Source of the DNA: Sulfurimonadaceae bacterium
GTDB lineage: Bacteria > Campylobacterota > Campylobacteria > Campylobacterales > Sulfurimonadaceae
Length of the DNA stretch: 48,638 nucleotides
Direction: 5' to 3'
NCBI GenBank assembly: GCA_016744575.1
Contig: JADGEC010000011.1
Span: 1-48,638, forward strand
Shown here: positions 1 through 48,638 of the stretch, piece by piece
How the letters are laid out: each line of letters starts with the position of its first letter
How positions within the stretch are numbered: position 1 is the first letter of the stretch
Position numbers and translations under genes: made by a program
The notes under the pieces: model-generated
The model's input: only the letters and a program-made list of their open reading frames with translations
Told to the model about the DNA's origin: nothing
Database searches by the model: none

Positions 1-1
1 T

Positions 2-373
2 GTCGAGCGTTTTATACAGAACGACTATTCTGATTTTCGCATCGATATCGTCGATGGGGAGTTTGTAAGCTGTTATGGAAGAAAGGCAAGCGGCCGCGAT
101 TGGCGGACTAATGTCACGGCTGGCGGAAGCATCATCATGCGCGAGGCTGACGATGAGGTCATCGATATCGCCAAACGAGCTTCGGCGGCACTGGGCATGG
201 ATATCGCTGGAGTAGATATTCTGTACGATACGGAGCGTGAAGAGTATGTGGTACTCGAGGTCAATGGTATCCCCGCATTTGCGACACCAGAGCAAGAAGC
301 GATGGGTCTGGATTTCAATGACAAGAAGATCGAGTTGATCGTAGATATGATCGATAGAAAGACAAAAAAATAA
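2..373 (+). CDS. RimK-like ATP-grasp ligase, C-terminal part (cut by left edge)
   Basis: The reading frame is open to the left edge, so the N-terminus lies outside the window. What remains is the C-terminal half of an ATP-grasp fold: an acidic DFRIDIVDGE strand, the RDWRTNVTAGGS stretch typical of RimK-like ligases, a conserved GVDILYD strand, and the metal-binding E-x-N in LEVNGIPAF. Family members join an amino acid (often glutamate) to a carboxylate of a protein, peptide or cofactor using ATP. The substrate cannot be read from this fragment. The next gene starts about 20 bases downstream on the same strand and is also ATP-grasp, so they probably form one operon. The fold is secure; RimK itself is not established. 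Confidence 0.82.
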   Translation, partial: VERFIQNDYSDFRIDIVDGEFVSCYGRKASGRDWRTNVTAGGSIIMREADDEVIDIAKRASAALGMDIAGVDILYDTEREEYVVLEVNGIPAFATPEQEAMGLDFNDKKIELIVDMIDRKTKK

Positions 374-392
374 AAAGATCACTGGAGAGATG

Positions 393-1721
393 ATGGCAAA
401 GAAAAGATTACCGAAACTGGGACTACTTTATATGGACTATGTCCTTAGATTTTTTGATAAGAGCAACTTTAAAGGGTGGCCGGACCATATAGAGACAGTC
501 GTCTATCACTGGGGGAACGACAAGACTCGTTTCATCAATGAAGTCCGCCGCAAGAACATCGAAGTGCTTGTCGGAAACATCCCGGCGACGGCTTATGAGA
601 CCTTTAAAGAGATCTCAGCCGCACTTCCGCATGTGCGTTTCGTCCCTTCTGTAGAGACACAGTACTCAAACAAATCAAAAGAGAACGTGACACTCTTCTG
701 TGAGAAGTATGATATTGATGCGCCTAAGACTGAGATCTTCTATGATATGGCAGAGGGTTATGAGTACCTTAAAACGGCAAAATATCCGAAGATAGTGAAA
801 CGAAGTTACGGACCATCGAACTACGGTGGTTACTATGTCCATAAAGTCGATGATGCCAAAGAGGCTAAAGAGCTGTTTGATAAAGAGAAATATGTCCCGA
901 TGTACATCCAGGATGCCATCGATCTTAAAGACAGTGGGGACCTTCGCGTCATGCTCATAGGCCACAAGCCAGTCTGTGCGTTCTGGCGTTATTCAGGTAC
1001 TGGTGAGTGGATCACGAACACCTCACAGGGTGGTTCTATGAGTTATGAGAACGTCCCGATGAACGCACTTGAACTGGCAGTCAAAGCTTCCAAGGCAGCG
1101 AAGGCTGAATACTGGGCAAGTGATATCGCTATCGATGCAGAGACTGGTGAAGCGACTATCCTCGAGTGTGCGACAGCATTTGCCGCATTCCCATACATCC
1201 GTGACTGGATAGGACAGTACATCATGTGGGACCTCAGTGACGGACGTTTCAGGATGCCACATGTACCTCTCTTCTCATGGGAAGAGCTTGGTAAGATGGA
1301 TCCTTCTGTACTTCGTACGCTGCGTCACCTTTATTTCGCTAAGTATGAACCTTCAGCAGATGGTGAGTACTGGTTGGCAGATAAAGGGAACTTCGATATG
1401 GAGCTGACAGATGAGTCACATCCTGATGATGTACCAGACCCGATCGAGCCTCCTCAAAAAGAGGAAGACCTTCCGGCGATCGTCAAAGAGGCTTTCAGTG
1501 AAAGTGAGGAGATCCAGAGTGATATAGAAGAGGATGAGCGCTTTGAGTTCACTACTGTCACATTGACACAGCTTATGACACTGTACGGTATGGATGATGA
1601 GACTGCTGTGAAGATCAAAGAACTCATCGACGCAGGTGAAGTAAGTAGCATCGATACGCTTGGTGAGTACGACTTCATCACCGAGCAGCAGCTTCATCAA
1701 TGGACAGGCTCGTTCCAATAG
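393..1721 (+). CDS. ATP-grasp domain protein with C-terminal helical tail
   Basis: This 442-residue protein has an N-terminal pre-ATP-grasp part (about 1-100) and a central ATP-grasp region. The centre shows the nucleotide-binding lysine strand YPKIVKRSYGPSNYGG (about 132-146), the acidic DLRVMLIG strand (about 183-190) and the strand ATILECATA (about 254-261). At the usual metal-binding E-x-N position it reads E-C-A, so the canonical Asn is absent. Residues 330-385 are acidic and low-complexity. The last 50 residues (TLTQLMTLYGMDDETAVKIK onward) resemble a helix-hairpin-helix or ComEA-like repeat. ATG at 390 and 393 are both possible; GGAG at 384-387 fits 393 better. It lies between another ATP-grasp gene and an M14 carboxypeptidase. 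Substrate unknown. Confidence 0.8.
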   Translation: MAKKRLPKLGLLYMDYVLRFFDKSNFKGWPDHIETVVYHWGNDKTRFINEVRRKNIEVLVGNIPATAYETFKEISAALPHVRFVPSVETQYSNKSKENVTLFCEKYDIDAPKTEIFYDMAEGYEYLKTAKYPKIVKRSYGPSNYGGYYVHKVDDAKEAKELFDKEKYVPMYIQDAIDLKDSGDLRVMLIGHKPVCAFWRYSGTGEWITNTSQGGSMSYENVPMNALELAVKASKAAKAEYWASDIAIDAETGEATILECATAFAAFPYIRDWIGQYIMWDLSDGRFRMPHVPLFSWEELGKMDPSVLRTLRHLYFAKYEPSADGEYWLADKGNFDMELTDESHPDDVPDPIEPPQKEEDLPAIVKEAFSESEEIQSDIEEDERFEFTTVTLTQLMTLYGMDDETAVKIKELIDAGEVSSIDTLGEYDFITEQQLHQWTGSFQ

Positions 1722-1734
1722 TATTTTCCCCTTT

Positions 1735-1770
1735 AAGGATGGAGCTGCTTTTCGCTGCTCTCCTATCCTT
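1735..1770. other. imperfect hairpin between ATP-grasp and M14 genes
   Basis: AAGGAT (1735-1740) pairs with ATCCTT (1765-1770), and GGAG (1741-1744) with CTCC (1760-1763), leaving one bulged base and a T-rich loop. No T-run follows, so it is a poor intrinsic terminator. It may be an mRNA processing or attenuation structure. A short hydrophobic ORF (1739-1810, another frame) runs through the same bases. Confidence 0.4.
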
Positions 1771-1806
1771 ACCATCGACCATCTTCATGAGTATCCGAGG
1801 TAGATT

Positions 1807-4398
1807 TTGAGACAACAATATAGTTCCTATCAAGAGTGTGTAGATTTTTTCAGTGCAGCCCAGAAAAGCCATCCCGATCTCTTTCGGGTAGAGACGATCG
1901 GCGAGACCTGGGAAAAACGTGATATGTTTGTCGTGACCATCAGTAAAGGCATGAAAGATGCTGATGTCAAACCGGCACTTTTCTATACCGGTACCATCCA
2001 TGCTAGAGAGTGGATCGGTATCGAGCTTTCCATATCCTTTGCCCAGTATGTGCTTGACCATATCGATTATGATCCGCAGCTTATCAAGATGCTTGAACGT
2101 GCGACGTTCTATATGGTCCCTGTGGCTAATCCTGACGGTTACGAGTACTCGCGTAATCACTTCTCGTTTTGGCGAAAGAACCGACGGCAGAACGCTGATG
2201 GGACCTTTGGGGTAGATCTAAATCGTAACTTTTCAGTGGGTTTTACACCCAATAAGAACACTTCGTCCAATGTCTACTCCGGACCATCGCCTTTTAGTGA
2301 GCCGGAGACCTTGGCACTGAAGAACTATATGGAAGACCATCCCAACATCACCATAGCTCTTGATTACCACTCGCAGGGAAATGTCATCTTCCCGGCACAT
2401 AATTTCATCCATGAGGATGCACTTGATGCTACCGACCTGAACGCACTCTCTGCCAATATGGCTGAAGAGATCCGCAGGGTCTCGGGACGAGAGTACGGCA
2501 TACATATGGGAAAACCACCGACACATCTTATCTCCGGAAGTGGACGTGAGTTTTACTACTCCAAGGGAACATTGTCACTTGTCGTCGAGGTCGGTTCACG
2601 CAATATCTCTGACTATCAGGAGAACATGACCGAGAACATCAATGAGAACATCCCGGCACTGATGTATGCACTCTCTGAAGCGCCTCATTACAAATCTGAT
2701 GGTCTAGTACGTGTAGAGGCTTTTATTTCTACTGCTTCAAATGACAAAGAGATAGAATTGAGTTGGGAGTATCCTGAGGATGACTCCATCTACTTTGAGA
2801 TATACCGCTCAAGAAAACGTAAAGGTTACACGCAGAGTTCTAACCGGGTAGGGATGACTAAATCACATACTTACACTGATCGGCATCTTGATCCTGCGAC
2901 AGAGTATTACTATTTTATCCGTGCGGTGAACAAAGAGCGTTATATCAAGTCACCGTTCGCCCCTGTGGTAGGTGTCCGGACTCAACCCGCTTATAATATG
3001 TTCTCTAGCACGCTCTTCTCCCTTAAAGAGGAGATCGGTTATGTCGGTGAAAAGACACTGAAGAACAAAGATCACTTTGGGAACAACTCGATCTTTGTCG
3101 GTATCTCCGAGACAAAGGGAGAGTGTTTCGGGGTGAGCAGTTTCTCACTGGAAAGTGTTCCAGAGAACGCCGTCATCAAGTCGGCTCGTATCTCTTTTTA
3201 CCCGATGAACCGTGTCGCGGTACAGATAGAGAAGTTTGGTGAGTGGCGTGTGGGTCTGATGGATGAGAGGACTTGTGATACGCTCTTTAGCTATGATGAT
3301 GTCAAGTCGGCAAAGATCCTTGGCTATATCGGCAGTCCGACACGTGCGAACCAGCTCTCGCAAGGGGTCTGGCGTACTTATGAGTTCTCCAAGCAAGAGC
3401 GTGTACTGATGCAGGAGTCTGTGAAACGGCGAAAAGCGGTCTTTCGTATGGAGGGACCAAGAAGTCTACCTCTGGACCGCTCTTCACAGCTTATGCAGTG
3501 GGATATTGGCTATGGTGATTACAGTGGAGGCCTGAACTTCCGTCCAAAACTTGAGATCTCTTACACACTTGAAGAGGCCCATCTGGAGTTGCATTCACAG
3601 CGTGAGTTCACCATAGCCAAAAAAGGCATAGAAGAGAGTATACTCTCTGCAGGTTACGATCGTGACGGAAGTCGTGTCTATGGTTGTATGGAGTTTGATC
3701 TCACACAGATGCCAGACATGGAGATGACCGTGATCTCAGATGCTTATGTCGAGATGACGGTACAGAAGATCGACGCTCTGAAACATCTTCGTTTTCACCT
3801 GGAACTGGTCAAGATGAACAGTAGCAGGGAGAAGAGTTACGAAGATGTCAAGGGACGTGAGATCATTGAGCGTATAGGTTATGATGTCAGTGTATCAGAC
3901 CTAAAGTCAGAGCGCTCACAACGTTTCGTCTTTGATCGTCTGGCAGTCGCTGAGATGGCGCGATCGGTCCAGAAGAACGAGAAGCTTTTGTTTGTCATCT
4001 ACGCCTCTTCGGAGAAGACTTATAGTAAATTACAATCAGTAGACTGGATGGATGTGAAGCGTCAGGTCCGCCCAAAACTGATCATCGACTACATCAAAAA
4101 ACGGCAGCATGGTGTAGAGAAGGTCAATAGCCTGCATACCTCTATAGAGAACGGAATGATCCGGCTGGATTGGAAGAACCCTTCTGATGATGCCTTCCGT
4201 GGCGTGATCGTAGTGAAAAACCCTTTCCATATCCCATCTTCACCATTTGATGGGATCAAACTCTATGGGGGACCGGACAGCTATACCTATGACAACTTTG
4301 GTGATCAGCAGGTACAGAAGTACTATGCAGTCTTTACCTATGATGATGTACCCAACTACTCAGAAGCCGCCTGGGTCGGTCACAACTTGGAGTCATGA
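1807..4398 (+). CDS. M14 zinc carboxypeptidase with FN3 and beta-sandwich domains, no signal peptide
   Basis: Residues about 1-290 form an M14 metallocarboxypeptidase with a complete active site: HAREW gives zinc ligands H65 and E68, DYHSQG gives H188, VDLNRNF supplies the Asn139-Arg140 pair that binds the substrate carboxylate, and VVEVGS supplies catalytic E261. It should remove C-terminal amino acids. Residues about 295-390 look like a fibronectin type III domain. About 395-590 and 595-765 are two DNRLRE/CBM96-like beta-sandwiches, and 770-863 another FN3-like domain. Such domains usually belong to exported proteins, yet there is no signal peptide. An in-frame TAG at 1801 blocks extension, and TTG 1807 has a well-spaced GAGG (1797-1800). 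Either the protein is cytoplasmic or its leader lies in another frame. The downstream gene overlaps by four bases. Confidence 0.88.
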   Translation: MRQQYSSYQECVDFFSAAQKSHPDLFRVETIGETWEKRDMFVVTISKGMKDADVKPALFYTGTIHAREWIGIELSISFAQYVLDHIDYDPQLIKMLERATFYMVPVANPDGYEYSRNHFSFWRKNRRQNADGTFGVDLNRNFSVGFTPNKNTSSNVYSGPSPFSEPETLALKNYMEDHPNITIALDYHSQGNVIFPAHNFIHEDALDATDLNALSANMAEEIRRVSGREYGIHMGKPPTHLISGSGREFYYSKGTLSLVVEVGSRNISDYQENMTENINENIPALMYALSEAPHYKSDGLVRVEAFISTASNDKEIELSWEYPEDDSIYFEIYRSRKRKGYTQSSNRVGMTKSHTYTDRHLDPATEYYYFIRAVNKERYIKSPFAPVVGVRTQPAYNMFSSTLFSLKEEIGYVGEKTLKNKDHFGNNSIFVGISETKGECFGVSSFSLESVPENAVIKSARISFYPMNRVAVQIEKFGEWRVGLMDERTCDTLFSYDDVKSAKILGYIGSPTRANQLSQGVWRTYEFSKQERVLMQESVKRRKAVFRMEGPRSLPLDRSSQLMQWDIGYGDYSGGLNFRPKLEISYTLEEAHLELHSQREFTIAKKGIEESILSAGYDRDGSRVYGCMEFDLTQMPDMEMTVISDAYVEMTVQKIDALKHLRFHLELVKMNSSREKSYEDVKGREIIERIGYDVSVSDLKSERSQRFVFDRLAVAEMARSVQKNEKLLFVIYASSEKTYSKLQSVDWMDVKRQVRPKLIIDYIKKRQHGVEKVNSLHTSIENGMIRLDWKNPSDDAFRGVIVVKNPFHIPSSPFDGIKLYGGPDSYTYDNFGDQQVQKYYAVFTYDDVPNYSEAAWVGHNLES

Positions 4399-4733
4399 TG
4401 ATAGCAGCGCTCATATTTACGATCAGTGCCCTTGTCTTTTTGGTGGCCATGTTAAAGCAGCTTTTTGAGACTAACGCTTTCTTTCGACATCTTGAGCAAG
4501 CTCACCCTGAGAAGTTCATTGAACTGGGAAGCCCAAAATGGCACATCCAGTTTGGTGATACGACTTTTCGTGAGGCGATGAAGTACATACGAAGCGGAGA
4601 GTTTGAAGCGCTTGATGATGACATCCTCTCACAACACTACCGCTCGATGCGAAATGCAGAGAGATTGGCGTATGTGGTAGCGGTAGTCGCAATAGCAGTA
4701 ACGATAGTCCAGGCGGTTCAAGACTCTATTTAA
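4395..4733 (+). CDS. UspB-like two-helix membrane protein
   Basis: This 112-residue protein has an N-terminal membrane helix (about 3-20), a middle segment of about 65 residues rich in charged and aromatic residues (HPEKFIELGSPKWH, then MKYIRSGEF), and a C-terminal helix (about 90-108). Length, two-helix layout and the YIRSGEF-type segment resemble the universal stress protein B family and its uncharacterised relatives, whose molecular role is unknown. ATG 4395 overlaps the stop of the M14 gene (ATGA), so translational coupling is likely and it belongs to that operon. Family assignment is by eye and moderate. Confidence 0.55.
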   Translation: MMIAALIFTISALVFLVAMLKQLFETNAFFRHLEQAHPEKFIELGSPKWHIQFGDTTFREAMKYIRSGEFEALDDDILSQHYRSMRNAERLAYVVAVVAIAVTIVQAVQDSI

Positions 4734-4743
4734 AGGTCGACAG

Positions 4744-5175
4744 ATGAAAACACAATGGACACTTCTTCTTATCCCGATGCTTCTTGTAAGTCTACATGCT
4801 GGTAACATCGATGAGAAAGATATTGAGAGTCAGATACTTTATAAGGGCTGTAAAGGGTTGCGTTTCAATGCAAACCCCAGGACTTATGATTATGGCATCG
4901 TCCTTGGTTTTGTCAAGGGCACAGTGGATGCGTATCGTGAACAGTTAATAGACAGTGGGGCGGAGCTTAAGAAAAAGCGTTCCGCTACAATAGCCAGTAT
5001 GACTAGGTCTGCCTGTATGGCAGGGATAAAGGACAAATCTGACAATAGGTTTTATGATGTCTTTACACGAGATGTGAAATTTCATATCAGCCAAGAGTTT
5101 GATGGTGAGGTCGCTATCTCAAAAAAAAGAGAAAGTACTGCCCCCGGTATAGAGTCTTTTTTTGAGAAGCATTAG
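4744..5175 (+). CDS. small exported protein, unknown function
   Basis: The 143-residue product starts with a clear signal peptide (KTQWTLLLIPMLLVSLHAG, cleavage after about residue 19). The mature part has two cysteines, in the KGCKGL segment and in RSACMAG, which could form a disulfide. The segment between them (YDYGIVLGFVKGTVDAYR) faintly recalls Rap1a/Tai-type periplasmic proteins with their cysteine and glycine-rich helix, but too weakly to name the family. It follows the UspB-like gene by 10 bases and is probably last in the operon beginning with the ATP-grasp genes. A convergent DUF4139 gene ends 10 bases beyond. Confidence 0.6.
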   Translation: MKTQWTLLLIPMLLVSLHAGNIDEKDIESQILYKGCKGLRFNANPRTYDYGIVLGFVKGTVDAYREQLIDSGAELKKKRSATIASMTRSACMAGIKDKSDNRFYDVFTRDVKFHISQEFDGEVAISKKRESTAPGIESFFEKH

Positions 5176-5184
5176 TCTATAAGC

Positions 5185-6546
5185 CTATCGCTTCATCCGC
5201 ACAGTCACGTCCCAGTGTCTCGTCTCATCAGCTTTTAATGTCATCTTGAACCTGATGCTATGACCATCTGGTCTATCATATTTTTGGTCACTCTTAATAG
5301 TAGTCTTACTTCTCGCATTGTCTGTCACACCCGGAAGCGTCATCTCTATACTCTTGGTAGTGTCAGAACGATTGCTAAGCGTATACTCGACGGTACTCTC
5401 CGTATAATGCTTATCATCATCACGTTTTTTAAGCTTCTCTTTGGCGATGATATCAAAGTCTGTTCCAAGACGCAGGTTCACCTTCTCCCCCTTGGGAGTA
5501 TTTGGAAGATGTGTCTCTCCTAGTAAGACAGTGGTCTCATTGACCTGAGAGTAGGTACGTACTGTTCCCTTAGGCAGCGGCATAGAGAATGGCGCAAGTT
5601 CGATATAGCGACTAACAGGCTTTTTACGCTCATTTGAGGCATGGAAGGGTGAGTTCATCCGTACTTTATAGTGCCGCTTCACACTGTGCTCTTTTTTATC
5701 GATGAACTTTACCTGTGTCTTCTCTCTGTCTGCAACAGTGACTTTGAATGGGATAGAATAGAAGTGGTAGCCTTCATGGGCCTGATGGGCGACAGGGGCA
5801 GCTGCGACCATATCCATCTCAGGCATGGCTTTCGAATAAGAACGCATCTGGGAGACACGGTTGATATCACCGGCAAGAAGATGCATCTTGACATCCTCAA
5901 AACGTTTACCGGACCGATTGTCGACGGTGATCCATCCGCTAAGGTCTGCCGTATCTTTTCCCAGATCGATGACATAGTCACTTTTCCAGCTGATGCCGGT
6001 GATCAGATAATCAAGACTTAATGTTCCCTGGACATCTTTGTCTACATCCACATTCCACATTAGTGATGGTCGCATTATCAGTTCGCTAGGGATAGAGGAG
6101 AAGAGGATGTCACTATCTGCGATACCACCACTGATACCCTCATCTGTCTTGATGACAGCGGGATCAGTAGCAAGCAGGGTCCCTTGCTTTAAGACCTGCT
6201 TCTCTTTTGGTCCACTTTTGAACTCTACCTCTTTACCGATGTGTGCCTGCAAGATCTTCTTGAGTGTGATCTTGTCGTAACGATACTGCTGTGAGAAGAG
6301 TGAGACTGCTTCGGGGAACTGCACATTGACAGAATCAGTCTGCACTGTGGTCGCGACACCAGGATACGTTATGGTCTGTAGCCCTTTTTTTAGTGTAAGA
6401 CTTTTCTCCTCATGGACAAGACCAAGGTTGGAGTTGTAGATGACTAGCGTAGCATCATCCGTTGTCTGAGAGAGTGTCGAAGCGAAGAGAGAAAGTGTAC
6501 TCGAAAGTAGGAGAGTGAGTATAAGAGGTGAGTTGGGTCGCATCAT
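5185..6546 (-). CDS. DUF4139 domain exported protein
   Basis: The 453-residue protein has an N-terminal signal peptide ending near FASTLS. It then shows the DUF4139 hallmarks: an N-terminal section with NSNLGLVHEEKSLTL and GLQTITYPGVATTVQTDSV, then LSLDYLITGISWKSDYVIDL and WITVDNRSGKRFEDVKMHLL, and beta-rich C-terminal sections ending in DETRHWDVTVRMKR. The family is widespread, probably envelope-located, and has no established biochemical role. Two start codons (ATGATG) adjoin. It is transcribed divergently from the DUF2062 gene and convergently with the small exported protein. Confidence 0.8.
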   Translation of the reverse strand: MMRPNSPLILTLLLSSTLSLFASTLSQTTDDATLVIYNSNLGLVHEEKSLTLKKGLQTITYPGVATTVQTDSVNVQFPEAVSLFSQQYRYDKITLKKILQAHIGKEVEFKSGPKEKQVLKQGTLLATDPAVIKTDEGISGGIADSDILFSSIPSELIMRPSLMWNVDVDKDVQGTLSLDYLITGISWKSDYVIDLGKDTADLSGWITVDNRSGKRFEDVKMHLLAGDINRVSQMRSYSKAMPEMDMVAAAPVAHQAHEGYHFYSIPFKVTVADREKTQVKFIDKKEHSVKRHYKVRMNSPFHASNERKKPVSRYIELAPFSMPLPKGTVRTYSQVNETTVLLGETHLPNTPKGEKVNLRLGTDFDIIAKEKLKKRDDDKHYTESTVEYTLSNRSDTTKSIEMTLPGVTDNARSKTTIKSDQKYDRPDGHSIRFKMTLKADETRHWDVTVRMKR

Positions 6547-6655
6547 GATCCTTTGGTGATGTGGTAGTAGTAAAAGTGTATCAATTCTATGACAACAGAC
6601 GGAAGTGACTTCGATATAAAAGTTGATTTAACTAGCTTAGAGTACAATTATACCC

Positions 6656-7159
6656 ATGATACGAAAAGTCTTTAGAAAGAACAGATCTACTAGTAAGTTT
6701 GATGCCTTTATTGAAAAATATAAGATCCCGAGAGAGTTCTTAAGCATTAACAGAAAGGCAGTCACGCGAGCACTGCTGGTAGGTATCTTTATCGCTTTTA
6801 TCCCGATGCCGATGCAGATGTTGGCAGTCTTGGCAGTAGTGCCCTTTTTTAAGTTCAACATCCCCATAGCTATCTCCATGGTCTGGTTGAGTAATCCTGT
6901 GACTATGCCCTTTATGTATTACGCAGAGTATCTGACTGGGAACTTTCTGTTGATGGCGGATGGGATAGAGACAGTCGAGATGAGTATGGCCTGGTTTCAA
7001 GACAATCTCGATGATATTTTCATACCCCTGTATGTAGGTGCGATGTTCTACTCTGTCGTAGTCTCATTCTCAGTCTTCTTCATAGCTAACCGATGTTGGA
7101 TGTCTTCTGTAAAACGAGAACAAGATGAGAAAAAGAGACGATGGTTTAGACGACGTTAA
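6656..7159 (+). CDS. DUF2062 membrane protein
   Basis: The 167-residue protein carries the DUF2062 signature: a basic N-terminus, a helix around RALLVGIFIAFIPMPMQM, a second around IAISMVWLSNPVTMPFMYY, and a third near the C-terminus (IPLYVGAMFYSVVVSFSVFF) followed by a basic tail. Members are small inner-membrane proteins of unknown function. The start ATG has no Shine-Dalgarno sequence; a TACAAT box at 6643-6648 lies so close that the mRNA may be leaderless. Confidence 0.82.
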   Translation: MIRKVFRKNRSTSKFDAFIEKYKIPREFLSINRKAVTRALLVGIFIAFIPMPMQMLAVLAVVPFFKFNIPIAISMVWLSNPVTMPFMYYAEYLTGNFLLMADGIETVEMSMAWFQDNLDDIFIPLYVGAMFYSVVVSFSVFFIANRCWMSSVKREQDEKKRRWFRRR

Positions 7160-7209
7160 ACACCTCTTTCACTCTAAGACCCATCTGTATTGACTAAACA
7201 GTACGGTCT

Positions 7210-7662
7210 CTAAAACTCTTTCATCGCACGTTCGATATCGCGTTTCATATCTTTCTCTTTGAGATCATGACGCTTATCATGCTGCTTTTTACCTTTAGCA
7301 AGACCTATCTGGACCTTGACGAAGTTCTTGCGGTTGAAATAAAGCGATAAGGGAACGACCGTCAGGCCATCTTTTTCGACAGCGATTCGAAGCTTCTCTA
7401 TCTCTTTACGTTTTAACAGCAGTTTACGGCTTCCCCGCTCTTCATGCCCGTAGTAGTGATGCGTAGTGCTCAACAGGCCGATATGTGCGTTGAACAAAAA
7501 GGCTTCGTCTTGTACAAAACGGACAAAACTGTCTTTAAGATTGACCCGTCCGGCACGTATGGATTTGACTTCACTACCTTGCAGTACCAGACCCGCCTCA
7601 AACTTCTCAAGGATGGCAAAGTCATGATAGGCTTTTTTATTTTTGGCAATTGTCTCACCCAT
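7210..7662 (-). CDS. smpB: SsrA-binding protein SmpB
   Basis: The 150-residue sequence matches SmpB throughout: [40 protein letters not shown], a central [20 protein letters not shown] segment, [20 protein letters not shown], and the basic tail [20 protein letters not shown]. It binds tmRNA and brings it to stalled ribosomes for trans-translation. The start is supported by GGGAGGG seven bases upstream. In other Campylobacterota smpB often lies next to ispE; here the same-strand ispE is 13.7 kb away with the PNAG locus between them. No tmRNA gene was seen. Confidence 0.96.
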
Positions 7663-7782
7663 TAAGATACCCTCCCATTTATATATGCTGCAATGATACT
7701 GTAATGTGCCATAATCAAGTATGTAGACACCTATAATACTATTTACTGAAGCGAACGATCATTGGATGACAAAGGTTTGAGA

Positions 7783-7930
7783 CAAGCAGCCCTAGAGCAC
7801 AAACAGTGCGAGGGCCTGCTGCCGAGGCAAACTTAGCGTTAGCGCGTAGTCAAACGGAACTGGCACTAAATGCCGATACCTCCGTCGCTAAAGCGTAAGA
7901 GGGGTACTTGTTCGTTTGGCGTCTTGAGCT
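7783..7930. other. highly structured intergenic element, candidate ncRNA or palindromic repeat
   Basis: The bases fold into nested helices. Helix 1: AGCAG-CCCT-GCAC (7785-7800) pairs with GTGC-AGGG-CTGCT (7806-7820) over loop AAACA. A long-range stem joins CAAACG plus AAC (7851-7860) with GTTCGTTTG (7910-7918). Inside it lie hairpin GGCA/TGCC (7862-7874) and a stem TACC/GGTA (7877-7906) capped by CGC-TAAA-GCG (7886-7895). This is a three-way-junction-like layout. It abuts the hupE stop codon and has no good reading frame. It could be a non-coding RNA, a 3' element of hupE, or a dispersed mobile palindrome. Strand cannot be decided. Confidence 0.5.
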
Positions 7931-7933
7931 TGC

Positions 7934-8926
7934 TTAGAAGAGTATGAGACTTCTCTCAATAAACCAGTAGGACGCAGTGATGCCAATAAGATATATGGTC
8001 GATGTCCGTATGGTGGCTTGATGTCTTGCAACGCTATTTTTCAGCACGTGTATCAGTGCCAGGACGGTAAAGATAAAGAGCAGCTGCCCCAGCTCCACAC
8101 CCAGATTAAAAAAGAGCAGGGCTAAGGCGATGTTCTCTTCGGGCAGACCGACCTCAGAGAGCGCACTGGCAAATCCCAGACCATGTAAAAGACCAAAGAT
8201 AAAGGCTAGCATCCATGGATAGGTATAGGTCCATGATCCACGTGCTTTGCCAAGTAGGAGTTCGCGTGCTAAAAAGATGATGCTTAATGCTATCATTGCC
8301 TCGATGTAGATAACGGAGAACTCTACTGCCCCAACAGCTGCCAGTCCCAAAGTGATAGAGTGTGCCACAGTAAAGGCAGTGATGGTCTGGACCAGTACTT
8401 TGAGACCTGAGACCAGTAGTAAAAGAGCCAGTACAAACAGAAGATGATCTATACCCAGTAGGATATGCTCGACACCCAGCCAGAGGTAAGCTGAAGTAGG
8501 GCCTCTGCTATCATCGGTGATCGTTATGCGTACATGAGGATCTGATGCGGTGATGAGTCTGTTCATACTGTTGCCATCACTGTCCTCAAAACTAAAGACC
8601 ACCCCTTTATCGCTCTCAAGCAGGTCAGTGACCCAGAGGCTTTGGCCATCGATCCCCTGCGCGGAACACCATAGAAGTCTTTTGGAGATAGTAAAGCGCT
8701 GCTCTTGATATGTCGAAAGGGGTAAGATGTCTTCACATACTCGGGGGAGTTCCAGTCTAAGATCGTCACTGTCAATATCTTCAGAGGGTTTTTTGAGTCT
8801 CATCTCTACAGTAAGATCACTGTTCTCTTTTAGTTCAAGATAAGAGAGTGCACTCTGATGGGCATCAGCTGAAGTCGAGAGCAGTAGTGACAGGAGAAAA
8901 AGATAGAAAAATTCCTTATAGGGCAT
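7934..8926 (-). CDS. HupE/UreJ-like membrane protein
   Basis: The 330-residue protein has a signal-like N-terminal helix ending in TSADAHQSALSYLEL, a periplasmic beta-rich region to about 150, then a multi-helix C-terminal half with HupE/UreJ-family motifs: YLWLGVEHILLGIDHLLFVL, FTVAHSITLGL, FGLLHGLGFASAL and FFNLGVELGQL. The conserved His, Asp and Glu residues in the helices are those thought to bind metal in this family (nickel/cobalt transport in HupE). Hydrogenase or urease genes are not present here. It starts two bases after the parvulin gene ends, a pairing seen in other bacteria. Confidence 0.78.
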   Translation of the reverse strand: MPYKEFFYLFLLSLLLSTSADAHQSALSYLELKENSDLTVEMRLKKPSEDIDSDDLRLELPRVCEDILPLSTYQEQRFTISKRLLWCSAQGIDGQSLWVTDLLESDKGVVFSFEDSDGNSMNRLITASDPHVRITITDDSRGPTSAYLWLGVEHILLGIDHLLFVLALLLLVSGLKVLVQTITAFTVAHSITLGLAAVGAVEFSVIYIEAMIALSIIFLARELLLGKARGSWTYTYPWMLAFIFGLLHGLGFASALSEVGLPEENIALALLFFNLGVELGQLLFIFTVLALIHVLKNSVARHQATIRTSTIYLIGITASYWFIERSLILF

Positions 8927-8928
8927 AG

Positions 8929-9738
8929 CTACTCTTTGACCACTTTATACTTGGCAGCCATCTCTTCTTTTTGTCTCTCATAGGCGGCTCTCTTGGCTGC
9001 GTAACTATAGTCATAGGCTACCATCTTTTTTACCTCTTCAAAGCTGATGACCTTGCCACCGCTTCGTTCAGTGATATAGATGAGATGGATACCCTTTGAT
9101 GAGATGAGGTAGTCGTGCCACTCGCCTCTTTTTAGTCTGAGGAGCTGCTTATAGAGACTTTTGCCAAATAGTCTGGAGATCTCTTCTTCGTCCGCGCTTG
9201 TCAGATGACGAGGTGTGAAGTCATCACCGTAAGCATCGATATCTTCCGCTTTGACCTTGTCTTGACGTAGCAAGAGCAACATGCTCTTAGCCTTTTGGAT
9301 GGGCTCCTGATGCTCCATCGAGATAAAGAGATGAGAGAACGAGATCTCTCCTCCGTGACGGTAGTCATCAAGGTTCGCATCATAATAAGTCCGTAGAGTC
9401 TGCTCATCGACCTTAGATCCGAGTCTGTTCTCTTCGAAAAGTAGCCTGGCCTTGGAGAGTACTCTTTCATAGATGACACTGTCATCTTTATGCAGACCCA
9501 TGGCTAATGCCTCTTCAAAGAGCATCTCGTCTTGTACTCTTTTGGCGATCACACTTTCGAGTTCAGCTTGCGTCGGGGCTCGTCCCCAAGACTCTTCCCA
9601 TGCTACCTGAAGGGGTTTGGTGGTGACAGTGATGACTTCTCCCTCATCCTTAGCACTGCTAAAAAAGAGTTGTGCTAGATAGATGAGAAAGGCGATCAAG
9701 AGAAAGTGGGTCAAGGGCTCTTTTATAAGGTTCTTCAA
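8929..9738 (-). CDS. membrane-anchored parvulin-type peptidyl-prolyl isomerase
   Basis: The 269-residue protein has one N-terminal membrane helix (PLTHFLLIAFLIYLAQLFF), a SurA/PpiC-like helical region (EESWGRAPTQAELESVIAKR, then EEALAMGL), and a parvulin-like domain from about 130 to 230 (GEISFSHLFISM, then GEWHDYLISSKGIHLIYITE). It should act on the periplasmic side as a folding helper. The start is TTG at 9738, with GGAG about ten bases upstream. It probably forms a two-gene operon with the HupE-like gene, perhaps assisting its folding. Confidence 0.78.
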   Translation of the reverse strand: MKNLIKEPLTHFLLIAFLIYLAQLFFSSAKDEGEVITVTTKPLQVAWEESWGRAPTQAELESVIAKRVQDEMLFEEALAMGLHKDDSVIYERVLSKARLLFEENRLGSKVDEQTLRTYYDANLDDYRHGGEISFSHLFISMEHQEPIQKAKSMLLLLRQDKVKAEDIDAYGDDFTPRHLTSADEEEISRLFGKSLYKQLLRLKRGEWHDYLISSKGIHLIYITERSGGKVISFEEVKKMVAYDYSYAAKRAAYERQKEEMAAKYKVVKE

Positions 9739-9845
9739 TGGGCTGTTCTCCAGCAGGGTGGTGTTATAAGATCATAACACAAAGATCATGAATAGAGGCA
9801 CAGGGATAAATAATAGAATAAAACTATTTATATTATAAAATATGG

Positions 9846-9851
9846 TATAAT
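9846..9851 (+). promoter_or_regulatory. candidate -10 box for the PNAG-associated operon
   Basis: A perfect TATAAT lies in a very AT-rich stretch (about 9805-9855), 85 bases upstream of the lipoprotein start. No convincing -35 is visible at 17 bases. The resulting leader of about 80 bases leaves room for post-transcriptional control. Confidence 0.4.
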
Positions 9852-9935
9852 GTTTTTTCCAAAAACTTTCCCCTATTTTTGATGCCAGAGAGATGGTATG
9901 AAAGATCGGTAATAAAAAACAATACAGAGAGGTCG

Positions 9936-10403
9936 ATGATGGTCCTAAAAAGATATTTCAAAGTAGTAGCGACAGCAGTGTTCATACTTATGTTCACTGC
10001 CTGTGGCGGCGGTTCAAGTAGTAGTGATAAGAAAGAGGGTCCTGTTGAAGTGACGCAACAAGACTTCCAGACTTCGACCTACATCTATAAAGGAAACTTT
10101 GTTGAAGTGGCAAGTCATGCTTATAAGAGAGTCACTGATGAAAGCTTCACCCGATCTGACATGATAGTCTCGCTTCCTGGCGATGAGACATCTGAGCTCA
10201 TCACACCTTCACTCTATAATATTAGAGCTATCTCGACTGAGAATGGTCTACGGAAGATCATTGTCCAAAACCATCTAAACACGCTGGAAGTCAAGATGGT
10301 CGATAAAGAGAACGTGAACATCCTGCTCAAATCGCAAAGTTTCACCGTAGATCGCAAGATGCCACTTGATGATCTTGTCGCTGTATTGTCGGAGGAGGGA
10401 TGA
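9936..10403 (+). CDS. small lipoprotein
   Basis: The 155-residue product begins with a lipoprotein signal: basic VLKRYFK, hydrophobic VVATAVFILM, then lipobox FTAC with lipidated Cys23, followed by a Gly/Ser linker. The mature domain (about 35-155) is not recognised. The frame opens further upstream, but AGAGAGG (9926-9932) and the signal peptide fix the start at 9936 or 9939. Its TGA overlaps the ATG of the deacetylase gene, so the two are translationally coupled and may act together at the envelope. Confidence 0.72.
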   Translation: MMVLKRYFKVVATAVFILMFTACGGGSSSSDKKEGPVEVTQQDFQTSTYIYKGNFVEVASHAYKRVTDESFTRSDMIVSLPGDETSELITPSLYNIRAISTENGLRKIIVQNHLNTLEVKMVDKENVNILLKSQSFTVDRKMPLDDLVAVLSEEG

Positions 10404-12586
10404 TGAAAAAGTTATTAAGCACCATATTCGTATTAGCCATAAGTGCAGACTTCCTCCTGGCCGCGACTATTCAGACAGCGAAAGCAAGTTATGCAAATGG
10501 GGAGCCCATCGTCGTAGAAGTATCTGGTATTCCTACTCCTACGAACTGTGATCCAGTCAACCCGGCAACGGGTAATGATTGTAACTGGGTCGGGCTTTTT
10601 GGTGCTTATGATGAGAGTCAAGCACAAAATCTGTTAGCATATCAATATATCTCGACGACTCCAAGTGATAGTCTAACCTTTACCGGACTCGATGATGCGA
10701 TGGAGTATGAAGCGAGGCTTTTTTTCAATAATGATTATGTGGAACAGGGTTTCTACAACTTCCCAGTCATTTCTACAGAGCCGGAGATCGAAGTCAAGAC
10801 GATCAAAGAACAGTATGAGGTCAATGAGCCGATAACGGTCTCTGTATCGGGCCTGCCTGGTAACAGTGATGATTGGCTGGGTCTTTTCTATGCTTTTGAT
10901 GAGAGTCAGTCACAGCATCTGCTTCAGAAGATCGAGACTGGTGGTAAAAAAGATGGGAACTTCACTTTTTCTGCTGGTCTGAACGAAGCGCACTTCTTTG
11001 AGGTGAGGGCTTTTTCCAAAGGTACTTTCAACGAAGAGGACTATTACCCTTTTGAAGTGATCACTGCGGTACATCCGGTGACAGCATGTGATGTCCTACA
11101 AAACCCTAGTTTTGAGACGGACACTAATGCCTGGACAGTCTATGGGACCAACAGTCTCATCAATGGCGGATACAATAGTACCAAAGCGTTAAGCATCAAA
11201 AATGGTGGTCTTGATCAGTTGTCACAAGAGATCACGGCTGTAGATACCTATCAGTTCAATGGTCACTATAAGACGGTAGGCAAGACTGATGGTATCTGGC
11301 TGGGCATGGTCTTTTATGACAGCGACAAAGAACTTATCTTGGAAAGATCCTTTTTTCTGAACGATGTAGATACCTATACGCCATTCATCTTGAATGCGAC
11401 GACTACAGCAGAGACAAAATATATCGAGACATGGGTATGGTCTTCGTCTGAGCAGAACAGCGGGACTCTTATACTTGATGAACTGCACCTAAGTAGTTCG
11501 AGTTGTTATACCCATACTGTAGCGTCCTCACTACCGCCAGAAGGTCTAAGTGTCGATGAAGTACCGCAGTTCGTCGTCTTAGGTTTTGATGATAATACAC
11601 AAGCTGATGGGATCGATTGGGTCATCGATCTTTTTAATACAAAGAGCAATAGTGATGGGTCTGATGCACGGGTGAGTTTCTATCTCAATACCTCTGGCCT
11701 TCATGCGGATGATGCTGATGGAGCCGCTCTTTTAGCATCCATGCAGAGACTAAAAAATACGACACATGAGATGGGAAATCATACAGATAACCATCTAAGG
11801 TATCTCTATCAAGGTAATGAAGAGGTGTTTTTTCAGACGCTTAGTACACTTGGTCATGAGACTTGGGACGAACGAATACAGGCAGCCAGCACTGATCTCA
11901 TCGGGTTAGTAGGACTGGTACAAAACGATATCCAGGGCTTTAGAGCTCCTTATCTACGCTATAACGCCGAGTCTATGAACGTCATCAAAGAGAAAGGCTT
12001 TCTTTATGACTGTTCCATAGAAGAGGGATATGCACCTGAGTTTGATGGTACGAACTTTAGATGGCCTTATGAACTAGATGAAGGCTCTCCGGGTCATGAT
12101 GAGAGTTGGTATGGAAATGGTAATAATGCTCAAAGAGTAGATATCAAGACGACTCAAGGATTATGGGAGCTTCCCAATTATGTGCTTATGGTCCCTAAAG
12201 ATAGTGAGACAAGTGCTTACGGTATCACAACAGGGTTTTGGAATAGATTGTTGACCAATATGCCTTATCTCGAAGACCATAAAGTGACAGGACTCGATTA
12301 TAACCTTTGGACGATCGGTAAGATCAATAAAGCGGAGATGCTTGGACTCTTGAAATATAACCTGGACCTGAGACTTTCTGGAAACAGAGCGCCATTCATG
12401 TTTGGTACACATTCACAATATTATACGCAGGCATGGGCAGATGAGAACGTTCCAAATGCGACTTTAGTAGAGATGAAAGAAGCGATCAGTTCATTTGTGG
12501 ACTATGCTCTTTCAAAAGAAGTAGTCCGTATGAGTACGGGAGTCGACATCATCGAGTGGTGTAAAGATCCGCAACCGTTACCATAA
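10403..12586 (+). CDS. exported NodB-type polysaccharide deacetylase with N-terminal beta domains
   Basis: The protein has a signal peptide (KKLLSTIFVLAISADFLLAA) and two similar domains of about 100 residues (about 22-125 and 128-222), sharing VSGxP, W(V/L)GLF and (A/Y)xDESQ(A/S)Q motifs. A CBM-like beta-sandwich (about 232-365, beginning NPSFETDTNAW) follows, then a carbohydrate esterase 4 domain: GFDDN (D397, D398), HTDNH (H461, H465, metal) and GFRAPY (R515). It likely removes acetyl groups from an extracellular polysaccharide. GGAGGAGGG (10391-10399) is a strong ribosome site. Placed upstream of pgaA, it would be a second deacetylase beside PgaB. Which polymer it acts on is inference. 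Confidence 0.85.
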   Translation: MKKLLSTIFVLAISADFLLAATIQTAKASYANGEPIVVEVSGIPTPTNCDPVNPATGNDCNWVGLFGAYDESQAQNLLAYQYISTTPSDSLTFTGLDDAMEYEARLFFNNDYVEQGFYNFPVISTEPEIEVKTIKEQYEVNEPITVSVSGLPGNSDDWLGLFYAFDESQSQHLLQKIETGGKKDGNFTFSAGLNEAHFFEVRAFSKGTFNEEDYYPFEVITAVHPVTACDVLQNPSFETDTNAWTVYGTNSLINGGYNSTKALSIKNGGLDQLSQEITAVDTYQFNGHYKTVGKTDGIWLGMVFYDSDKELILERSFFLNDVDTYTPFILNATTTAETKYIETWVWSSSEQNSGTLILDELHLSSSSCYTHTVASSLPPEGLSVDEVPQFVVLGFDDNTQADGIDWVIDLFNTKSNSDGSDARVSFYLNTSGLHADDADGAALLASMQRLKNTTHEMGNHTDNHLRYLYQGNEEVFFQTLSTLGHETWDERIQAASTDLIGLVGLVQNDIQGFRAPYLRYNAESMNVIKEKGFLYDCSIEEGYAPEFDGTNFRWPYELDEGSPGHDESWYGNGNNAQRVDIKTTQGLWELPNYVLMVPKDSETSAYGITTGFWNRLLTNMPYLEDHKVTGLDYNLWTIGKINKAEMLGLLKYNLDLRLSGNRAPFMFGTHSQYYTQAWADENVPNATLVEMKEAISSFVDYALSKEVVRMSTGVDIIEWCKDPQPLP

Positions 12587-12740
12587 TAGGTGTTAGAGTG
12601 ATGGATGTGACTGAGAAGAAGTGCTAAATAGTCCTAATGTAATTGTTACTTTTGGACGATTATGTTGAGGTATGATCACATATATTTGAAAGAGATGGAC
12701 TTGGTGTATAGATGCTTTTAAAAATGGTGGATGGAGAGTG

Positions 12741-14042
12741 ATGCGACATAAAGTCTCTAAGATAAATGTTCTGGAACTTTTTGAGTTTGTTCGCGAAGAG
12801 TTAGAAGGGAACAATCTCGATGAGGATGTCTGGAAAAAGGCGATGGCTGAGAGTGGTCAGGTAGAGGCCATAGCCAGAGACAGATATAAATCGATCCGTA
12901 TCAAGCAGTTAAAAAATGCACTTAGTCTTGAAGGTGAACAGCCGCAATCTTCTGAGACAGAAGAGGATCCAAGTCCACTGGAAGATCTGGTCATCGAGAC
13001 TGCATCAAATGGACCCGAGAAGGGGCGCTTCCATCTACTCTGTCTGATCGTAGCAGGCTTTTTGATACCTTTATTAGTCATAGCTGTTACCGCTTGGTCC
13101 TTCTATTATACTGATGATGAGTTGGAGATAGTAACGAATAGCAGCGGACTTCAAGCTAGTACCGTAGTGACACAGAGTACAGAGGACCCAAAGAGTGTAG
13201 ACGTCGCAGAGCGCCTTGATGCGCAGGTTGCCTCTACTCCAGATATTGAAGAAGAGACTCTAACGCTAGTCGACGATGCAGAACTCTCCACTATAATCGA
13301 AAAGGAGTTCATCGCCGAGGAGATGGCTGAGCCTATTGCAGAGACAGAGTCCTGGATGCTGACCGTCCGGCCAGAGCCAGTCGATGCAGTAGTACAGATC
13401 GTCAATATCCAACCCCAATACAGCGATGGGATGCGGCTTCCTGGTGGGGCATACCGTATCAAGGTCTCAAAAGAGGGTCATATCGGTAAGGATGTCTGGA
13501 TGCATCTCGATAAAGACCTGATCTATACTGTGACATTGTCTCCTGAAGCGCATGTCGTCAAGACGTCGCCAGCGATGTTTGAATTGACGATACGTACCAA
13601 TCCTGAGGGTTCTCAGGTGGGGATCATCAACAGCGATCGTGACTATCATGATGGGATGCTTTTACGCGGTGGAGAGTACCAGATCTATGTGGCGAAAGAG
13701 GGTTATGAGAGCATGGAGAAGAGTGTCACACTAAGAGCAAATACGATCTTCAGTGCAGAGGTGTTCACCCTACAGAAGCCTCAGCAGGTGTTTATCGGTA
13801 GTGAACCGCTGAAGTTTGCTGAGGCTTCTGTCGAATGTACCGAGAGAGGCTTGCGCGTCCCCACTTTTGATGAGCTTGATGGTCTTATCCGCTCAGGGAG
13901 CATCGCTTCGCATAAGGATGGCTGGTTCTGGACATCTGAACGTTCGGGTATGATCACTTACCGGGTCATACAGAACAATGTAGAGAGTCTGACGATGCGG
14001 ACAGATCTTACACAGTACTATTTTGTCCACTGTGTCCAATAG
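12741..14042 (+). CDS. single-pass membrane protein with two PEGA domains
   Basis: The N-terminal 95 residues are charged and cytoplasmic. A membrane helix follows (about 98-124), an acidic linker to about 205, and two PEGA-type repeats (about 206-273 and 284-352). Each has a YxDGMxLxGGxYxIxVxKEG core. The C-terminal region (353-434, LRVPTFDELDGLI, WFWTSERSG, VHCVQ) resembles the end of a formylglycine-enzyme/C-lectin-like fold. The ATG follows GGAG, and three GGA motifs lie in the 45 bases before it. It ends immediately before pgaA. A role linking the envelope to PNAG export is possible but inferred from position. Confidence 0.75.
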   Translation: MRHKVSKINVLELFEFVREELEGNNLDEDVWKKAMAESGQVEAIARDRYKSIRIKQLKNALSLEGEQPQSSETEEDPSPLEDLVIETASNGPEKGRFHLLCLIVAGFLIPLLVIAVTAWSFYYTDDELEIVTNSSGLQASTVVTQSTEDPKSVDVAERLDAQVASTPDIEEETLTLVDDAELSTIIEKEFIAEEMAEPIAETESWMLTVRPEPVDAVVQIVNIQPQYSDGMRLPGGAYRIKVSKEGHIGKDVWMHLDKDLIYTVTLSPEAHVVKTSPAMFELTIRTNPEGSQVGIINSDRDYHDGMLLRGGEYQIYVAKEGYESMEKSVTLRANTIFSAEVFTLQKPQQVFIGSEPLKFAEASVECTERGLRVPTFDELDGLIRSGSIASHKDGWFWTSERSGMITYRVIQNNVESLTMRTDLTQYYFVHCVQ

Positions 14043-14043
14043 T

Positions 14044-16482
14044 ATGAAGATAGACTATGCGAAGGAGCCTCTTATCAAACAAAAAAGTATGAGATGGCTG
14101 TTTGTGATGCTCTTACTTCCTCTTCTCTTATCAGCATCTATCATCAGCCATGGAGAGGCTGTCAAGTTGGCGAGAGAAGGCGATATAGACGCTTCTCTGG
14201 CGATGTTTGATCAGCTCCGTCAGAAGTCTCCAGACAATAGTGTACTTCTTTATGATCAGGCCGTAGTCCACAGTTGGGCAGGACAAGATAGCGAAGTCAC
14301 TGAACTGGCTAAAGATATCGATCCTCTCAAGGCTCCCGATTATGTCATCAAGACCATCGCCAAATCAGCTAGAAACCTGCAACAGTACAAAGTGGCTGCC
14401 AGCTTTTATGACCTTGGGGTCACACGTTTTCCTGACAACCCTCATTTTTATATAGGCCTGGGATATGTCTATGCTGATCAGAAAAGAGATGCCGATGCCA
14501 AGGCGATCTTTGCAAAAGCAAAAAAACGCTTTCCCGATAATATGGACATCCCTTTCGAAGAGGCCAATATGTATGAAGAGCATAGCAACTATTTTGACGC
14601 TATGCTTACCTACCAGGAGTTGACGAAATACCCTGAAGTCCATGATAAAAGTGTCAAAAGGCTCGTCCCAGTCCTGAAACGTCTGGGTATGCCTTTTGTC
14701 GCACAAGAGTATGTCGATGAGAACCCGACACTTTTCTCAAAAGATGATGCGATGAGTATTGCCAGTGACCAGGTCGCTTATAGGGTCCGCTGGGATAAAG
14801 AGGGTTTCACTGATCAAAAAGACTATGCACAACTCGAAAGTACACTCGCGGAGATCGAGACAGATATAGCGATGTTCTCAGAGAAGGGTGAGAAAAAGTA
14901 TCAGGACCGAAAGTTCCTGCAGCTTAATTTTGACAAGATCATTGCCCTGAACATTCTGGAGAAAAAAGAGGAAGTAGTCGCCCTTTATGAGTCCTTACTA
15001 GCTAAAGAGGTCACGGTGCCTCTTTATGTACAGACCGATGTCGCAGACGCTTATTTGGCACTTAAGAAGCCAGAGGTCGCACAGCGGCTTTTAGAAGAGG
15101 TCGTCGCTGAGAACCCTCGTGACTTTAAAAGTAAAGTACTTCTTTTCTACGCGTATAGTGATGGTCATGAGATGTATGATGCAGCGGCTCTTGCCCGAAC
15201 TATGGACAGAGAAGAGCCATTTTCCATCGCTGGGGAAAGGAACGAGCGAAAGGTAGACACGCACCTTATCTCTATTCTCGCTACTGAGTATGCAGGCTAC
15301 CTTCAGGATGCGCAAGATAGTTTGGAGAAGGTCGTGGCCAATGCACCTGGAAATAGCAGTCTAAGGACAGAACTTGCCAATAATCACTACTACCGGGGCT
15401 GGAACGACAAAGCTCTTGAGCAGTTCCAGATAGTCCTAAACCGTTCACCAGACGACTTCTATGCCGCATCAGGCAAGATCGGTGTCCTGATAGGCCAAAA
15501 TAGGTATGAAGAGGCTAAAGCTGCTTTGGACGAACTCGCTGAAAAGAACCCTAAGCAGCAGTTCGCATTAAATAGACTTAAAGAAGGCTATGAAGAGGAC
15601 CGTAATGCTCGTTTTTACATCGAGAACTCTTTAGGACAGGACCCGGGACAGTTCAGTCAGTCAAATAACCAATCTTACAATGTTCAGGGTTACCTCTATA
15701 CCCCGCTCATCGACGATAACTGGCGAGGTTTTGTCTATACCCAGATCTCCAACAGCGAGTACGGTCATTCTAGAAACTTTACTAACAGACGTTATGGGGC
15801 AGGAGTCAATTACCGCGATGAGGACTTTGATGTCAACTTCCGTCTGGCTTACAACACTACAGGCGTAGAAGAACTCACTTACGGGCTCGATGGCAGCTAT
15901 CGTATCAATGATGAGCTCTCGTTCTATGCACGTTATGAGAAGTTCAGTGCCGACACACCACTGCGTGCCATCGCTCGTGGGATCACAGCGGACAGTGCTA
16001 TGGGTGGTGTCACCTATCGGGTCAATGAGTCTAGAGAGAGTAGTCTGGAGTATGTCTCCATGGATTTTGAGGATGACAATCATCGACAGTACCTTGGCTT
16101 CAGACACTTTGAGAAGCTGATACATGGTCCCTACTACAATCTCGACACGTACACATATTTGAACGGTTCGAGGAACACTAAAAAGAGGGCCCTCTACTAT
16201 AATCCTAAAAAGGATGCACAAGCCGGAGTAAAAGCAAACAATGTCTGGCAGCTCTTTCACTATCAGGACATCGCGCTTCAGCAGATCATTGGTGCAGAGT
16301 ACGGGACACATTATGAAGATAGGTTTGGGTCCAAGTGGGTCGGAGCGCTGAGTATCGAGCAGCAGTGGCAGCTGGGCAAGGATTATGGTCTTGGTTACGG
16401 TTATACACGAAGACGAGGGACCTTTGATGGTCATATTGAGTACGGAAATCAGTTCTATATGAACTTAAATGGAAGGTTCTAA
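14044..16482 (+). CDS. pgaA: PgaA-like outer-membrane PNAG exporter
   Basis: The protein has a signal peptide (MRWLFVMLLLPLLLSAS), a long helical region of TPR-type repeats (to about residue 500, for example AAAFYDLGVTRFPDNPHFYIG-like units), and a beta-rich C-terminal 280 residues with alternating aromatic strands ending in FYMNLNGRF, as expected of an outer-membrane barrel. In E. coli PgaA the TPR part binds PgaB and the barrel exports partly deacetylated poly-beta-1,6-GlcNAc. ATG 14044 lacks a good ribosome site; ATG 14089, directly before the signal peptide, is an alternative. Order pgaA-pgaB-pgaC-pgaD supports the call. Confidence 0.88.
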   Translation: MKIDYAKEPLIKQKSMRWLFVMLLLPLLLSASIISHGEAVKLAREGDIDASLAMFDQLRQKSPDNSVLLYDQAVVHSWAGQDSEVTELAKDIDPLKAPDYVIKTIAKSARNLQQYKVAASFYDLGVTRFPDNPHFYIGLGYVYADQKRDADAKAIFAKAKKRFPDNMDIPFEEANMYEEHSNYFDAMLTYQELTKYPEVHDKSVKRLVPVLKRLGMPFVAQEYVDENPTLFSKDDAMSIASDQVAYRVRWDKEGFTDQKDYAQLESTLAEIETDIAMFSEKGEKKYQDRKFLQLNFDKIIALNILEKKEEVVALYESLLAKEVTVPLYVQTDVADAYLALKKPEVAQRLLEEVVAENPRDFKSKVLLFYAYSDGHEMYDAAALARTMDREEPFSIAGERNERKVDTHLISILATEYAGYLQDAQDSLEKVVANAPGNSSLRTELANNHYYRGWNDKALEQFQIVLNRSPDDFYAASGKIGVLIGQNRYEEAKAALDELAEKNPKQQFALNRLKEGYEEDRNARFYIENSLGQDPGQFSQSNNQSYNVQGYLYTPLIDDNWRGFVYTQISNSEYGHSRNFTNRRYGAGVNYRDEDFDVNFRLAYNTTGVEELTYGLDGSYRINDELSFYARYEKFSADTPLRAIARGITADSAMGGVTYRVNESRESSLEYVSMDFEDDNHRQYLGFRHFEKLIHGPYYNLDTYTYLNGSRNTKKRALYYNPKKDAQAGVKANNVWQLFHYQDIALQQIIGAEYGTHYEDRFGSKWVGALSIEQQWQLGKDYGLGYGYTRRRGTFDGHIEYGNQFYMNLNGRF

Positions 16483-16483
16483 G

Positions 16484-18268
16484 ATGGACCGTTTTTTGAA
16501 AGTGTTCTTGTTGGCATCGCTTTTTGTCTCTGTGGTAAACGCAGAGGTAAAGCTGGGTGATAAAAACAGTTTTATTTCGCTGTGTTACCATAATGTAGCC
16601 GACAAGATGACAGACAAGTCGATCATGACGGTGACTACTGATCAGCTTATCTCTCATTTCAAGTGGCTGAAGCAGAATGACTATCACCCGGTAAGTATTG
16701 ATGATATCCTTCAGGCAAAAGAGGGAAAAAAAGATCTTCCCAAGAATGCTGTGCTGCTTACCTTTGATGATGGCTATAAAAGCTTCTATACGAGGATCTA
16801 TCCACTACTTAAGATCTACGGTTTTCCTGCCGTCTTTGGATTGGTCAGCAACTGGCAGGAGATCGCGATGGATGGGATGTTCGACTATGGTGGAAAACCA
16901 AAACCCAGAGAGATGTTATTAAGCTGGGATGAGGTCAGGGAGATGGTGGACTCTGGTCTGGTAGAGATCACCTCACACAGTTATGATGCGCATAAAGGAG
17001 TCCCTTCAAACCCTCAGGGTAACAGTGCCGCATTTTACACTACTCTTATCTATGATAAAAACAGCACGACGTATGAATCCGAGACGGACTATACTAAAAG
17101 AGTATCAGAAGACCTGAGACGCTCGACAGATGTACTTAATAAGCACCTTGGCGTACGTCCCAGAGCTATTGTCTGGCCGTATGGAGCCTATAATCGTCTG
17201 ACCTCAGAGATGGCTGCCGAATACGGTATGCCTATTGCCCTTACCCTTAATATGGGTGTAAACGGTCTAGATGACTTAGGCCATATCAAAAGGACGCTTG
17301 TCCCTCATGATGTGAAATTCGAGCACTTCTTCTACAGTCTTAAGCATGATCCTATGTATGCGAAAAGGGCGATGTTCATCAACCTCGATCAGGTCTATAA
17401 CCCTGACCCAAAGATAGAGGAGAAGAACTTAGGAAAGGTGATCGAGAGAGTCAAGAGATATGGCATCACGGAGGTCTATATGAAAGGTTATTCTGATGCT
17501 GATTATAATGGGCTTGCTGATGCACTTTACTTCCCTAATCCACACATGCCTATGCGTTCAGATCTCTTGAACCGTGCAGCATGGCAGACCTATACAAGGT
17601 CAGGACTTTTGAACATCTATGTGTGGATGCCTGTCGATGGCTTTGAGATCAAGGGAAAGAAGACCTCGATCTACGATGATCATGACAGGTCTGTCATCAA
17701 GGACATCTATAAGCATATGGGCATGCAGGCATTCTTTAAAGGGGTCTTGTTTGATAACACACTCTTTAAAGATGACATGATCGAGAGTGTAGACTATAGT
17801 GTTGATTTCACTAAAGAGTTGACTCGACAAGCGGAGATGTATAGTGGTCTATTGGAGACCGTACGAGTCCTCAACCCCTCTGTAGTCTTGAGAGAAGATA
17901 ATAGTACTTCACAAAGTGATAGCTATTCGAAAGCTTTGGACGCCTATGATCATACTGTCATCAAAGCTTTTGCCTATACACCAAAAGCAAAAGAGTCGCA
18001 AAGATGGTTGGAAGGTCTGGTGCAAAAGGTCTCTGAGAACCCTGATGGTCTAAAAAGGAGTACTTTTATGTTGCCAAGTATGTATGCCGATGCTAAACAG
18101 AGCCGCCGCATCGACACAGATAGACTCATCGATCAGATGAAGTATCTGGAGTTAAACAGAGCAACGAACTTTGGCTATTATCCGGATGATTACCTTAACG
18201 ATCATCCAAAGTCGAGTGAGATACGAAAAGTCTTCTCGCTAGAGACATTTCCCTATAAGGTCCGATGA
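16484..18268 (+). CDS. pgaB: PgaB-like PNAG N-deacetylase/hydrolase
   Basis: A signal peptide (FLKVFLLASLFVSVVNA) is followed by a NodB-type domain (about 25-280) with TFDDGY (D95, D96), SHSYDAH (H165, H170) and WPYGAYN. A second domain of about 300 residues begins near RAMFINLDQVYNPDP and contains ITEVYMKGYSDADYNGLADA and NIYVWMPVDGF, as in the PgaB C-terminal glycoside hydrolase domain (GH153). The two-domain layout and length match PgaB, which deacetylates and trims PNAG during export. No lipobox cysteine is evident, unlike E. coli PgaB. GGAAGG (16471-16476) supports ATG 16484; pgaA stops one base earlier. Confidence 0.93.
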   Translation: MDRFLKVFLLASLFVSVVNAEVKLGDKNSFISLCYHNVADKMTDKSIMTVTTDQLISHFKWLKQNDYHPVSIDDILQAKEGKKDLPKNAVLLTFDDGYKSFYTRIYPLLKIYGFPAVFGLVSNWQEIAMDGMFDYGGKPKPREMLLSWDEVREMVDSGLVEITSHSYDAHKGVPSNPQGNSAAFYTTLIYDKNSTTYESETDYTKRVSEDLRRSTDVLNKHLGVRPRAIVWPYGAYNRLTSEMAAEYGMPIALTLNMGVNGLDDLGHIKRTLVPHDVKFEHFFYSLKHDPMYAKRAMFINLDQVYNPDPKIEEKNLGKVIERVKRYGITEVYMKGYSDADYNGLADALYFPNPHMPMRSDLLNRAAWQTYTRSGLLNIYVWMPVDGFEIKGKKTSIYDDHDRSVIKDIYKHMGMQAFFKGVLFDNTLFKDDMIESVDYSVDFTKELTRQAEMYSGLLETVRVLNPSVVLREDNSTSQSDSYSKALDAYDHTVIKAFAYTPKAKESQRWLEGLVQKVSENPDGLKRSTFMLPSMYADAKQSRRIDTDRLIDQMKYLELNRATNFGYYPDDYLNDHPKSSEIRKVFSLETFPYKVR

Positions 18269-19515
18269 TGGAGACTACAGTAGAGGTCTTTTTAGCTTTC
18301 TGGGCAGGGATGTCGATGTTTGTCTACTCCTACCCTTTGCTGATGTCCTTTATCTGGATATTTGGTGCGATCGTCTACTATTTTAAATGGGAACGTGATG
18401 AGGTCGATGCCAATCCTCCACCGATGAAAGCAAACCCGCTAGTCACTATCATCGTGCCTTGCTACAATGAGTCAGACAATATCATCGAAGTCATCGATCA
18501 TCTAGACAGGTTGAACTATCAAAACACAGAGATCATCGCAGTCAATGATGGCAGTAAGGACGATACGGCAGAGATCTTGAAAGGATTGCTCAAAAAATAC
18601 TCCAAGCTTCGTGTCATCGATTTTGTCAAGAACCAGGGTAAGGCTACGGGTCTGAACATGGCTGCTCTCACGGCTAAGGGTGAGTATCTTATCTGCATCG
18701 ATGGTGACTCACTGCTGGGCAAGAACGCTATCAACTGGATGATAAGGCACTTCATCGACTCCCCCCGCTTAGGGGCTATCACCGGAAACCCGCATGTCAG
18801 AAACCGTTCGACTATCCTGGGCATGCTTCAAGTCGGTGAGTTCTCGGCTATTGTCGGACTTATTAAAAGAGCGCAGAGTGTCTACGGCAGGATCTTTGCC
18901 GTGTCAGGTGTCGTGACAGCATTTAGAAAGTCTGCTGTCGTAGATGTCGGTTTTTGGAGTACGAACATGATCACCGAAGACATAGATATCTGCTGGAGAC
19001 TGCAGGTAAAACATTGGAAGGTCATCTTTGAACCGCATGCGACGAGTTGGATACTGATGCCAGAGACACTTAGCGGTCTGTGGAAACAGCGAGTTCGATG
19101 GGCTCAGGGCGGTTCTGAGGTGCTTTTGCAGTACTACAATATCTTTAAATACAAAGATCAGGTACGCATGTGGCCTATCTTCTTTGAATATCTCATCAGT
19201 ATCATCTGGGCTTATTCAGTCTTTATAGTCACCATCGTGCTTATTGTAGGTACTCTTTTGGGTCTGCCACTCGATCTTGCGCAGTTAGCTGTCAATGGCT
19301 CACTTCTCTCGCTGGTGTTCATGTTGCAGTTCCTCATCAGTTTCTATATGAGTTCGAAATACGAGAAGGGTCTGGCTAAGTATTACTTCTGGTTGATCTG
19401 GTACCCCATCGCCTACTGGATGATAATAGCTGGGACCTCGGTCGCAGGTTCTATCAAAGCATTCAATAGAAAAGAGGAAAAAGCAGTCTGGGATAGTCCG
19501 GACAGGGGGATCTAG
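18265..19515 (+). CDS. pgaC: PgaC-like PNAG synthase (GT2)
   Basis: The 416-residue membrane glycosyltransferase has one or two N-terminal helices, a GT2 domain (about 58-290), and C-terminal helices (about 305-410). Catalytic features are all present: VNDGS (D95), IDGDS (D146, D148), ITEDID (general-base D239) and QRVRW (275-279). It polymerises UDP-GlcNAc into poly-beta-1,6-GlcNAc in the inner membrane and needs PgaD. The start overlaps the pgaB stop. In E. coli, PgaC-PgaD is activated by c-di-GMP; a PilZ protein gene lies at 28.6-29.7 kb but is not linked to this operon. Confidence 0.95.
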   Translation: MMETTVEVFLAFWAGMSMFVYSYPLLMSFIWIFGAIVYYFKWERDEVDANPPPMKANPLVTIIVPCYNESDNIIEVIDHLDRLNYQNTEIIAVNDGSKDDTAEILKGLLKKYSKLRVIDFVKNQGKATGLNMAALTAKGEYLICIDGDSLLGKNAINWMIRHFIDSPRLGAITGNPHVRNRSTILGMLQVGEFSAIVGLIKRAQSVYGRIFAVSGVVTAFRKSAVVDVGFWSTNMITEDIDICWRLQVKHWKVIFEPHATSWILMPETLSGLWKQRVRWAQGGSEVLLQYYNIFKYKDQVRMWPIFFEYLISIIWAYSVFIVTIVLIVGTLLGLPLDLAQLAVNGSLLSLVFMLQFLISFYMSSKYEKGLAKYYFWLIWYPIAYWMIIAGTSVAGSIKAFNRKEEKAVWDSPDRGI

Positions 19516-20184
19516 ATGCAGCGTGATTCCTACATCTTCAAAAACAGACGAAACAGCTGTTATATGATCAGAGATCTCTACATCACGTTTTTGCTGTGGA
19601 TACTTTGGCTTCTTCTACTCTATCCACTGGCCAGTATCCTGATCTGGAGGTTCTTCGGTGTGAACATAGCATACGGCCTCTCCAGTGAGAGGGCTGATGC
19701 AGCCTTCCAGACACTTTCGGATTTCATTCTCGTAAATGGTAGTATTGTGCTGGCATTGATCATTACTTATGGATTGTGGTCACTTTACAATGACATGCGA
19801 TACAGCGGTAATAAGAATAGAAGAAAGAACAGACCTATCGATCCTTTACCCTTTTTTGTGGCAAAGACATCACATAAGAGCTCAGAACTACTTCTGCTCA
19901 ATCAGAACCTGCGTTATCTACAGGTCGATCATGTCGATAAGCACTCTATATCAGATCTGAAGAGTCATGCTACACTCGATCAAACGATCATTGACCAGGG
20001 TATCAAAGCAAAGACTATCCTTTTTAATGATGACTGGGAACAGGTCCGAAAAAGTTCTGATTTTGGCTATGAGTATAGTCGGAAAGTAGGAAAGACCTGT
20101 CTGTTAAAGTCTCAACATGCTGATGATGAACATAGTGATATCCCTACGGCGCTGTTTAATATCAATCAAAAAGAGAACTCCTGA
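19516..20184 (+). CDS. pgaD: PgaD-like protein with long C-terminal extension
   Basis: It starts directly after the pgaC stop. Two membrane helices (about 20-46 and 72-92) carry PgaD-like features: the basic N-terminus, RDLYITFLLWILWLLLLYPL, and a second helix followed by YNDMRYSG. After residue 100, E. coli-type PgaD would soon end (about 137 residues), but this one continues to 222 with a soluble Lys/Asp-rich extension (from about FFVAKTSHKSSELLLL). PgaD partners PgaC and helps form the c-di-GMP-responsive synthase. The extension is unrecognised and may give a different regulatory input. Confidence 0.82.
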   Translation: MQRDSYIFKNRRNSCYMIRDLYITFLLWILWLLLLYPLASILIWRFFGVNIAYGLSSERADAAFQTLSDFILVNGSIVLALIITYGLWSLYNDMRYSGNKNRRKNRPIDPLPFFVAKTSHKSSELLLLNQNLRYLQVDHVDKHSISDLKSHATLDQTIIDQGIKAKTILFNDDWEQVRKSSDFGYEYSRKVGKTCLLKSQHADDEHSDIPTALFNINQKENS

Positions 20185-20270
20185 TGCCGTATCTTAACAC
20201 TGTGGACCTCTTAGTCGGTCATAATGCTGATTCACGTTAAAGAGGCATGCTTGGGGAATAGGAGAAAAAG

Positions 20271-21374
20271 ATGAAAGCACTTATCTCACTCTTGATAGGG
20301 ATGTTGATAGGGACGGTATTATTAAAGCCCTCAACACTGTATGCGGAGTATGAGAACGAACTTATAGTCAGGACAGTGACTAATCTCAAGACACTTGATG
20401 ATGTGAACACGCTTGTCTCACTTTGTCAGCAAAATGATATCGCTATCATCTCCGTGGCATTCAAACAGGATGAAGATGATGAGATCCGTTCCGGTGAAGT
20501 CTTTTATCCTAGTAGTATCGCTCCCATCGCTGAGGGTTATGAAGAGATAGATATCTTAAAAGTATTGATAGATAAAGCGCATAAAAAAGATATCAAGGTC
20601 AACGCATGGATACCGCAGTTTCACGATCAGGTCGCTTATGCGAAAGACCCTGAGTGGGGCATGATGACGTACCATGAGGGGAAGACAGTCTCTGTCCATG
20701 AGAAGAACTCAGAGTATTTTGTGAACCCTTTGCATGAGGATGTCCAGGCGTATGAGCTCTCTATCATCGAAGAGGTCGTCTCTATGTATGACGTCGATGC
20801 CGTCGTATTGGATTGGATCCGTTTTGATGGCTTCAACATGGACCTGAGCGACTACACGCGAAAAAAGTATAAGTATCTCTATGGTTACGATCCCATCCTC
20901 ATAGACTTTTCAAAAGAGAACATACTAAGAGCAGAGTGGAATGACTTTCGGACTGATGTGATAGCTGAGTATATCAAAGAGGTCCGTAAGCGTATCGAAG
21001 CGATCAAGCCAAGTCTGGACATTGGTGTCTATACCCTCTCTCCTGCATGGCATGAAGTAGGACAGGACCCAGAAAAGTTCCATGAAGACATCGATTTTAT
21101 CTCTCCTATGAGTTATTATGATGATTGGGGTTATCCGATAGACTGGATATATGGTCCGAGAAGTGATTCTATTTTGTTGATGACAGATGATAAAGTAGAA
21201 GATACGGCTATCGTACCTGTATTTGATACGAACTGGAAAGATGAGATCTATCAAGACATCTTTAAAAACCTCAAGAAGAGCTATCCAGACATTGAACGAC
21301 TCTCCTGGTTCGAATATGGTAAATGGAGTGAGGAAAGTATAAAGCGGATCTCTGCTCTTAAAGATCTGGAGTAG
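20271..21374 (+). CDS. exported GHL10/PgaB-C-terminal-like glycoside hydrolase
   Basis: The protein has an N-terminal signal peptide (to about LYA, residue 25) and a single TIM-barrel-like domain: AIISVAFKQDEDDE, IKVNAWIPQFHDQ, VDAVVLDWIRFDGFN (D181, R184), SLDIGVYTLSPAWH and DFISPMSYYDDWG. These match the putative GHL10 family, which is distantly related to the hydrolase domain of PgaB. It may cleave PNAG or another exopolysaccharide for turnover or release. AGGAG is well placed before ATG. An 86-base gap separates it from pgaD, so it may be the last gene of the locus or have its own control. Confidence 0.75.
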   Translation: MKALISLLIGMLIGTVLLKPSTLYAEYENELIVRTVTNLKTLDDVNTLVSLCQQNDIAIISVAFKQDEDDEIRSGEVFYPSSIAPIAEGYEEIDILKVLIDKAHKKDIKVNAWIPQFHDQVAYAKDPEWGMMTYHEGKTVSVHEKNSEYFVNPLHEDVQAYELSIIEEVVSMYDVDAVVLDWIRFDGFNMDLSDYTRKKYKYLYGYDPILIDFSKENILRAEWNDFRTDVIAEYIKEVRKRIEAIKPSLDIGVYTLSPAWHEVGQDPEKFHEDIDFISPMSYYDDWGYPIDWIYGPRSDSILLMTDDKVEDTAIVPVFDTNWKDEIYQDIFKNLKKSYPDIERLSWFEYGKWSEESIKRISALKDLE

Positions 21375-21390
21375 GTCGTCTCTAATAGTA

Positions 21391-22167
21391 CTATGAAGGT
21401 TCTTTTAGTCTGAAAAAACTGCTACCGCTTCCGGAGAAGAACCACCCGTCTTGAATATGCTTCTCTAGTTGGGGGTAGAGTGTGACAGCTGGCCTAAAGA
21501 GGTCATTGGCCCGCTCCATATCATAGTGTTCAAGAACGTCGCTTGAATCCATCCCCGCAAGTATTTCTGCCTCTTCTGTGGAAAGCTCCTTATAGAACTC
21601 TTGACGAAAGCGTTTATAGACAGCAGGAGTGCTGATCTCGACGGCAGGGGTATTGATCTGTAGTGATAGCGGTCTCTCATCATAAGCTTCGACGATCTCA
21701 CCTATCCCGGAGACATTGGCGGAAGGGAAGCCATGGATAAAGAAGGGGACATCAGCACCTACAGCGCTTCCTATCTTTGAGAGCTCATCAGTAGTGAGAC
21801 CAAGACCTAGATGTTCATCGCACATCTTCAGATAGGTCGCTGCGTCACTGCTCCCACCGCCCAGACCGGCAAAAGCGGGGATCTGTTTTTCGACCTGTAC
21901 CGCATGGCTTCGCATCAGCGCTCTCAATGCATCAGAGTCGGTCGCTTCTAAAAGTGAAAGGTACGCCTTATAGATAGTGTTCTGTTCGACACTGCAGGAG
22001 AAGTCCCCATGTATGGCGAAGGCAGGCTCCTCTTTTGGCACGAAGGTCAAGGTGTCATAGAGCTCTTCTACGAGCATGAAACGTGAGAGAAGGGTGTGGT
22101 ATCCATCACGTTTTCCTGTGATCTTTAAAAAGATGTTTACTTTGGCGGGAGCACGGTATGATCGCAT
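21391..22167 (-). CDS. ispE: 4-diphosphocytidyl-2-C-methyl-D-erythritol kinase
   Basis: This 258-residue GHMP kinase opens with RAPAKVNIFLKITGKRDGYH and carries the ATP-binding motif PAFAGLGGGSSDAATYL and the C-terminal FFSGSGSSFF. IspE phosphorylates CDP-methylerythritol in the MEP isoprenoid pathway. It is the last visible gene of the minus-strand series uvrD-truB-csrA-ispE, beginning six bases after csrA. The IspE length is typical for Campylobacterota. Confidence 0.96.
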   Translation of the reverse strand: MRSYRAPAKVNIFLKITGKRDGYHTLLSRFMLVEELYDTLTFVPKEEPAFAIHGDFSCSVEQNTIYKAYLSLLEATDSDALRALMRSHAVQVEKQIPAFAGLGGGSSDAATYLKMCDEHLGLGLTTDELSKIGSAVGADVPFFIHGFPSANVSGIGEIVEAYDERPLSLQINTPAVEISTPAVYKRFRQEFYKELSTEEAEILAGMDSSDVLEHYDMERANDLFRPAVTLYPQLEKHIQDGWFFSGSGSSFFRLKEPS

Positions 22168-22173
22168 ATATTA

Positions 22174-22404
22174 CTACCGTTTAAAGGTGTTGTGAAACTC
22201 ATCGAGCAACGTGTCATCAATAGCAAGCGCAGCATCTTTATTAGCATCTTCGACAGCCTTTATGAGCTCTGAACGTAAGATGGTGATATCAGATGGTGCA
22301 TCTATGCCGAGCTTTACCACACCTTTATCGATTGCGATGACCTTGATGGTGATGTTATCACCGATGACGATGGACTCCTCTTCTTTACGTGCCAGGATCA
22401 GCAT
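22174..22404 (-). CDS. csrA: carbon storage regulator CsrA
   Basis: The 76-residue protein starts MLILARKEEESIVIGDNI and continues with IKVIAIDKGVVKLGIDAPSD and ITILRSEL, the complete RNA-binding beta fold of CsrA, plus the longer C-terminal tail usual in Campylobacterota. CsrA dimers bind GGA in mRNA leaders and block or stabilise messages. In E. coli it represses pgaABCD translation. Here csrA lies under 3 kb from a pga locus whose ribosome sites contain several GGA motifs. It overlaps the truB end by seven bases. No fliW gene is in the window. Confidence 0.97.
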   Translation of the reverse strand: MLILARKEEESIVIGDNITIKVIAIDKGVVKLGIDAPSDITILRSELIKAVEDANKDAALAIDDTLLDEFHNTFKR

Positions 22405-23222
22405 ATCTCTACCTTGTTAAGAACATATTTTACTTGGTCTTCAAAGATCTCGATGATCGAGATCGTCAACGTATTGTCTATCCAGTACTGGCCATCGACT
22501 TTTGTCTCAAAGTCATCCACACGTAACTTCTTCCCATAGAAGATGTTCTCCTGATCGCCGAGATAAGTGTTACGTGGGATGTTAAGTGAACTTCTGACAT
22601 CCAGTGCATTTTCGTTATTATAGCGAAACTGTCCCTCGCTCAGGCGTTCGAGTGCGCTTAGTGCACCATAGCGGATATCCAGATGATCACAGATAAGTCT
22701 TCCCAAAGAACGGATATAGGTACCCTCTGAGACGGTTGCTTCAAAGGTGACAAATGGGTGGCAGTAGTGGAGCATCTTGATGGAGTGGATAGTCGAATGG
22801 ATGATGTTTAGTTTGAACTCTTTACCCTCACGGGCAAGATCATAAGCTCGACGACCATTGATCCGTTTTGCACTGAAGATAGGTGGATGGTAGCTGAGCT
22901 CTCCCTGTAGTGAGACTACAGCATCGCGAACGCTCTGCTCGTCGATCTCAGGGAGGGCATCTATCTGTTTGACCGCTTCGATATCCAGGGTATCAGAATC
23001 CGCCCCAAGCCACAGCGTAGCACGATAGCTTTTTGGTGTCTTGTTTAAGAAACGAAAGAGTCGGGTATAGTTACCTAATGCGACGATGAGAACCCCTTTT
23101 GCAAAGGGGTCAAGTGTACCGGAGTAACCTGCTTTCTTTATTCCGTATTTACGTTTTATCCGGCTAAGAAAACGGTTGGAACTCATCCCGGTCGGTTTGT
23201 TGGCGACAAATAATCTATTCAA
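22398..23222 (-). CDS. truB: tRNA pseudouridine(55) synthase
   Basis: The 274-residue protein has TruB hallmarks: NKPTGMSSNRFLSRIKR, the catalytic motif GYSGTLDPFAKGVLIVALG with its Asp, and the YHPPIFSAKRINGRRAYDLA segment. It makes pseudouridine 55 in the T-loop of tRNAs. The start codon is TTG at 23222, preceded by a purine-rich GAGAG. It overlaps csrA, so the two are probably translationally coupled. Confidence 0.96.
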   Translation of the reverse strand: MNRLFVANKPTGMSSNRFLSRIKRKYGIKKAGYSGTLDPFAKGVLIVALGNYTRLFRFLNKTPKSYRATLWLGADSDTLDIEAVKQIDALPEIDEQSVRDAVVSLQGELSYHPPIFSAKRINGRRAYDLAREGKEFKLNIIHSTIHSIKMLHYCHPFVTFEATVSEGTYIRSLGRLICDHLDIRYGALSALERLSEGQFRYNNENALDVRSSLNIPRNTYLGDQENIFYGKKLRVDDFETKVDGQYWIDNTLTISIIEIFEDQVKYVLNKVEIC

Positions 23223-23250
23223 TTCTACTCTCTATATAGGTTCTGGTCTT

Positions 23251-23293
23251 AAGGGCACCTCTGATGATATACAGGGTTATTAGAGGTGCCCTT
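23251..23293 (-). terminator. strong inverted repeat downstream of uvrD
   Basis: Perfect 12-base arms, AAGGGCACCTCT (23251-23262) and AGAGGTGCCCTT (23282-23293), surround a 19-base loop in the gap between uvrD and truB. On the minus strand only two T follow the stem, so termination may be partial. On the plus strand four T follow. Confidence 0.6.
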
Positions 23294-23326
23294 TTAGGAT
23301 CACTGCCTGATGAAGGCAGTATCTAT

Positions 23327-25375
23327 CTAAAGCTTTTCAACGAAAGAGGCGAGTATCTCCCGCTTGTTCCCACCGAAGTTGATGGAGAGCTTGAACTCGC
23401 GACCGGATTTACTGACCCCGATGACGCGTCCCGCCCCGAAGATCTTATGGCGGACGAGGTCCCCTTTTTTAAAGGCTGTGTTCTTCTCTACTATCAGAGA
23501 CCCTTTGGCCAGTCCGGCTTCATTGAAGAAACGGCTCTTCTGTAGATCGGTACGTCGACCTTTATAGAAACGGCTCTCCACATGCGATAGTGACAGGCTT
23601 TCTCGTGCACGTGTGAAGGATACATAGCCAAGCCGACGCTCCTCTTCTATGTCACTACCATCACCAAGAAGTGGAAGGAAGCCCTCCTCAAGACCGATGA
23701 TGAAGAGATGGTCGAACTCCAGTCCTTTGGAAGCGTGGATACTCATGATATAGATGCTCTCACCCTCTACCTGGTCTTGTTCACTCTGTAGTGTCAGTTC
23801 GTTAAGGAACTCATCAAGCGTGGCTTCTGGGTTCTGCTTGATAAAATCGCGAAACAGGCCATAGAACTCGTCGATGTTTTGCACACGATCTGACTCATCA
23901 GGCATGTTCTTGTAGATGTTTTTGAGGATAAAAGTCTCTTCAAGTGCATCGATGAACTCATAGGTGGTATTGTCAGCGATCTCTCGCAGCGAGACGATAT
24001 TCTTTATGAAGTCTTTGAGTGTCTTGGCATTCTTTTTACGTACGAGTCCTTCGAGTTCGGCAAGGGTATGTTTCCCTAGATAATCAAATAGTGACATCTC
24101 CTCGCGCATCGCGGCAAGTTCAAGTTTATCGATGGTCGCTTTTCCCAGACCACGTTTTGGTTTGTTGATGATACGCTTGATGGAGAAGTCATCATGATGA
24201 TTGGTGATGACACGAAGATAACTGATGAGGTCTTTGATCTCCGCGCGGTCGTAAAAACGTAGTCCACCGACAAGTCGGTAAGCGATTCCTGAACGGTTGA
24301 GTCCCTCTTCAAGTGAACGTGAAAGTGCATTGATGCGGTAGAGTACGGCGATGGCGTTGGGACGGATCCCCTTATCGATGAGTGTCTTGATCTTTCTGGC
24401 GATCTTTCTGGACTCTTCGACTTCGTCTGAGGAACTTAGTATGGTGACACTCTCTCCCTCACCGCGAGTTGCCAGCAGTTTTTTTCCCAGTCGGCTCCGG
24501 TTATGCTCTATCAGAGCATTAGCCGCTTTTAGGATAGGGATCTTGGAGCGGTAGTTGTGCTCAAGTTTGACGACATATACGTTCTCAAAGTCCTGATCGA
24601 ACTCAAGGATGTTACGTACATGGGCTCCACGCCAGCCGTAGATACTTTGATCATCATCACCGACTACACAGAGATTGTTATGGGTCATACAGAGTTTTTG
24701 TAGCAATTTGAGCTGAAGTTCATTGGTGTCTTGGTACTCATCGATCATGATGTAGCGGTATTTATCACTTGTCTCTATTGCCAGCTCCTGGTTCTCATCG
24801 AGAAGGCGGTAGGTGAGGGCGAGCAGGTCATCAAAATCGACAAGATTGTTCTCCAGTATATAGGCCTGATACTCTTCGTAGACCTTGGCTATCTCTTTAT
24901 AGTTCTTCAGTTCTGCCTGAGCATAGGCTTCACGGGGCGTTATCAGGGAGTTCTTATAACGGGAGATCTCGCTCGCGATCAGGGGAGTAGGGATCTCTGC
25001 GTTTAGTTTTTTAAGGATGCGTTTCTTATCGTCAGTATCGATGACGACAAAGTTGTTCTTACGCTCGAGTAGATGGATATGAAACTTTAAAAAGAGCAGT
25101 CCAAACTTGTGAAAGGTACACAGCAGCGGAGGATAGTTCGTCGGTGCGATCATGTTCAGAGCACGTTCACGCATCTCTTTAGAGGCTTTATTGGTAAATG
25201 TCAGTGTCAGGGTATTAGCTGGTGGAATACCGACGACGTCGATGAGATAGGCCAGACGTGAAGTGACGGTCTTTGTCTTTCCACTACCGGCACCGGCAAG
25301 GATGAGGAGAGGACCGTCGATCTTTTTGACGGCATCCGCTTGTGCATCATTTAGAGAGTCAAATATTTTTTCCAT
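23327..25375 (-). CDS. UvrD/Rep-family superfamily 1 DNA helicase
   Basis: The 682-residue helicase contains all SF1A motifs: an N-terminal LNDAQADAV Q-motif, Walker A AGAGSGKTK (about 27-35), TFTNKASKEM, IDEYQDTNELQL (motif II), GDDDQSIYGWRGA (motif III), LEHNYRSK (motif IV), a motif V segment SIHASKGLEFDHLFI, and VSFTRARESL (motif VI). It is a 3'-5' helicase for repair or replication restart, annotated uvrD in Campylobacter. The C-terminal 60 residues form the Tudor-like RNAP-contacting type tail (GDLVRHKIFGAGRVIG). It is first in the minus-strand series leading to truB. Confidence 0.94.
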   Translation of the reverse strand: MEKIFDSLNDAQADAVKKIDGPLLILAGAGSGKTKTVTSRLAYLIDVVGIPPANTLTLTFTNKASKEMRERALNMIAPTNYPPLLCTFHKFGLLFLKFHIHLLERKNNFVVIDTDDKKRILKKLNAEIPTPLIASEISRYKNSLITPREAYAQAELKNYKEIAKVYEEYQAYILENNLVDFDDLLALTYRLLDENQELAIETSDKYRYIMIDEYQDTNELQLKLLQKLCMTHNNLCVVGDDDQSIYGWRGAHVRNILEFDQDFENVYVVKLEHNYRSKIPILKAANALIEHNRSRLGKKLLATRGEGESVTILSSSDEVEESRKIARKIKTLIDKGIRPNAIAVLYRINALSRSLEEGLNRSGIAYRLVGGLRFYDRAEIKDLISYLRVITNHHDDFSIKRIINKPKRGLGKATIDKLELAAMREEMSLFDYLGKHTLAELEGLVRKKNAKTLKDFIKNIVSLREIADNTTYEFIDALEETFILKNIYKNMPDESDRVQNIDEFYGLFRDFIKQNPEATLDEFLNELTLQSEQDQVEGESIYIMSIHASKGLEFDHLFIIGLEEGFLPLLGDGSDIEEERRLGYVSFTRARESLSLSHVESRFYKGRRTDLQKSRFFNEAGLAKGSLIVEKNTAFKKGDLVRHKIFGAGRVIGVSKSGREFKLSINFGGNKREILASFVEKL

Positions 25376-25549
25376 GGGCTCGCTGCATCATCTGAGGACC
25401 CTCAATAACCGTGTGGATGGTATTTAGAAGGTGCTCAGTTATTAATAGTTTTGATTATATCTAAATTGTCGTAAATTATAACAAGACTATTGCAATAAAT
25501 ATAATAATGAGTTATAATTTTATTATTCATCCAACTTATAGGAATTATT

Positions 25550-26449
25550 ATGCTAAAAGATTTTGCCAAATTGCAGACTTTTCTGACCGTAGTCAAGGAG
25601 AAAAGCTTTTCGAAAGCGTCTGCTAAACTTGGGATCTCACAACCGGCAGTGACACAGCAGATCAAATTCATTGAGAACTATCTCGATACAAGGATCGTAG
25701 AGAGAAAAAAGAACGGTATAAAGTTGACAAAAGAGGGCGAGGACCTTTACCGTATAGCTGTAAGATTGGAAAAGGCCATCTCATCGAGCGAGAAAGAGCT
25801 GTTGAAGATCATCAACAAAGACTTCACCTTTATTCTTGGTGCATCATACTCCATCGGTAACTATGTCCTGCCGGCTTATCTAAGTAAGATCAAGGAGAAG
25901 ATCAATAATGAGGTCTATATCCATGCCGGGATGTCGGTCGATGTCATCGATGAGCTTGAAGACAAGAAGATCGACCTTGCACTGATAGAGTCACCAGTCA
26001 TGCGCGACAATGTCATCTATCGCGAATGGGCAGATGATGAACTTGTCGTCTGTTCCAATCAGCCTATCCCCAAGCAGCTCAAGCGAGAGGACCTCTTTGG
26101 TTTTGACTGGATCTGCCGTGATGAGTACTCCCACACCCGTAAACTTGCTTCTGAAGCCTTTGATGAGTTTGGTGTAGAGTGTAGTACTTTTAATGTCATC
26201 GGTGTAGTGGCTACACCAACAGCGATCAAAGAGACGCTGATGCACACACCGAGAGACTCTGAACGTCCTGTCGTCTCCATCATCTCCCGACACGTCATCT
26301 CAGAAGAGTTGACAACAGGCAGACTCTATGAAGCTCGACTCAGAAATGTCAAGATCCAAAGAAAACTTTATATCGCCTATACAAAAGAGCGCAAGCATGA
26401 CGCATTTATCGATAATGTCGTCAATTATCTTCTGACTATCAAGATCTAA
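25550..26449 (+). CDS. LysR-family transcriptional regulator
   Basis: The 299-residue protein has an N-terminal winged HTH (LQTFLTVVKEKSFSKASAKL, GISQPAVTQQIKFIENYL) and a periplasmic-binding-like effector domain (about 90-299). It resembles CysB/CysL-type LysR proteins of Campylobacterota by general layout; the effector is unknown. It is divergent from uvrD across a 174-base AT-rich gap that holds ATAA/TTAT inverted repeats around 25504-25530, possible self-binding sites. AGGA lies seven bases before ATG. Confidence 0.92.
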   Translation: MLKDFAKLQTFLTVVKEKSFSKASAKLGISQPAVTQQIKFIENYLDTRIVERKKNGIKLTKEGEDLYRIAVRLEKAISSSEKELLKIINKDFTFILGASYSIGNYVLPAYLSKIKEKINNEVYIHAGMSVDVIDELEDKKIDLALIESPVMRDNVIYREWADDELVVCSNQPIPKQLKREDLFGFDWICRDEYSHTRKLASEAFDEFGVECSTFNVIGVVATPTAIKETLMHTPRDSERPVVSIISRHVISEELTTGRLYEARLRNVKIQRKLYIAYTKERKHDAFIDNVVNYLLTIKI

Positions 26450-26465
26450 GCTAGCTTCTTTTCCG

Positions 26466-26485
26466 GATGACCACTTCGGGTCATC
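26466..26485. terminator. hairpin between convergent LysR and SspB-like genes
   Basis: GATGACC (26466-26472) pairs with GGTCATC (26479-26485) over a six-base loop. A T-rich run follows on the plus strand after about 13 bases. It may act for both converging genes. Confidence 0.5.
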
Positions 26486-26494
26486 GCACTCTGA

Positions 26495-26962
26495 CTATTT
26501 TTCTTTTTTGATAAACTTATCGTTTTCCGGGTTAGCCAGGAAAGCAGACATCGAGTTTTTGACGCCTTCGCCACTGTTTGGCTGATGGTTGATCTCTTGT
26601 CTACTATCTGGTGTGGCGAGGTTGACAAAGATCGGTGTCTCATCGATGATGATCTGCATGATACTAAGCAGAGGAACAGAGACAAAACTTCCGACGTTCT
26701 CATTACCGAAGCCTGCTTCAAAGATAAGCCTGTCATCATCGATTCGTGCACTCTCAAAGGTATAGCCAGCCAGAAAGAAAAGGGTCATGGGTCGGAACTC
26801 ATCGGTGATGTTCTTGGGAAGTTCCGGATCAAAGGTGAGCTGGTCTATCTTACATAAGATCCCGAAGTTCTGCTCCTGTTCAAAGAGGTATATCAGCAGC
26901 TCCTGGATGTGACTGCGCATGATCTGTCCAAATGACTCGTTCTTGACTATGTTGAAAAGCAT
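26495..26962 (-). CDS. SspB-like protein (possible ClpXP adaptor)
   Basis: The 155-residue protein has a segment ARIDDDRLIFEAGFGNENVG followed by FVSVPLLSIMQIII. This lines up by eye with the SspB core (a beta strand, R-F-x-A-x-F-G, then VSVPLxAVLAI) that binds ssrA-tagged substrates. As in SspB, a flexible polar linker (about 115-145) leads to a short charged C-terminal tail (NPENDKFIKKEK), where SspB carries its ClpX-binding motif. If correct, it would deliver tagged proteins to ClpXP, complementing smpB at 7.2 kb. The similarity is modest and the N-terminal 60 residues are not recognised. GAGAGAA precedes ATG. Confidence 0.45.
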   Translation of the reverse strand: MLFNIVKNESFGQIMRSHIQELLIYLFEQEQNFGILCKIDQLTFDPELPKNITDEFRPMTLFFLAGYTFESARIDDDRLIFEAGFGNENVGSFVSVPLLSIMQIIIDETPIFVNLATPDSRQEINHQPNSGEGVKNSMSAFLANPENDKFIKKEK

Positions 26963-27016
26963 CGTTCTCTCATTTTTGGGTACTCGTATGCGCTGATAGT
27001 GCCGGAGATACCATGA

Positions 27017-27595
27017 TTATTTTGGTGAGATTATACCATTTTTGACTTGAACAAATCCGAGCATGGCATTCATGATAGCAGTACTCTGATAACGATGCAG
27101 ACTCTCCAGAGAGATATCGGCTTCGAGCAGGCTACCTTCATCAAGTAGTCTTGCTCGTGTCGTTCCCTGAAGTAACGGTCTCGCAGGAGTGAACCACCTT
27201 TCACCATCATAGAGTGCGATGTTGGCGATGGTCGTATCGGTGAGCAGACCATCTTTGACTATCACGACATCATCGTGATCTTCCCGTCTGGTAAAAAGCT
27301 TATCAAGCCTCTCTCTATCAGCGTATTTATGTGAGTACTCTATCTCATCATCGATGACAGCCTTGAGTGAATGAAAAGTCCGGATCGTGTAGGGTAGATA
27401 CTCAGCATTGATCTCTTTATCATCATAAAGGATGCGGCAGCGGTAGAGTCCATGTTCTGGTGCTTTGAGTAGTCGGGAGAGTCGGTAGTCGACATCACAT
27501 CCGATGGATCTCAGTGTACGATCAAGTCGTTTTTGATGATAGTCGAGATGAAAGAGTCGACCATCTTCCGCTTTGATCGACTCCAGAAATCGCAT
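27017..27595 (-). CDS. class IV aminotransferase/aminodeoxychorismate lyase-like
   Basis: This is a short (193-residue) fold-type IV PLP enzyme. The N-terminus MRFLESIKAEDGRLFHLDYH matches PabC-like proteins, EYSHKYADR contains the expected PLP lysine, and VIVKDGLLTDTTIANIALYD with FTPARPLLQGTTRARLL forms the cofactor-phosphate region. The probable role is folate synthesis (4-amino-4-deoxychorismate to p-aminobenzoate) or a related amino-acid reaction. GTG 27604, overlapping cysK, or ATG 27595 may start it. Confidence 0.8.
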   Translation of the reverse strand: MRFLESIKAEDGRLFHLDYHQKRLDRTLRSIGCDVDYRLSRLLKAPEHGLYRCRILYDDKEINAEYLPYTIRTFHSLKAVIDDEIEYSHKYADRERLDKLFTRREDHDDVVIVKDGLLTDTTIANIALYDGERWFTPARPLLQGTTRARLLDEGSLLEADISLESLHRYQSTAIMNAMLGFVQVKNGIISPK

Positions 27596-27596
27596 C

Positions 27597-28520
27597 TTAC
27601 TCACTAAAGAGTGCAGTACTCAAGTAGCGCTCACCGGTATCACACAAGATGGTGACGATGGTCTTACCTCTGTTCTGCGGACGTGAAGCGACCTCTGTCG
27701 CAGCATAGACATTGGCACCGGCAGAGATGCCGACGAGCAGTCCCTCTTCTTTGGCTAGCATACGTGCAGTATCCATCGCGTCATCATTACTGACACGCAA
27801 GACTTCGCCATAGATCTCAGTGTTTAAGATATCGGGGACAAAACCTGCACCGATACCCTGGATCTTATGGGGACCTGGCTTTCCTCCGGAGAGTATCGGA
27901 GAGTCTTCTGGCTCGACTGCGATGATCTCGACATCAGGAAGCACTTTACGCAAGGCTTCAGAGGTCCCAGTCAGTGTCCCTCCGGTCCCTACGGCAGCGA
28001 TGAAGATATCTACATGCTCATCGGTATCACGAAGTATCTCCTGCGCAGTAGTCTTGCGGTGGACATCAGGGTTGGATGCGTTTTGAAACTGCTGGAGTAT
28101 GGTACTGTTCTCGATATTACTTTGGAGATCGACGGCCTTGTCAATAGCGCCTTTCATCCCGCCTGCTGCAGGGGTGAGTACTAGTTCAGCACCAAGGGCT
28201 TTAAGCAGATTACGGCGTTCCATACTCATAGATTCGGGCATGGTCAGTATCAGTCTAAGGTCTAGTGCTGCGCAGATAGATGCGAGTGCTACTCCGGTAT
28301 TGCCGCTGGTGGGTTCGATGATAGTCGTATCACTGTTCACACTGCCATCTTCCATGGCTGTCTTGATCATATTGGCACCAATACGATCCTTGACAGAACT
28401 AGTCGGGTTCATAAACTCACATTTGCCCAAGATGGTGGCACCTGTCTGTTTTGAGGGGGTATTGAGTCTGACAAGCGGGGTATTACCGATGAGCTCGATG
28501 ATGTTGTTTGCGATGTTCAT
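27597..28520 (-). CDS. cysK: cysteine synthase A
   Basis: The 307-residue enzyme begins MNIANNIIELIGNTPLVRLN. It has the PLP lysine in NPTSSVKDRIGANMI, the PTSGNTGVALA loop, GTGGTLTGTSEAL, and the PHKIQGIGAGFVP segment of O-acetylserine sulfhydrylases. It makes cysteine from O-acetylserine and sulfide. The frame is open 72 bases further upstream, but family alignment and an AAGG site place the start at 28520. The class IV aminotransferase follows directly. Confidence 0.95.
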   Translation of the reverse strand: MNIANNIIELIGNTPLVRLNTPSKQTGATILGKCEFMNPTSSVKDRIGANMIKTAMEDGSVNSDTTIIEPTSGNTGVALASICAALDLRLILTMPESMSMERRNLLKALGAELVLTPAAGGMKGAIDKAVDLQSNIENSTILQQFQNASNPDVHRKTTAQEILRDTDEHVDIFIAAVGTGGTLTGTSEALRKVLPDVEIIAVEPEDSPILSGGKPGPHKIQGIGAGFVPDILNTEIYGEVLRVSNDDAMDTARMLAKEEGLLVGISAGANVYAATEVASRPQNRGKTIVTILCDTGERYLSTALFSE

Positions 28521-28646
28521 AAGGTCGCCTTGTTGATGGTGGGATGAGGACGACTCTGCTACCAGAGGTATACAAGAGTGGTCTTTTGCCATAGTCTAAT
28601 AGATGCTTAGTTAAAAGAGCGTAAAGTTGACCTAAAGAGTATGGTA

Positions 28647-29744
28647 TCAGATCATCTGCTCTTTTAGGTCTCGAATGATCATGTTTTGACGTTTGACGAT
28701 TATCTTGCTGACACTGTTCTCTTCCGCGTTGTCGAGGGTAAATTGGAAGTGGTACTTGTAGCCGCCTTCAAAGGCTGAACGGTGAATGAACATCGACTCT
28801 ACTTCCAATGGTGCCTCTGCCTCAAGAAGTTCGGCAGGTAGTCTGATGCTGACATCGTCTCCTGAACGCACAGGCAGACCCCGGTTTGATACGACAGCAA
28901 GTCCACCGATGGAGATATCGAAGAGGGTGACAATAAAGCTTGAGTCACCGTGTCTCAGTACGATAGTAAAAGATTGAAAGGGGTGGACCCGTACGGTCTG
29001 GCGTTTATGAAAGGAGGTCGAGAGTTGATCGAAACGACTTAGTTCCAGCAGGTCGTGCCCTTTTACTATCCGACGTTTGACAGAAGCATAGAGATCCAGT
29101 TCGAATTGGTCATCACGCAGGATATAGATACCTCCTTGAAAAGAGGCGGCGACATCTTGCAGGGAGTGTGCTTTGATGAGTACACTGTCCGCGCTGGTAT
29201 GGACGACATTAGCCTTATACTGGATAGGTACGCTGCGGTAGGTGTTCAACACCTTGATGGAACCTTTTGCTTTACGGACCTTTTCCAGTGCGCTGATCGC
29301 CAGGTCATCGGGTGGAAGGGTCGATGTCTTTTGCTTGTGCTGAGTAGACTGTTTTGTACTGATCTCGACGATCTCATCAAGTGCCTGAGTCACCTGGACG
29401 AACTGTTTCCAGCTTCTTGGCTTTGAGAAGAAGGATTTACTGTATTGGTGGATGAAGACCAAAAAAAGACTGGAGAGAAAACTATTTATATTCGCAGGGG
29501 CTTTAAGGGTCTTTGACAGTTTGTTTAGTACCGGTTCAAGCGTTGTCGGCCGGTTTATAAATAGAGTGTTGTACAAGATCAGTGCAAGACCGGCGGCATC
29601 TTTACGTTCAAGGGAACTTTGGCACTGGTTCTTGCATAACTGCAGAAACGTCTTGACAAAAGTCTGCTTGTACTCTTTGATGTTGAACTTCTCATGTGAG
29701 ACTCTGGCCAGAATGGCTAAGAGATCAGCTTCTTTATTATCCAT
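28647..29744 (-). CDS. PilZ domain protein
   Basis: The protein has a helical N-terminal region (about 1-135), a middle domain (about 145-235) and a C-terminal PilZ domain. The c-di-GMP motifs are visible: an R-x-x-x-R-like KRQTVRV followed by DISIGGLAVVS (DxSxxG). It is therefore a likely cyclic di-GMP receptor. Its output is unknown; motility or PNAG production are possibilities in this genome. The ORF opens with GTG 29750, two codons before ATG 29744; neither has a clear ribosome site. Confidence 0.82.
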   Translation of the reverse strand: MDNKEADLLAILARVSHEKFNIKEYKQTFVKTFLQLCKNQCQSSLERKDAAGLALILYNTLFINRPTTLEPVLNKLSKTLKAPANINSFLSSLFLVFIHQYSKSFFSKPRSWKQFVQVTQALDEIVEISTKQSTQHKQKTSTLPPDDLAISALEKVRKAKGSIKVLNTYRSVPIQYKANVVHTSADSVLIKAHSLQDVAASFQGGIYILRDDQFELDLYASVKRRIVKGHDLLELSRFDQLSTSFHKRQTVRVHPFQSFTIVLRHGDSSFIVTLFDISIGGLAVVSNRGLPVRSGDDVSIRLPAELLEAEAPLEVESMFIHRSAFEGGYKYHFQFTLDNAEENSVSKIIVKRQNMIIRDLKEQMI

Positions 29745-29811
29745 GTTCACTACTGTTTATTGAATTGATGATCGTGTATTGGGGTGATAATACTTTAGAT
29801 GCTCTAAGAGT

Positions 29812-30018
29812 CTACTTAGAGTCAGGCTTCCCGGCAGAGAGTCGTTCTTCTCTTAACGCATCATGAGCAAGTTGACGGACCCAGTCGTTGAACTTGATGT
29901 CATTGCGTATACAGTATGCACCAAAGAGCTCTAGCTCTTCGGTCGTCAGCATCATCTCGATCTCTTTGAGTGTCTCTGTCGCTGATAGCGACTCGATTGT
30001 CTTGATAGTCTGTTCCAT
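29812..30018 (-). CDS. small cytoplasmic protein, unknown
   Basis: This 68-residue, mostly helical protein (LTTEELELFGAYCIRNDIKF, then WVRQLAHDALREERL) has a pattern reminiscent of short ribbon-helix-helix or CopG-like helices but is not assignable. It has no clear ribosome site; a TAAACT box lies six bases before ATG, so transcription may start at the codon. It is divergent from the ABM-like gene. Codon-like composition and a solid start support it as real. Confidence 0.5.
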   Translation of the reverse strand: MEQTIKTIESLSATETLKEIEMMLTTEELELFGAYCIRNDIKFNDWVRQLAHDALREERLSAGKPDSK

Positions 30019-30091
30019 AAAGACAGTTTACCCTAACATTATTTCGTTTTTTGATAAAATGATAGCTATAAGATTCCAGAAAAGGTTTAGC

Positions 30092-30619
30092 ATGATCATA
30101 AACGAGATCTCGATCACTCCAAAAGAGGATGAGAAGAAAGCAGTACTGGCTCTCTTGGTCGACCTTATCAAAGCAGTCCGGAAAGAGAAAGGCTCCAAGT
30201 CAGCTGAGCTCTATACGCTTTACGAACAAGATGGCGATCTGATGGCCAAGTTTGGTTGGAAAGATGAAGCGGCTTATCTGGCGCATCAAGAGGGTAAGGC
30301 ATTTCAGACCTTTCATGATGAGGCTGCCAGTCTTGTCGAGACTCTTCATAGCAGGATGCTTATGCATATCGTCATAGAGAACGAGCAGCATCCGCTTGAT
30401 GATATCTACGACGCCGTCTATGACCTCTCACTCTCCATACCATTTGCCGGGCCTACGACGAAGAAGATCTTGGACAAAGCGCATATGCGTGAGGTCGGAA
30501 AAGGCTTTATGATCGGGTTCAAACCTTTTTATCCACGTCGTACTCTTGGTTTTATCGGTAAGAAAAGCAGTGAGTTCCTAGAGAAGAAGACCGGCATCGA
30601 CCACCGTAAAGTCTTCTAG
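30092..30619 (+). CDS. ABM-type alpha/beta-barrel protein with C-terminal extension
   Basis: Residues about 1-95 have the pattern of antibiotic biosynthesis monooxygenase-type dimeric barrels: KKAVLALLVDLIKAVRKEKG, SAELYTLYEQDGDLMAKFGW, then AAYLAHQEGKAFQTFHDEA. Such proteins include quinol monooxygenases. The C-terminal 80 residues (PLDDIYDAVYDLSLSIPFAG, ending LEKKTGIDHRKVF) are unrecognised. The frame extends upstream, but AAAGG before ATG 30092 and the family pattern support this start. It precedes hrpB by about 40 bases on the same strand. Confidence 0.6.
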   Translation: MIINEISITPKEDEKKAVLALLVDLIKAVRKEKGSKSAELYTLYEQDGDLMAKFGWKDEAAYLAHQEGKAFQTFHDEAASLVETLHSRMLMHIVIENEQHPLDDIYDAVYDLSLSIPFAGPTTKKILDKAHMREVGKGFMIGFKPFYPRRTLGFIGKKSSEFLEKKTGIDHRKVF

Positions 30620-30656
30620 ATATCATCACTTCTATCACTCATAAGTGCTTAAGGGG

Positions 30657-33191
30657 ATGATGCCTCACCTTCCCATCGATGAGGTGCTTCCCGATATCAA
30701 GGCGGCACTGGCAGACTCGACCCGTGCTGTCTTACAGGCACCGCCGGGTGCAGGTAAGACGACGATGGTCCCCCTTGCTTTACTGGATGAGAGTTGGCTC
30801 GATGGTAGACTCATCATCATGCTCGAACCTCGTCGTCTGGCCGCACGAAATGCTGCCGCCAGGATGGCTTCTCTTTTAGGTGAGAAGGCGGGTGAGACGG
30901 TTGGTTATCAGATCAAGATGGAGCGTTGTCTCTCAAAGAAGACGAAGATACTGGTCGTGACAGAGGGCATTCTTGCTCGTAGGTTACAGTCTGATCCCGC
31001 TTTGGAAGATGTGGCTCTGCTCATCTTTGATGAGTTTCATGAACGAAGTCTTCACGCAGACCTTTCGCTGGCACTGGCTTTACAGTCACAAGAGCTTTTA
31101 CGGCCAGAGCTTAGACTGCTTGTGATGTCGGCTACTCTTGCGGCGTCGTCTATCTCTGAACTGCTTGATGATGCTCCTGTCATAAGAAGTGAGGGAAAAA
31201 GTTTCCCTGTCAACACTACCTATCTTGACCCAAAGACTCCGCAACCGGACAGGAGAAGTCTGAACGCACGCTTGAGTACTGTTGTCATGGAGGCCTTACG
31301 TCAGGAAGAGGGGAGCATACTGGTCTTTCTTCCTGGTGCGCGAGAGATAAGAGCGTTACAAAAAAGTCTGGATGGACATATCTCCAAAGCAGCGATGACA
31401 TCAGTACTCATCGCACCCTTATATGGAGCCTTGAGTAAGACAGAACAAGACCATGCCATCTTACCTGCCGCGAAGGGGAAGAGAAAAGTCGTACTTGCGA
31501 CCAATATCGCGGAGACGAGTCTGACCATCGAAGGTATTACAATGGTCATCGACTCTGGACTTGAGCGAGTCTCACTATTTGATCCTGGCTCAGGTATGGA
31601 CCGTCTGGTCACTATACCTATCACGGAGGACTCAGCTACTCAAAGATGTGGACGGGCTGGACGTTTGGGACCTGGACACTGTTTTCGTTTATGGCATAAG
31701 GGTAGAGCCTTGATAAAGCATACGCGAGCAGAGCTGCTTAGTGCGGATCTGACATCGATGATGCTGGAGTTGGCGCAGTGGGGTGTCAAGGAACCGGAAG
31801 AGCTTAGATGGCTGGACCTTCCACCGAAAAAAGCAGTCGAACATGCGCTGGAATTACTTAAAGAGCTCTCTATGCTCTCTGCTGATGGAGTGATCACCAA
31901 GCATGGAGAAGCAGCTCTAGCGCTTGGCTTACATCCCAGACTGTCACATATGCTGCTAAAAGCGCAGTCCCTTGGTCATGCCTATGAGGGCTCACTACTA
32001 GCTGCTTTATTAAGTGAGGGAGATATCTTCCGCTCCTCACGCTCTACGGACATAGTCGAGCGACTGCGAATCTTGGATGAAAGGTCCTTTGGACACACGT
32101 CCGTCGATAGAGGGAAAGCCCAACGTGTACTCGAACAGGCTCAACGCTTTGGACAGAGACTGGAGAGAATGAAGCGGAAGGGCACGTTTGATGCTGAGAT
32201 CATCGGGGTGCTTCTGGGTTTTGCTTATCCTGACCGTATCGCACGACGCAGAGGGGCTAAGGAACGACGTTATCTACTTAGTGGCGGCAAAGGTGCCATC
32301 TTGGACCTGGAAAGTGAGCAGTTTGGCCGAGAGTTTCTGGCGGTAGCTGAGCTTGATGGAGCTAAGCAAGAAGCTCGGATCTACCTGGCAGCAGATATCA
32401 CCCTTGCGCAGATAGAGCACTACTTCTGGGAGCAGATAGGTGAAGAGCTCTCCGTAAGCTGGAATAGAGAGAGCGGACGTGTAGAGTCTCGGATAAAGAC
32501 GACTTTTTTACAGCTGTTACTTGAGGAGAGACAGAGTGACAAAGCCTCGTCGGAAGCTATTGCCCAAACGCTGATGGAAGGTATTCGCATGCAGGGTCTT
32601 GACGCTCTTCCCTGGACAAAAGAGGATCTTCATCTGCGGCAGAGAGTGACTTTTCTTAATATCTCAGAGCGTCGATACCCTGAGATCTTCTCACAAAATG
32701 ATATGCCAGATCTTAGTGAGGACTGGTTGTTAACGGAGATGGGACGATGGCTCTTACCCTATCTTTATGGTATCAGTGATCTAAAAGGGTGTCGACGACT
32801 GAACATGGGAAAGATCCTTACCAGTATGATAGATTGGAAGCAAAAACAGCTGATAGACGTGTTAGCTCCGGTCTCTATCACCGTGCCTAGTGGCTCGAAG
32901 ATAGCCATCGACTATAGTGACCCTGAGGTACCTGTCCTGGCGGTGCGTCTACAGGAGCTATTTGGTCAAAAAGAGACGCCCTCTATATTAAAAGGTCGGT
33001 GCAAGTTACTTATCCATCTCCTCTCTCCCGCCCATTGTCCCATGCAGGTGACCTCAGATCTGGAGAGCTTCTGGAATGGTGCTTATCATGATGTAAAGAA
33101 AGAGCTAAGAGGGAAGTATAAAAAACACTACTGGCCTGATGATCCACTGACGGCTCAGGCTACGAGTAGGACGAAGAAGCGTATGAAGTAG
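30657..33191 (+). CDS. hrpB: ATP-dependent helicase HrpB
   Basis: This DEAH-type RNA helicase of about 844 residues contains QAPPGAGKTTMVPLALL (Walker A), LIFDEFHERSLHADL (DEFH box), LVMSATLA (motif III), VVLATNIAETSLTIEGI and QRCGRAGRLGPGHCFRLW (motif VI). The long C-terminal part belongs to the HrpB family. The physiological role of HrpB is poorly defined in bacteria. The start is ambiguous among GTG 30645 and ATG 30657 or 30660, because AAGGGG directly abuts the ATG pair. Confidence 0.94.
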   Translation: MMPHLPIDEVLPDIKAALADSTRAVLQAPPGAGKTTMVPLALLDESWLDGRLIIMLEPRRLAARNAAARMASLLGEKAGETVGYQIKMERCLSKKTKILVVTEGILARRLQSDPALEDVALLIFDEFHERSLHADLSLALALQSQELLRPELRLLVMSATLAASSISELLDDAPVIRSEGKSFPVNTTYLDPKTPQPDRRSLNARLSTVVMEALRQEEGSILVFLPGAREIRALQKSLDGHISKAAMTSVLIAPLYGALSKTEQDHAILPAAKGKRKVVLATNIAETSLTIEGITMVIDSGLERVSLFDPGSGMDRLVTIPITEDSATQRCGRAGRLGPGHCFRLWHKGRALIKHTRAELLSADLTSMMLELAQWGVKEPEELRWLDLPPKKAVEHALELLKELSMLSADGVITKHGEAALALGLHPRLSHMLLKAQSLGHAYEGSLLAALLSEGDIFRSSRSTDIVERLRILDERSFGHTSVDRGKAQRVLEQAQRFGQRLERMKRKGTFDAEIIGVLLGFAYPDRIARRRGAKERRYLLSGGKGAILDLESEQFGREFLAVAELDGAKQEARIYLAADITLAQIEHYFWEQIGEELSVSWNRESGRVESRIKTTFLQLLLEERQSDKASSEAIAQTLMEGIRMQGLDALPWTKEDLHLRQRVTFLNISERRYPEIFSQNDMPDLSEDWLLTEMGRWLLPYLYGISDLKGCRRLNMGKILTSMIDWKQKQLIDVLAPVSITVPSGSKIAIDYSDPEVPVLAVRLQELFGQKETPSILKGRCKLLIHLLSPAHCPMQVTSDLESFWNGAYHDVKKELRGKYKKHYWPDDPLTAQATSRTKKRMK

Positions 33192-33194
33192 TGC

Positions 33195-33215
33195 TAAAGA
33201 GTCGTCAGCTCTTTA
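33195..33215. terminator. hairpin after hrpB
   Basis: TAAAGAG (33195-33201) pairs perfectly with CTCTTTA (33209-33215) over a seven-base loop, in the gap between convergent hrpB and the exported protein gene. There is no long T-run. Confidence 0.5.
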
Positions 33216-33241
33216 TATGATTGCAGGCAGTATTACCTCTT

Positions 33242-33703
33242 CTACTGTTGCGGACAATCTGCTCTAGTGACATCGATCACGAAAAGCTTCTCTTTGGACT
33301 TGGCACTGTTGTAGATGTAAGAGAGGGAGATACCACTTTCAAGAAAACGTTTTGAGGATTGGCAGGTGCCTTGTGTCACGGCCTGACGCATACGGGCATG
33401 GTCTTCAGTACGAACTGCCTCATCACTTTTTGCACCGGTATTGATCTCATAGATATAGATCAGAGTCAGGTCCTTTTTGGTGACATCGACAAGTGTCGTG
33501 TACTGGTCTATCTCCTGAGGCACGTTCTTGGAAAGCTCTGCGACCGCCATCTTCAGGACCTCTTGATTTTGAAACTTGTTGAGGTCCACATCCTCTTGTT
33601 TGATCTTACCCGTTTCCAGAGGCAGTACTGGCGCAGTAGTGGCAGCAAAAAGTACGGAGGTAGCAAAGAGTAGACTTAGAGAGAGTATGAACTGTTTATG
33701 CAT
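33242..33703 (-). CDS. exported protein, unknown function
   Basis: The 153-residue product starts with a signal peptide (HKQFILSLSLLFATSVLFAA). The mature part has two cysteines (GTCQSSKRFLESG and the C-terminal ADCPQQ) and a strand-helix pattern (TLIYIYEINTGAKSDEAV, SLSYIYNSAKSKEKLFVIDV). Similar small periplasmic proteins are common in Proteobacteria, but no family is recognised. It is convergent with hrpB and divergent from the tetR gene. Confidence 0.6.
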   Translation of the reverse strand: MHKQFILSLSLLFATSVLFAATTAPVLPLETGKIKQEDVDLNKFQNQEVLKMAVAELSKNVPQEIDQYTTLVDVTKKDLTLIYIYEINTGAKSDEAVRTEDHARMRQAVTQGTCQSSKRFLESGISLSYIYNSAKSKEKLFVIDVTRADCPQQ

Positions 33704-33801
33704 AGTATGATCCTGATCTTTTTGCCGTCATAATAGCTAAAAGATGGTCTTCTAAGGGTTAAACACGCTTAGCAAAGCAAAGATGCATTACACTTCATAG
33801 T

Positions 33802-34395
33802 ATGAAAGAGCCAAACAACACACGTGCAAGATTACTGGACATCACCTTTGAAGAGATCTATAAGAGCGGCTATAACGCGACAGCTATTGGGAGCATCTTA
33901 AAACGGGCAAACATACCCAAAGGGAGTATGTACCACTTCTTTGACTCTAAAAGATCTCTCGTCCTTGCTATGATAAAAGAGCGGCTTTATCCGAAGATGG
34001 ATGCGTTCTTTGATTACACGCCAAAGCCGGATATATCTATCTATAAAAACTTTGAGCAGACTTTTTTGATGATGAGCAGGCATGAACTGATGGTGATGTA
34101 CGGCTGTCCTCTACATCGTTTGATGGTGGAGCTCTCTGCAGTCGATGTGACTTTTGATGCACTTTTACTGACTAAATATGAAGAGATGCTTGCCGGTGTC
34201 ACCACACTTCTTAAAGAGGGAGTAGAGCGGGGTGAGTTTAGCAGAGATCTTGATCCGGACTCTTTCGCAAGGTTTCTTATCTCTTCGACATGGGGTGTAC
34301 TCTCGCTATCGCCTACTATCTCCTCCTCAGGGGAGTTTAACAAACACACGAAATATATCCTGACACTTTTGACGACCTATAAGAGAACCGACTAG
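33802..34395 (+). CDS. TetR-family transcriptional repressor
   Basis: The 197-residue protein has the TetR HTH: ARLLDITFEEIYKSGYNATA, then GSILKRANIPKGSMYHFFDSK. The C-terminal ligand domain (GCPLHRLMVELSAVD) resembles AcrR/NemR-type regulators that sense reactive electrophiles; the conserved-looking Cys in YGCPLH could be a sensor. Its stop codon lies inside a palindromic operator that, with a second copy, brackets the promoter of the next gene, so it probably represses that gene. No full operator is seen before its own start. No Shine-Dalgarno precedes ATG; a TACACT box lies eight bases upstream. Confidence 0.9.
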   Translation: MKEPNNTRARLLDITFEEIYKSGYNATAIGSILKRANIPKGSMYHFFDSKRSLVLAMIKERLYPKMDAFFDYTPKPDISIYKNFEQTFLMMSRHELMVMYGCPLHRLMVELSAVDVTFDALLLTKYEEMLAGVTTLLKEGVERGEFSRDLDPDSFARFLISSTWGVLSLSPTISSSGEFNKHTKYILTLLTTYKRTD

Positions 34396-34411
34396 ACCAT
34401 TTGGTCTAGTC
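34390..34411. promoter_or_regulatory. TetR operator site 1 (palindrome)
   Basis: Perfect ten-base arms GACTAGACCA and TGGTCTAGTC surround TT. It overlaps the tetR stop codon and the -35 region of the next promoter. The core TAGACC-N4-GGTCTA is shared with site 2. Confidence 0.85.
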
Positions 34412-34430
34412 TAAGGAAAAAACCTATACT
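34401..34430 (+). promoter_or_regulatory. promoter of the AhpD-like gene
   Basis: TTGGTC (34401-34406), an 18-base spacer and TATACT (34425-34430). The predicted start, near 34437, falls in operator site 2, so repressor bound at both sites would block polymerase. Confidence 0.6.
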
Positions 34431-34435
34431 ATGTC

Positions 34436-34455
34436 ACTAGACCGTATGGTCTAAT
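34436..34455. promoter_or_regulatory. TetR operator site 2 (palindrome)
   Basis: TAGACC (34438-34443), GTAT, GGTCTA (34448-34453). Its centre is 45 bases from that of site 1, and it covers the predicted transcription start. Confidence 0.82.
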
Positions 34456-34474
34456 CAATAATAAAGGTCACTGC

Positions 34475-34984
34475 ATGTTCATAGTCGAGATAGACCCTCA
34501 AGAAGAGGGTGCCCGTTTGTTAAAGCGTGTCAAACGTTTTATAGGCCATATACCACCGCATTTTGAGCTTTTTGCGACCATCCATCCCAAACGCTTTGAG
34601 ATGTTTCTGAATGAGATCCTCTATCTTTCGACCCATAAGCAGATAGACCCGGACTTCTTTATCTTCTTACGTTTTTACATCGCTACTAAAGAGGGTTTTA
34701 CCTATTGTCAAGATTTTAACAAAGCGCTTCTTCTCTCTAAAGGTTATTCGTCTGAACAGATAAGTGCCTTGATAGACTCCCACGAGGCACTGCCTTTAGA
34801 TGATAGACATCAAAGCCTTTTTGCCTATACCCTAAAGGCTATAAATAGACCAAATGCTTTTGGCATCGAGGATATTGATGCTTTAAAAGCACTCTCATGG
34901 GATGATGCGGATATCTATGATGCTATCGATCACGGGGCGTTCTTATATAAGTCTTCGAAGGTCTTAAAAGCGTATGGTAAGTAA
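34475..34984 (+). CDS. AhpD/carboxymuconolactone decarboxylase-like protein lacking CxxC
   Basis: The all-helical 169-residue protein fits the AhpD/CMD fold: DPDFFIFLRFYIATKEGFTY, CQDFNKALLLSKGYSSEQIS, then ALSWDDADIYDAIDHGAFL. Active members carry C-x-x-C or C-x-x-H; here the sequence is C-Q-D-F-N, so only the first Cys remains. Peroxidase-type chemistry is therefore doubtful. The promoter is bracketed by two operators of the upstream TetR protein, which implies induction by a small molecule. AAAGG lies seven bases before ATG. Confidence 0.68.
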   Translation: MFIVEIDPQEEGARLLKRVKRFIGHIPPHFELFATIHPKRFEMFLNEILYLSTHKQIDPDFFIFLRFYIATKEGFTYCQDFNKALLLSKGYSSEQISALIDSHEALPLDDRHQSLFAYTLKAINRPNAFGIEDIDALKALSWDDADIYDAIDHGAFLYKSSKVLKAYGK

Positions 34985-34993
34985 ATAGAGAGA

Positions 34994-35020
34994 CTATGAG
35001 ACTTGTCGTTTGTCTCATAG
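34994..35020. terminator. hairpin between convergent AhpD-like and SNase-like genes
   Basis: CTATGAGAC (34994-35002) pairs perfectly with GTCTCATAG (35012-35020) over a nine-base loop, ten bases past the AhpD-like stop. It is likely a shared terminator, although no T-run follows. Confidence 0.6.
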
Positions 35021-35031
35021 CTATGCAGAGA

Positions 35032-35670
35032 TCAATGAGACTGAAGTGCTACTTTCATCTGAGGCTGGGTACGTACTACCTTCGGCAGGCTCTCTTGATG
35101 ATGTTTTAAGATCGCCATCCTGTCGATACCCTTATACAGTGGAGTCTCTTTCCAGCCGCACATATGCTGACTCATATCTACCAGAGCGAGCATAGAAGCA
35201 CTCTCTTCACTCCAAAGACCCAGCTTCTTATCTTTAGCGTATTTCATAGCAATACTCATCCTGTTCTGAAAGACCGTTGGAAGTATCGCATCATTAATAT
35301 CTAAGAGGGCGTAACCATCACGAATCATCCTGTAGTTTAACTCTTCATCATCGATCCAGACTGTTGTGATGTTGCCGGAAGGGTCATAGAACGGATGATA
35401 TTTTATCGTCGAATCAATGGTCAGTTTACTTTCAATATAGGAGAGCGCCTCTGCTTTAAGCTCGTCACGTTTATCATGAGCAATATTGTCAAATGCATTG
35501 ACTTTATTGTTTGCTGTAGCAAAAAGAGCGATACCAGCCAAATGGATGTTCTTCACAACACCATCGTGTTCCACTTTTAAGATGTTCTCACTTACGATGT
35601 TTAAAAGCTTGGCGCTTTCAGCTTGAGCCAGAGAAGTCAAAAGCAGGAATAGAAGTACGATGCGTGTCAT
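35032..35670 (-). CDS. exported SNase-fold protein with catalytic residues replaced
   Basis: A signal peptide (TRIVLLFLLLTSLAQA) precedes a staphylococcal-nuclease-like OB fold: LLNIVSENILKVEHDGV, NIHLAGIALFA, KAEALSYIESKL, then NYRMIRDGYALLD and AMKYAKDKKLGLW. In active nucleases the second strand reads R-L-x-G-I-D-x-P-E; here it is H-L-A-G-I-A-L-F-A. The later D-x-x-G-R is D-P-S-G-N. Both arginines, the Asp and the Glu are thus missing, suggesting a binding rather than cutting role. The C-terminal 45 residues (from about MSQHMCGWKETPLYKG) are unrecognised. Confidence 0.7.
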   Translation of the reverse strand: MTRIVLLFLLLTSLAQAESAKLLNIVSENILKVEHDGVVKNIHLAGIALFATANNKVNAFDNIAHDKRDELKAEALSYIESKLTIDSTIKYHPFYDPSGNITTVWIDDEELNYRMIRDGYALLDINDAILPTVFQNRMSIAMKYAKDKKLGLWSEESASMLALVDMSQHMCGWKETPLYKGIDRMAILKHHQESLPKVVRTQPQMKVALQSH

Positions 35671-35898
35671 GATGATTCCTTAAGTGTTTTTGTAATGTTC
35701 TCAGCATGGTAATATATAAGCGTTACAAAAGTGTTAAAAGTGAGATATCGGCTGAATATGATGCTGAATAAGGTGAGATATAGACTCTTTTTAGGTTGAT
35801 GATATATGAGTAGGTCCTAATACGATTTCAGATAATATTGAAGTCTGATTTGACAGTCTTATCACTGTCTATTATTATATTGCGTCGGGAGACATACT

Positions 35899-37026
35899 AT
35901 GGATAATCTTCTCATCTCCAGTGTCATCATCATCTTTTTTACCGCCCTCATCGGCAGTTATCTTCAACGTAAAAGACGCGATGGCGTGCTGCAGGAACTT
36001 GAGGGCTTTCAAGTCACCGTTAAGTTCAAAGAAGAAGGGACAGTATGGGGAAAGTTCAAACTCTTTCCCAAAGGCATGGAACTTCTCTTTAGCCGAGCCT
36101 ATCAAAACAGACATGCCCATAAGATCCTCAGCTACATCATCTTTCCCAATGATATAGAGCGCATAGAGGCGATATTGCGCTTTCATGATGAGCTCTCTCC
36201 CGAGAACAAAGCACAGCGCTTAAAAGAGATCGATCTGGCCAAGAATCCCAGACTGTTTACACGAATGGCTCGCATGATGACCAACTTCCTTAGTGCTTTT
36301 CACGATGCCATCAATGAGTCTTTGGGTATTCTCATCAGTAGAGTAAAATCTACGACAGGAAGTTCAGTACTTCAGTCTAATGACAAAAAATTGCAGCAGC
36401 TTGGAGCGAATGCGTTAAACATCGTCGATCACTCTTCATGGGACCCCATTTTGGAGTACTATCTTTTTAAGAACGTGGTGCTGGAGATCGTCGATGGCAG
36501 CGGTAAGGTGATGGAGTACAGCGGTATCTTAAAAGATTACTCTTCGAGTTGGATGGCGATTCTTGATTGCCAGATCGATGAGAAGGTCAAACTGCCGCTT
36601 TCTGATGCAAAACGCCTCATGTTGCAGAGAAGACTTGATTTTTGGATCCGTCTGGAGAAGATAGATGAGAAGTTCATCATGCATATCGAGATAAAGAATG
36701 AGAGTGATCGGGAGCTAGAGCTGCTGGAAGTCAAGGCCGAAGGTTATAGTAAACGTATTGGTGTCGTATTGCAAAGCGGCGAGTCAGTCAAGCGAAAATA
36801 TGATGATCTTCCAGCAGAAGCTCTTAAGGACATCGCAGATGAAGATCTGCCTGTCGAGATCTCCCTCATCGGACCGGAACGGGTCGACCCAAAGGTGATA
36901 CAGGAAGTAGACGTGGCGCTCCCAAGGCTCTATCTGGAGTATAAAGCAGTACAGAGTCTGGATGTCTTTGTCCATAGGAGCATAGGGGTCATCCGGCATC
37001 GATGCCAGGCCCAAGATGATGCATAA
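35899..37026 (+). CDS. conserved membrane-anchored protein, unknown function
   Basis: The 375-residue protein has a single N-terminal membrane helix (LLISSVIIIFFTALIGSYL). A cytoplasmic part follows with GFQVTVKFKEEGTVWGKFKL, a helical centre (about 95-170), and a beta-rich section with VVLEIVDGSGKVMEYSGILK. The motif EYSGILKDYSSSW is typical of an uncharacterised family found in several Proteobacteria. GGGAG precedes ATG by eight bases. It is followed 34 bases later by the deoxyribosyltransferase-like gene. Confidence 0.62.
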   Translation: MDNLLISSVIIIFFTALIGSYLQRKRRDGVLQELEGFQVTVKFKEEGTVWGKFKLFPKGMELLFSRAYQNRHAHKILSYIIFPNDIERIEAILRFHDELSPENKAQRLKEIDLAKNPRLFTRMARMMTNFLSAFHDAINESLGILISRVKSTTGSSVLQSNDKKLQQLGANALNIVDHSSWDPILEYYLFKNVVLEIVDGSGKVMEYSGILKDYSSSWMAILDCQIDEKVKLPLSDAKRLMLQRRLDFWIRLEKIDEKFIMHIEIKNESDRELELLEVKAEGYSKRIGVVLQSGESVKRKYDDLPAEALKDIADEDLPVEISLIGPERVDPKVIQEVDVALPRLYLEYKAVQSLDVFVHRSIGVIRHRCQAQDDA

Positions 37027-37060
37027 GCTAGTACATAACAGCCAACAGTGAGAGGATAAG

Positions 37061-37552
37061 ATGAAAAAGATATACCTTGCCGGACCTGACGTCTTTGAGC
37101 CTGATGCCATTGAACAGGGTGAAAGTTTGAAGGCTTTATGCCAAGAGTACGGTTTTGAAGGGCTCTACCCACTAGATAATGTCATAGAAGCTTCTCCTAC
37201 ACCAGAAGCTACGGCTGAGGCTATTCGAAAAGCAAACATAGGACTCATTCGAAGTGCAGATATTATGGTGGCGAACCTAAACTCATTTAGAGGATTTGAA
37301 CCAGATTCCGGCACGATGTATGAAGTGGGATTTGCTGAAGCATTGGGAAAACCAGTTTTCTCTTATGCTGCTGACCGACATACTATGATAGAGCGGCTTC
37401 GTGATGTTCAGGGACTGGGTGTGGATGTTCTTGTCTGTCGTGATGGAAAGATGATAGAGGATCTTGGTCATTCACATAACCTGATGTTCGCACATACTCT
37501 GGTCGCAAATGATCTGGAGTCATGTCTAAAGTATTTGCAGGCCACGCTTTAG
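37061..37552 (+). CDS. nucleoside 2-deoxyribosyltransferase-like protein
   Basis: The 163-residue protein carries the family motifs: KKIYLAGPDVFEPDA (nucleotide-binding loop), ADIMVANLNSFRGFEPDSGT (with Asp and Glu expected for catalysis), and YEVGFAEALGKPVFSYAAD (with the conserved Glu). It may transfer or cleave deoxyribose on nucleosides or clean up modified nucleotides. AGAGGA precedes ATG. An inverted repeat CACGCT/AGCGTG (37543-37558) brackets its stop codon. Confidence 0.87.
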   Translation: MKKIYLAGPDVFEPDAIEQGESLKALCQEYGFEGLYPLDNVIEASPTPEATAEAIRKANIGLIRSADIMVANLNSFRGFEPDSGTMYEVGFAEALGKPVFSYAADRHTMIERLRDVQGLGVDVLVCRDGKMIEDLGHSHNLMFAHTLVANDLESCLKYLQATL

Positions 37553-37593
37553 AGCGTGATGCAGGAGTAGAAGTGCGCCTGTCTAGTAGTTGA

Positions 37594-38112
37594 CTATTTA
37601 GTTGATTTTGCTTTTTTGTCAGACTTTTTCTTCTTTGCTTTTTTCTTCTCTTTTTTACTCTTTTTTTCTGATTTTGAAGACTCTTTTTTCTTGCTTTTTG
37701 ATTTAGTCTTCTCCTCTTTATTTTTAGACTTTTTCTGTTTTTTCACATCTTTGCCAGTACTGGAGCTCTTTGAACTGCTTTTAGCCTTTTGCTCTTTTGT
37801 ACTCTTTTTAGCGTCTGTTTTGCTTTTTGATGTAGAAGAGCTAGATGTTTTCCTGGCTTTTTGACTTTTGTCGCCGCTTTTCACATTGTTCTTGACATTA
37901 TGGATGATGCCGTCACCGATACCTTTGACGTTTTTAAGATCATTGGCAGAGCCGAACTTCCCGTTTTTCTTACGGTAGTTGATGATGCTGGTCGCTTTTT
38001 TGTCACCGATGCCCTTGATGGTCATCAGTTCATCTTTTGATGCAGTGTTCAAGTTGACGGCAGAGAACAGTGAACCGGCGAGTAGTAAAAGTATTAGTAG
38101 GTGTTTTAGCAT
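37594..38112 (-). CDS. ComEA-like helix-hairpin-helix protein with Lys/Ser-rich tail
   Basis: A signal peptide (LKHLLILLLLAGSLFSA) is followed by a ComEA-type double HhH: VNLNTASKDELMTIKGIGDK, then NGKFGSANDLKNVKGIGDGI. This domain binds DNA in natural transformation systems. From about residue 80 to 172 the chain is almost only Lys, Ser, Thr and a few acidic residues, a disordered basic tail of nearly 95 residues absent from most ComEA proteins. AAGGA, seven bases before ATG 38112, fixes the start. It would act in the periplasm. It is divergent from the flavoprotein gene. Confidence 0.85.
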   Translation of the reverse strand: MLKHLLILLLLAGSLFSAVNLNTASKDELMTIKGIGDKKATSIINYRKKNGKFGSANDLKNVKGIGDGIIHNVKNNVKSGDKSQKARKTSSSSTSKSKTDAKKSTKEQKAKSSSKSSSTGKDVKKQKKSKNKEEKTKSKSKKKESSKSEKKSKKEKKKAKKKKSDKKAKSTK

Positions 38113-38243
38113 GGTCATTTCCTTGGTGTTTATGAAAGTTTTTGTATTATAGCAAAAAGCAAGACCCGCACCGTAGATAAGGGCCACGCTAAGGAGATGA
38201 GGATGTCTAGAGATGACTCTGTCGGTATTAAAAGCATTACTAT

Positions 38244-39482
38244 ATGAGTTCATATGAGCTTATCGTCGTAGGTTCCGGTGCGGCAGGTATGATGGCGGCT
38301 ATCACAGCCGCACGTCGAGGGAAAAAAGTCCTGCTTCTGGAAAAACTCTCAAAGCCTGGTGCCAAACTAAAAGCTACGGGCGGGGGGCGCTGTAATCTGA
38401 CCAACACACTCTCAAATGATGAGTTCATGGCCAGTTTTGGACGTGAGGGTCGTTTTATGACCCCTTCACTTGATGCGTTCGACCATAAAGCACTCAGAAA
38501 GTTCTTTTTGGAGATCGGGGTGGAGAGTCATGCCCCTGATGGTTTCCGGGTATTTCCCATCACGCACAGTTCTTCGACTATCATCAATGCACTTGAGAAA
38601 GAGCTGGAGAAGCTGGGTGTTAACGTGCTCTGTTCACAGCGGGTAGAGCAGTTGGAGTATGAAGAGGGGCACATCAAAGGTGTCACTACAGCGACAGATA
38701 GCTTTAGTGCCCCGGATGTCATCATCGCTACGGGTGGGCTGGGTTATCCTGCCCTTGGAGCCGAAGGTGATGGTTATGGTCTTGCCAGTTCAGTCGGCCA
38801 CAAAGTGACGGATCTCTTTCCGGCCATGATGCCGCTGCGGACAAAAGAGCAGTGGGTCGGAAACTGCCGCGCGGACACCATAGCGAAAGTAGAGATCAAA
38901 GTCGCACTTCCCAAGCATAAACGTCTACGTGCAAAAGGTGATCTTATCTTTACCAGAACAGGCATCCGCGGCCCGGTAGTGCTGGATTTCTCGCGTGAGA
39001 TCACTCCGCTTTTAAGTAAATATGATGAGATCCCTCTCTTGATGAACCTGACAAAAGGACTTAACGAAGAGCAGATCAGGGTACATCTAAAAGCAAAGAT
39101 AATCGAAGACCCCCACCAAAGTACGCTTGAAGTGTTAAAGAGCCTGCTTCCAGAAGCACTCTCTAACGAACTCTGCCTGCTTGCTGGAGCAGATGCATCA
39201 CAGCGCTTTAACAAGCTCGCTGGCATAGAACGTGATGCCCTCATCAGACTACTTGCGTGGACTCCATTGACTATCACCGGACATGATGGTTTCAAGATGG
39301 CGATGATCACCCGAGGCGGTGTGACCCTTAAAGAGATCCGCCCCGAAACGATGGAGAGCAAGGTGTTGAAAGGACTCTACTTCTGTGGAGAGGTGATGAA
39401 CCTTGACGGACCTTGCGGAGGTTACAACCTCCAATGGTCGTTTGCCAGTGGTTTTTTGGCTGGGCATTTGGGAGAAAGATAG
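38244..39482 (+). CDS. HI0933/YhiN-family flavoprotein
   Basis: The 412-residue protein has the FAD-binding VVGSGAAGMMAAITAARRGK at the N-terminus, the family signature KLKATGGGRCNLTN, an internal VIIATGGLGYPALGAEGDGY, and the C-terminal GGVTLKEIRPETMESK with FCGEVMNLDGPCGGYNLQW. The family is annotated as NAD(P)/FAD-dependent oxidoreductase; a general physiological role is not established. No ribosome site precedes ATG. Confidence 0.92.
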   Translation: MSSYELIVVGSGAAGMMAAITAARRGKKVLLLEKLSKPGAKLKATGGGRCNLTNTLSNDEFMASFGREGRFMTPSLDAFDHKALRKFFLEIGVESHAPDGFRVFPITHSSSTIINALEKELEKLGVNVLCSQRVEQLEYEEGHIKGVTTATDSFSAPDVIIATGGLGYPALGAEGDGYGLASSVGHKVTDLFPAMMPLRTKEQWVGNCRADTIAKVEIKVALPKHKRLRAKGDLIFTRTGIRGPVVLDFSREITPLLSKYDEIPLLMNLTKGLNEEQIRVHLKAKIIEDPHQSTLEVLKSLLPEALSNELCLLAGADASQRFNKLAGIERDALIRLLAWTPLTITGHDGFKMAMITRGGVTLKEIRPETMESKVLKGLYFCGEVMNLDGPCGGYNLQWSFASGFLAGHLGER

Positions 39483-40134
39483 GCTTCCCAGTCATATTTT
39501 TGTTCTCAAGCCTAATCCGGGAGTGTATACATCACTTTGTTTGGCTGGAATTGACATCTTCTATTTAAACTTGTTTCATATTAAAGTGACTGTTGATCGT
39601 AAGAACTCGAATCGACAAGACATCAAATCTTTTAAAGTGGGTGTCTCTTACTTTCTTTTTGTTCCCGGCAAAAAGAAAGTAACAAAGAAAAACTCGTTAC
39701 CAACGTTCAGGGAGCGGATGATCTTTGAAAGCGCAGAGTGATGACCGAGGCTTTGGCTACCTGTGACTTTCTTGGGAGCTACTGACTTTGCAAGCAGCCG
39801 GCTAAAGAGGAAGATTTATGATCGCTCTATAAGGTTTGGAATCGGAAGGCTCTGCCTCCGCAGTTCGGGAGTCATAGTGGAGAGTGCCAAGGGTTAGTAC
39901 ACCTAAGACTCTTCGTTTCCGAAGCGACTTAAGATACTTGACTTAATGATATTGGGGGATGAGCAGGCTTGTGGAGAGTGAATGGTACTGGTAGGTCGGC
40001 TGCGGTATGCATTCCCAAGTGAGACTTGAGGAATGAGAAAGGACACAAGCTGATAGCTTAGACCCAGCTCTAACACAAGAAAATGTCATCGTCTTGGCAA
40101 ACGTATGGCATCATTATAAAAAAAGGAGTGTTGT
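39483..40134. other. 650-bp non-coding region with several hairpins
   Basis: No credible gene is seen. The stretch holds the long palindrome listed separately, hairpin CTGC-CTCC-GCAG near 39850, CTTCG-TTTC-CGAAG near 39910, and CATTCC-CAAGT/ACTTG-GGAATG (40010-40035). The string CAAGCAGCC also occurs in the structured element at 7.8 kb. The end contains a possible promoter, TTGGCA with TATAAA (about 40103-40120), before the next gene. Confidence 0.6.
39648..39682. repeat. perfect palindrome, candidate dispersed repeat
   Basis: Fourteen-base perfect arms TTACTTTCTTTTTG (39648-39661) and CAAAAAGAAAGTAA (39669-39682) surround loop TTCCCGG, followed by CAAAGAAA. Elements of this type, with AAAGAAAGTAAC next to a palindrome, are frequent intergenic repeats in proteobacterial genomes. 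Only one copy is in the window. Confidence 0.7.
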
Positions 40135-40623
40135 ATGGATAGCCAACGATTCACAGAAGAAAAAGTGTTCAAGCGTGGAAGAGGCGGCAGTGATGCTGAG
40201 CATCTGGCGGATGAAGTCCTTTATCATGAACTCTTGGTACGACACGATGAGATAGAACGACTCACCCAAAAGATCGAAGATGGCATTGAAGTAGTCACTC
40301 GGATCACCAGCGGCGACCCTGGACTTGTGAAGATACTGCAAGAGCATGTCCTGGGTATAAAAAAGAGGTTTGATGGAGGCCGCGCCATAAGGTCATGGGA
40401 CCCGCTCTTCATCGAACTGTTCGACAACCGCAAGGAGATGAACATGACATGGGAGATGCTAGAAGACGGTATCAGGACGACCCTCACATCCTCTACTCCC
40501 GAAGTCCGTGAACTGATCTATCTGCATGATGAGACTCTTCAAGCTTTCGTACAGCACGGTCTTAAAGCGTCAAGACATGAGAGTCCCTATCGTCCGGGCG
40601 GAATTAAACCGGAGGTCGAATGA
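40135..40623 (+). CDS. cytoplasmic protein with internal duplication, unknown function
   Basis: The 162-residue protein contains two related units of about 55 residues (about 30-85 and 93-150). Each has an H or W-rich helix start, then a G-I-(E/R)-x-x strand, an S/T-x-x-x-P or S-G-D-P turn, and a helix with H: ELLVRHDEIERLTQKIEDGI and TSGDPGLVKILQEH against WDPLFIELFDNRKEMNMTWE and SSTPEVRELIYLHDE. Proteins with this double unit exist in bacteria but have no known role. Its stop overlaps the Dabb gene start. Confidence 0.65.
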   Translation: MDSQRFTEEKVFKRGRGGSDAEHLADEVLYHELLVRHDEIERLTQKIEDGIEVVTRITSGDPGLVKILQEHVLGIKKRFDGGRAIRSWDPLFIELFDNRKEMNMTWEMLEDGIRTTLTSSTPEVRELIYLHDETLQAFVQHGLKASRHESPYRPGGIKPEVE

Positions 40624-41057
40624 TCATCTGGTCTGAGACTTACTCAAAAAGCAGCGTGTCGGATCTCTTTAGACACATAGCAATCATCTTGCTGACGGTC
40701 TTGGCATTATCGCATCCACCCGTTCTTTCTGCTTCAGAAGAGAAAAAGGCAGGTGTCTACCATATTGTCATATGCTGGCTAAAAGAACCGGACAATAAGC
40801 TGCATCGTCAAAAGCTGATAGACGGGACAAAAGAACTGCGTTCAATACCCGGCGTTTTATCGATTGAAGTAGGTGAGATGCTCCCCAGTAAAAGAGCGGT
40901 CGTAGACAGCAGTTATGATATAGGTATTGTGATGACGTTCAAAGACAACGATGCTATGAGGTCGTACCTTCGTGACCCAAGGCATCAAAAAGCGGCCAAA
41001 GAGATCTTGGCACCTTTGACATCCAATGTCGTTATGTATGATCTTGTAAAACAGTAA
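40620..41057 (+). CDS. exported Dabb (stress-responsive A/B barrel) protein
   Basis: The protein has a hydrophobic N-terminal leader (about 17-40, HIAIILLTVLALSHPPVLSA) and a Dabb domain: GVYHIVICWLKEPDNKLHRQ, LRSIPGVLSIEVGEML, DIGIVMTFKDNDAMRSYL and DPRHQKAA. These small barrels bind ligands or act as subunits in aromatic or stress metabolism. An exported Dabb domain is less common. ATG overlaps the preceding stop (ATGA), so translation is coupled to the duplicated-unit protein. Confidence 0.8.
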   Translation: MIIWSETYSKSSVSDLFRHIAIILLTVLALSHPPVLSASEEKKAGVYHIVICWLKEPDNKLHRQKLIDGTKELRSIPGVLSIEVGEMLPSKRAVVDSSYDIGIVMTFKDNDAMRSYLRDPRHQKAAKEILAPLTSNVVMYDLVKQ

Positions 41058-41094
41058 CAATACGGACGCTCCTCTTTTGCATATCGTCAGGGTA

Positions 41095-41143
41095 TTTTTT
41101 CTGATAGATGTTCTGATAAAAAGTCATAGTTTGGGAATGAGTA
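41095..41143 (+). repeat. upstream element, copy 1 (before SDR)
   Basis: TTTTTTCTGATAGA (41095-41108) and CATAGTTTGGGAATGAGTA (41125-41143), about 50 bases before the SDR start. The first block is identical in copy 3; the second differs there at two of 19 positions. The hairpin present in copies 2 and 3 is missing here. Confidence 0.6.
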
Positions 41144-41194
41144 GACAACTGGTGACGATCTGAACAATAACTATAGATTAAAAAGGAGATAAAA

Positions 41195-41893
41195 TTGAAC
41201 AAAACAGTATTGATCACTGGTGGAAATAAAGGGATAGGATTAGAAGTCACAAGAGAGCTTTTAGATCTAGACTACAACATCATCATAATTGCAAGAGATT
41301 TTAATGATTTTGAATTTAAAGAGAATAAGAAGATCAAACAAATAGGATTTGATCTATCACAAGTCGATGAGATATCAAGCTTAATAGCATCATTAGAGCC
41401 AATTGATATTTTGATCAATAATGCAGGAATGATGTACGCATTAGCATATGATCAATACTCAAATGATAAAAAAGAATCGATGATCAAGCTAAATCTCGAA
41501 GCTCCTATTAAATTGATCGAGGAAGTCTCTAAAAATATGATCAAAAAAGGTAATGGAAGGATTGTAAACAATGCTTCTATCGCGGGGCAGATCGGACATC
41601 CAGATATTTGGTATGGAATAACAAAAGCAGGAATCATAAATGCGACAAAAAGTTTTTCAAAGATATTTGATGGAAAGATCATAATAAATGCGGTTGCTCC
41701 AAGTCCAGTTGAAACAGATATGTTAAATATAATACCTAGACCAAGACAAGAAGCTTTTTTAAAAACTGTTATTGCAAAAAGATTTGCATACCCTCAAGAG
41801 ATAGCAAAGACTATTGTTTGGTTAGCCACCCAATCGCCAGAATATATAAATGGGACTTGTATAGATATAAATAATGGATCATTTCCAAGATAA
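41195..41893 (+). CDS. short-chain dehydrogenase/reductase
   Basis: This 232-residue classical SDR has the cofactor motif TGGNKGIG, NNAG, catalytic Ser in VNNASIAG and Y-x-x-x-K in WYGITKAG. The C-terminal INGTCIDINNGSFPR is typical of FabG-like members. The start is TTG at 41195 with a strong AAAGGAG (41183-41188). The gene is far richer in A and T than its neighbours (many Ile/Lys/Asn codons ending in A or T), suggesting recent acquisition. The substrate is unknown. Confidence 0.93.
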   Translation: MNKTVLITGGNKGIGLEVTRELLDLDYNIIIIARDFNDFEFKENKKIKQIGFDLSQVDEISSLIASLEPIDILINNAGMMYALAYDQYSNDKKESMIKLNLEAPIKLIEEVSKNMIKKGNGRIVNNASIAGQIGHPDIWYGITKAGIINATKSFSKIFDGKIIINAVAPSPVETDMLNIIPRPRQEAFLKTVIAKRFAYPQEIAKTIVWLATQSPEYINGTCIDINNGSFPR

Positions 41894-41930
41894 ATTCGTC
41901 TATGACAAAATCTTGAAGAAAAATAAGCAA

Positions 41931-41954
41931 CATCCCTGAACGAGGCTTGGTATT
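41931..41954. repeat. short dispersed repeat B, copy 1
   Basis: CATCCCTGAACGAGGCTTGG followed by TATT. It closely matches the sequence at 47154-47177 (gap of one base, few mismatches). It lies just after the SDR gene. Confidence 0.5.
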
Positions 41955-42095
41955 TGACATGCTCTGCTCCCTCAACAGCAAGGACAAAATGTCCTGATAT
42001 CAAGATCATCACCTCATAAGCCCAGCATGAATTTTAGGAATACCATTGTAAAATCAATAAAATATGTCATCTTGTCGAACCGTAAGGGATCACTG

Positions 42096-42167
42096 CTGAT
42101 AATAGGACATTTTCGTGTCCTTCTATCTATTGGTATTCCGGCACAAGTCATAGCCTGGGTGACAATA
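42096..42167 (+). repeat. upstream element, copy 2 (before SnoaL-like gene)
   Basis: In order: CTGATA, hairpin AGGACA/TGTCCT with loop TTTTCG (42104-42121), ATCTATTGG (42125-42133), CCGGCA, then CATAGCCTGGG. The order and several blocks match copy 3. It ends about 37 bases before the start codon. Confidence 0.6.
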
Positions 42168-42203
42168 AGTCGTCGATCTTTGTAGGAAGGAGTACAGTTA
42201 CCC

Positions 42204-42962
42204 ATGATATTAAATAAAAAAGCTCAGATCAGCAAGCTACTTAAAGGCATCGAAACGGGAGACCCTGAGTCCGTGACCGTAGTCAACGAAGAGAAGTATA
42301 TTCAACACAACCCCCTGACGCACACAGGAAATACTGGCTTGGCAGAACTCTTTAAACGGCTGTCAAAAACTTCGCCACGAGTCAATATCGTGCGTGTTTT
42401 TGAGGATGGTGACTACGTCTTTGCCCACACTGATTATGATTTTAATGTTGTAGAGATCGGCTTTGAGGTATTTCGATTTGAGGATGGACTGGCTGTCGAA
42501 CATTGGGATAATCTCCAAGGTAAGCCGAGCGATCTCAATCTTTCTGGCCACTCCATGATAGACGGGCCAACCGAGGCAACCGACCTTGACAGGACTGAAG
42601 CAAATAGGGACCTTATCAGATCTTTCTTTGATGAGGTCCTTGTGCGTGGTCGACTTGATAGACTGGAACACTACGTCGACGCAGAGGAATACACTGAGCA
42701 TGACTTCTACATGGCTGATGGCCTGCAAGCATTGCATGCAGAACTCTCTAGCAAGGGCAGGGCAAAAAAGTACGACAGATGTCATCGCTTACTTGCAGAG
42801 GGTAGTTTCGTGCTCTCTGTCGGCGAAGGCTCTTTCGATGGAGTCCACTCTTCGCTTTACGATCTCTTCCGAATAGCAGGGGGCAAGGTAGTGGAACATT
42901 GGGATACGGTCGACGCGGTCCCTCCGCGAAGCGAGTGGAAGAACGACAATGGTAAGTTCTAA
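42204..42962 (+). CDS. tandem SnoaL-like (NTF2-fold) protein
   Basis: The 252-residue protein contains two NTF2/SnoaL units. The first (about 5-115) has YIQHNPLTHTGNTGLAELFK and FEVFRFEDGLAVEHWDNLQ; the second (about 133-250) has YTEHDFYMADGLQALHAEL and YDLFRIAGGKVVEHWDTVDA. The paired VEHWD strands are the family hallmark. Members are often annotated as predicted SnoaL-like aldol condensation enzymes, but a specific reaction cannot be given. GGAAGGAG precedes the ATG by 12 bases. Confidence 0.88.
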   Translation: MILNKKAQISKLLKGIETGDPESVTVVNEEKYIQHNPLTHTGNTGLAELFKRLSKTSPRVNIVRVFEDGDYVFAHTDYDFNVVEIGFEVFRFEDGLAVEHWDNLQGKPSDLNLSGHSMIDGPTEATDLDRTEANRDLIRSFFDEVLVRGRLDRLEHYVDAEEYTEHDFYMADGLQALHAELSSKGRAKKYDRCHRLLAEGSFVLSVGEGSFDGVHSSLYDLFRIAGGKVVEHWDTVDAVPPRSEWKNDNGKF

Positions 42963-43314
42963 GGCTGGACTGAGACTTTTGGTACGATCTTCTCTGAAGA
43001 GTCAAGTACAGGAACTCTCTCCCTGGTCTTTGTAAATGACTCGTATCAATATGAGATCTTTCATCAAAATTTTTGGTATGGAATAAACTTCTTTATCAGA
43101 CGGCTTTCTTCTTCAATACACTGGACATCAAAACAATAAGAATCTTAGGAGAAGAAGCGTAGAATTGCAGAAAACATGTTGTTTCGTTAGCTCTTAGCCT
43201 CTTTTTTCTGATAGACATATATTTCGGATGTCTGGTCATCTATTGGGAACCTGGCAAAAAACCATAGTTTAGGAATGAATAAATAGTTATCTAAATATTA
43301 AGCAGGGAGAAAGA
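42963..43314. other. 352-bp gap before nitroreductase
   Basis: No credible reading frame is seen. The distal third holds upstream element copy 3. The first 230 bases show nothing recognisable and could be the remnant of a lost gene. Confidence 0.5.
43202..43281 (+). repeat. upstream element, copy 3 (before nitroreductase)
   Basis: TTTTTTCTGATAGA (43202-43215), hairpin AGACAT/ATGTCT (43213-43233), ATCTATTGG (43238-43246), CCTGGCA, then CATAGTTTAGGAATGAATA (43263-43281). This is the most complete copy, sharing the ends with copy 1 and the middle with copy 2. It ends about 33 bases before the start codon. Confidence 0.65.
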
Positions 43315-44220
43315 GTGACAAAAGATGTATCTAAACATGACAATGCGGCTTTTTACAATGATGAACAATTGTTCCATGCTTTGCAAGTACGAAAAAGTAC
43401 GCGAACTTACAATGGGGTAGGACTTACGTCTGAGCATCTTCAGCTTATTAAAGACTATCTGCAGGATGAAAAACAGATGACTGGAGTGTTTGGACATACA
43501 TTTCGAATCGAGTTTATGAATGACATAAATATAGACGAACAGATCTCGACTTATGGGTATATAAAAGAGTTTAAAGCAATTTTAATGGCTATATCGAAAC
43601 CTGAACCAAGTGCACTGTTTGAGATGGCATATGTCCTTCATGGGCTTGTTTTACAATTGACTGAGGCAGGTGTTCAGACAGTATGGTTAGGCGGTGCCTT
43701 TGATCATAAAGATGCCATCGGTGTATCAGGTATACAAGATGATGAAATAATCGCTGCCGTCATCCCAATAGGTTATGAAAGTAGCAAGAAACGTCTTTTA
43801 TTTGATTATATTGCACCTGTGATCCTTGGGGCTAAACATCGTAAAGATATGCATACTGTTTATTTTGATGGTGACTTCAATACACCACTTGATGAAAACA
43901 CGACAAAGTATTACGAAGCCCTTGACTTAGCCAGACGTGCACCATCAGCTAAAAATAAACAACCATGGAGAGTCATTATAGATGAAGAGAATGAGTGTCT
44001 ACATCTCTATGCACTTTTTAGTCTGCGTGATGAAGTAGGAACGGGTAGAAAACAGTATGCTTGTGAACCTGAGTACTTAGATCTTGGGACTTATTTTAAA
44101 AGCCTTGAACTAGGACTAAGACATCAAGGACTAGAGGGAAGATTAATTATTAAAGATCCTTTGATCGAGATACCTGATGACTTAGATATTGTGTATATAG
44201 CAACATGGATTGAAGACTAA
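43315..44220 (+). CDS. nitroreductase-family protein
   Basis: The 301-residue protein shows FMN nitroreductase features: VRKSTRTYNGVGLTSEHLQL at the N-terminus, an internal region with LHGLVLQLTEAGVQTVWLGG, and near the C-terminus the signature ARRAPSAKNKQPWRVIID, which normally lies close to the N-terminus. Order and length match the TM-nitroreductase type (duplicated half-domains). It may reduce quinones or nitro compounds. The start is GTG 43315 with GGGAGA upstream. The S24-like gene follows by 37 bases. Confidence 0.87.
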   Translation: MTKDVSKHDNAAFYNDEQLFHALQVRKSTRTYNGVGLTSEHLQLIKDYLQDEKQMTGVFGHTFRIEFMNDINIDEQISTYGYIKEFKAILMAISKPEPSALFEMAYVLHGLVLQLTEAGVQTVWLGGAFDHKDAIGVSGIQDDEIIAAVIPIGYESSKKRLLFDYIAPVILGAKHRKDMHTVYFDGDFNTPLDENTTKYYEALDLARRAPSAKNKQPWRVIIDEENECLHLYALFSLRDEVGTGRKQYACEPEYLDLGTYFKSLELGLRHQGLEGRLIIKDPLIEIPDDLDIVYIATWIED

Positions 44221-44257
44221 ATGACTTGTTACGATGTAAATAATAGAAGGAAAGACC

Positions 44258-44632
44258 TTGCCTCTTATTACTCTTGATTACGTCTATGTACTTGATGGAA
44301 AGAACGAAAAAAAAGTCTTAGAGTTTTCCACACATCTACTTAAGGGACCAGTTAATAAAGATTCACTTTTTGTAATCACAGTTGATGGTAAGTCTATGCA
44401 GCCAGTTATTCAAGATAGGGCTTTAGTCGTGGCAGATCTTTCTCAAAAGATTGTTGAGGATAAAGGCATCTATCTCGTCTATAAAGACGATAAGATGTGG
44501 ATAAAACAGGCTAAACAGGAAGCCAGAGGTATGACTTTTGTCTCTATCAACGAAGCGTTCTCACATCTTGTGTATGAGGAAATTGACGTACGTGTCGTAG
44601 CTAAAGCTGTTTTATCGTTTAATACTCTTTAG
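44258..44632 (+). CDS. stand-alone S24/LexA-type peptidase-fold protein
   Basis: The 124-residue protein consists almost only of the LexA/UmuD C-terminal fold: LFVITVDGKSMQPVIQDRAL (nucleophile Ser in GKSM), a V-V-A-D strand, and KGIYLVYKDDKMWIKQAKQ (candidate general-base Lys in WIKQ). There is no N-terminal DNA-binding domain and no obvious Ala-Gly or Cys-Gly cleavage site. The start is TTG 44258 with AGAAGG upstream. It is probably co-transcribed with the nitroreductase. It could be a self-processing regulator remnant, a partner of another protein, or inactive. Confidence 0.75.
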   Translation: MPLITLDYVYVLDGKNEKKVLEFSTHLLKGPVNKDSLFVITVDGKSMQPVIQDRALVVADLSQKIVEDKGIYLVYKDDKMWIKQAKQEARGMTFVSINEAFSHLVYEEIDVRVVAKAVLSFNTL

Positions 44633-44960
44633 TGACATGCAAAAGTGCAGTTCATAATCCACTAAGAGAAATAAGAATCACCTGAATATTCCTCTTGAAC
44701 CCTAACATCAAGGTGCCTGAGATCAACAAATATAGGAACACTTTTTCCAGATATCGGCACATACCCGACTAAAATGACATAAGTAATTATTATCTTTGAT
44801 CTACTCCTAATATGGTAAATACAATAATAGTGGGACAAAGTGTTCCCCTAATAAAGAGAATCATGTCAGATCTAGGCCATCGATGATAGACATGAGATCA
44901 TGCTTGTAGTTTTGGGATAATGACGGATAACATAATAAGCGAGCTAAACTGGAGAGATCT
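44633..44960. other. 328-bp gap before MBL hydrolase
   Basis: No gene is seen. It includes a GGGACA/TGTTCCC near-palindrome around 44832-44847 and upstream element copy 4. GGAGAG (44951-44956) is the ribosome site of the MBL gene. Confidence 0.5.
44884..44931 (+). repeat. upstream element, copy 4 (before MBL hydrolase), weak
   Basis: TGATAGA (44884-44890), as in copies 1 and 3, then TGTAGTTTTGGGATAATGA (44905-44923), resembling CATAGTTTGGGAATGA with single-base insertions. It ends about 30 bases before the start codon. Confidence 0.42.
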
Positions 44961-45974
44961 ATGAAAATGAATAAAAGAAAAAACGTATTACTGATGGCGG
45001 CTGTTTTGTCTTTATCGGTAAGCGTAACAGCCACTGATTTTATCTATAGACCTGCTTCGCCGATTGAGATATCGGTTGACTTACAAAGAGTAGAGGGCGG
45101 CCATCTCGAGCGCTTTAAAAAAGCATATGAGATCCAGCGATTAAGCGAAAATATCTATTGGGTCTCAGCGTCAGATTATAGTGTTACAGTTTTGGTAGGT
45201 AAAGACAATGTCTTGCTTATTGATGTCCCTTACGGCATAGGAAAACGATTAATACAGGCAATCAAATCAATCACAGATAAACCGATAAATGCTATTGTTT
45301 ATTCCCACGCGCACGCAGATCATATCGGGGATTCAGGTGTCATCTTAAAAGAGCTTGAAAACAGCGATATCAAAATATATGCGACCAAAGAAGTTAAAGA
45401 TTCGTTGATCTCTCACAAAGTAACGTTGCCAGCACCGATAACCAACATCATTTCGGACGGACTGGATTTTGAGGGGCACCACTTTGAGGTGTTTAGCGAT
45501 CTCAATGGTCATACGCCAGATAATACTGCCTTTTTGATCAACGATGGCGGGCGTAAGATCTTACATGCAGTTGACCTAGTCCATCCAGGTTCATTGGAAT
45601 TTCGAAGCTTTTCGAACGTAGAAGATGCGATCGCGTATAAAAATGATATTGATACTTTATTGAGTATGGACTGGGATGTGATGGTACCAGGACACAGTAA
45701 CATAGGCTATAGAGAGGATGTTCGATTTGTCCAGACCTATATCGCCGATGTTCAGGACTATATACATGAAGGTTTTGCAAAGGCAGACTTCTCAGTCCAT
45801 TTAAAGGGTGAGACTCCGTTTGAATGGTATGGGGGTTATTCTGATGAGATCATTGATCATGCCCATAAGAGAATGGCCGATAAATATCGAAAAGGTAGAG
45901 AACAAGTGTTTGATATTGTGGCTAGATCTCACATCAGGGTGATGTTTTGGGCAATGTTTGCTCGGGCGCTGTAA
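44961..45974 (+). CDS. exported metallo-beta-lactamase-fold hydrolase
   Basis: A signal peptide (KNVLLMAAVLSLSVSVTA) is followed by an MBL fold with YSHAHADHIGDSG (H116, H118, D120, H121), the third His in NGHTPDNTAF, Asp in LHAVDLVHPG and His in MVPGHSNIGY, so a full dinuclear metal site is present. The C-terminal 90 residues (VRFVQTYIADVQDYIHEGFA onward) are helical. The substrate is unknown; similar exported MBL proteins are often of quinoprotein-relay or hydrolase type. GGAGAG precedes the ATG. Confidence 0.88.
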   Translation: MKMNKRKNVLLMAAVLSLSVSVTATDFIYRPASPIEISVDLQRVEGGHLERFKKAYEIQRLSENIYWVSASDYSVTVLVGKDNVLLIDVPYGIGKRLIQAIKSITDKPINAIVYSHAHADHIGDSGVILKELENSDIKIYATKEVKDSLISHKVTLPAPITNIISDGLDFEGHHFEVFSDLNGHTPDNTAFLINDGGRKILHAVDLVHPGSLEFRSFSNVEDAIAYKNDIDTLLSMDWDVMVPGHSNIGYREDVRFVQTYIADVQDYIHEGFAKADFSVHLKGETPFEWYGGYSDEIIDHAHKRMADKYRKGREQVFDIVARSHIRVMFWAMFARAL

Positions 45975-46151
45975 CATACTTTCAAGATCGATGTGCATGA
46001 CAAGACACCCAAATATGTCGTGTGAGGAATTTACTTTTACATCCCTAGGAGTGAATATCCACTTTTTGACTTTTAACTGATCAAGTCACATGCAAGCAAA
46101 TTAGATCTAAATATAGTACAATCAAATGATACTGCGTTTTAGGAATCATCC

Positions 46152-46298
46152 ATGTATTTAAGTCAAAATATAAGAAGTCATGAAAACACTCAAAACACAA
46201 TAGATCTGCTAAGACTGCTTATGCTAAGCGAAAACAATATTGATAAAGGCAGAGTGATCTCTCAAGAGCAGATGTTTAAAGGTCTGGAGGTAAGATGA
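46152..46298 (+). CDS. 48-residue ORF resembling a Phd/RelB-type antitoxin tail
   Basis: The reading frame from ATG 46152 ends in TGA that overlaps the next ATG (ATGA). The product (MYLSQNIRSHENTQNTIDLL, then LSENNIDKGRVISQEQMFKG) has the L-x-L-x-x-x-E-x-x-I-x-x-G-R-V pattern found at the C-terminus of Phd/RelB-like antitoxins. It lacks most of the DNA-binding part, so it may be a short antitoxin or a remnant. The usual toxin partner is absent; a Nudix gene takes its place. Confidence 0.5.
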   Translation: MYLSQNIRSHENTQNTIDLLRLLMLSENNIDKGRVISQEQMFKGLEVR

Positions 46299-47041
46299 CA
46301 GAGACATTTGATTTTACATCTATCGAACTGATAGGTGATATATATGATGGTATCACAATGGATAGTTCTACCATTTCAGATGATGTAGAAGCGTTTGAGA
46401 AAGAGCTAGTATCAATAATAGATAATCTACAAGAGAAAAAACTGTTATGGATAAAAGTCCCCATTGCCAAAGCGCATATCATCCCATTACTGACAAAGTA
46501 TGATTTTATCTTTCATCACTGTGGTGAGAACGATCTGATGATGTTGAGACGACTTATCAGTGACTCTATCATACCCACGGCTATAAACCATAATTTAGGG
46601 GTTGGAGCGGTAGTCATCGATGAGAATAGACTCTTAGTCATCAAAGATAGGATAAAGAAGCAGTACAAGCTTCCAGGAGGTTATATAGATGATGATGAGA
46701 ACATCTCACAAGCACTTTTGAGAGAGGTCTTTGAAGAGACAGGGGTGAGAATAGAGTTAGATTCCATCGTCAGCCTGGGACACTTCTCTCCAGCTCAGTT
46801 TAAGAAGTCCAATCTGTATGTAGTCTGTAGTGCAAAAGCACTTTCAACAGAGATATGTATAATCGATACTGATGAGATAATCGAAGCAAGATGGATGGAC
46901 CTGGATGAGTTTTTTAGTTCTGAAGAGATACATCAATACAATAAAGACATCGTAAAGAGCGCGATGAAAGACGAAGGTCTACGATCAAAGGATCATGAGT
47001 ATTTTACAGGTACAGACAATCGACATGAATACTACTTTTAG
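46295..47041 (+). CDS. Nudix hydrolase with NUDT6-type N-terminal domain
   Basis: Residues about 1-85 resemble the pre-Nudix domain of eukaryotic NUDT6 and plant Nudix proteins (LLWIKVPIAKAHIIPLLTKY, DFIFHHCGENDLMMLRRL). A Nudix domain follows with LGVGAVVIDENRLLVIKD. Its Nudix box runs GGYIDDDENISQALLREVFE plus ETGV and has all canonical residues (G-x5-E-x7-RE-x2-EE-x-G). It is predicted to hydrolyse a nucleoside diphosphate-linked substrate. Translational overlap with the antitoxin-like ORF suggests joint expression. Confidence 0.87.
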   Translation: MTETFDFTSIELIGDIYDGITMDSSTISDDVEAFEKELVSIIDNLQEKKLLWIKVPIAKAHIIPLLTKYDFIFHHCGENDLMMLRRLISDSIIPTAINHNLGVGAVVIDENRLLVIKDRIKKQYKLPGGYIDDDENISQALLREVFEETGVRIELDSIVSLGHFSPAQFKKSNLYVVCSAKALSTEICIIDTDEIIEARWMDLDEFFSSEEIHQYNKDIVKSAMKDEGLRSKDHEYFTGTDNRHEYYF

Positions 47042-47148
47042 AGATCACCTGAGATAGGACACTTCCTAAAGTGCTCTATGGTCTTACGCTTACTGTCTTC
47101 ACATCATTAGTCGATCTAAGATTTTTATGAATACAATAGAGTCAACGT

Positions 47149-47177
47149 TATACCATCCCCTTGAGCGGGCTTGGTAT
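47149..47177. repeat. short dispersed repeat B, copy 2 (palindromic)
   Basis: ATACCA-TCCCC and GCGGGC-TTGGTAT form an imperfect palindrome. The right part (47154-47177) matches 41931-41954. It lies between the Nudix gene and cytochrome c and overlaps the cytochrome's upstream region. Confidence 0.5.
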
Positions 47178-47194
47178 TATATAGAGGACCGAAA

Positions 47195-47548
47195 ATGAAA
47201 AAGAGCATGCTTCTTACATTACTTGCAAGTGTCAGTCTAATGGCTGTAGATAGTACATCAGTAAAGACGTCAGGGGCATTTGGAAAAATAGACGGTAAAG
47301 CCCTTTATCAAAAAAAGTGCGCCATATGTCACGGTGAAAAAGGGGAAAAGACTCCTCAGCAATCGGGAACGATAGGCGGTATGGAGCTAGTCCCCTTAGC
47401 ACTGGAGATCAGAGCATATAGAGACCAGGATGAGCGAAATGGTGCCTATTCCCTGCGTAAAGACAGTCGTGTGATGAAAGATGCGACTAGTGGACTCTCC
47501 CAGAAAGAGATCGTCGCTATTGCCAAATATGTCAATGGTCTAAAATAG
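47195..47548 (+). CDS. periplasmic class I cytochrome c
   Basis: The 117-residue protein has a signal peptide (KKSMLLTLLASVSLMAVDS) and one haem site, CAICH, followed by GEKGEKTP. Met in GGMELVP or SRVMKDATSGLS may be the axial ligand. The C-terminal helix LSQKEIVAIAKYVNGLK is typical. It carries one electron in respiration, partner unknown. The ATG at 47195 is supported by AGAGGA; the frame is open slightly further upstream. Confidence 0.88.
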   Translation: MKKSMLLTLLASVSLMAVDSTSVKTSGAFGKIDGKALYQKKCAICHGEKGEKTPQQSGTIGGMELVPLALEIRAYRDQDERNGAYSLRKDSRVMKDATSGLSQKEIVAIAKYVNGLK

Positions 47549-47624
47549 TCTCCATCATCGCAAACTCTTCTCAAATCTCTTAAGTGGGACAGGTGAAGAC
47601 CTTATATCTCCCATCTCAATGACT

Positions 47625-48638
47625 CTACGGTCTGACTATCCCCGTCCCGTCGCTATTAGCCGCATGAAAGATGATCGTATCATGTTTTTTAGCGTAGTAA
47701 CGCATCAACAGTCGCTGTAGAGTAGGCTCAATAGAGGGGGTGAACCAAGCGTTATTACTGATGGCTATCATAAAGTCTGGGTCGCCTTCGTAGATCTCCT
47801 CACAGGTCGCTTCATAGCAGACGGCATTACGAAAGGTCGTATCTCCGACGATGAGGTCTGTCGGTTCTGTCGCGCTGATATAGTCCGACGAGCCGGCAAA
47901 GAAGGTCTTGTTTACCCACTCCTGTGCGAACTTGGGAAGCGGTACATACTCCCCAAAAGGGACAAGTGTCATCTTTTTGGCGATAGTGTAGCGGCCGTCG
48001 GTGAACTGGTAGGTGACATTATAGTTTTGTTTGTTCTCTTCAAAAAGTGCGCCGGTGATGATGGTTATATTGAATGACCGCATAAGAAGCTGGTTAGTCA
48101 GGTCTGGGGCATGGTTGAGGTAGAGAGGAAAGGCGGACTCGGGCAGGACGACGATGTCATGACCCTCCTCTATGGACTTGTCGATGGCATCGAGGTTCTG
48201 TTGGATGAACTCCCGGCGTTTGTGCGGCAGCCACTTCTCCTCCTGCGGCAGGTCTGTTGCGATTAGGTCGATCTTTAACGTTGGTAACTCTCTGGCGGGA
48301 GCAGGGAAAGCGATAGCTCCCGCGAGTAGAAACAACACAACGTAACGCCATCGCTCCTTTAGCATTATAAATAGAGCGAGGACAGCTAAGATCAGGGCAA
48401 ACTGCCACTTCTCGATGCCGAAATAGCTGTTGATAAAGATGAGCTCCGGCTGCAACCAGTTGAAATCAAACGGCTCGACGAAAGTAAGGCCAAAGAGTAG
48501 AAGTGCACGAATCCATGCCTTCTGTGTGAAGCTGAGCACACCAAAGAAGAGCAGATAGACAAAGCCGAAAAAGATGGTGATGATAGGTGTGAGCCAGCCT
48601 ACACCGTTATACTCGAAACTGTAGCCTATCCAGTAAAA
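47625..48638 (-). CDS. lnt: apolipoprotein N-acyltransferase, N-terminus cut by right edge
   Basis: The frame stays open to the right edge; beyond the first internal Met it continues with FYWIGYSFEYNGVGWLTPII, a typical Lnt membrane segment, so the protein is partial. The carbon-nitrogen hydrolase domain shows the triad: Glu in VVLPESAFP, Lys in IAKKMTLVPFGEYVPL and Cys in NAVCYEATC. The following section MIAISNNAWFTPSIEPTLQR is conserved in Lnt. It adds the third acyl chain to lipoproteins in the inner membrane. The C-terminal membrane helix seen in E. coli is absent, since the protein ends at HAANSDGTGIVRP, as in some Campylobacterota-type short versions. Confidence 0.92.
   Translation of the reverse strand, partial: FYWIGYSFEYNGVGWLTPIITIFFGFVYLLFFGVLSFTQKAWIRALLLFGLTFVEPFDFNWLQPELIFINSYFGIEKWQFALILAVLALFIMLKERWRYVVLFLLAGAIAFPAPARELPTLKIDLIATDLPQEEKWLPHKRREFIQQNLDAIDKSIEEGHDIVVLPESAFPLYLNHAPDLTNQLLMRSFNITIITGALFEENKQNYNVTYQFTDGRYTIAKKMTLVPFGEYVPLPKFAQEWVNKTFFAGSSDYISATEPTDLIVGDTTFRNAVCYEATCEEIYEGDPDFMIAISNNAWFTPSIEPTLQRLLMRYYAKKHDTIIFHAANSDGTGIVRP

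Follow-up and report, generated by a model that had tools for sequence, protein, structure and literature searches.

Bacterial C-terminal poly-glutamylation has been described essentially only for the ribosomal protein S6. The RimK/RimB (RimABK) system of Pseudomonas controls poly-glutamylation with a RimK-type glutamate ligase and a glutamate-removing protease (PMC11957791, PMC10092738). RimK adds glutamate to the C-terminus of S6 and the protease removes the glutamate that RimK has added, which makes this system a bacterial precedent for an adder working with a remover (PMC11957791). In eukaryotes, where reversible protein glutamylation is well known, ATP-grasp writers of the TTLL glutamylase type are matched by cytosolic zinc carboxypeptidases, the CCP and TMCP deglutamylases, which act as erasers of glutamate. 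A third arrangement is the LysW–LysX/ArgX–LysK pathway, in which ArgX and LysX join glutamate or aminoadipate to the C-terminal glutamate of a carrier protein (PMC10433800) and an M20 hydrolase takes part.

The DNA analyzed here (the window) is an entire contig of 48,638 nucleotides from a Sulfurimonadaceae bacterium, and a cassette of two predicted ATP-grasp ligases (AG1 and AG2) and two predicted zinc carboxypeptidases (of families M14 and M20) lies across its edge. The cassette resembles RimABK in combining RimK-type ligases with candidate glutamate-removing proteases. However, RimABK pairs a single ligase with a retropepsin-like aspartic endopeptidase and targets S6, whereas the cassette has two ligases and two zinc carboxypeptidases, and the S6 tail varies among its carriers; M14 and M20 being its peptidases, no retropepsin-like RimB is found within the cassette. 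With the TTLL and CCP enzymes it shares the pairing of ATP-grasp ligases and a zinc carboxypeptidase predicted to be cytosolic, but the ligases are RimK-like rather than TTLL-like and no tubulin is involved. The original prediction had likened M14 to the enzymes of tubulin glutamylation; the nearest relatives of M14, however, are CPA, CPB and CPO, and assignment to the tubulin-deglutamylase (CCP) type was rejected. LysX/ArgX-like ligases and an M20 hydrolase link the cassette to the LysW pathway, from which it differs in lacking LysW, LysZ, LysY and LysJ and in having M14.

At the level of single enzymes, M14 resembles human carboxypeptidase O (CPO, M14A) in catalytic fold, active site and pocket arginine; CPO is GPI-anchored, whereas the cassette M14 is predicted to be cytosolic and has FN3 and DNRLRE-like domains in addition. 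Among solved structures, the M20 protein is best matched by carboxypeptidase G2 (CPG2, M20), which acts on folates; unlike CPG2, the cassette enzyme is assigned to the cytosol and is tied to ligases. We found no description of this gene combination in the open-access literature, in the light of which the parts are of known kinds, but their combination into a mobile set and the eraser predicted within it are apparently undescribed.

Organization of the locus

The reading frame of AG1 is open at the edge of the window. Positions 1–99 are identical to the last 99 bases of another contig of the assembly, C85, and we took this identity as an assembly overlap, which places C85 upstream of the window. 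Joining the two contigs yields an AG1 of 299 residues, directly 5′ of which, on C85, lies the M20 peptidase gene, with a stop/start overlap of 4 bases. The core of the cassette is M20 – AG1 – AG2 – M14. The features in the window are listed in Table 1.

Table 1. Coordinates of cassette genes, functional sites and neighboring genes within the window
Feature	Position	Strand	Remarks
AG1, C-terminal part (123 aa)	2–373	+	RimK domain PF08443; N-terminal 208 aa on contig C85 (L003:18820-19443)
AG2, 443 aa, RimK/LysX-like fold with C-terminal helical HHH-like domain	390–1721	+	RimK 49.3 bits
HHH-like C-terminal domain of AG2, residues 381–443	1530–1718	+	AF2 pLDDT >80 in this region
Weak hairpin in the AG2–M14 gap, a possible attenuator	1736–1769	+	MFE −20.2 kcal/mol, z −1.7; equalled by 13 of 200 shuffled sequences
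M14 carboxypeptidase, 863 aa, TTG start	1807–4398	+	PF00246, 4.7e-56
M14 zinc motif H65-A-R-E68	1999–2010	+	invariant in 35/35
M14 third zinc ligand H188	2368–2370	+	invariant in 35/35
M14 R247, specificity pocket, CPA position 255	2545–2547	+	alignment to CPA4 and the CPO loop
M14 catalytic glutamate E261 (CPA E270)	2587–2589	+	invariant in 35/35
Two-helix membrane protein, translationally coupled to M14	4395–4733	+	two hydrophobic segments
Secreted protein, non-conserved cassette neighbor	4744–5175		

Downstream of M14, a gene for a membrane protein with two helices shares 4 bases with the end of the M14 gene; coupling by overlap had already been described from the window. It is not part of the unit, however: relatives occur in only 5 of 80 loci, all of them close, and we regard the protein as a lineage-specific accessory outside the core rather than as a core part. 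The secreted protein that follows is likewise not a conserved cassette member in the loci of relatives compared. The neighborhoods of these relatives contain no fifth conserved ORF of at least 50 residues near the cassette, and no target, carrier or precursor gene was found in the cassette itself.

The two ligases and two peptidases

The presence of two adjacent ATP-grasp genes, claimed from the window alone, is borne out by their RimK domains, the first gene being the one cut by the contig edge. The C-terminal part of AG1 in the window scores 51.6 bits and a full-length relative 71 bits against a Pfam cut-off of 21, which AG2 also exceeds. The metal motif of AG1, E-V-N-G-I-P-A-F, is canonical, and all but one of 103 copies have ExN; RimK and ArgX are the solved proteins to which AG1 is most closely related. 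The nearest solved sequence to AG2 is LysX, and its predicted model (pLDDT 72) comes closest in fold to ArgX, LysX and RimK. The asparagine of ExN is replaced in AG2, where 111 of 119 copies read LECATAF (109) or LESATAF (2); the other eight did not match the search pattern. Because this asparagine is missing, AG2 may not be a normal ligase, but a modified one or a partner of AG1. Many copies of AG2 end in an HHH domain, which is clear in relatives as HHH_3 (PF12836, 4.8e-25 in one of them); a few copies lack it, and two stop near residue 381. Both ligases fall below the cut-off of 331 bits of the model for the S6 modification enzyme RimK (NCBIfam PRK10446), AG1 scoring 55 bits and AG2 at most 20.

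The active site of M14 had been called intact, and indeed H65, E68, H188, R123, N139, R140 and E261, which include the equivalents of CPA R127, N144, R145 and E270, are invariant in all 35 aligned sequences; the position of CPA Tyr248 is not conserved. An AF2 model (mean pLDDT 85, pTM 0.83) shows a catalytic domain (residues 1–298) followed by FN3, two DNRLRE-like β-sandwiches and a terminal β-sandwich, with boundaries judged by eye and the DNRLRE assignment resting on a weak NCBIfam match. Its fold matches are CPA4, CPB, CPT and CPO, and the top sequence matches are the same. FN3 and DNRLRE-like domains come mostly from secreted proteins. The enzyme itself is nevertheless predicted to be cytoplasmic: none of the 31 relatives whose start was read has a signal peptide, all of them beginning M[KR]..Y.SY and nearly all having an in-frame stop or an upstream gene close 5′ of the start, and a hydrophobic N-terminus occurs in 0 of 90 relatives. 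The earlier reading that M14 lacks a signal peptide thus extends to its relatives and argues against secretion.

The S1′ residue at CPA position 255, which we take to set the specificity of M14 enzymes, differs between the types: CPA has Ile, CPB has Asp and CPO has Arg. The corresponding residue in the cassette enzyme, R247, is Arg in 34 of 35 aligned copies and Lys in one; it lies in a pocket loop that reads SGSGREF, against SGSSRDW in human CPO. A wider pattern search of this loop returned 97 copies with Arg and 1 with Lys, in addition to three variant loops with Arg. CPO removes C-terminal glutamate and aspartate (PMC6214572), and R247 points to a predicted removal of acidic residues by M14, a prediction that is independent of the co-occurrence described below.

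The TTG start of M14 is preceded by a GAGG ribosome site. Such a start is found in 56 of 92 copies of M14, but in just 1 of 104 AG1 genes and 4 of 118 AG2 genes, although the copies are not independent. Because TTG is so frequent there, the remover would probably be kept at a low dose and scarcer than the ligases.

The M20 protein comprises an M20 domain (77.9 bits) and an M20 dimerisation domain (63.3 bits), and its best PDB match is CPG2. As its score of 176.7 bits lies below the cut-off of 349 of the NCBIfam glutamate carboxypeptidase model (PRK06133), the likeness to CPG2 suggests a specificity for glutamate rather than fixing it.

Co-inheritance and transfer of the cassette

A conserved co-occurrence of ATP-grasp and M14 genes in Campylobacterota had been proposed as a check on the pairing, and it proved to be strong. 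Among 249 genomes of Campylobacterales, 72 have AG2, 74 have M14 and 71 have AG1; the three occur together in 68, corresponding to phi values of 0.96 for AG2 and M14 and 0.93 for both AG1 and AG2 and AG1 and M14. M20 is found in 73 of the 249 genomes, 67 of which also have AG2. Where the genes are linked in Campylobacterales, they nearly always follow the order M20 – AG1 – AG2 – M14, although several families encode M20 on the opposite strand. Presence is patchy: most genomes of the window's own family, the Sulfurimonadaceae, lack all four genes. In six genomes AG2 is unlinked and AG1 and M14 are still present, and in one genome with a broken, decayed AG2 the genes for AG1, M14 and M20 are all absent. 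A near-complete exception keeps a lone M14, in which the pocket Arg has become Lys; M14 also occurs without AG2 in two further genomes, both less than 85% complete.

Scanning named genomes returned 347 relatives. The best 80 of these include Sulfurimonas, Hydrogenimonas, Nitratifractor, Arcobacter-type genera and Sulfurospirillum and, outside Campylobacterota, Thiomicrorhabdus heinhorstiae, Desulfuromusa, Geopsychrobacter and another genome of the Desulfuromonadales. The four genes stand together in those genomes outside Campylobacterota, although in one Desulfuromusa the contig stops within M14, and the flanking genes are unrelated wherever the flanks were read. In Photobacterium sp. DA100, the full set lies on the second large replicon, where AG1, AG2 and M14 form a chain of end-to-start overlaps, the start of M14 lying over the stop of AG2. 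Judged from genus names, many of the named carriers are marine or saline. No AG2 was found in phages.

As read from these genomes, the cassette is co-inherited and co-transferred as one unit, into Gammaproteobacteria and Desulfuromonadales too. Three observations led us to reject chance or pure ancestry as the origin of the co-occurrence: a single family shows patchy presence, the whole unit is transferred between phyla and an unlinked AG2 keeps its partners. Distance correlations are 0.74–0.81 among AG2, M14 and M20, against 0.47–0.54 for AG1, which evolves more independently than the other three genes; AG1 is also duplicated in three loci.

A proposed cycle and its alternatives

Two ligases of the RimK/ArgX/LysX type and a carboxypeptidase that is predicted to be cytosolic and acid-preferring fit an add/remove cycle. 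We propose, with a probability of about one half, that the cassette is a self-contained cytoplasmic cycle for adding and removing acidic residues, glutamate in particular, on a protein or peptide encoded outside it. AG1, with its full metal site, would spend ATP on ligating glutamate, or an acidic residue like it, to the target's C-terminal carboxylate, and AG2 would act as a second, successive ligase or as the partner of AG1. M14 would trim acidic residues from the free C-terminus of the target, and M20 would remove a differently linked or final residue or degrade what is released. We infer the use of glutamate by the ligases, the cooperation of AG2 with AG1, a product shared by M14 and M20 and the protein nature of the target. 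Of the original add/remove proposal, the pairing is supported by the co-occurrence, the cytosolic M14 and the CPO-type Arg, but M20 had been missed and the metal site of AG2 is atypical. The missing asparagine of ExN in AG2 counts against the cycle, as do the lack of conservation of CPA Tyr248 in M14, the FN3 and DNRLRE-like domains with their mostly secreted relatives, the variable S6 tail of the carriers and an M20 specificity that is suggested by its best relative. A more specific version is put forward tentatively: the two ligases and two carboxypeptidases would be a mobile set of writers and erasers for reversible glutamylation of a cytoplasmic protein, at its C-terminus or on a side chain, independent of RimK/RimB and a bacterial analogue of the tubulin glutamylation code.

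The main rival, which fits almost as well as a protein target, is that a small acidic peptide is made and recycled by the same enzymes. AG1 and AG2 would then build an osmolyte, a storage compound or a cofactor tail out of free metabolites, and M20 and M14 would recycle it under changed conditions. We rate this explanation as possible, if somewhat doubtful. Linked ATP-grasp ligases acting in succession often catalyze successive peptide ligations (PMC4431377), and N-acetylglutaminylglutamine synthesis also employs an ATP-grasp ligase (NCBIfam TIGR03103). The absence of a target, carrier or precursor gene from the cassette, the marine or saline names of many carriers and the action of M20 peptidases on small peptides all agree with such a pathway. 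However, an M14 of 863 residues and five domains and the HHH domain of AG2 look made for macromolecules, and a linked acetyltransferase, amidotransferase and transporter are all absent. If instead M14 and M20 degraded acidic peptides as nutrients while the ligases served a separate purpose, the degradative character of both peptidase families and the opposite strand of M20 in several families would be accounted for; near-perfect co-inheritance with two ligases, unlinked cases included, the lack of a transporter and an M14 that is not secreted make such scavenging improbable. A pathway of the LysW/LysX/LysK kind, with the ligases loading the C-terminal glutamate of a carrier and M20 releasing the product, would agree with the presence of M20 and the nearness of AG2 to LysX in sequence and to ArgX and LysX in fold. 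It leaves no role for M14, though, no conserved small carrier gene lies nearby, and in addition to the missing LysY, LysZ and LysJ genes a TIGR01206 search that was positive in control genomes gave no match in this one, which excludes LysW itself here and makes any pathway of this kind very unlikely. Least credible of all is that the genes belong to a RiPP cluster, of the graspetide or another kind, in which the peptidases would serve as leader proteases. Two adjacent ATP-grasp genes next to proteases recall such clusters, but carboxypeptidases are not leader proteases, no exporter is present, and the MvdC and MvdD models score far below cut-off (23.5 against 425 bits for MvdC); with no conserved precursor ORF of at least 50 residues near the cassette, this assignment was rejected.

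Probable ligases and clippers inherited together in many, mostly marine, bacteria suggest an undescribed cycle of on/off tagging or of peptide making. Phyla that have the cassette retain or lose it whole, and it would give bacteria either another system of protein glutamylation, built separately from the first, or a new small-peptide metabolism; either reading is directly testable with four genes, and some of the carrier organisms are in culture, among them Poseidonibacter lekithochrous, Malaciobacter halophilus, Thiomicrorhabdus heinhorstiae and Photobacterium sp. DA100.

As to the target in the proposed cycle, S6 is not favored because its C-terminal tail varies among carriers, ending in QA, AE, EE, EA or KA. 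AG2 adjoins efp in three genomes, all Sulfurimonadaceae and one of them decayed, and EF-P was set aside as a target in view of this narrow occurrence.

Expression and genomic setting of the cassette

The gap between AG2 and M14 in the window contains a modest hairpin, and the M14 gene downstream begins with TTG, which is also its start codon in most relatives. Together, the hairpin and the TTG starts may reduce M14 expression relative to that of the ligases. In Sulfurimonadaceae, the cassette adjoins rimM, trmD, and rplS, from which it is separated in the window genome by a hybrid histidine kinase gene; outside this family its neighbors are different genes. The complete cassette of Photobacterium sp. 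DA100 lies on a 2.1-Mb replicon, with AG1, AG2, and M14 overlapping head to tail and M20 divergent; the plasmid gene table lists no features for this region.

Coordinates within the window or within other loci (L handles)
Locus	Position	Feature
Window	1722-1806	AG2–M14 gap
Window	10400-12586	728-aa protein
L003	13093-18823	Cassette setting, contig overlapping window upstream
L173	8984-11848	Cassette setting, Sulfurimonadaceae
L169	7705-14085	Photobacterium cassette
L077	6846-7739	AG1
L134	13826-15192	Second AG1, HHH protein
L170	9079-11676	Orphan M14
L053	9000-10418	Solitary AG2, Sulfurimonadaceae
L055	9619-11040	Solitary AG2, Sulfurimonadaceae
L073	8523-8831 (oriented)	AG2 remnant

Divergent, solitary, and decayed copies

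Among relatives of the window cassette, the one in L077 is closest: its M20, AG2, and M14 are 90-95% identical, while its AG1 reaches only 69% identity and has a reading frame disrupted after 55 codons. In L134, an extra AG1 copy is followed by a separate helix-hairpin-helix (HHH) protein similar to the C-terminal domain of AG2, as though that domain could act in trans.

The solitary AG2 genes are flanked by the EF-P and DNA polymerase III alpha genes, between which L073 retains a decayed AG2. The orphan M14 occupies the argG locus, where related genomes carry the whole cassette; Lys replaces Arg as its specificity residue (GSAKD), perhaps reflecting decay once the ligases were lost.

Unrelated to the cassette, the 728-aa protein of the window combines a polysaccharide deacetylase domain with a signal-like N-terminal stretch.
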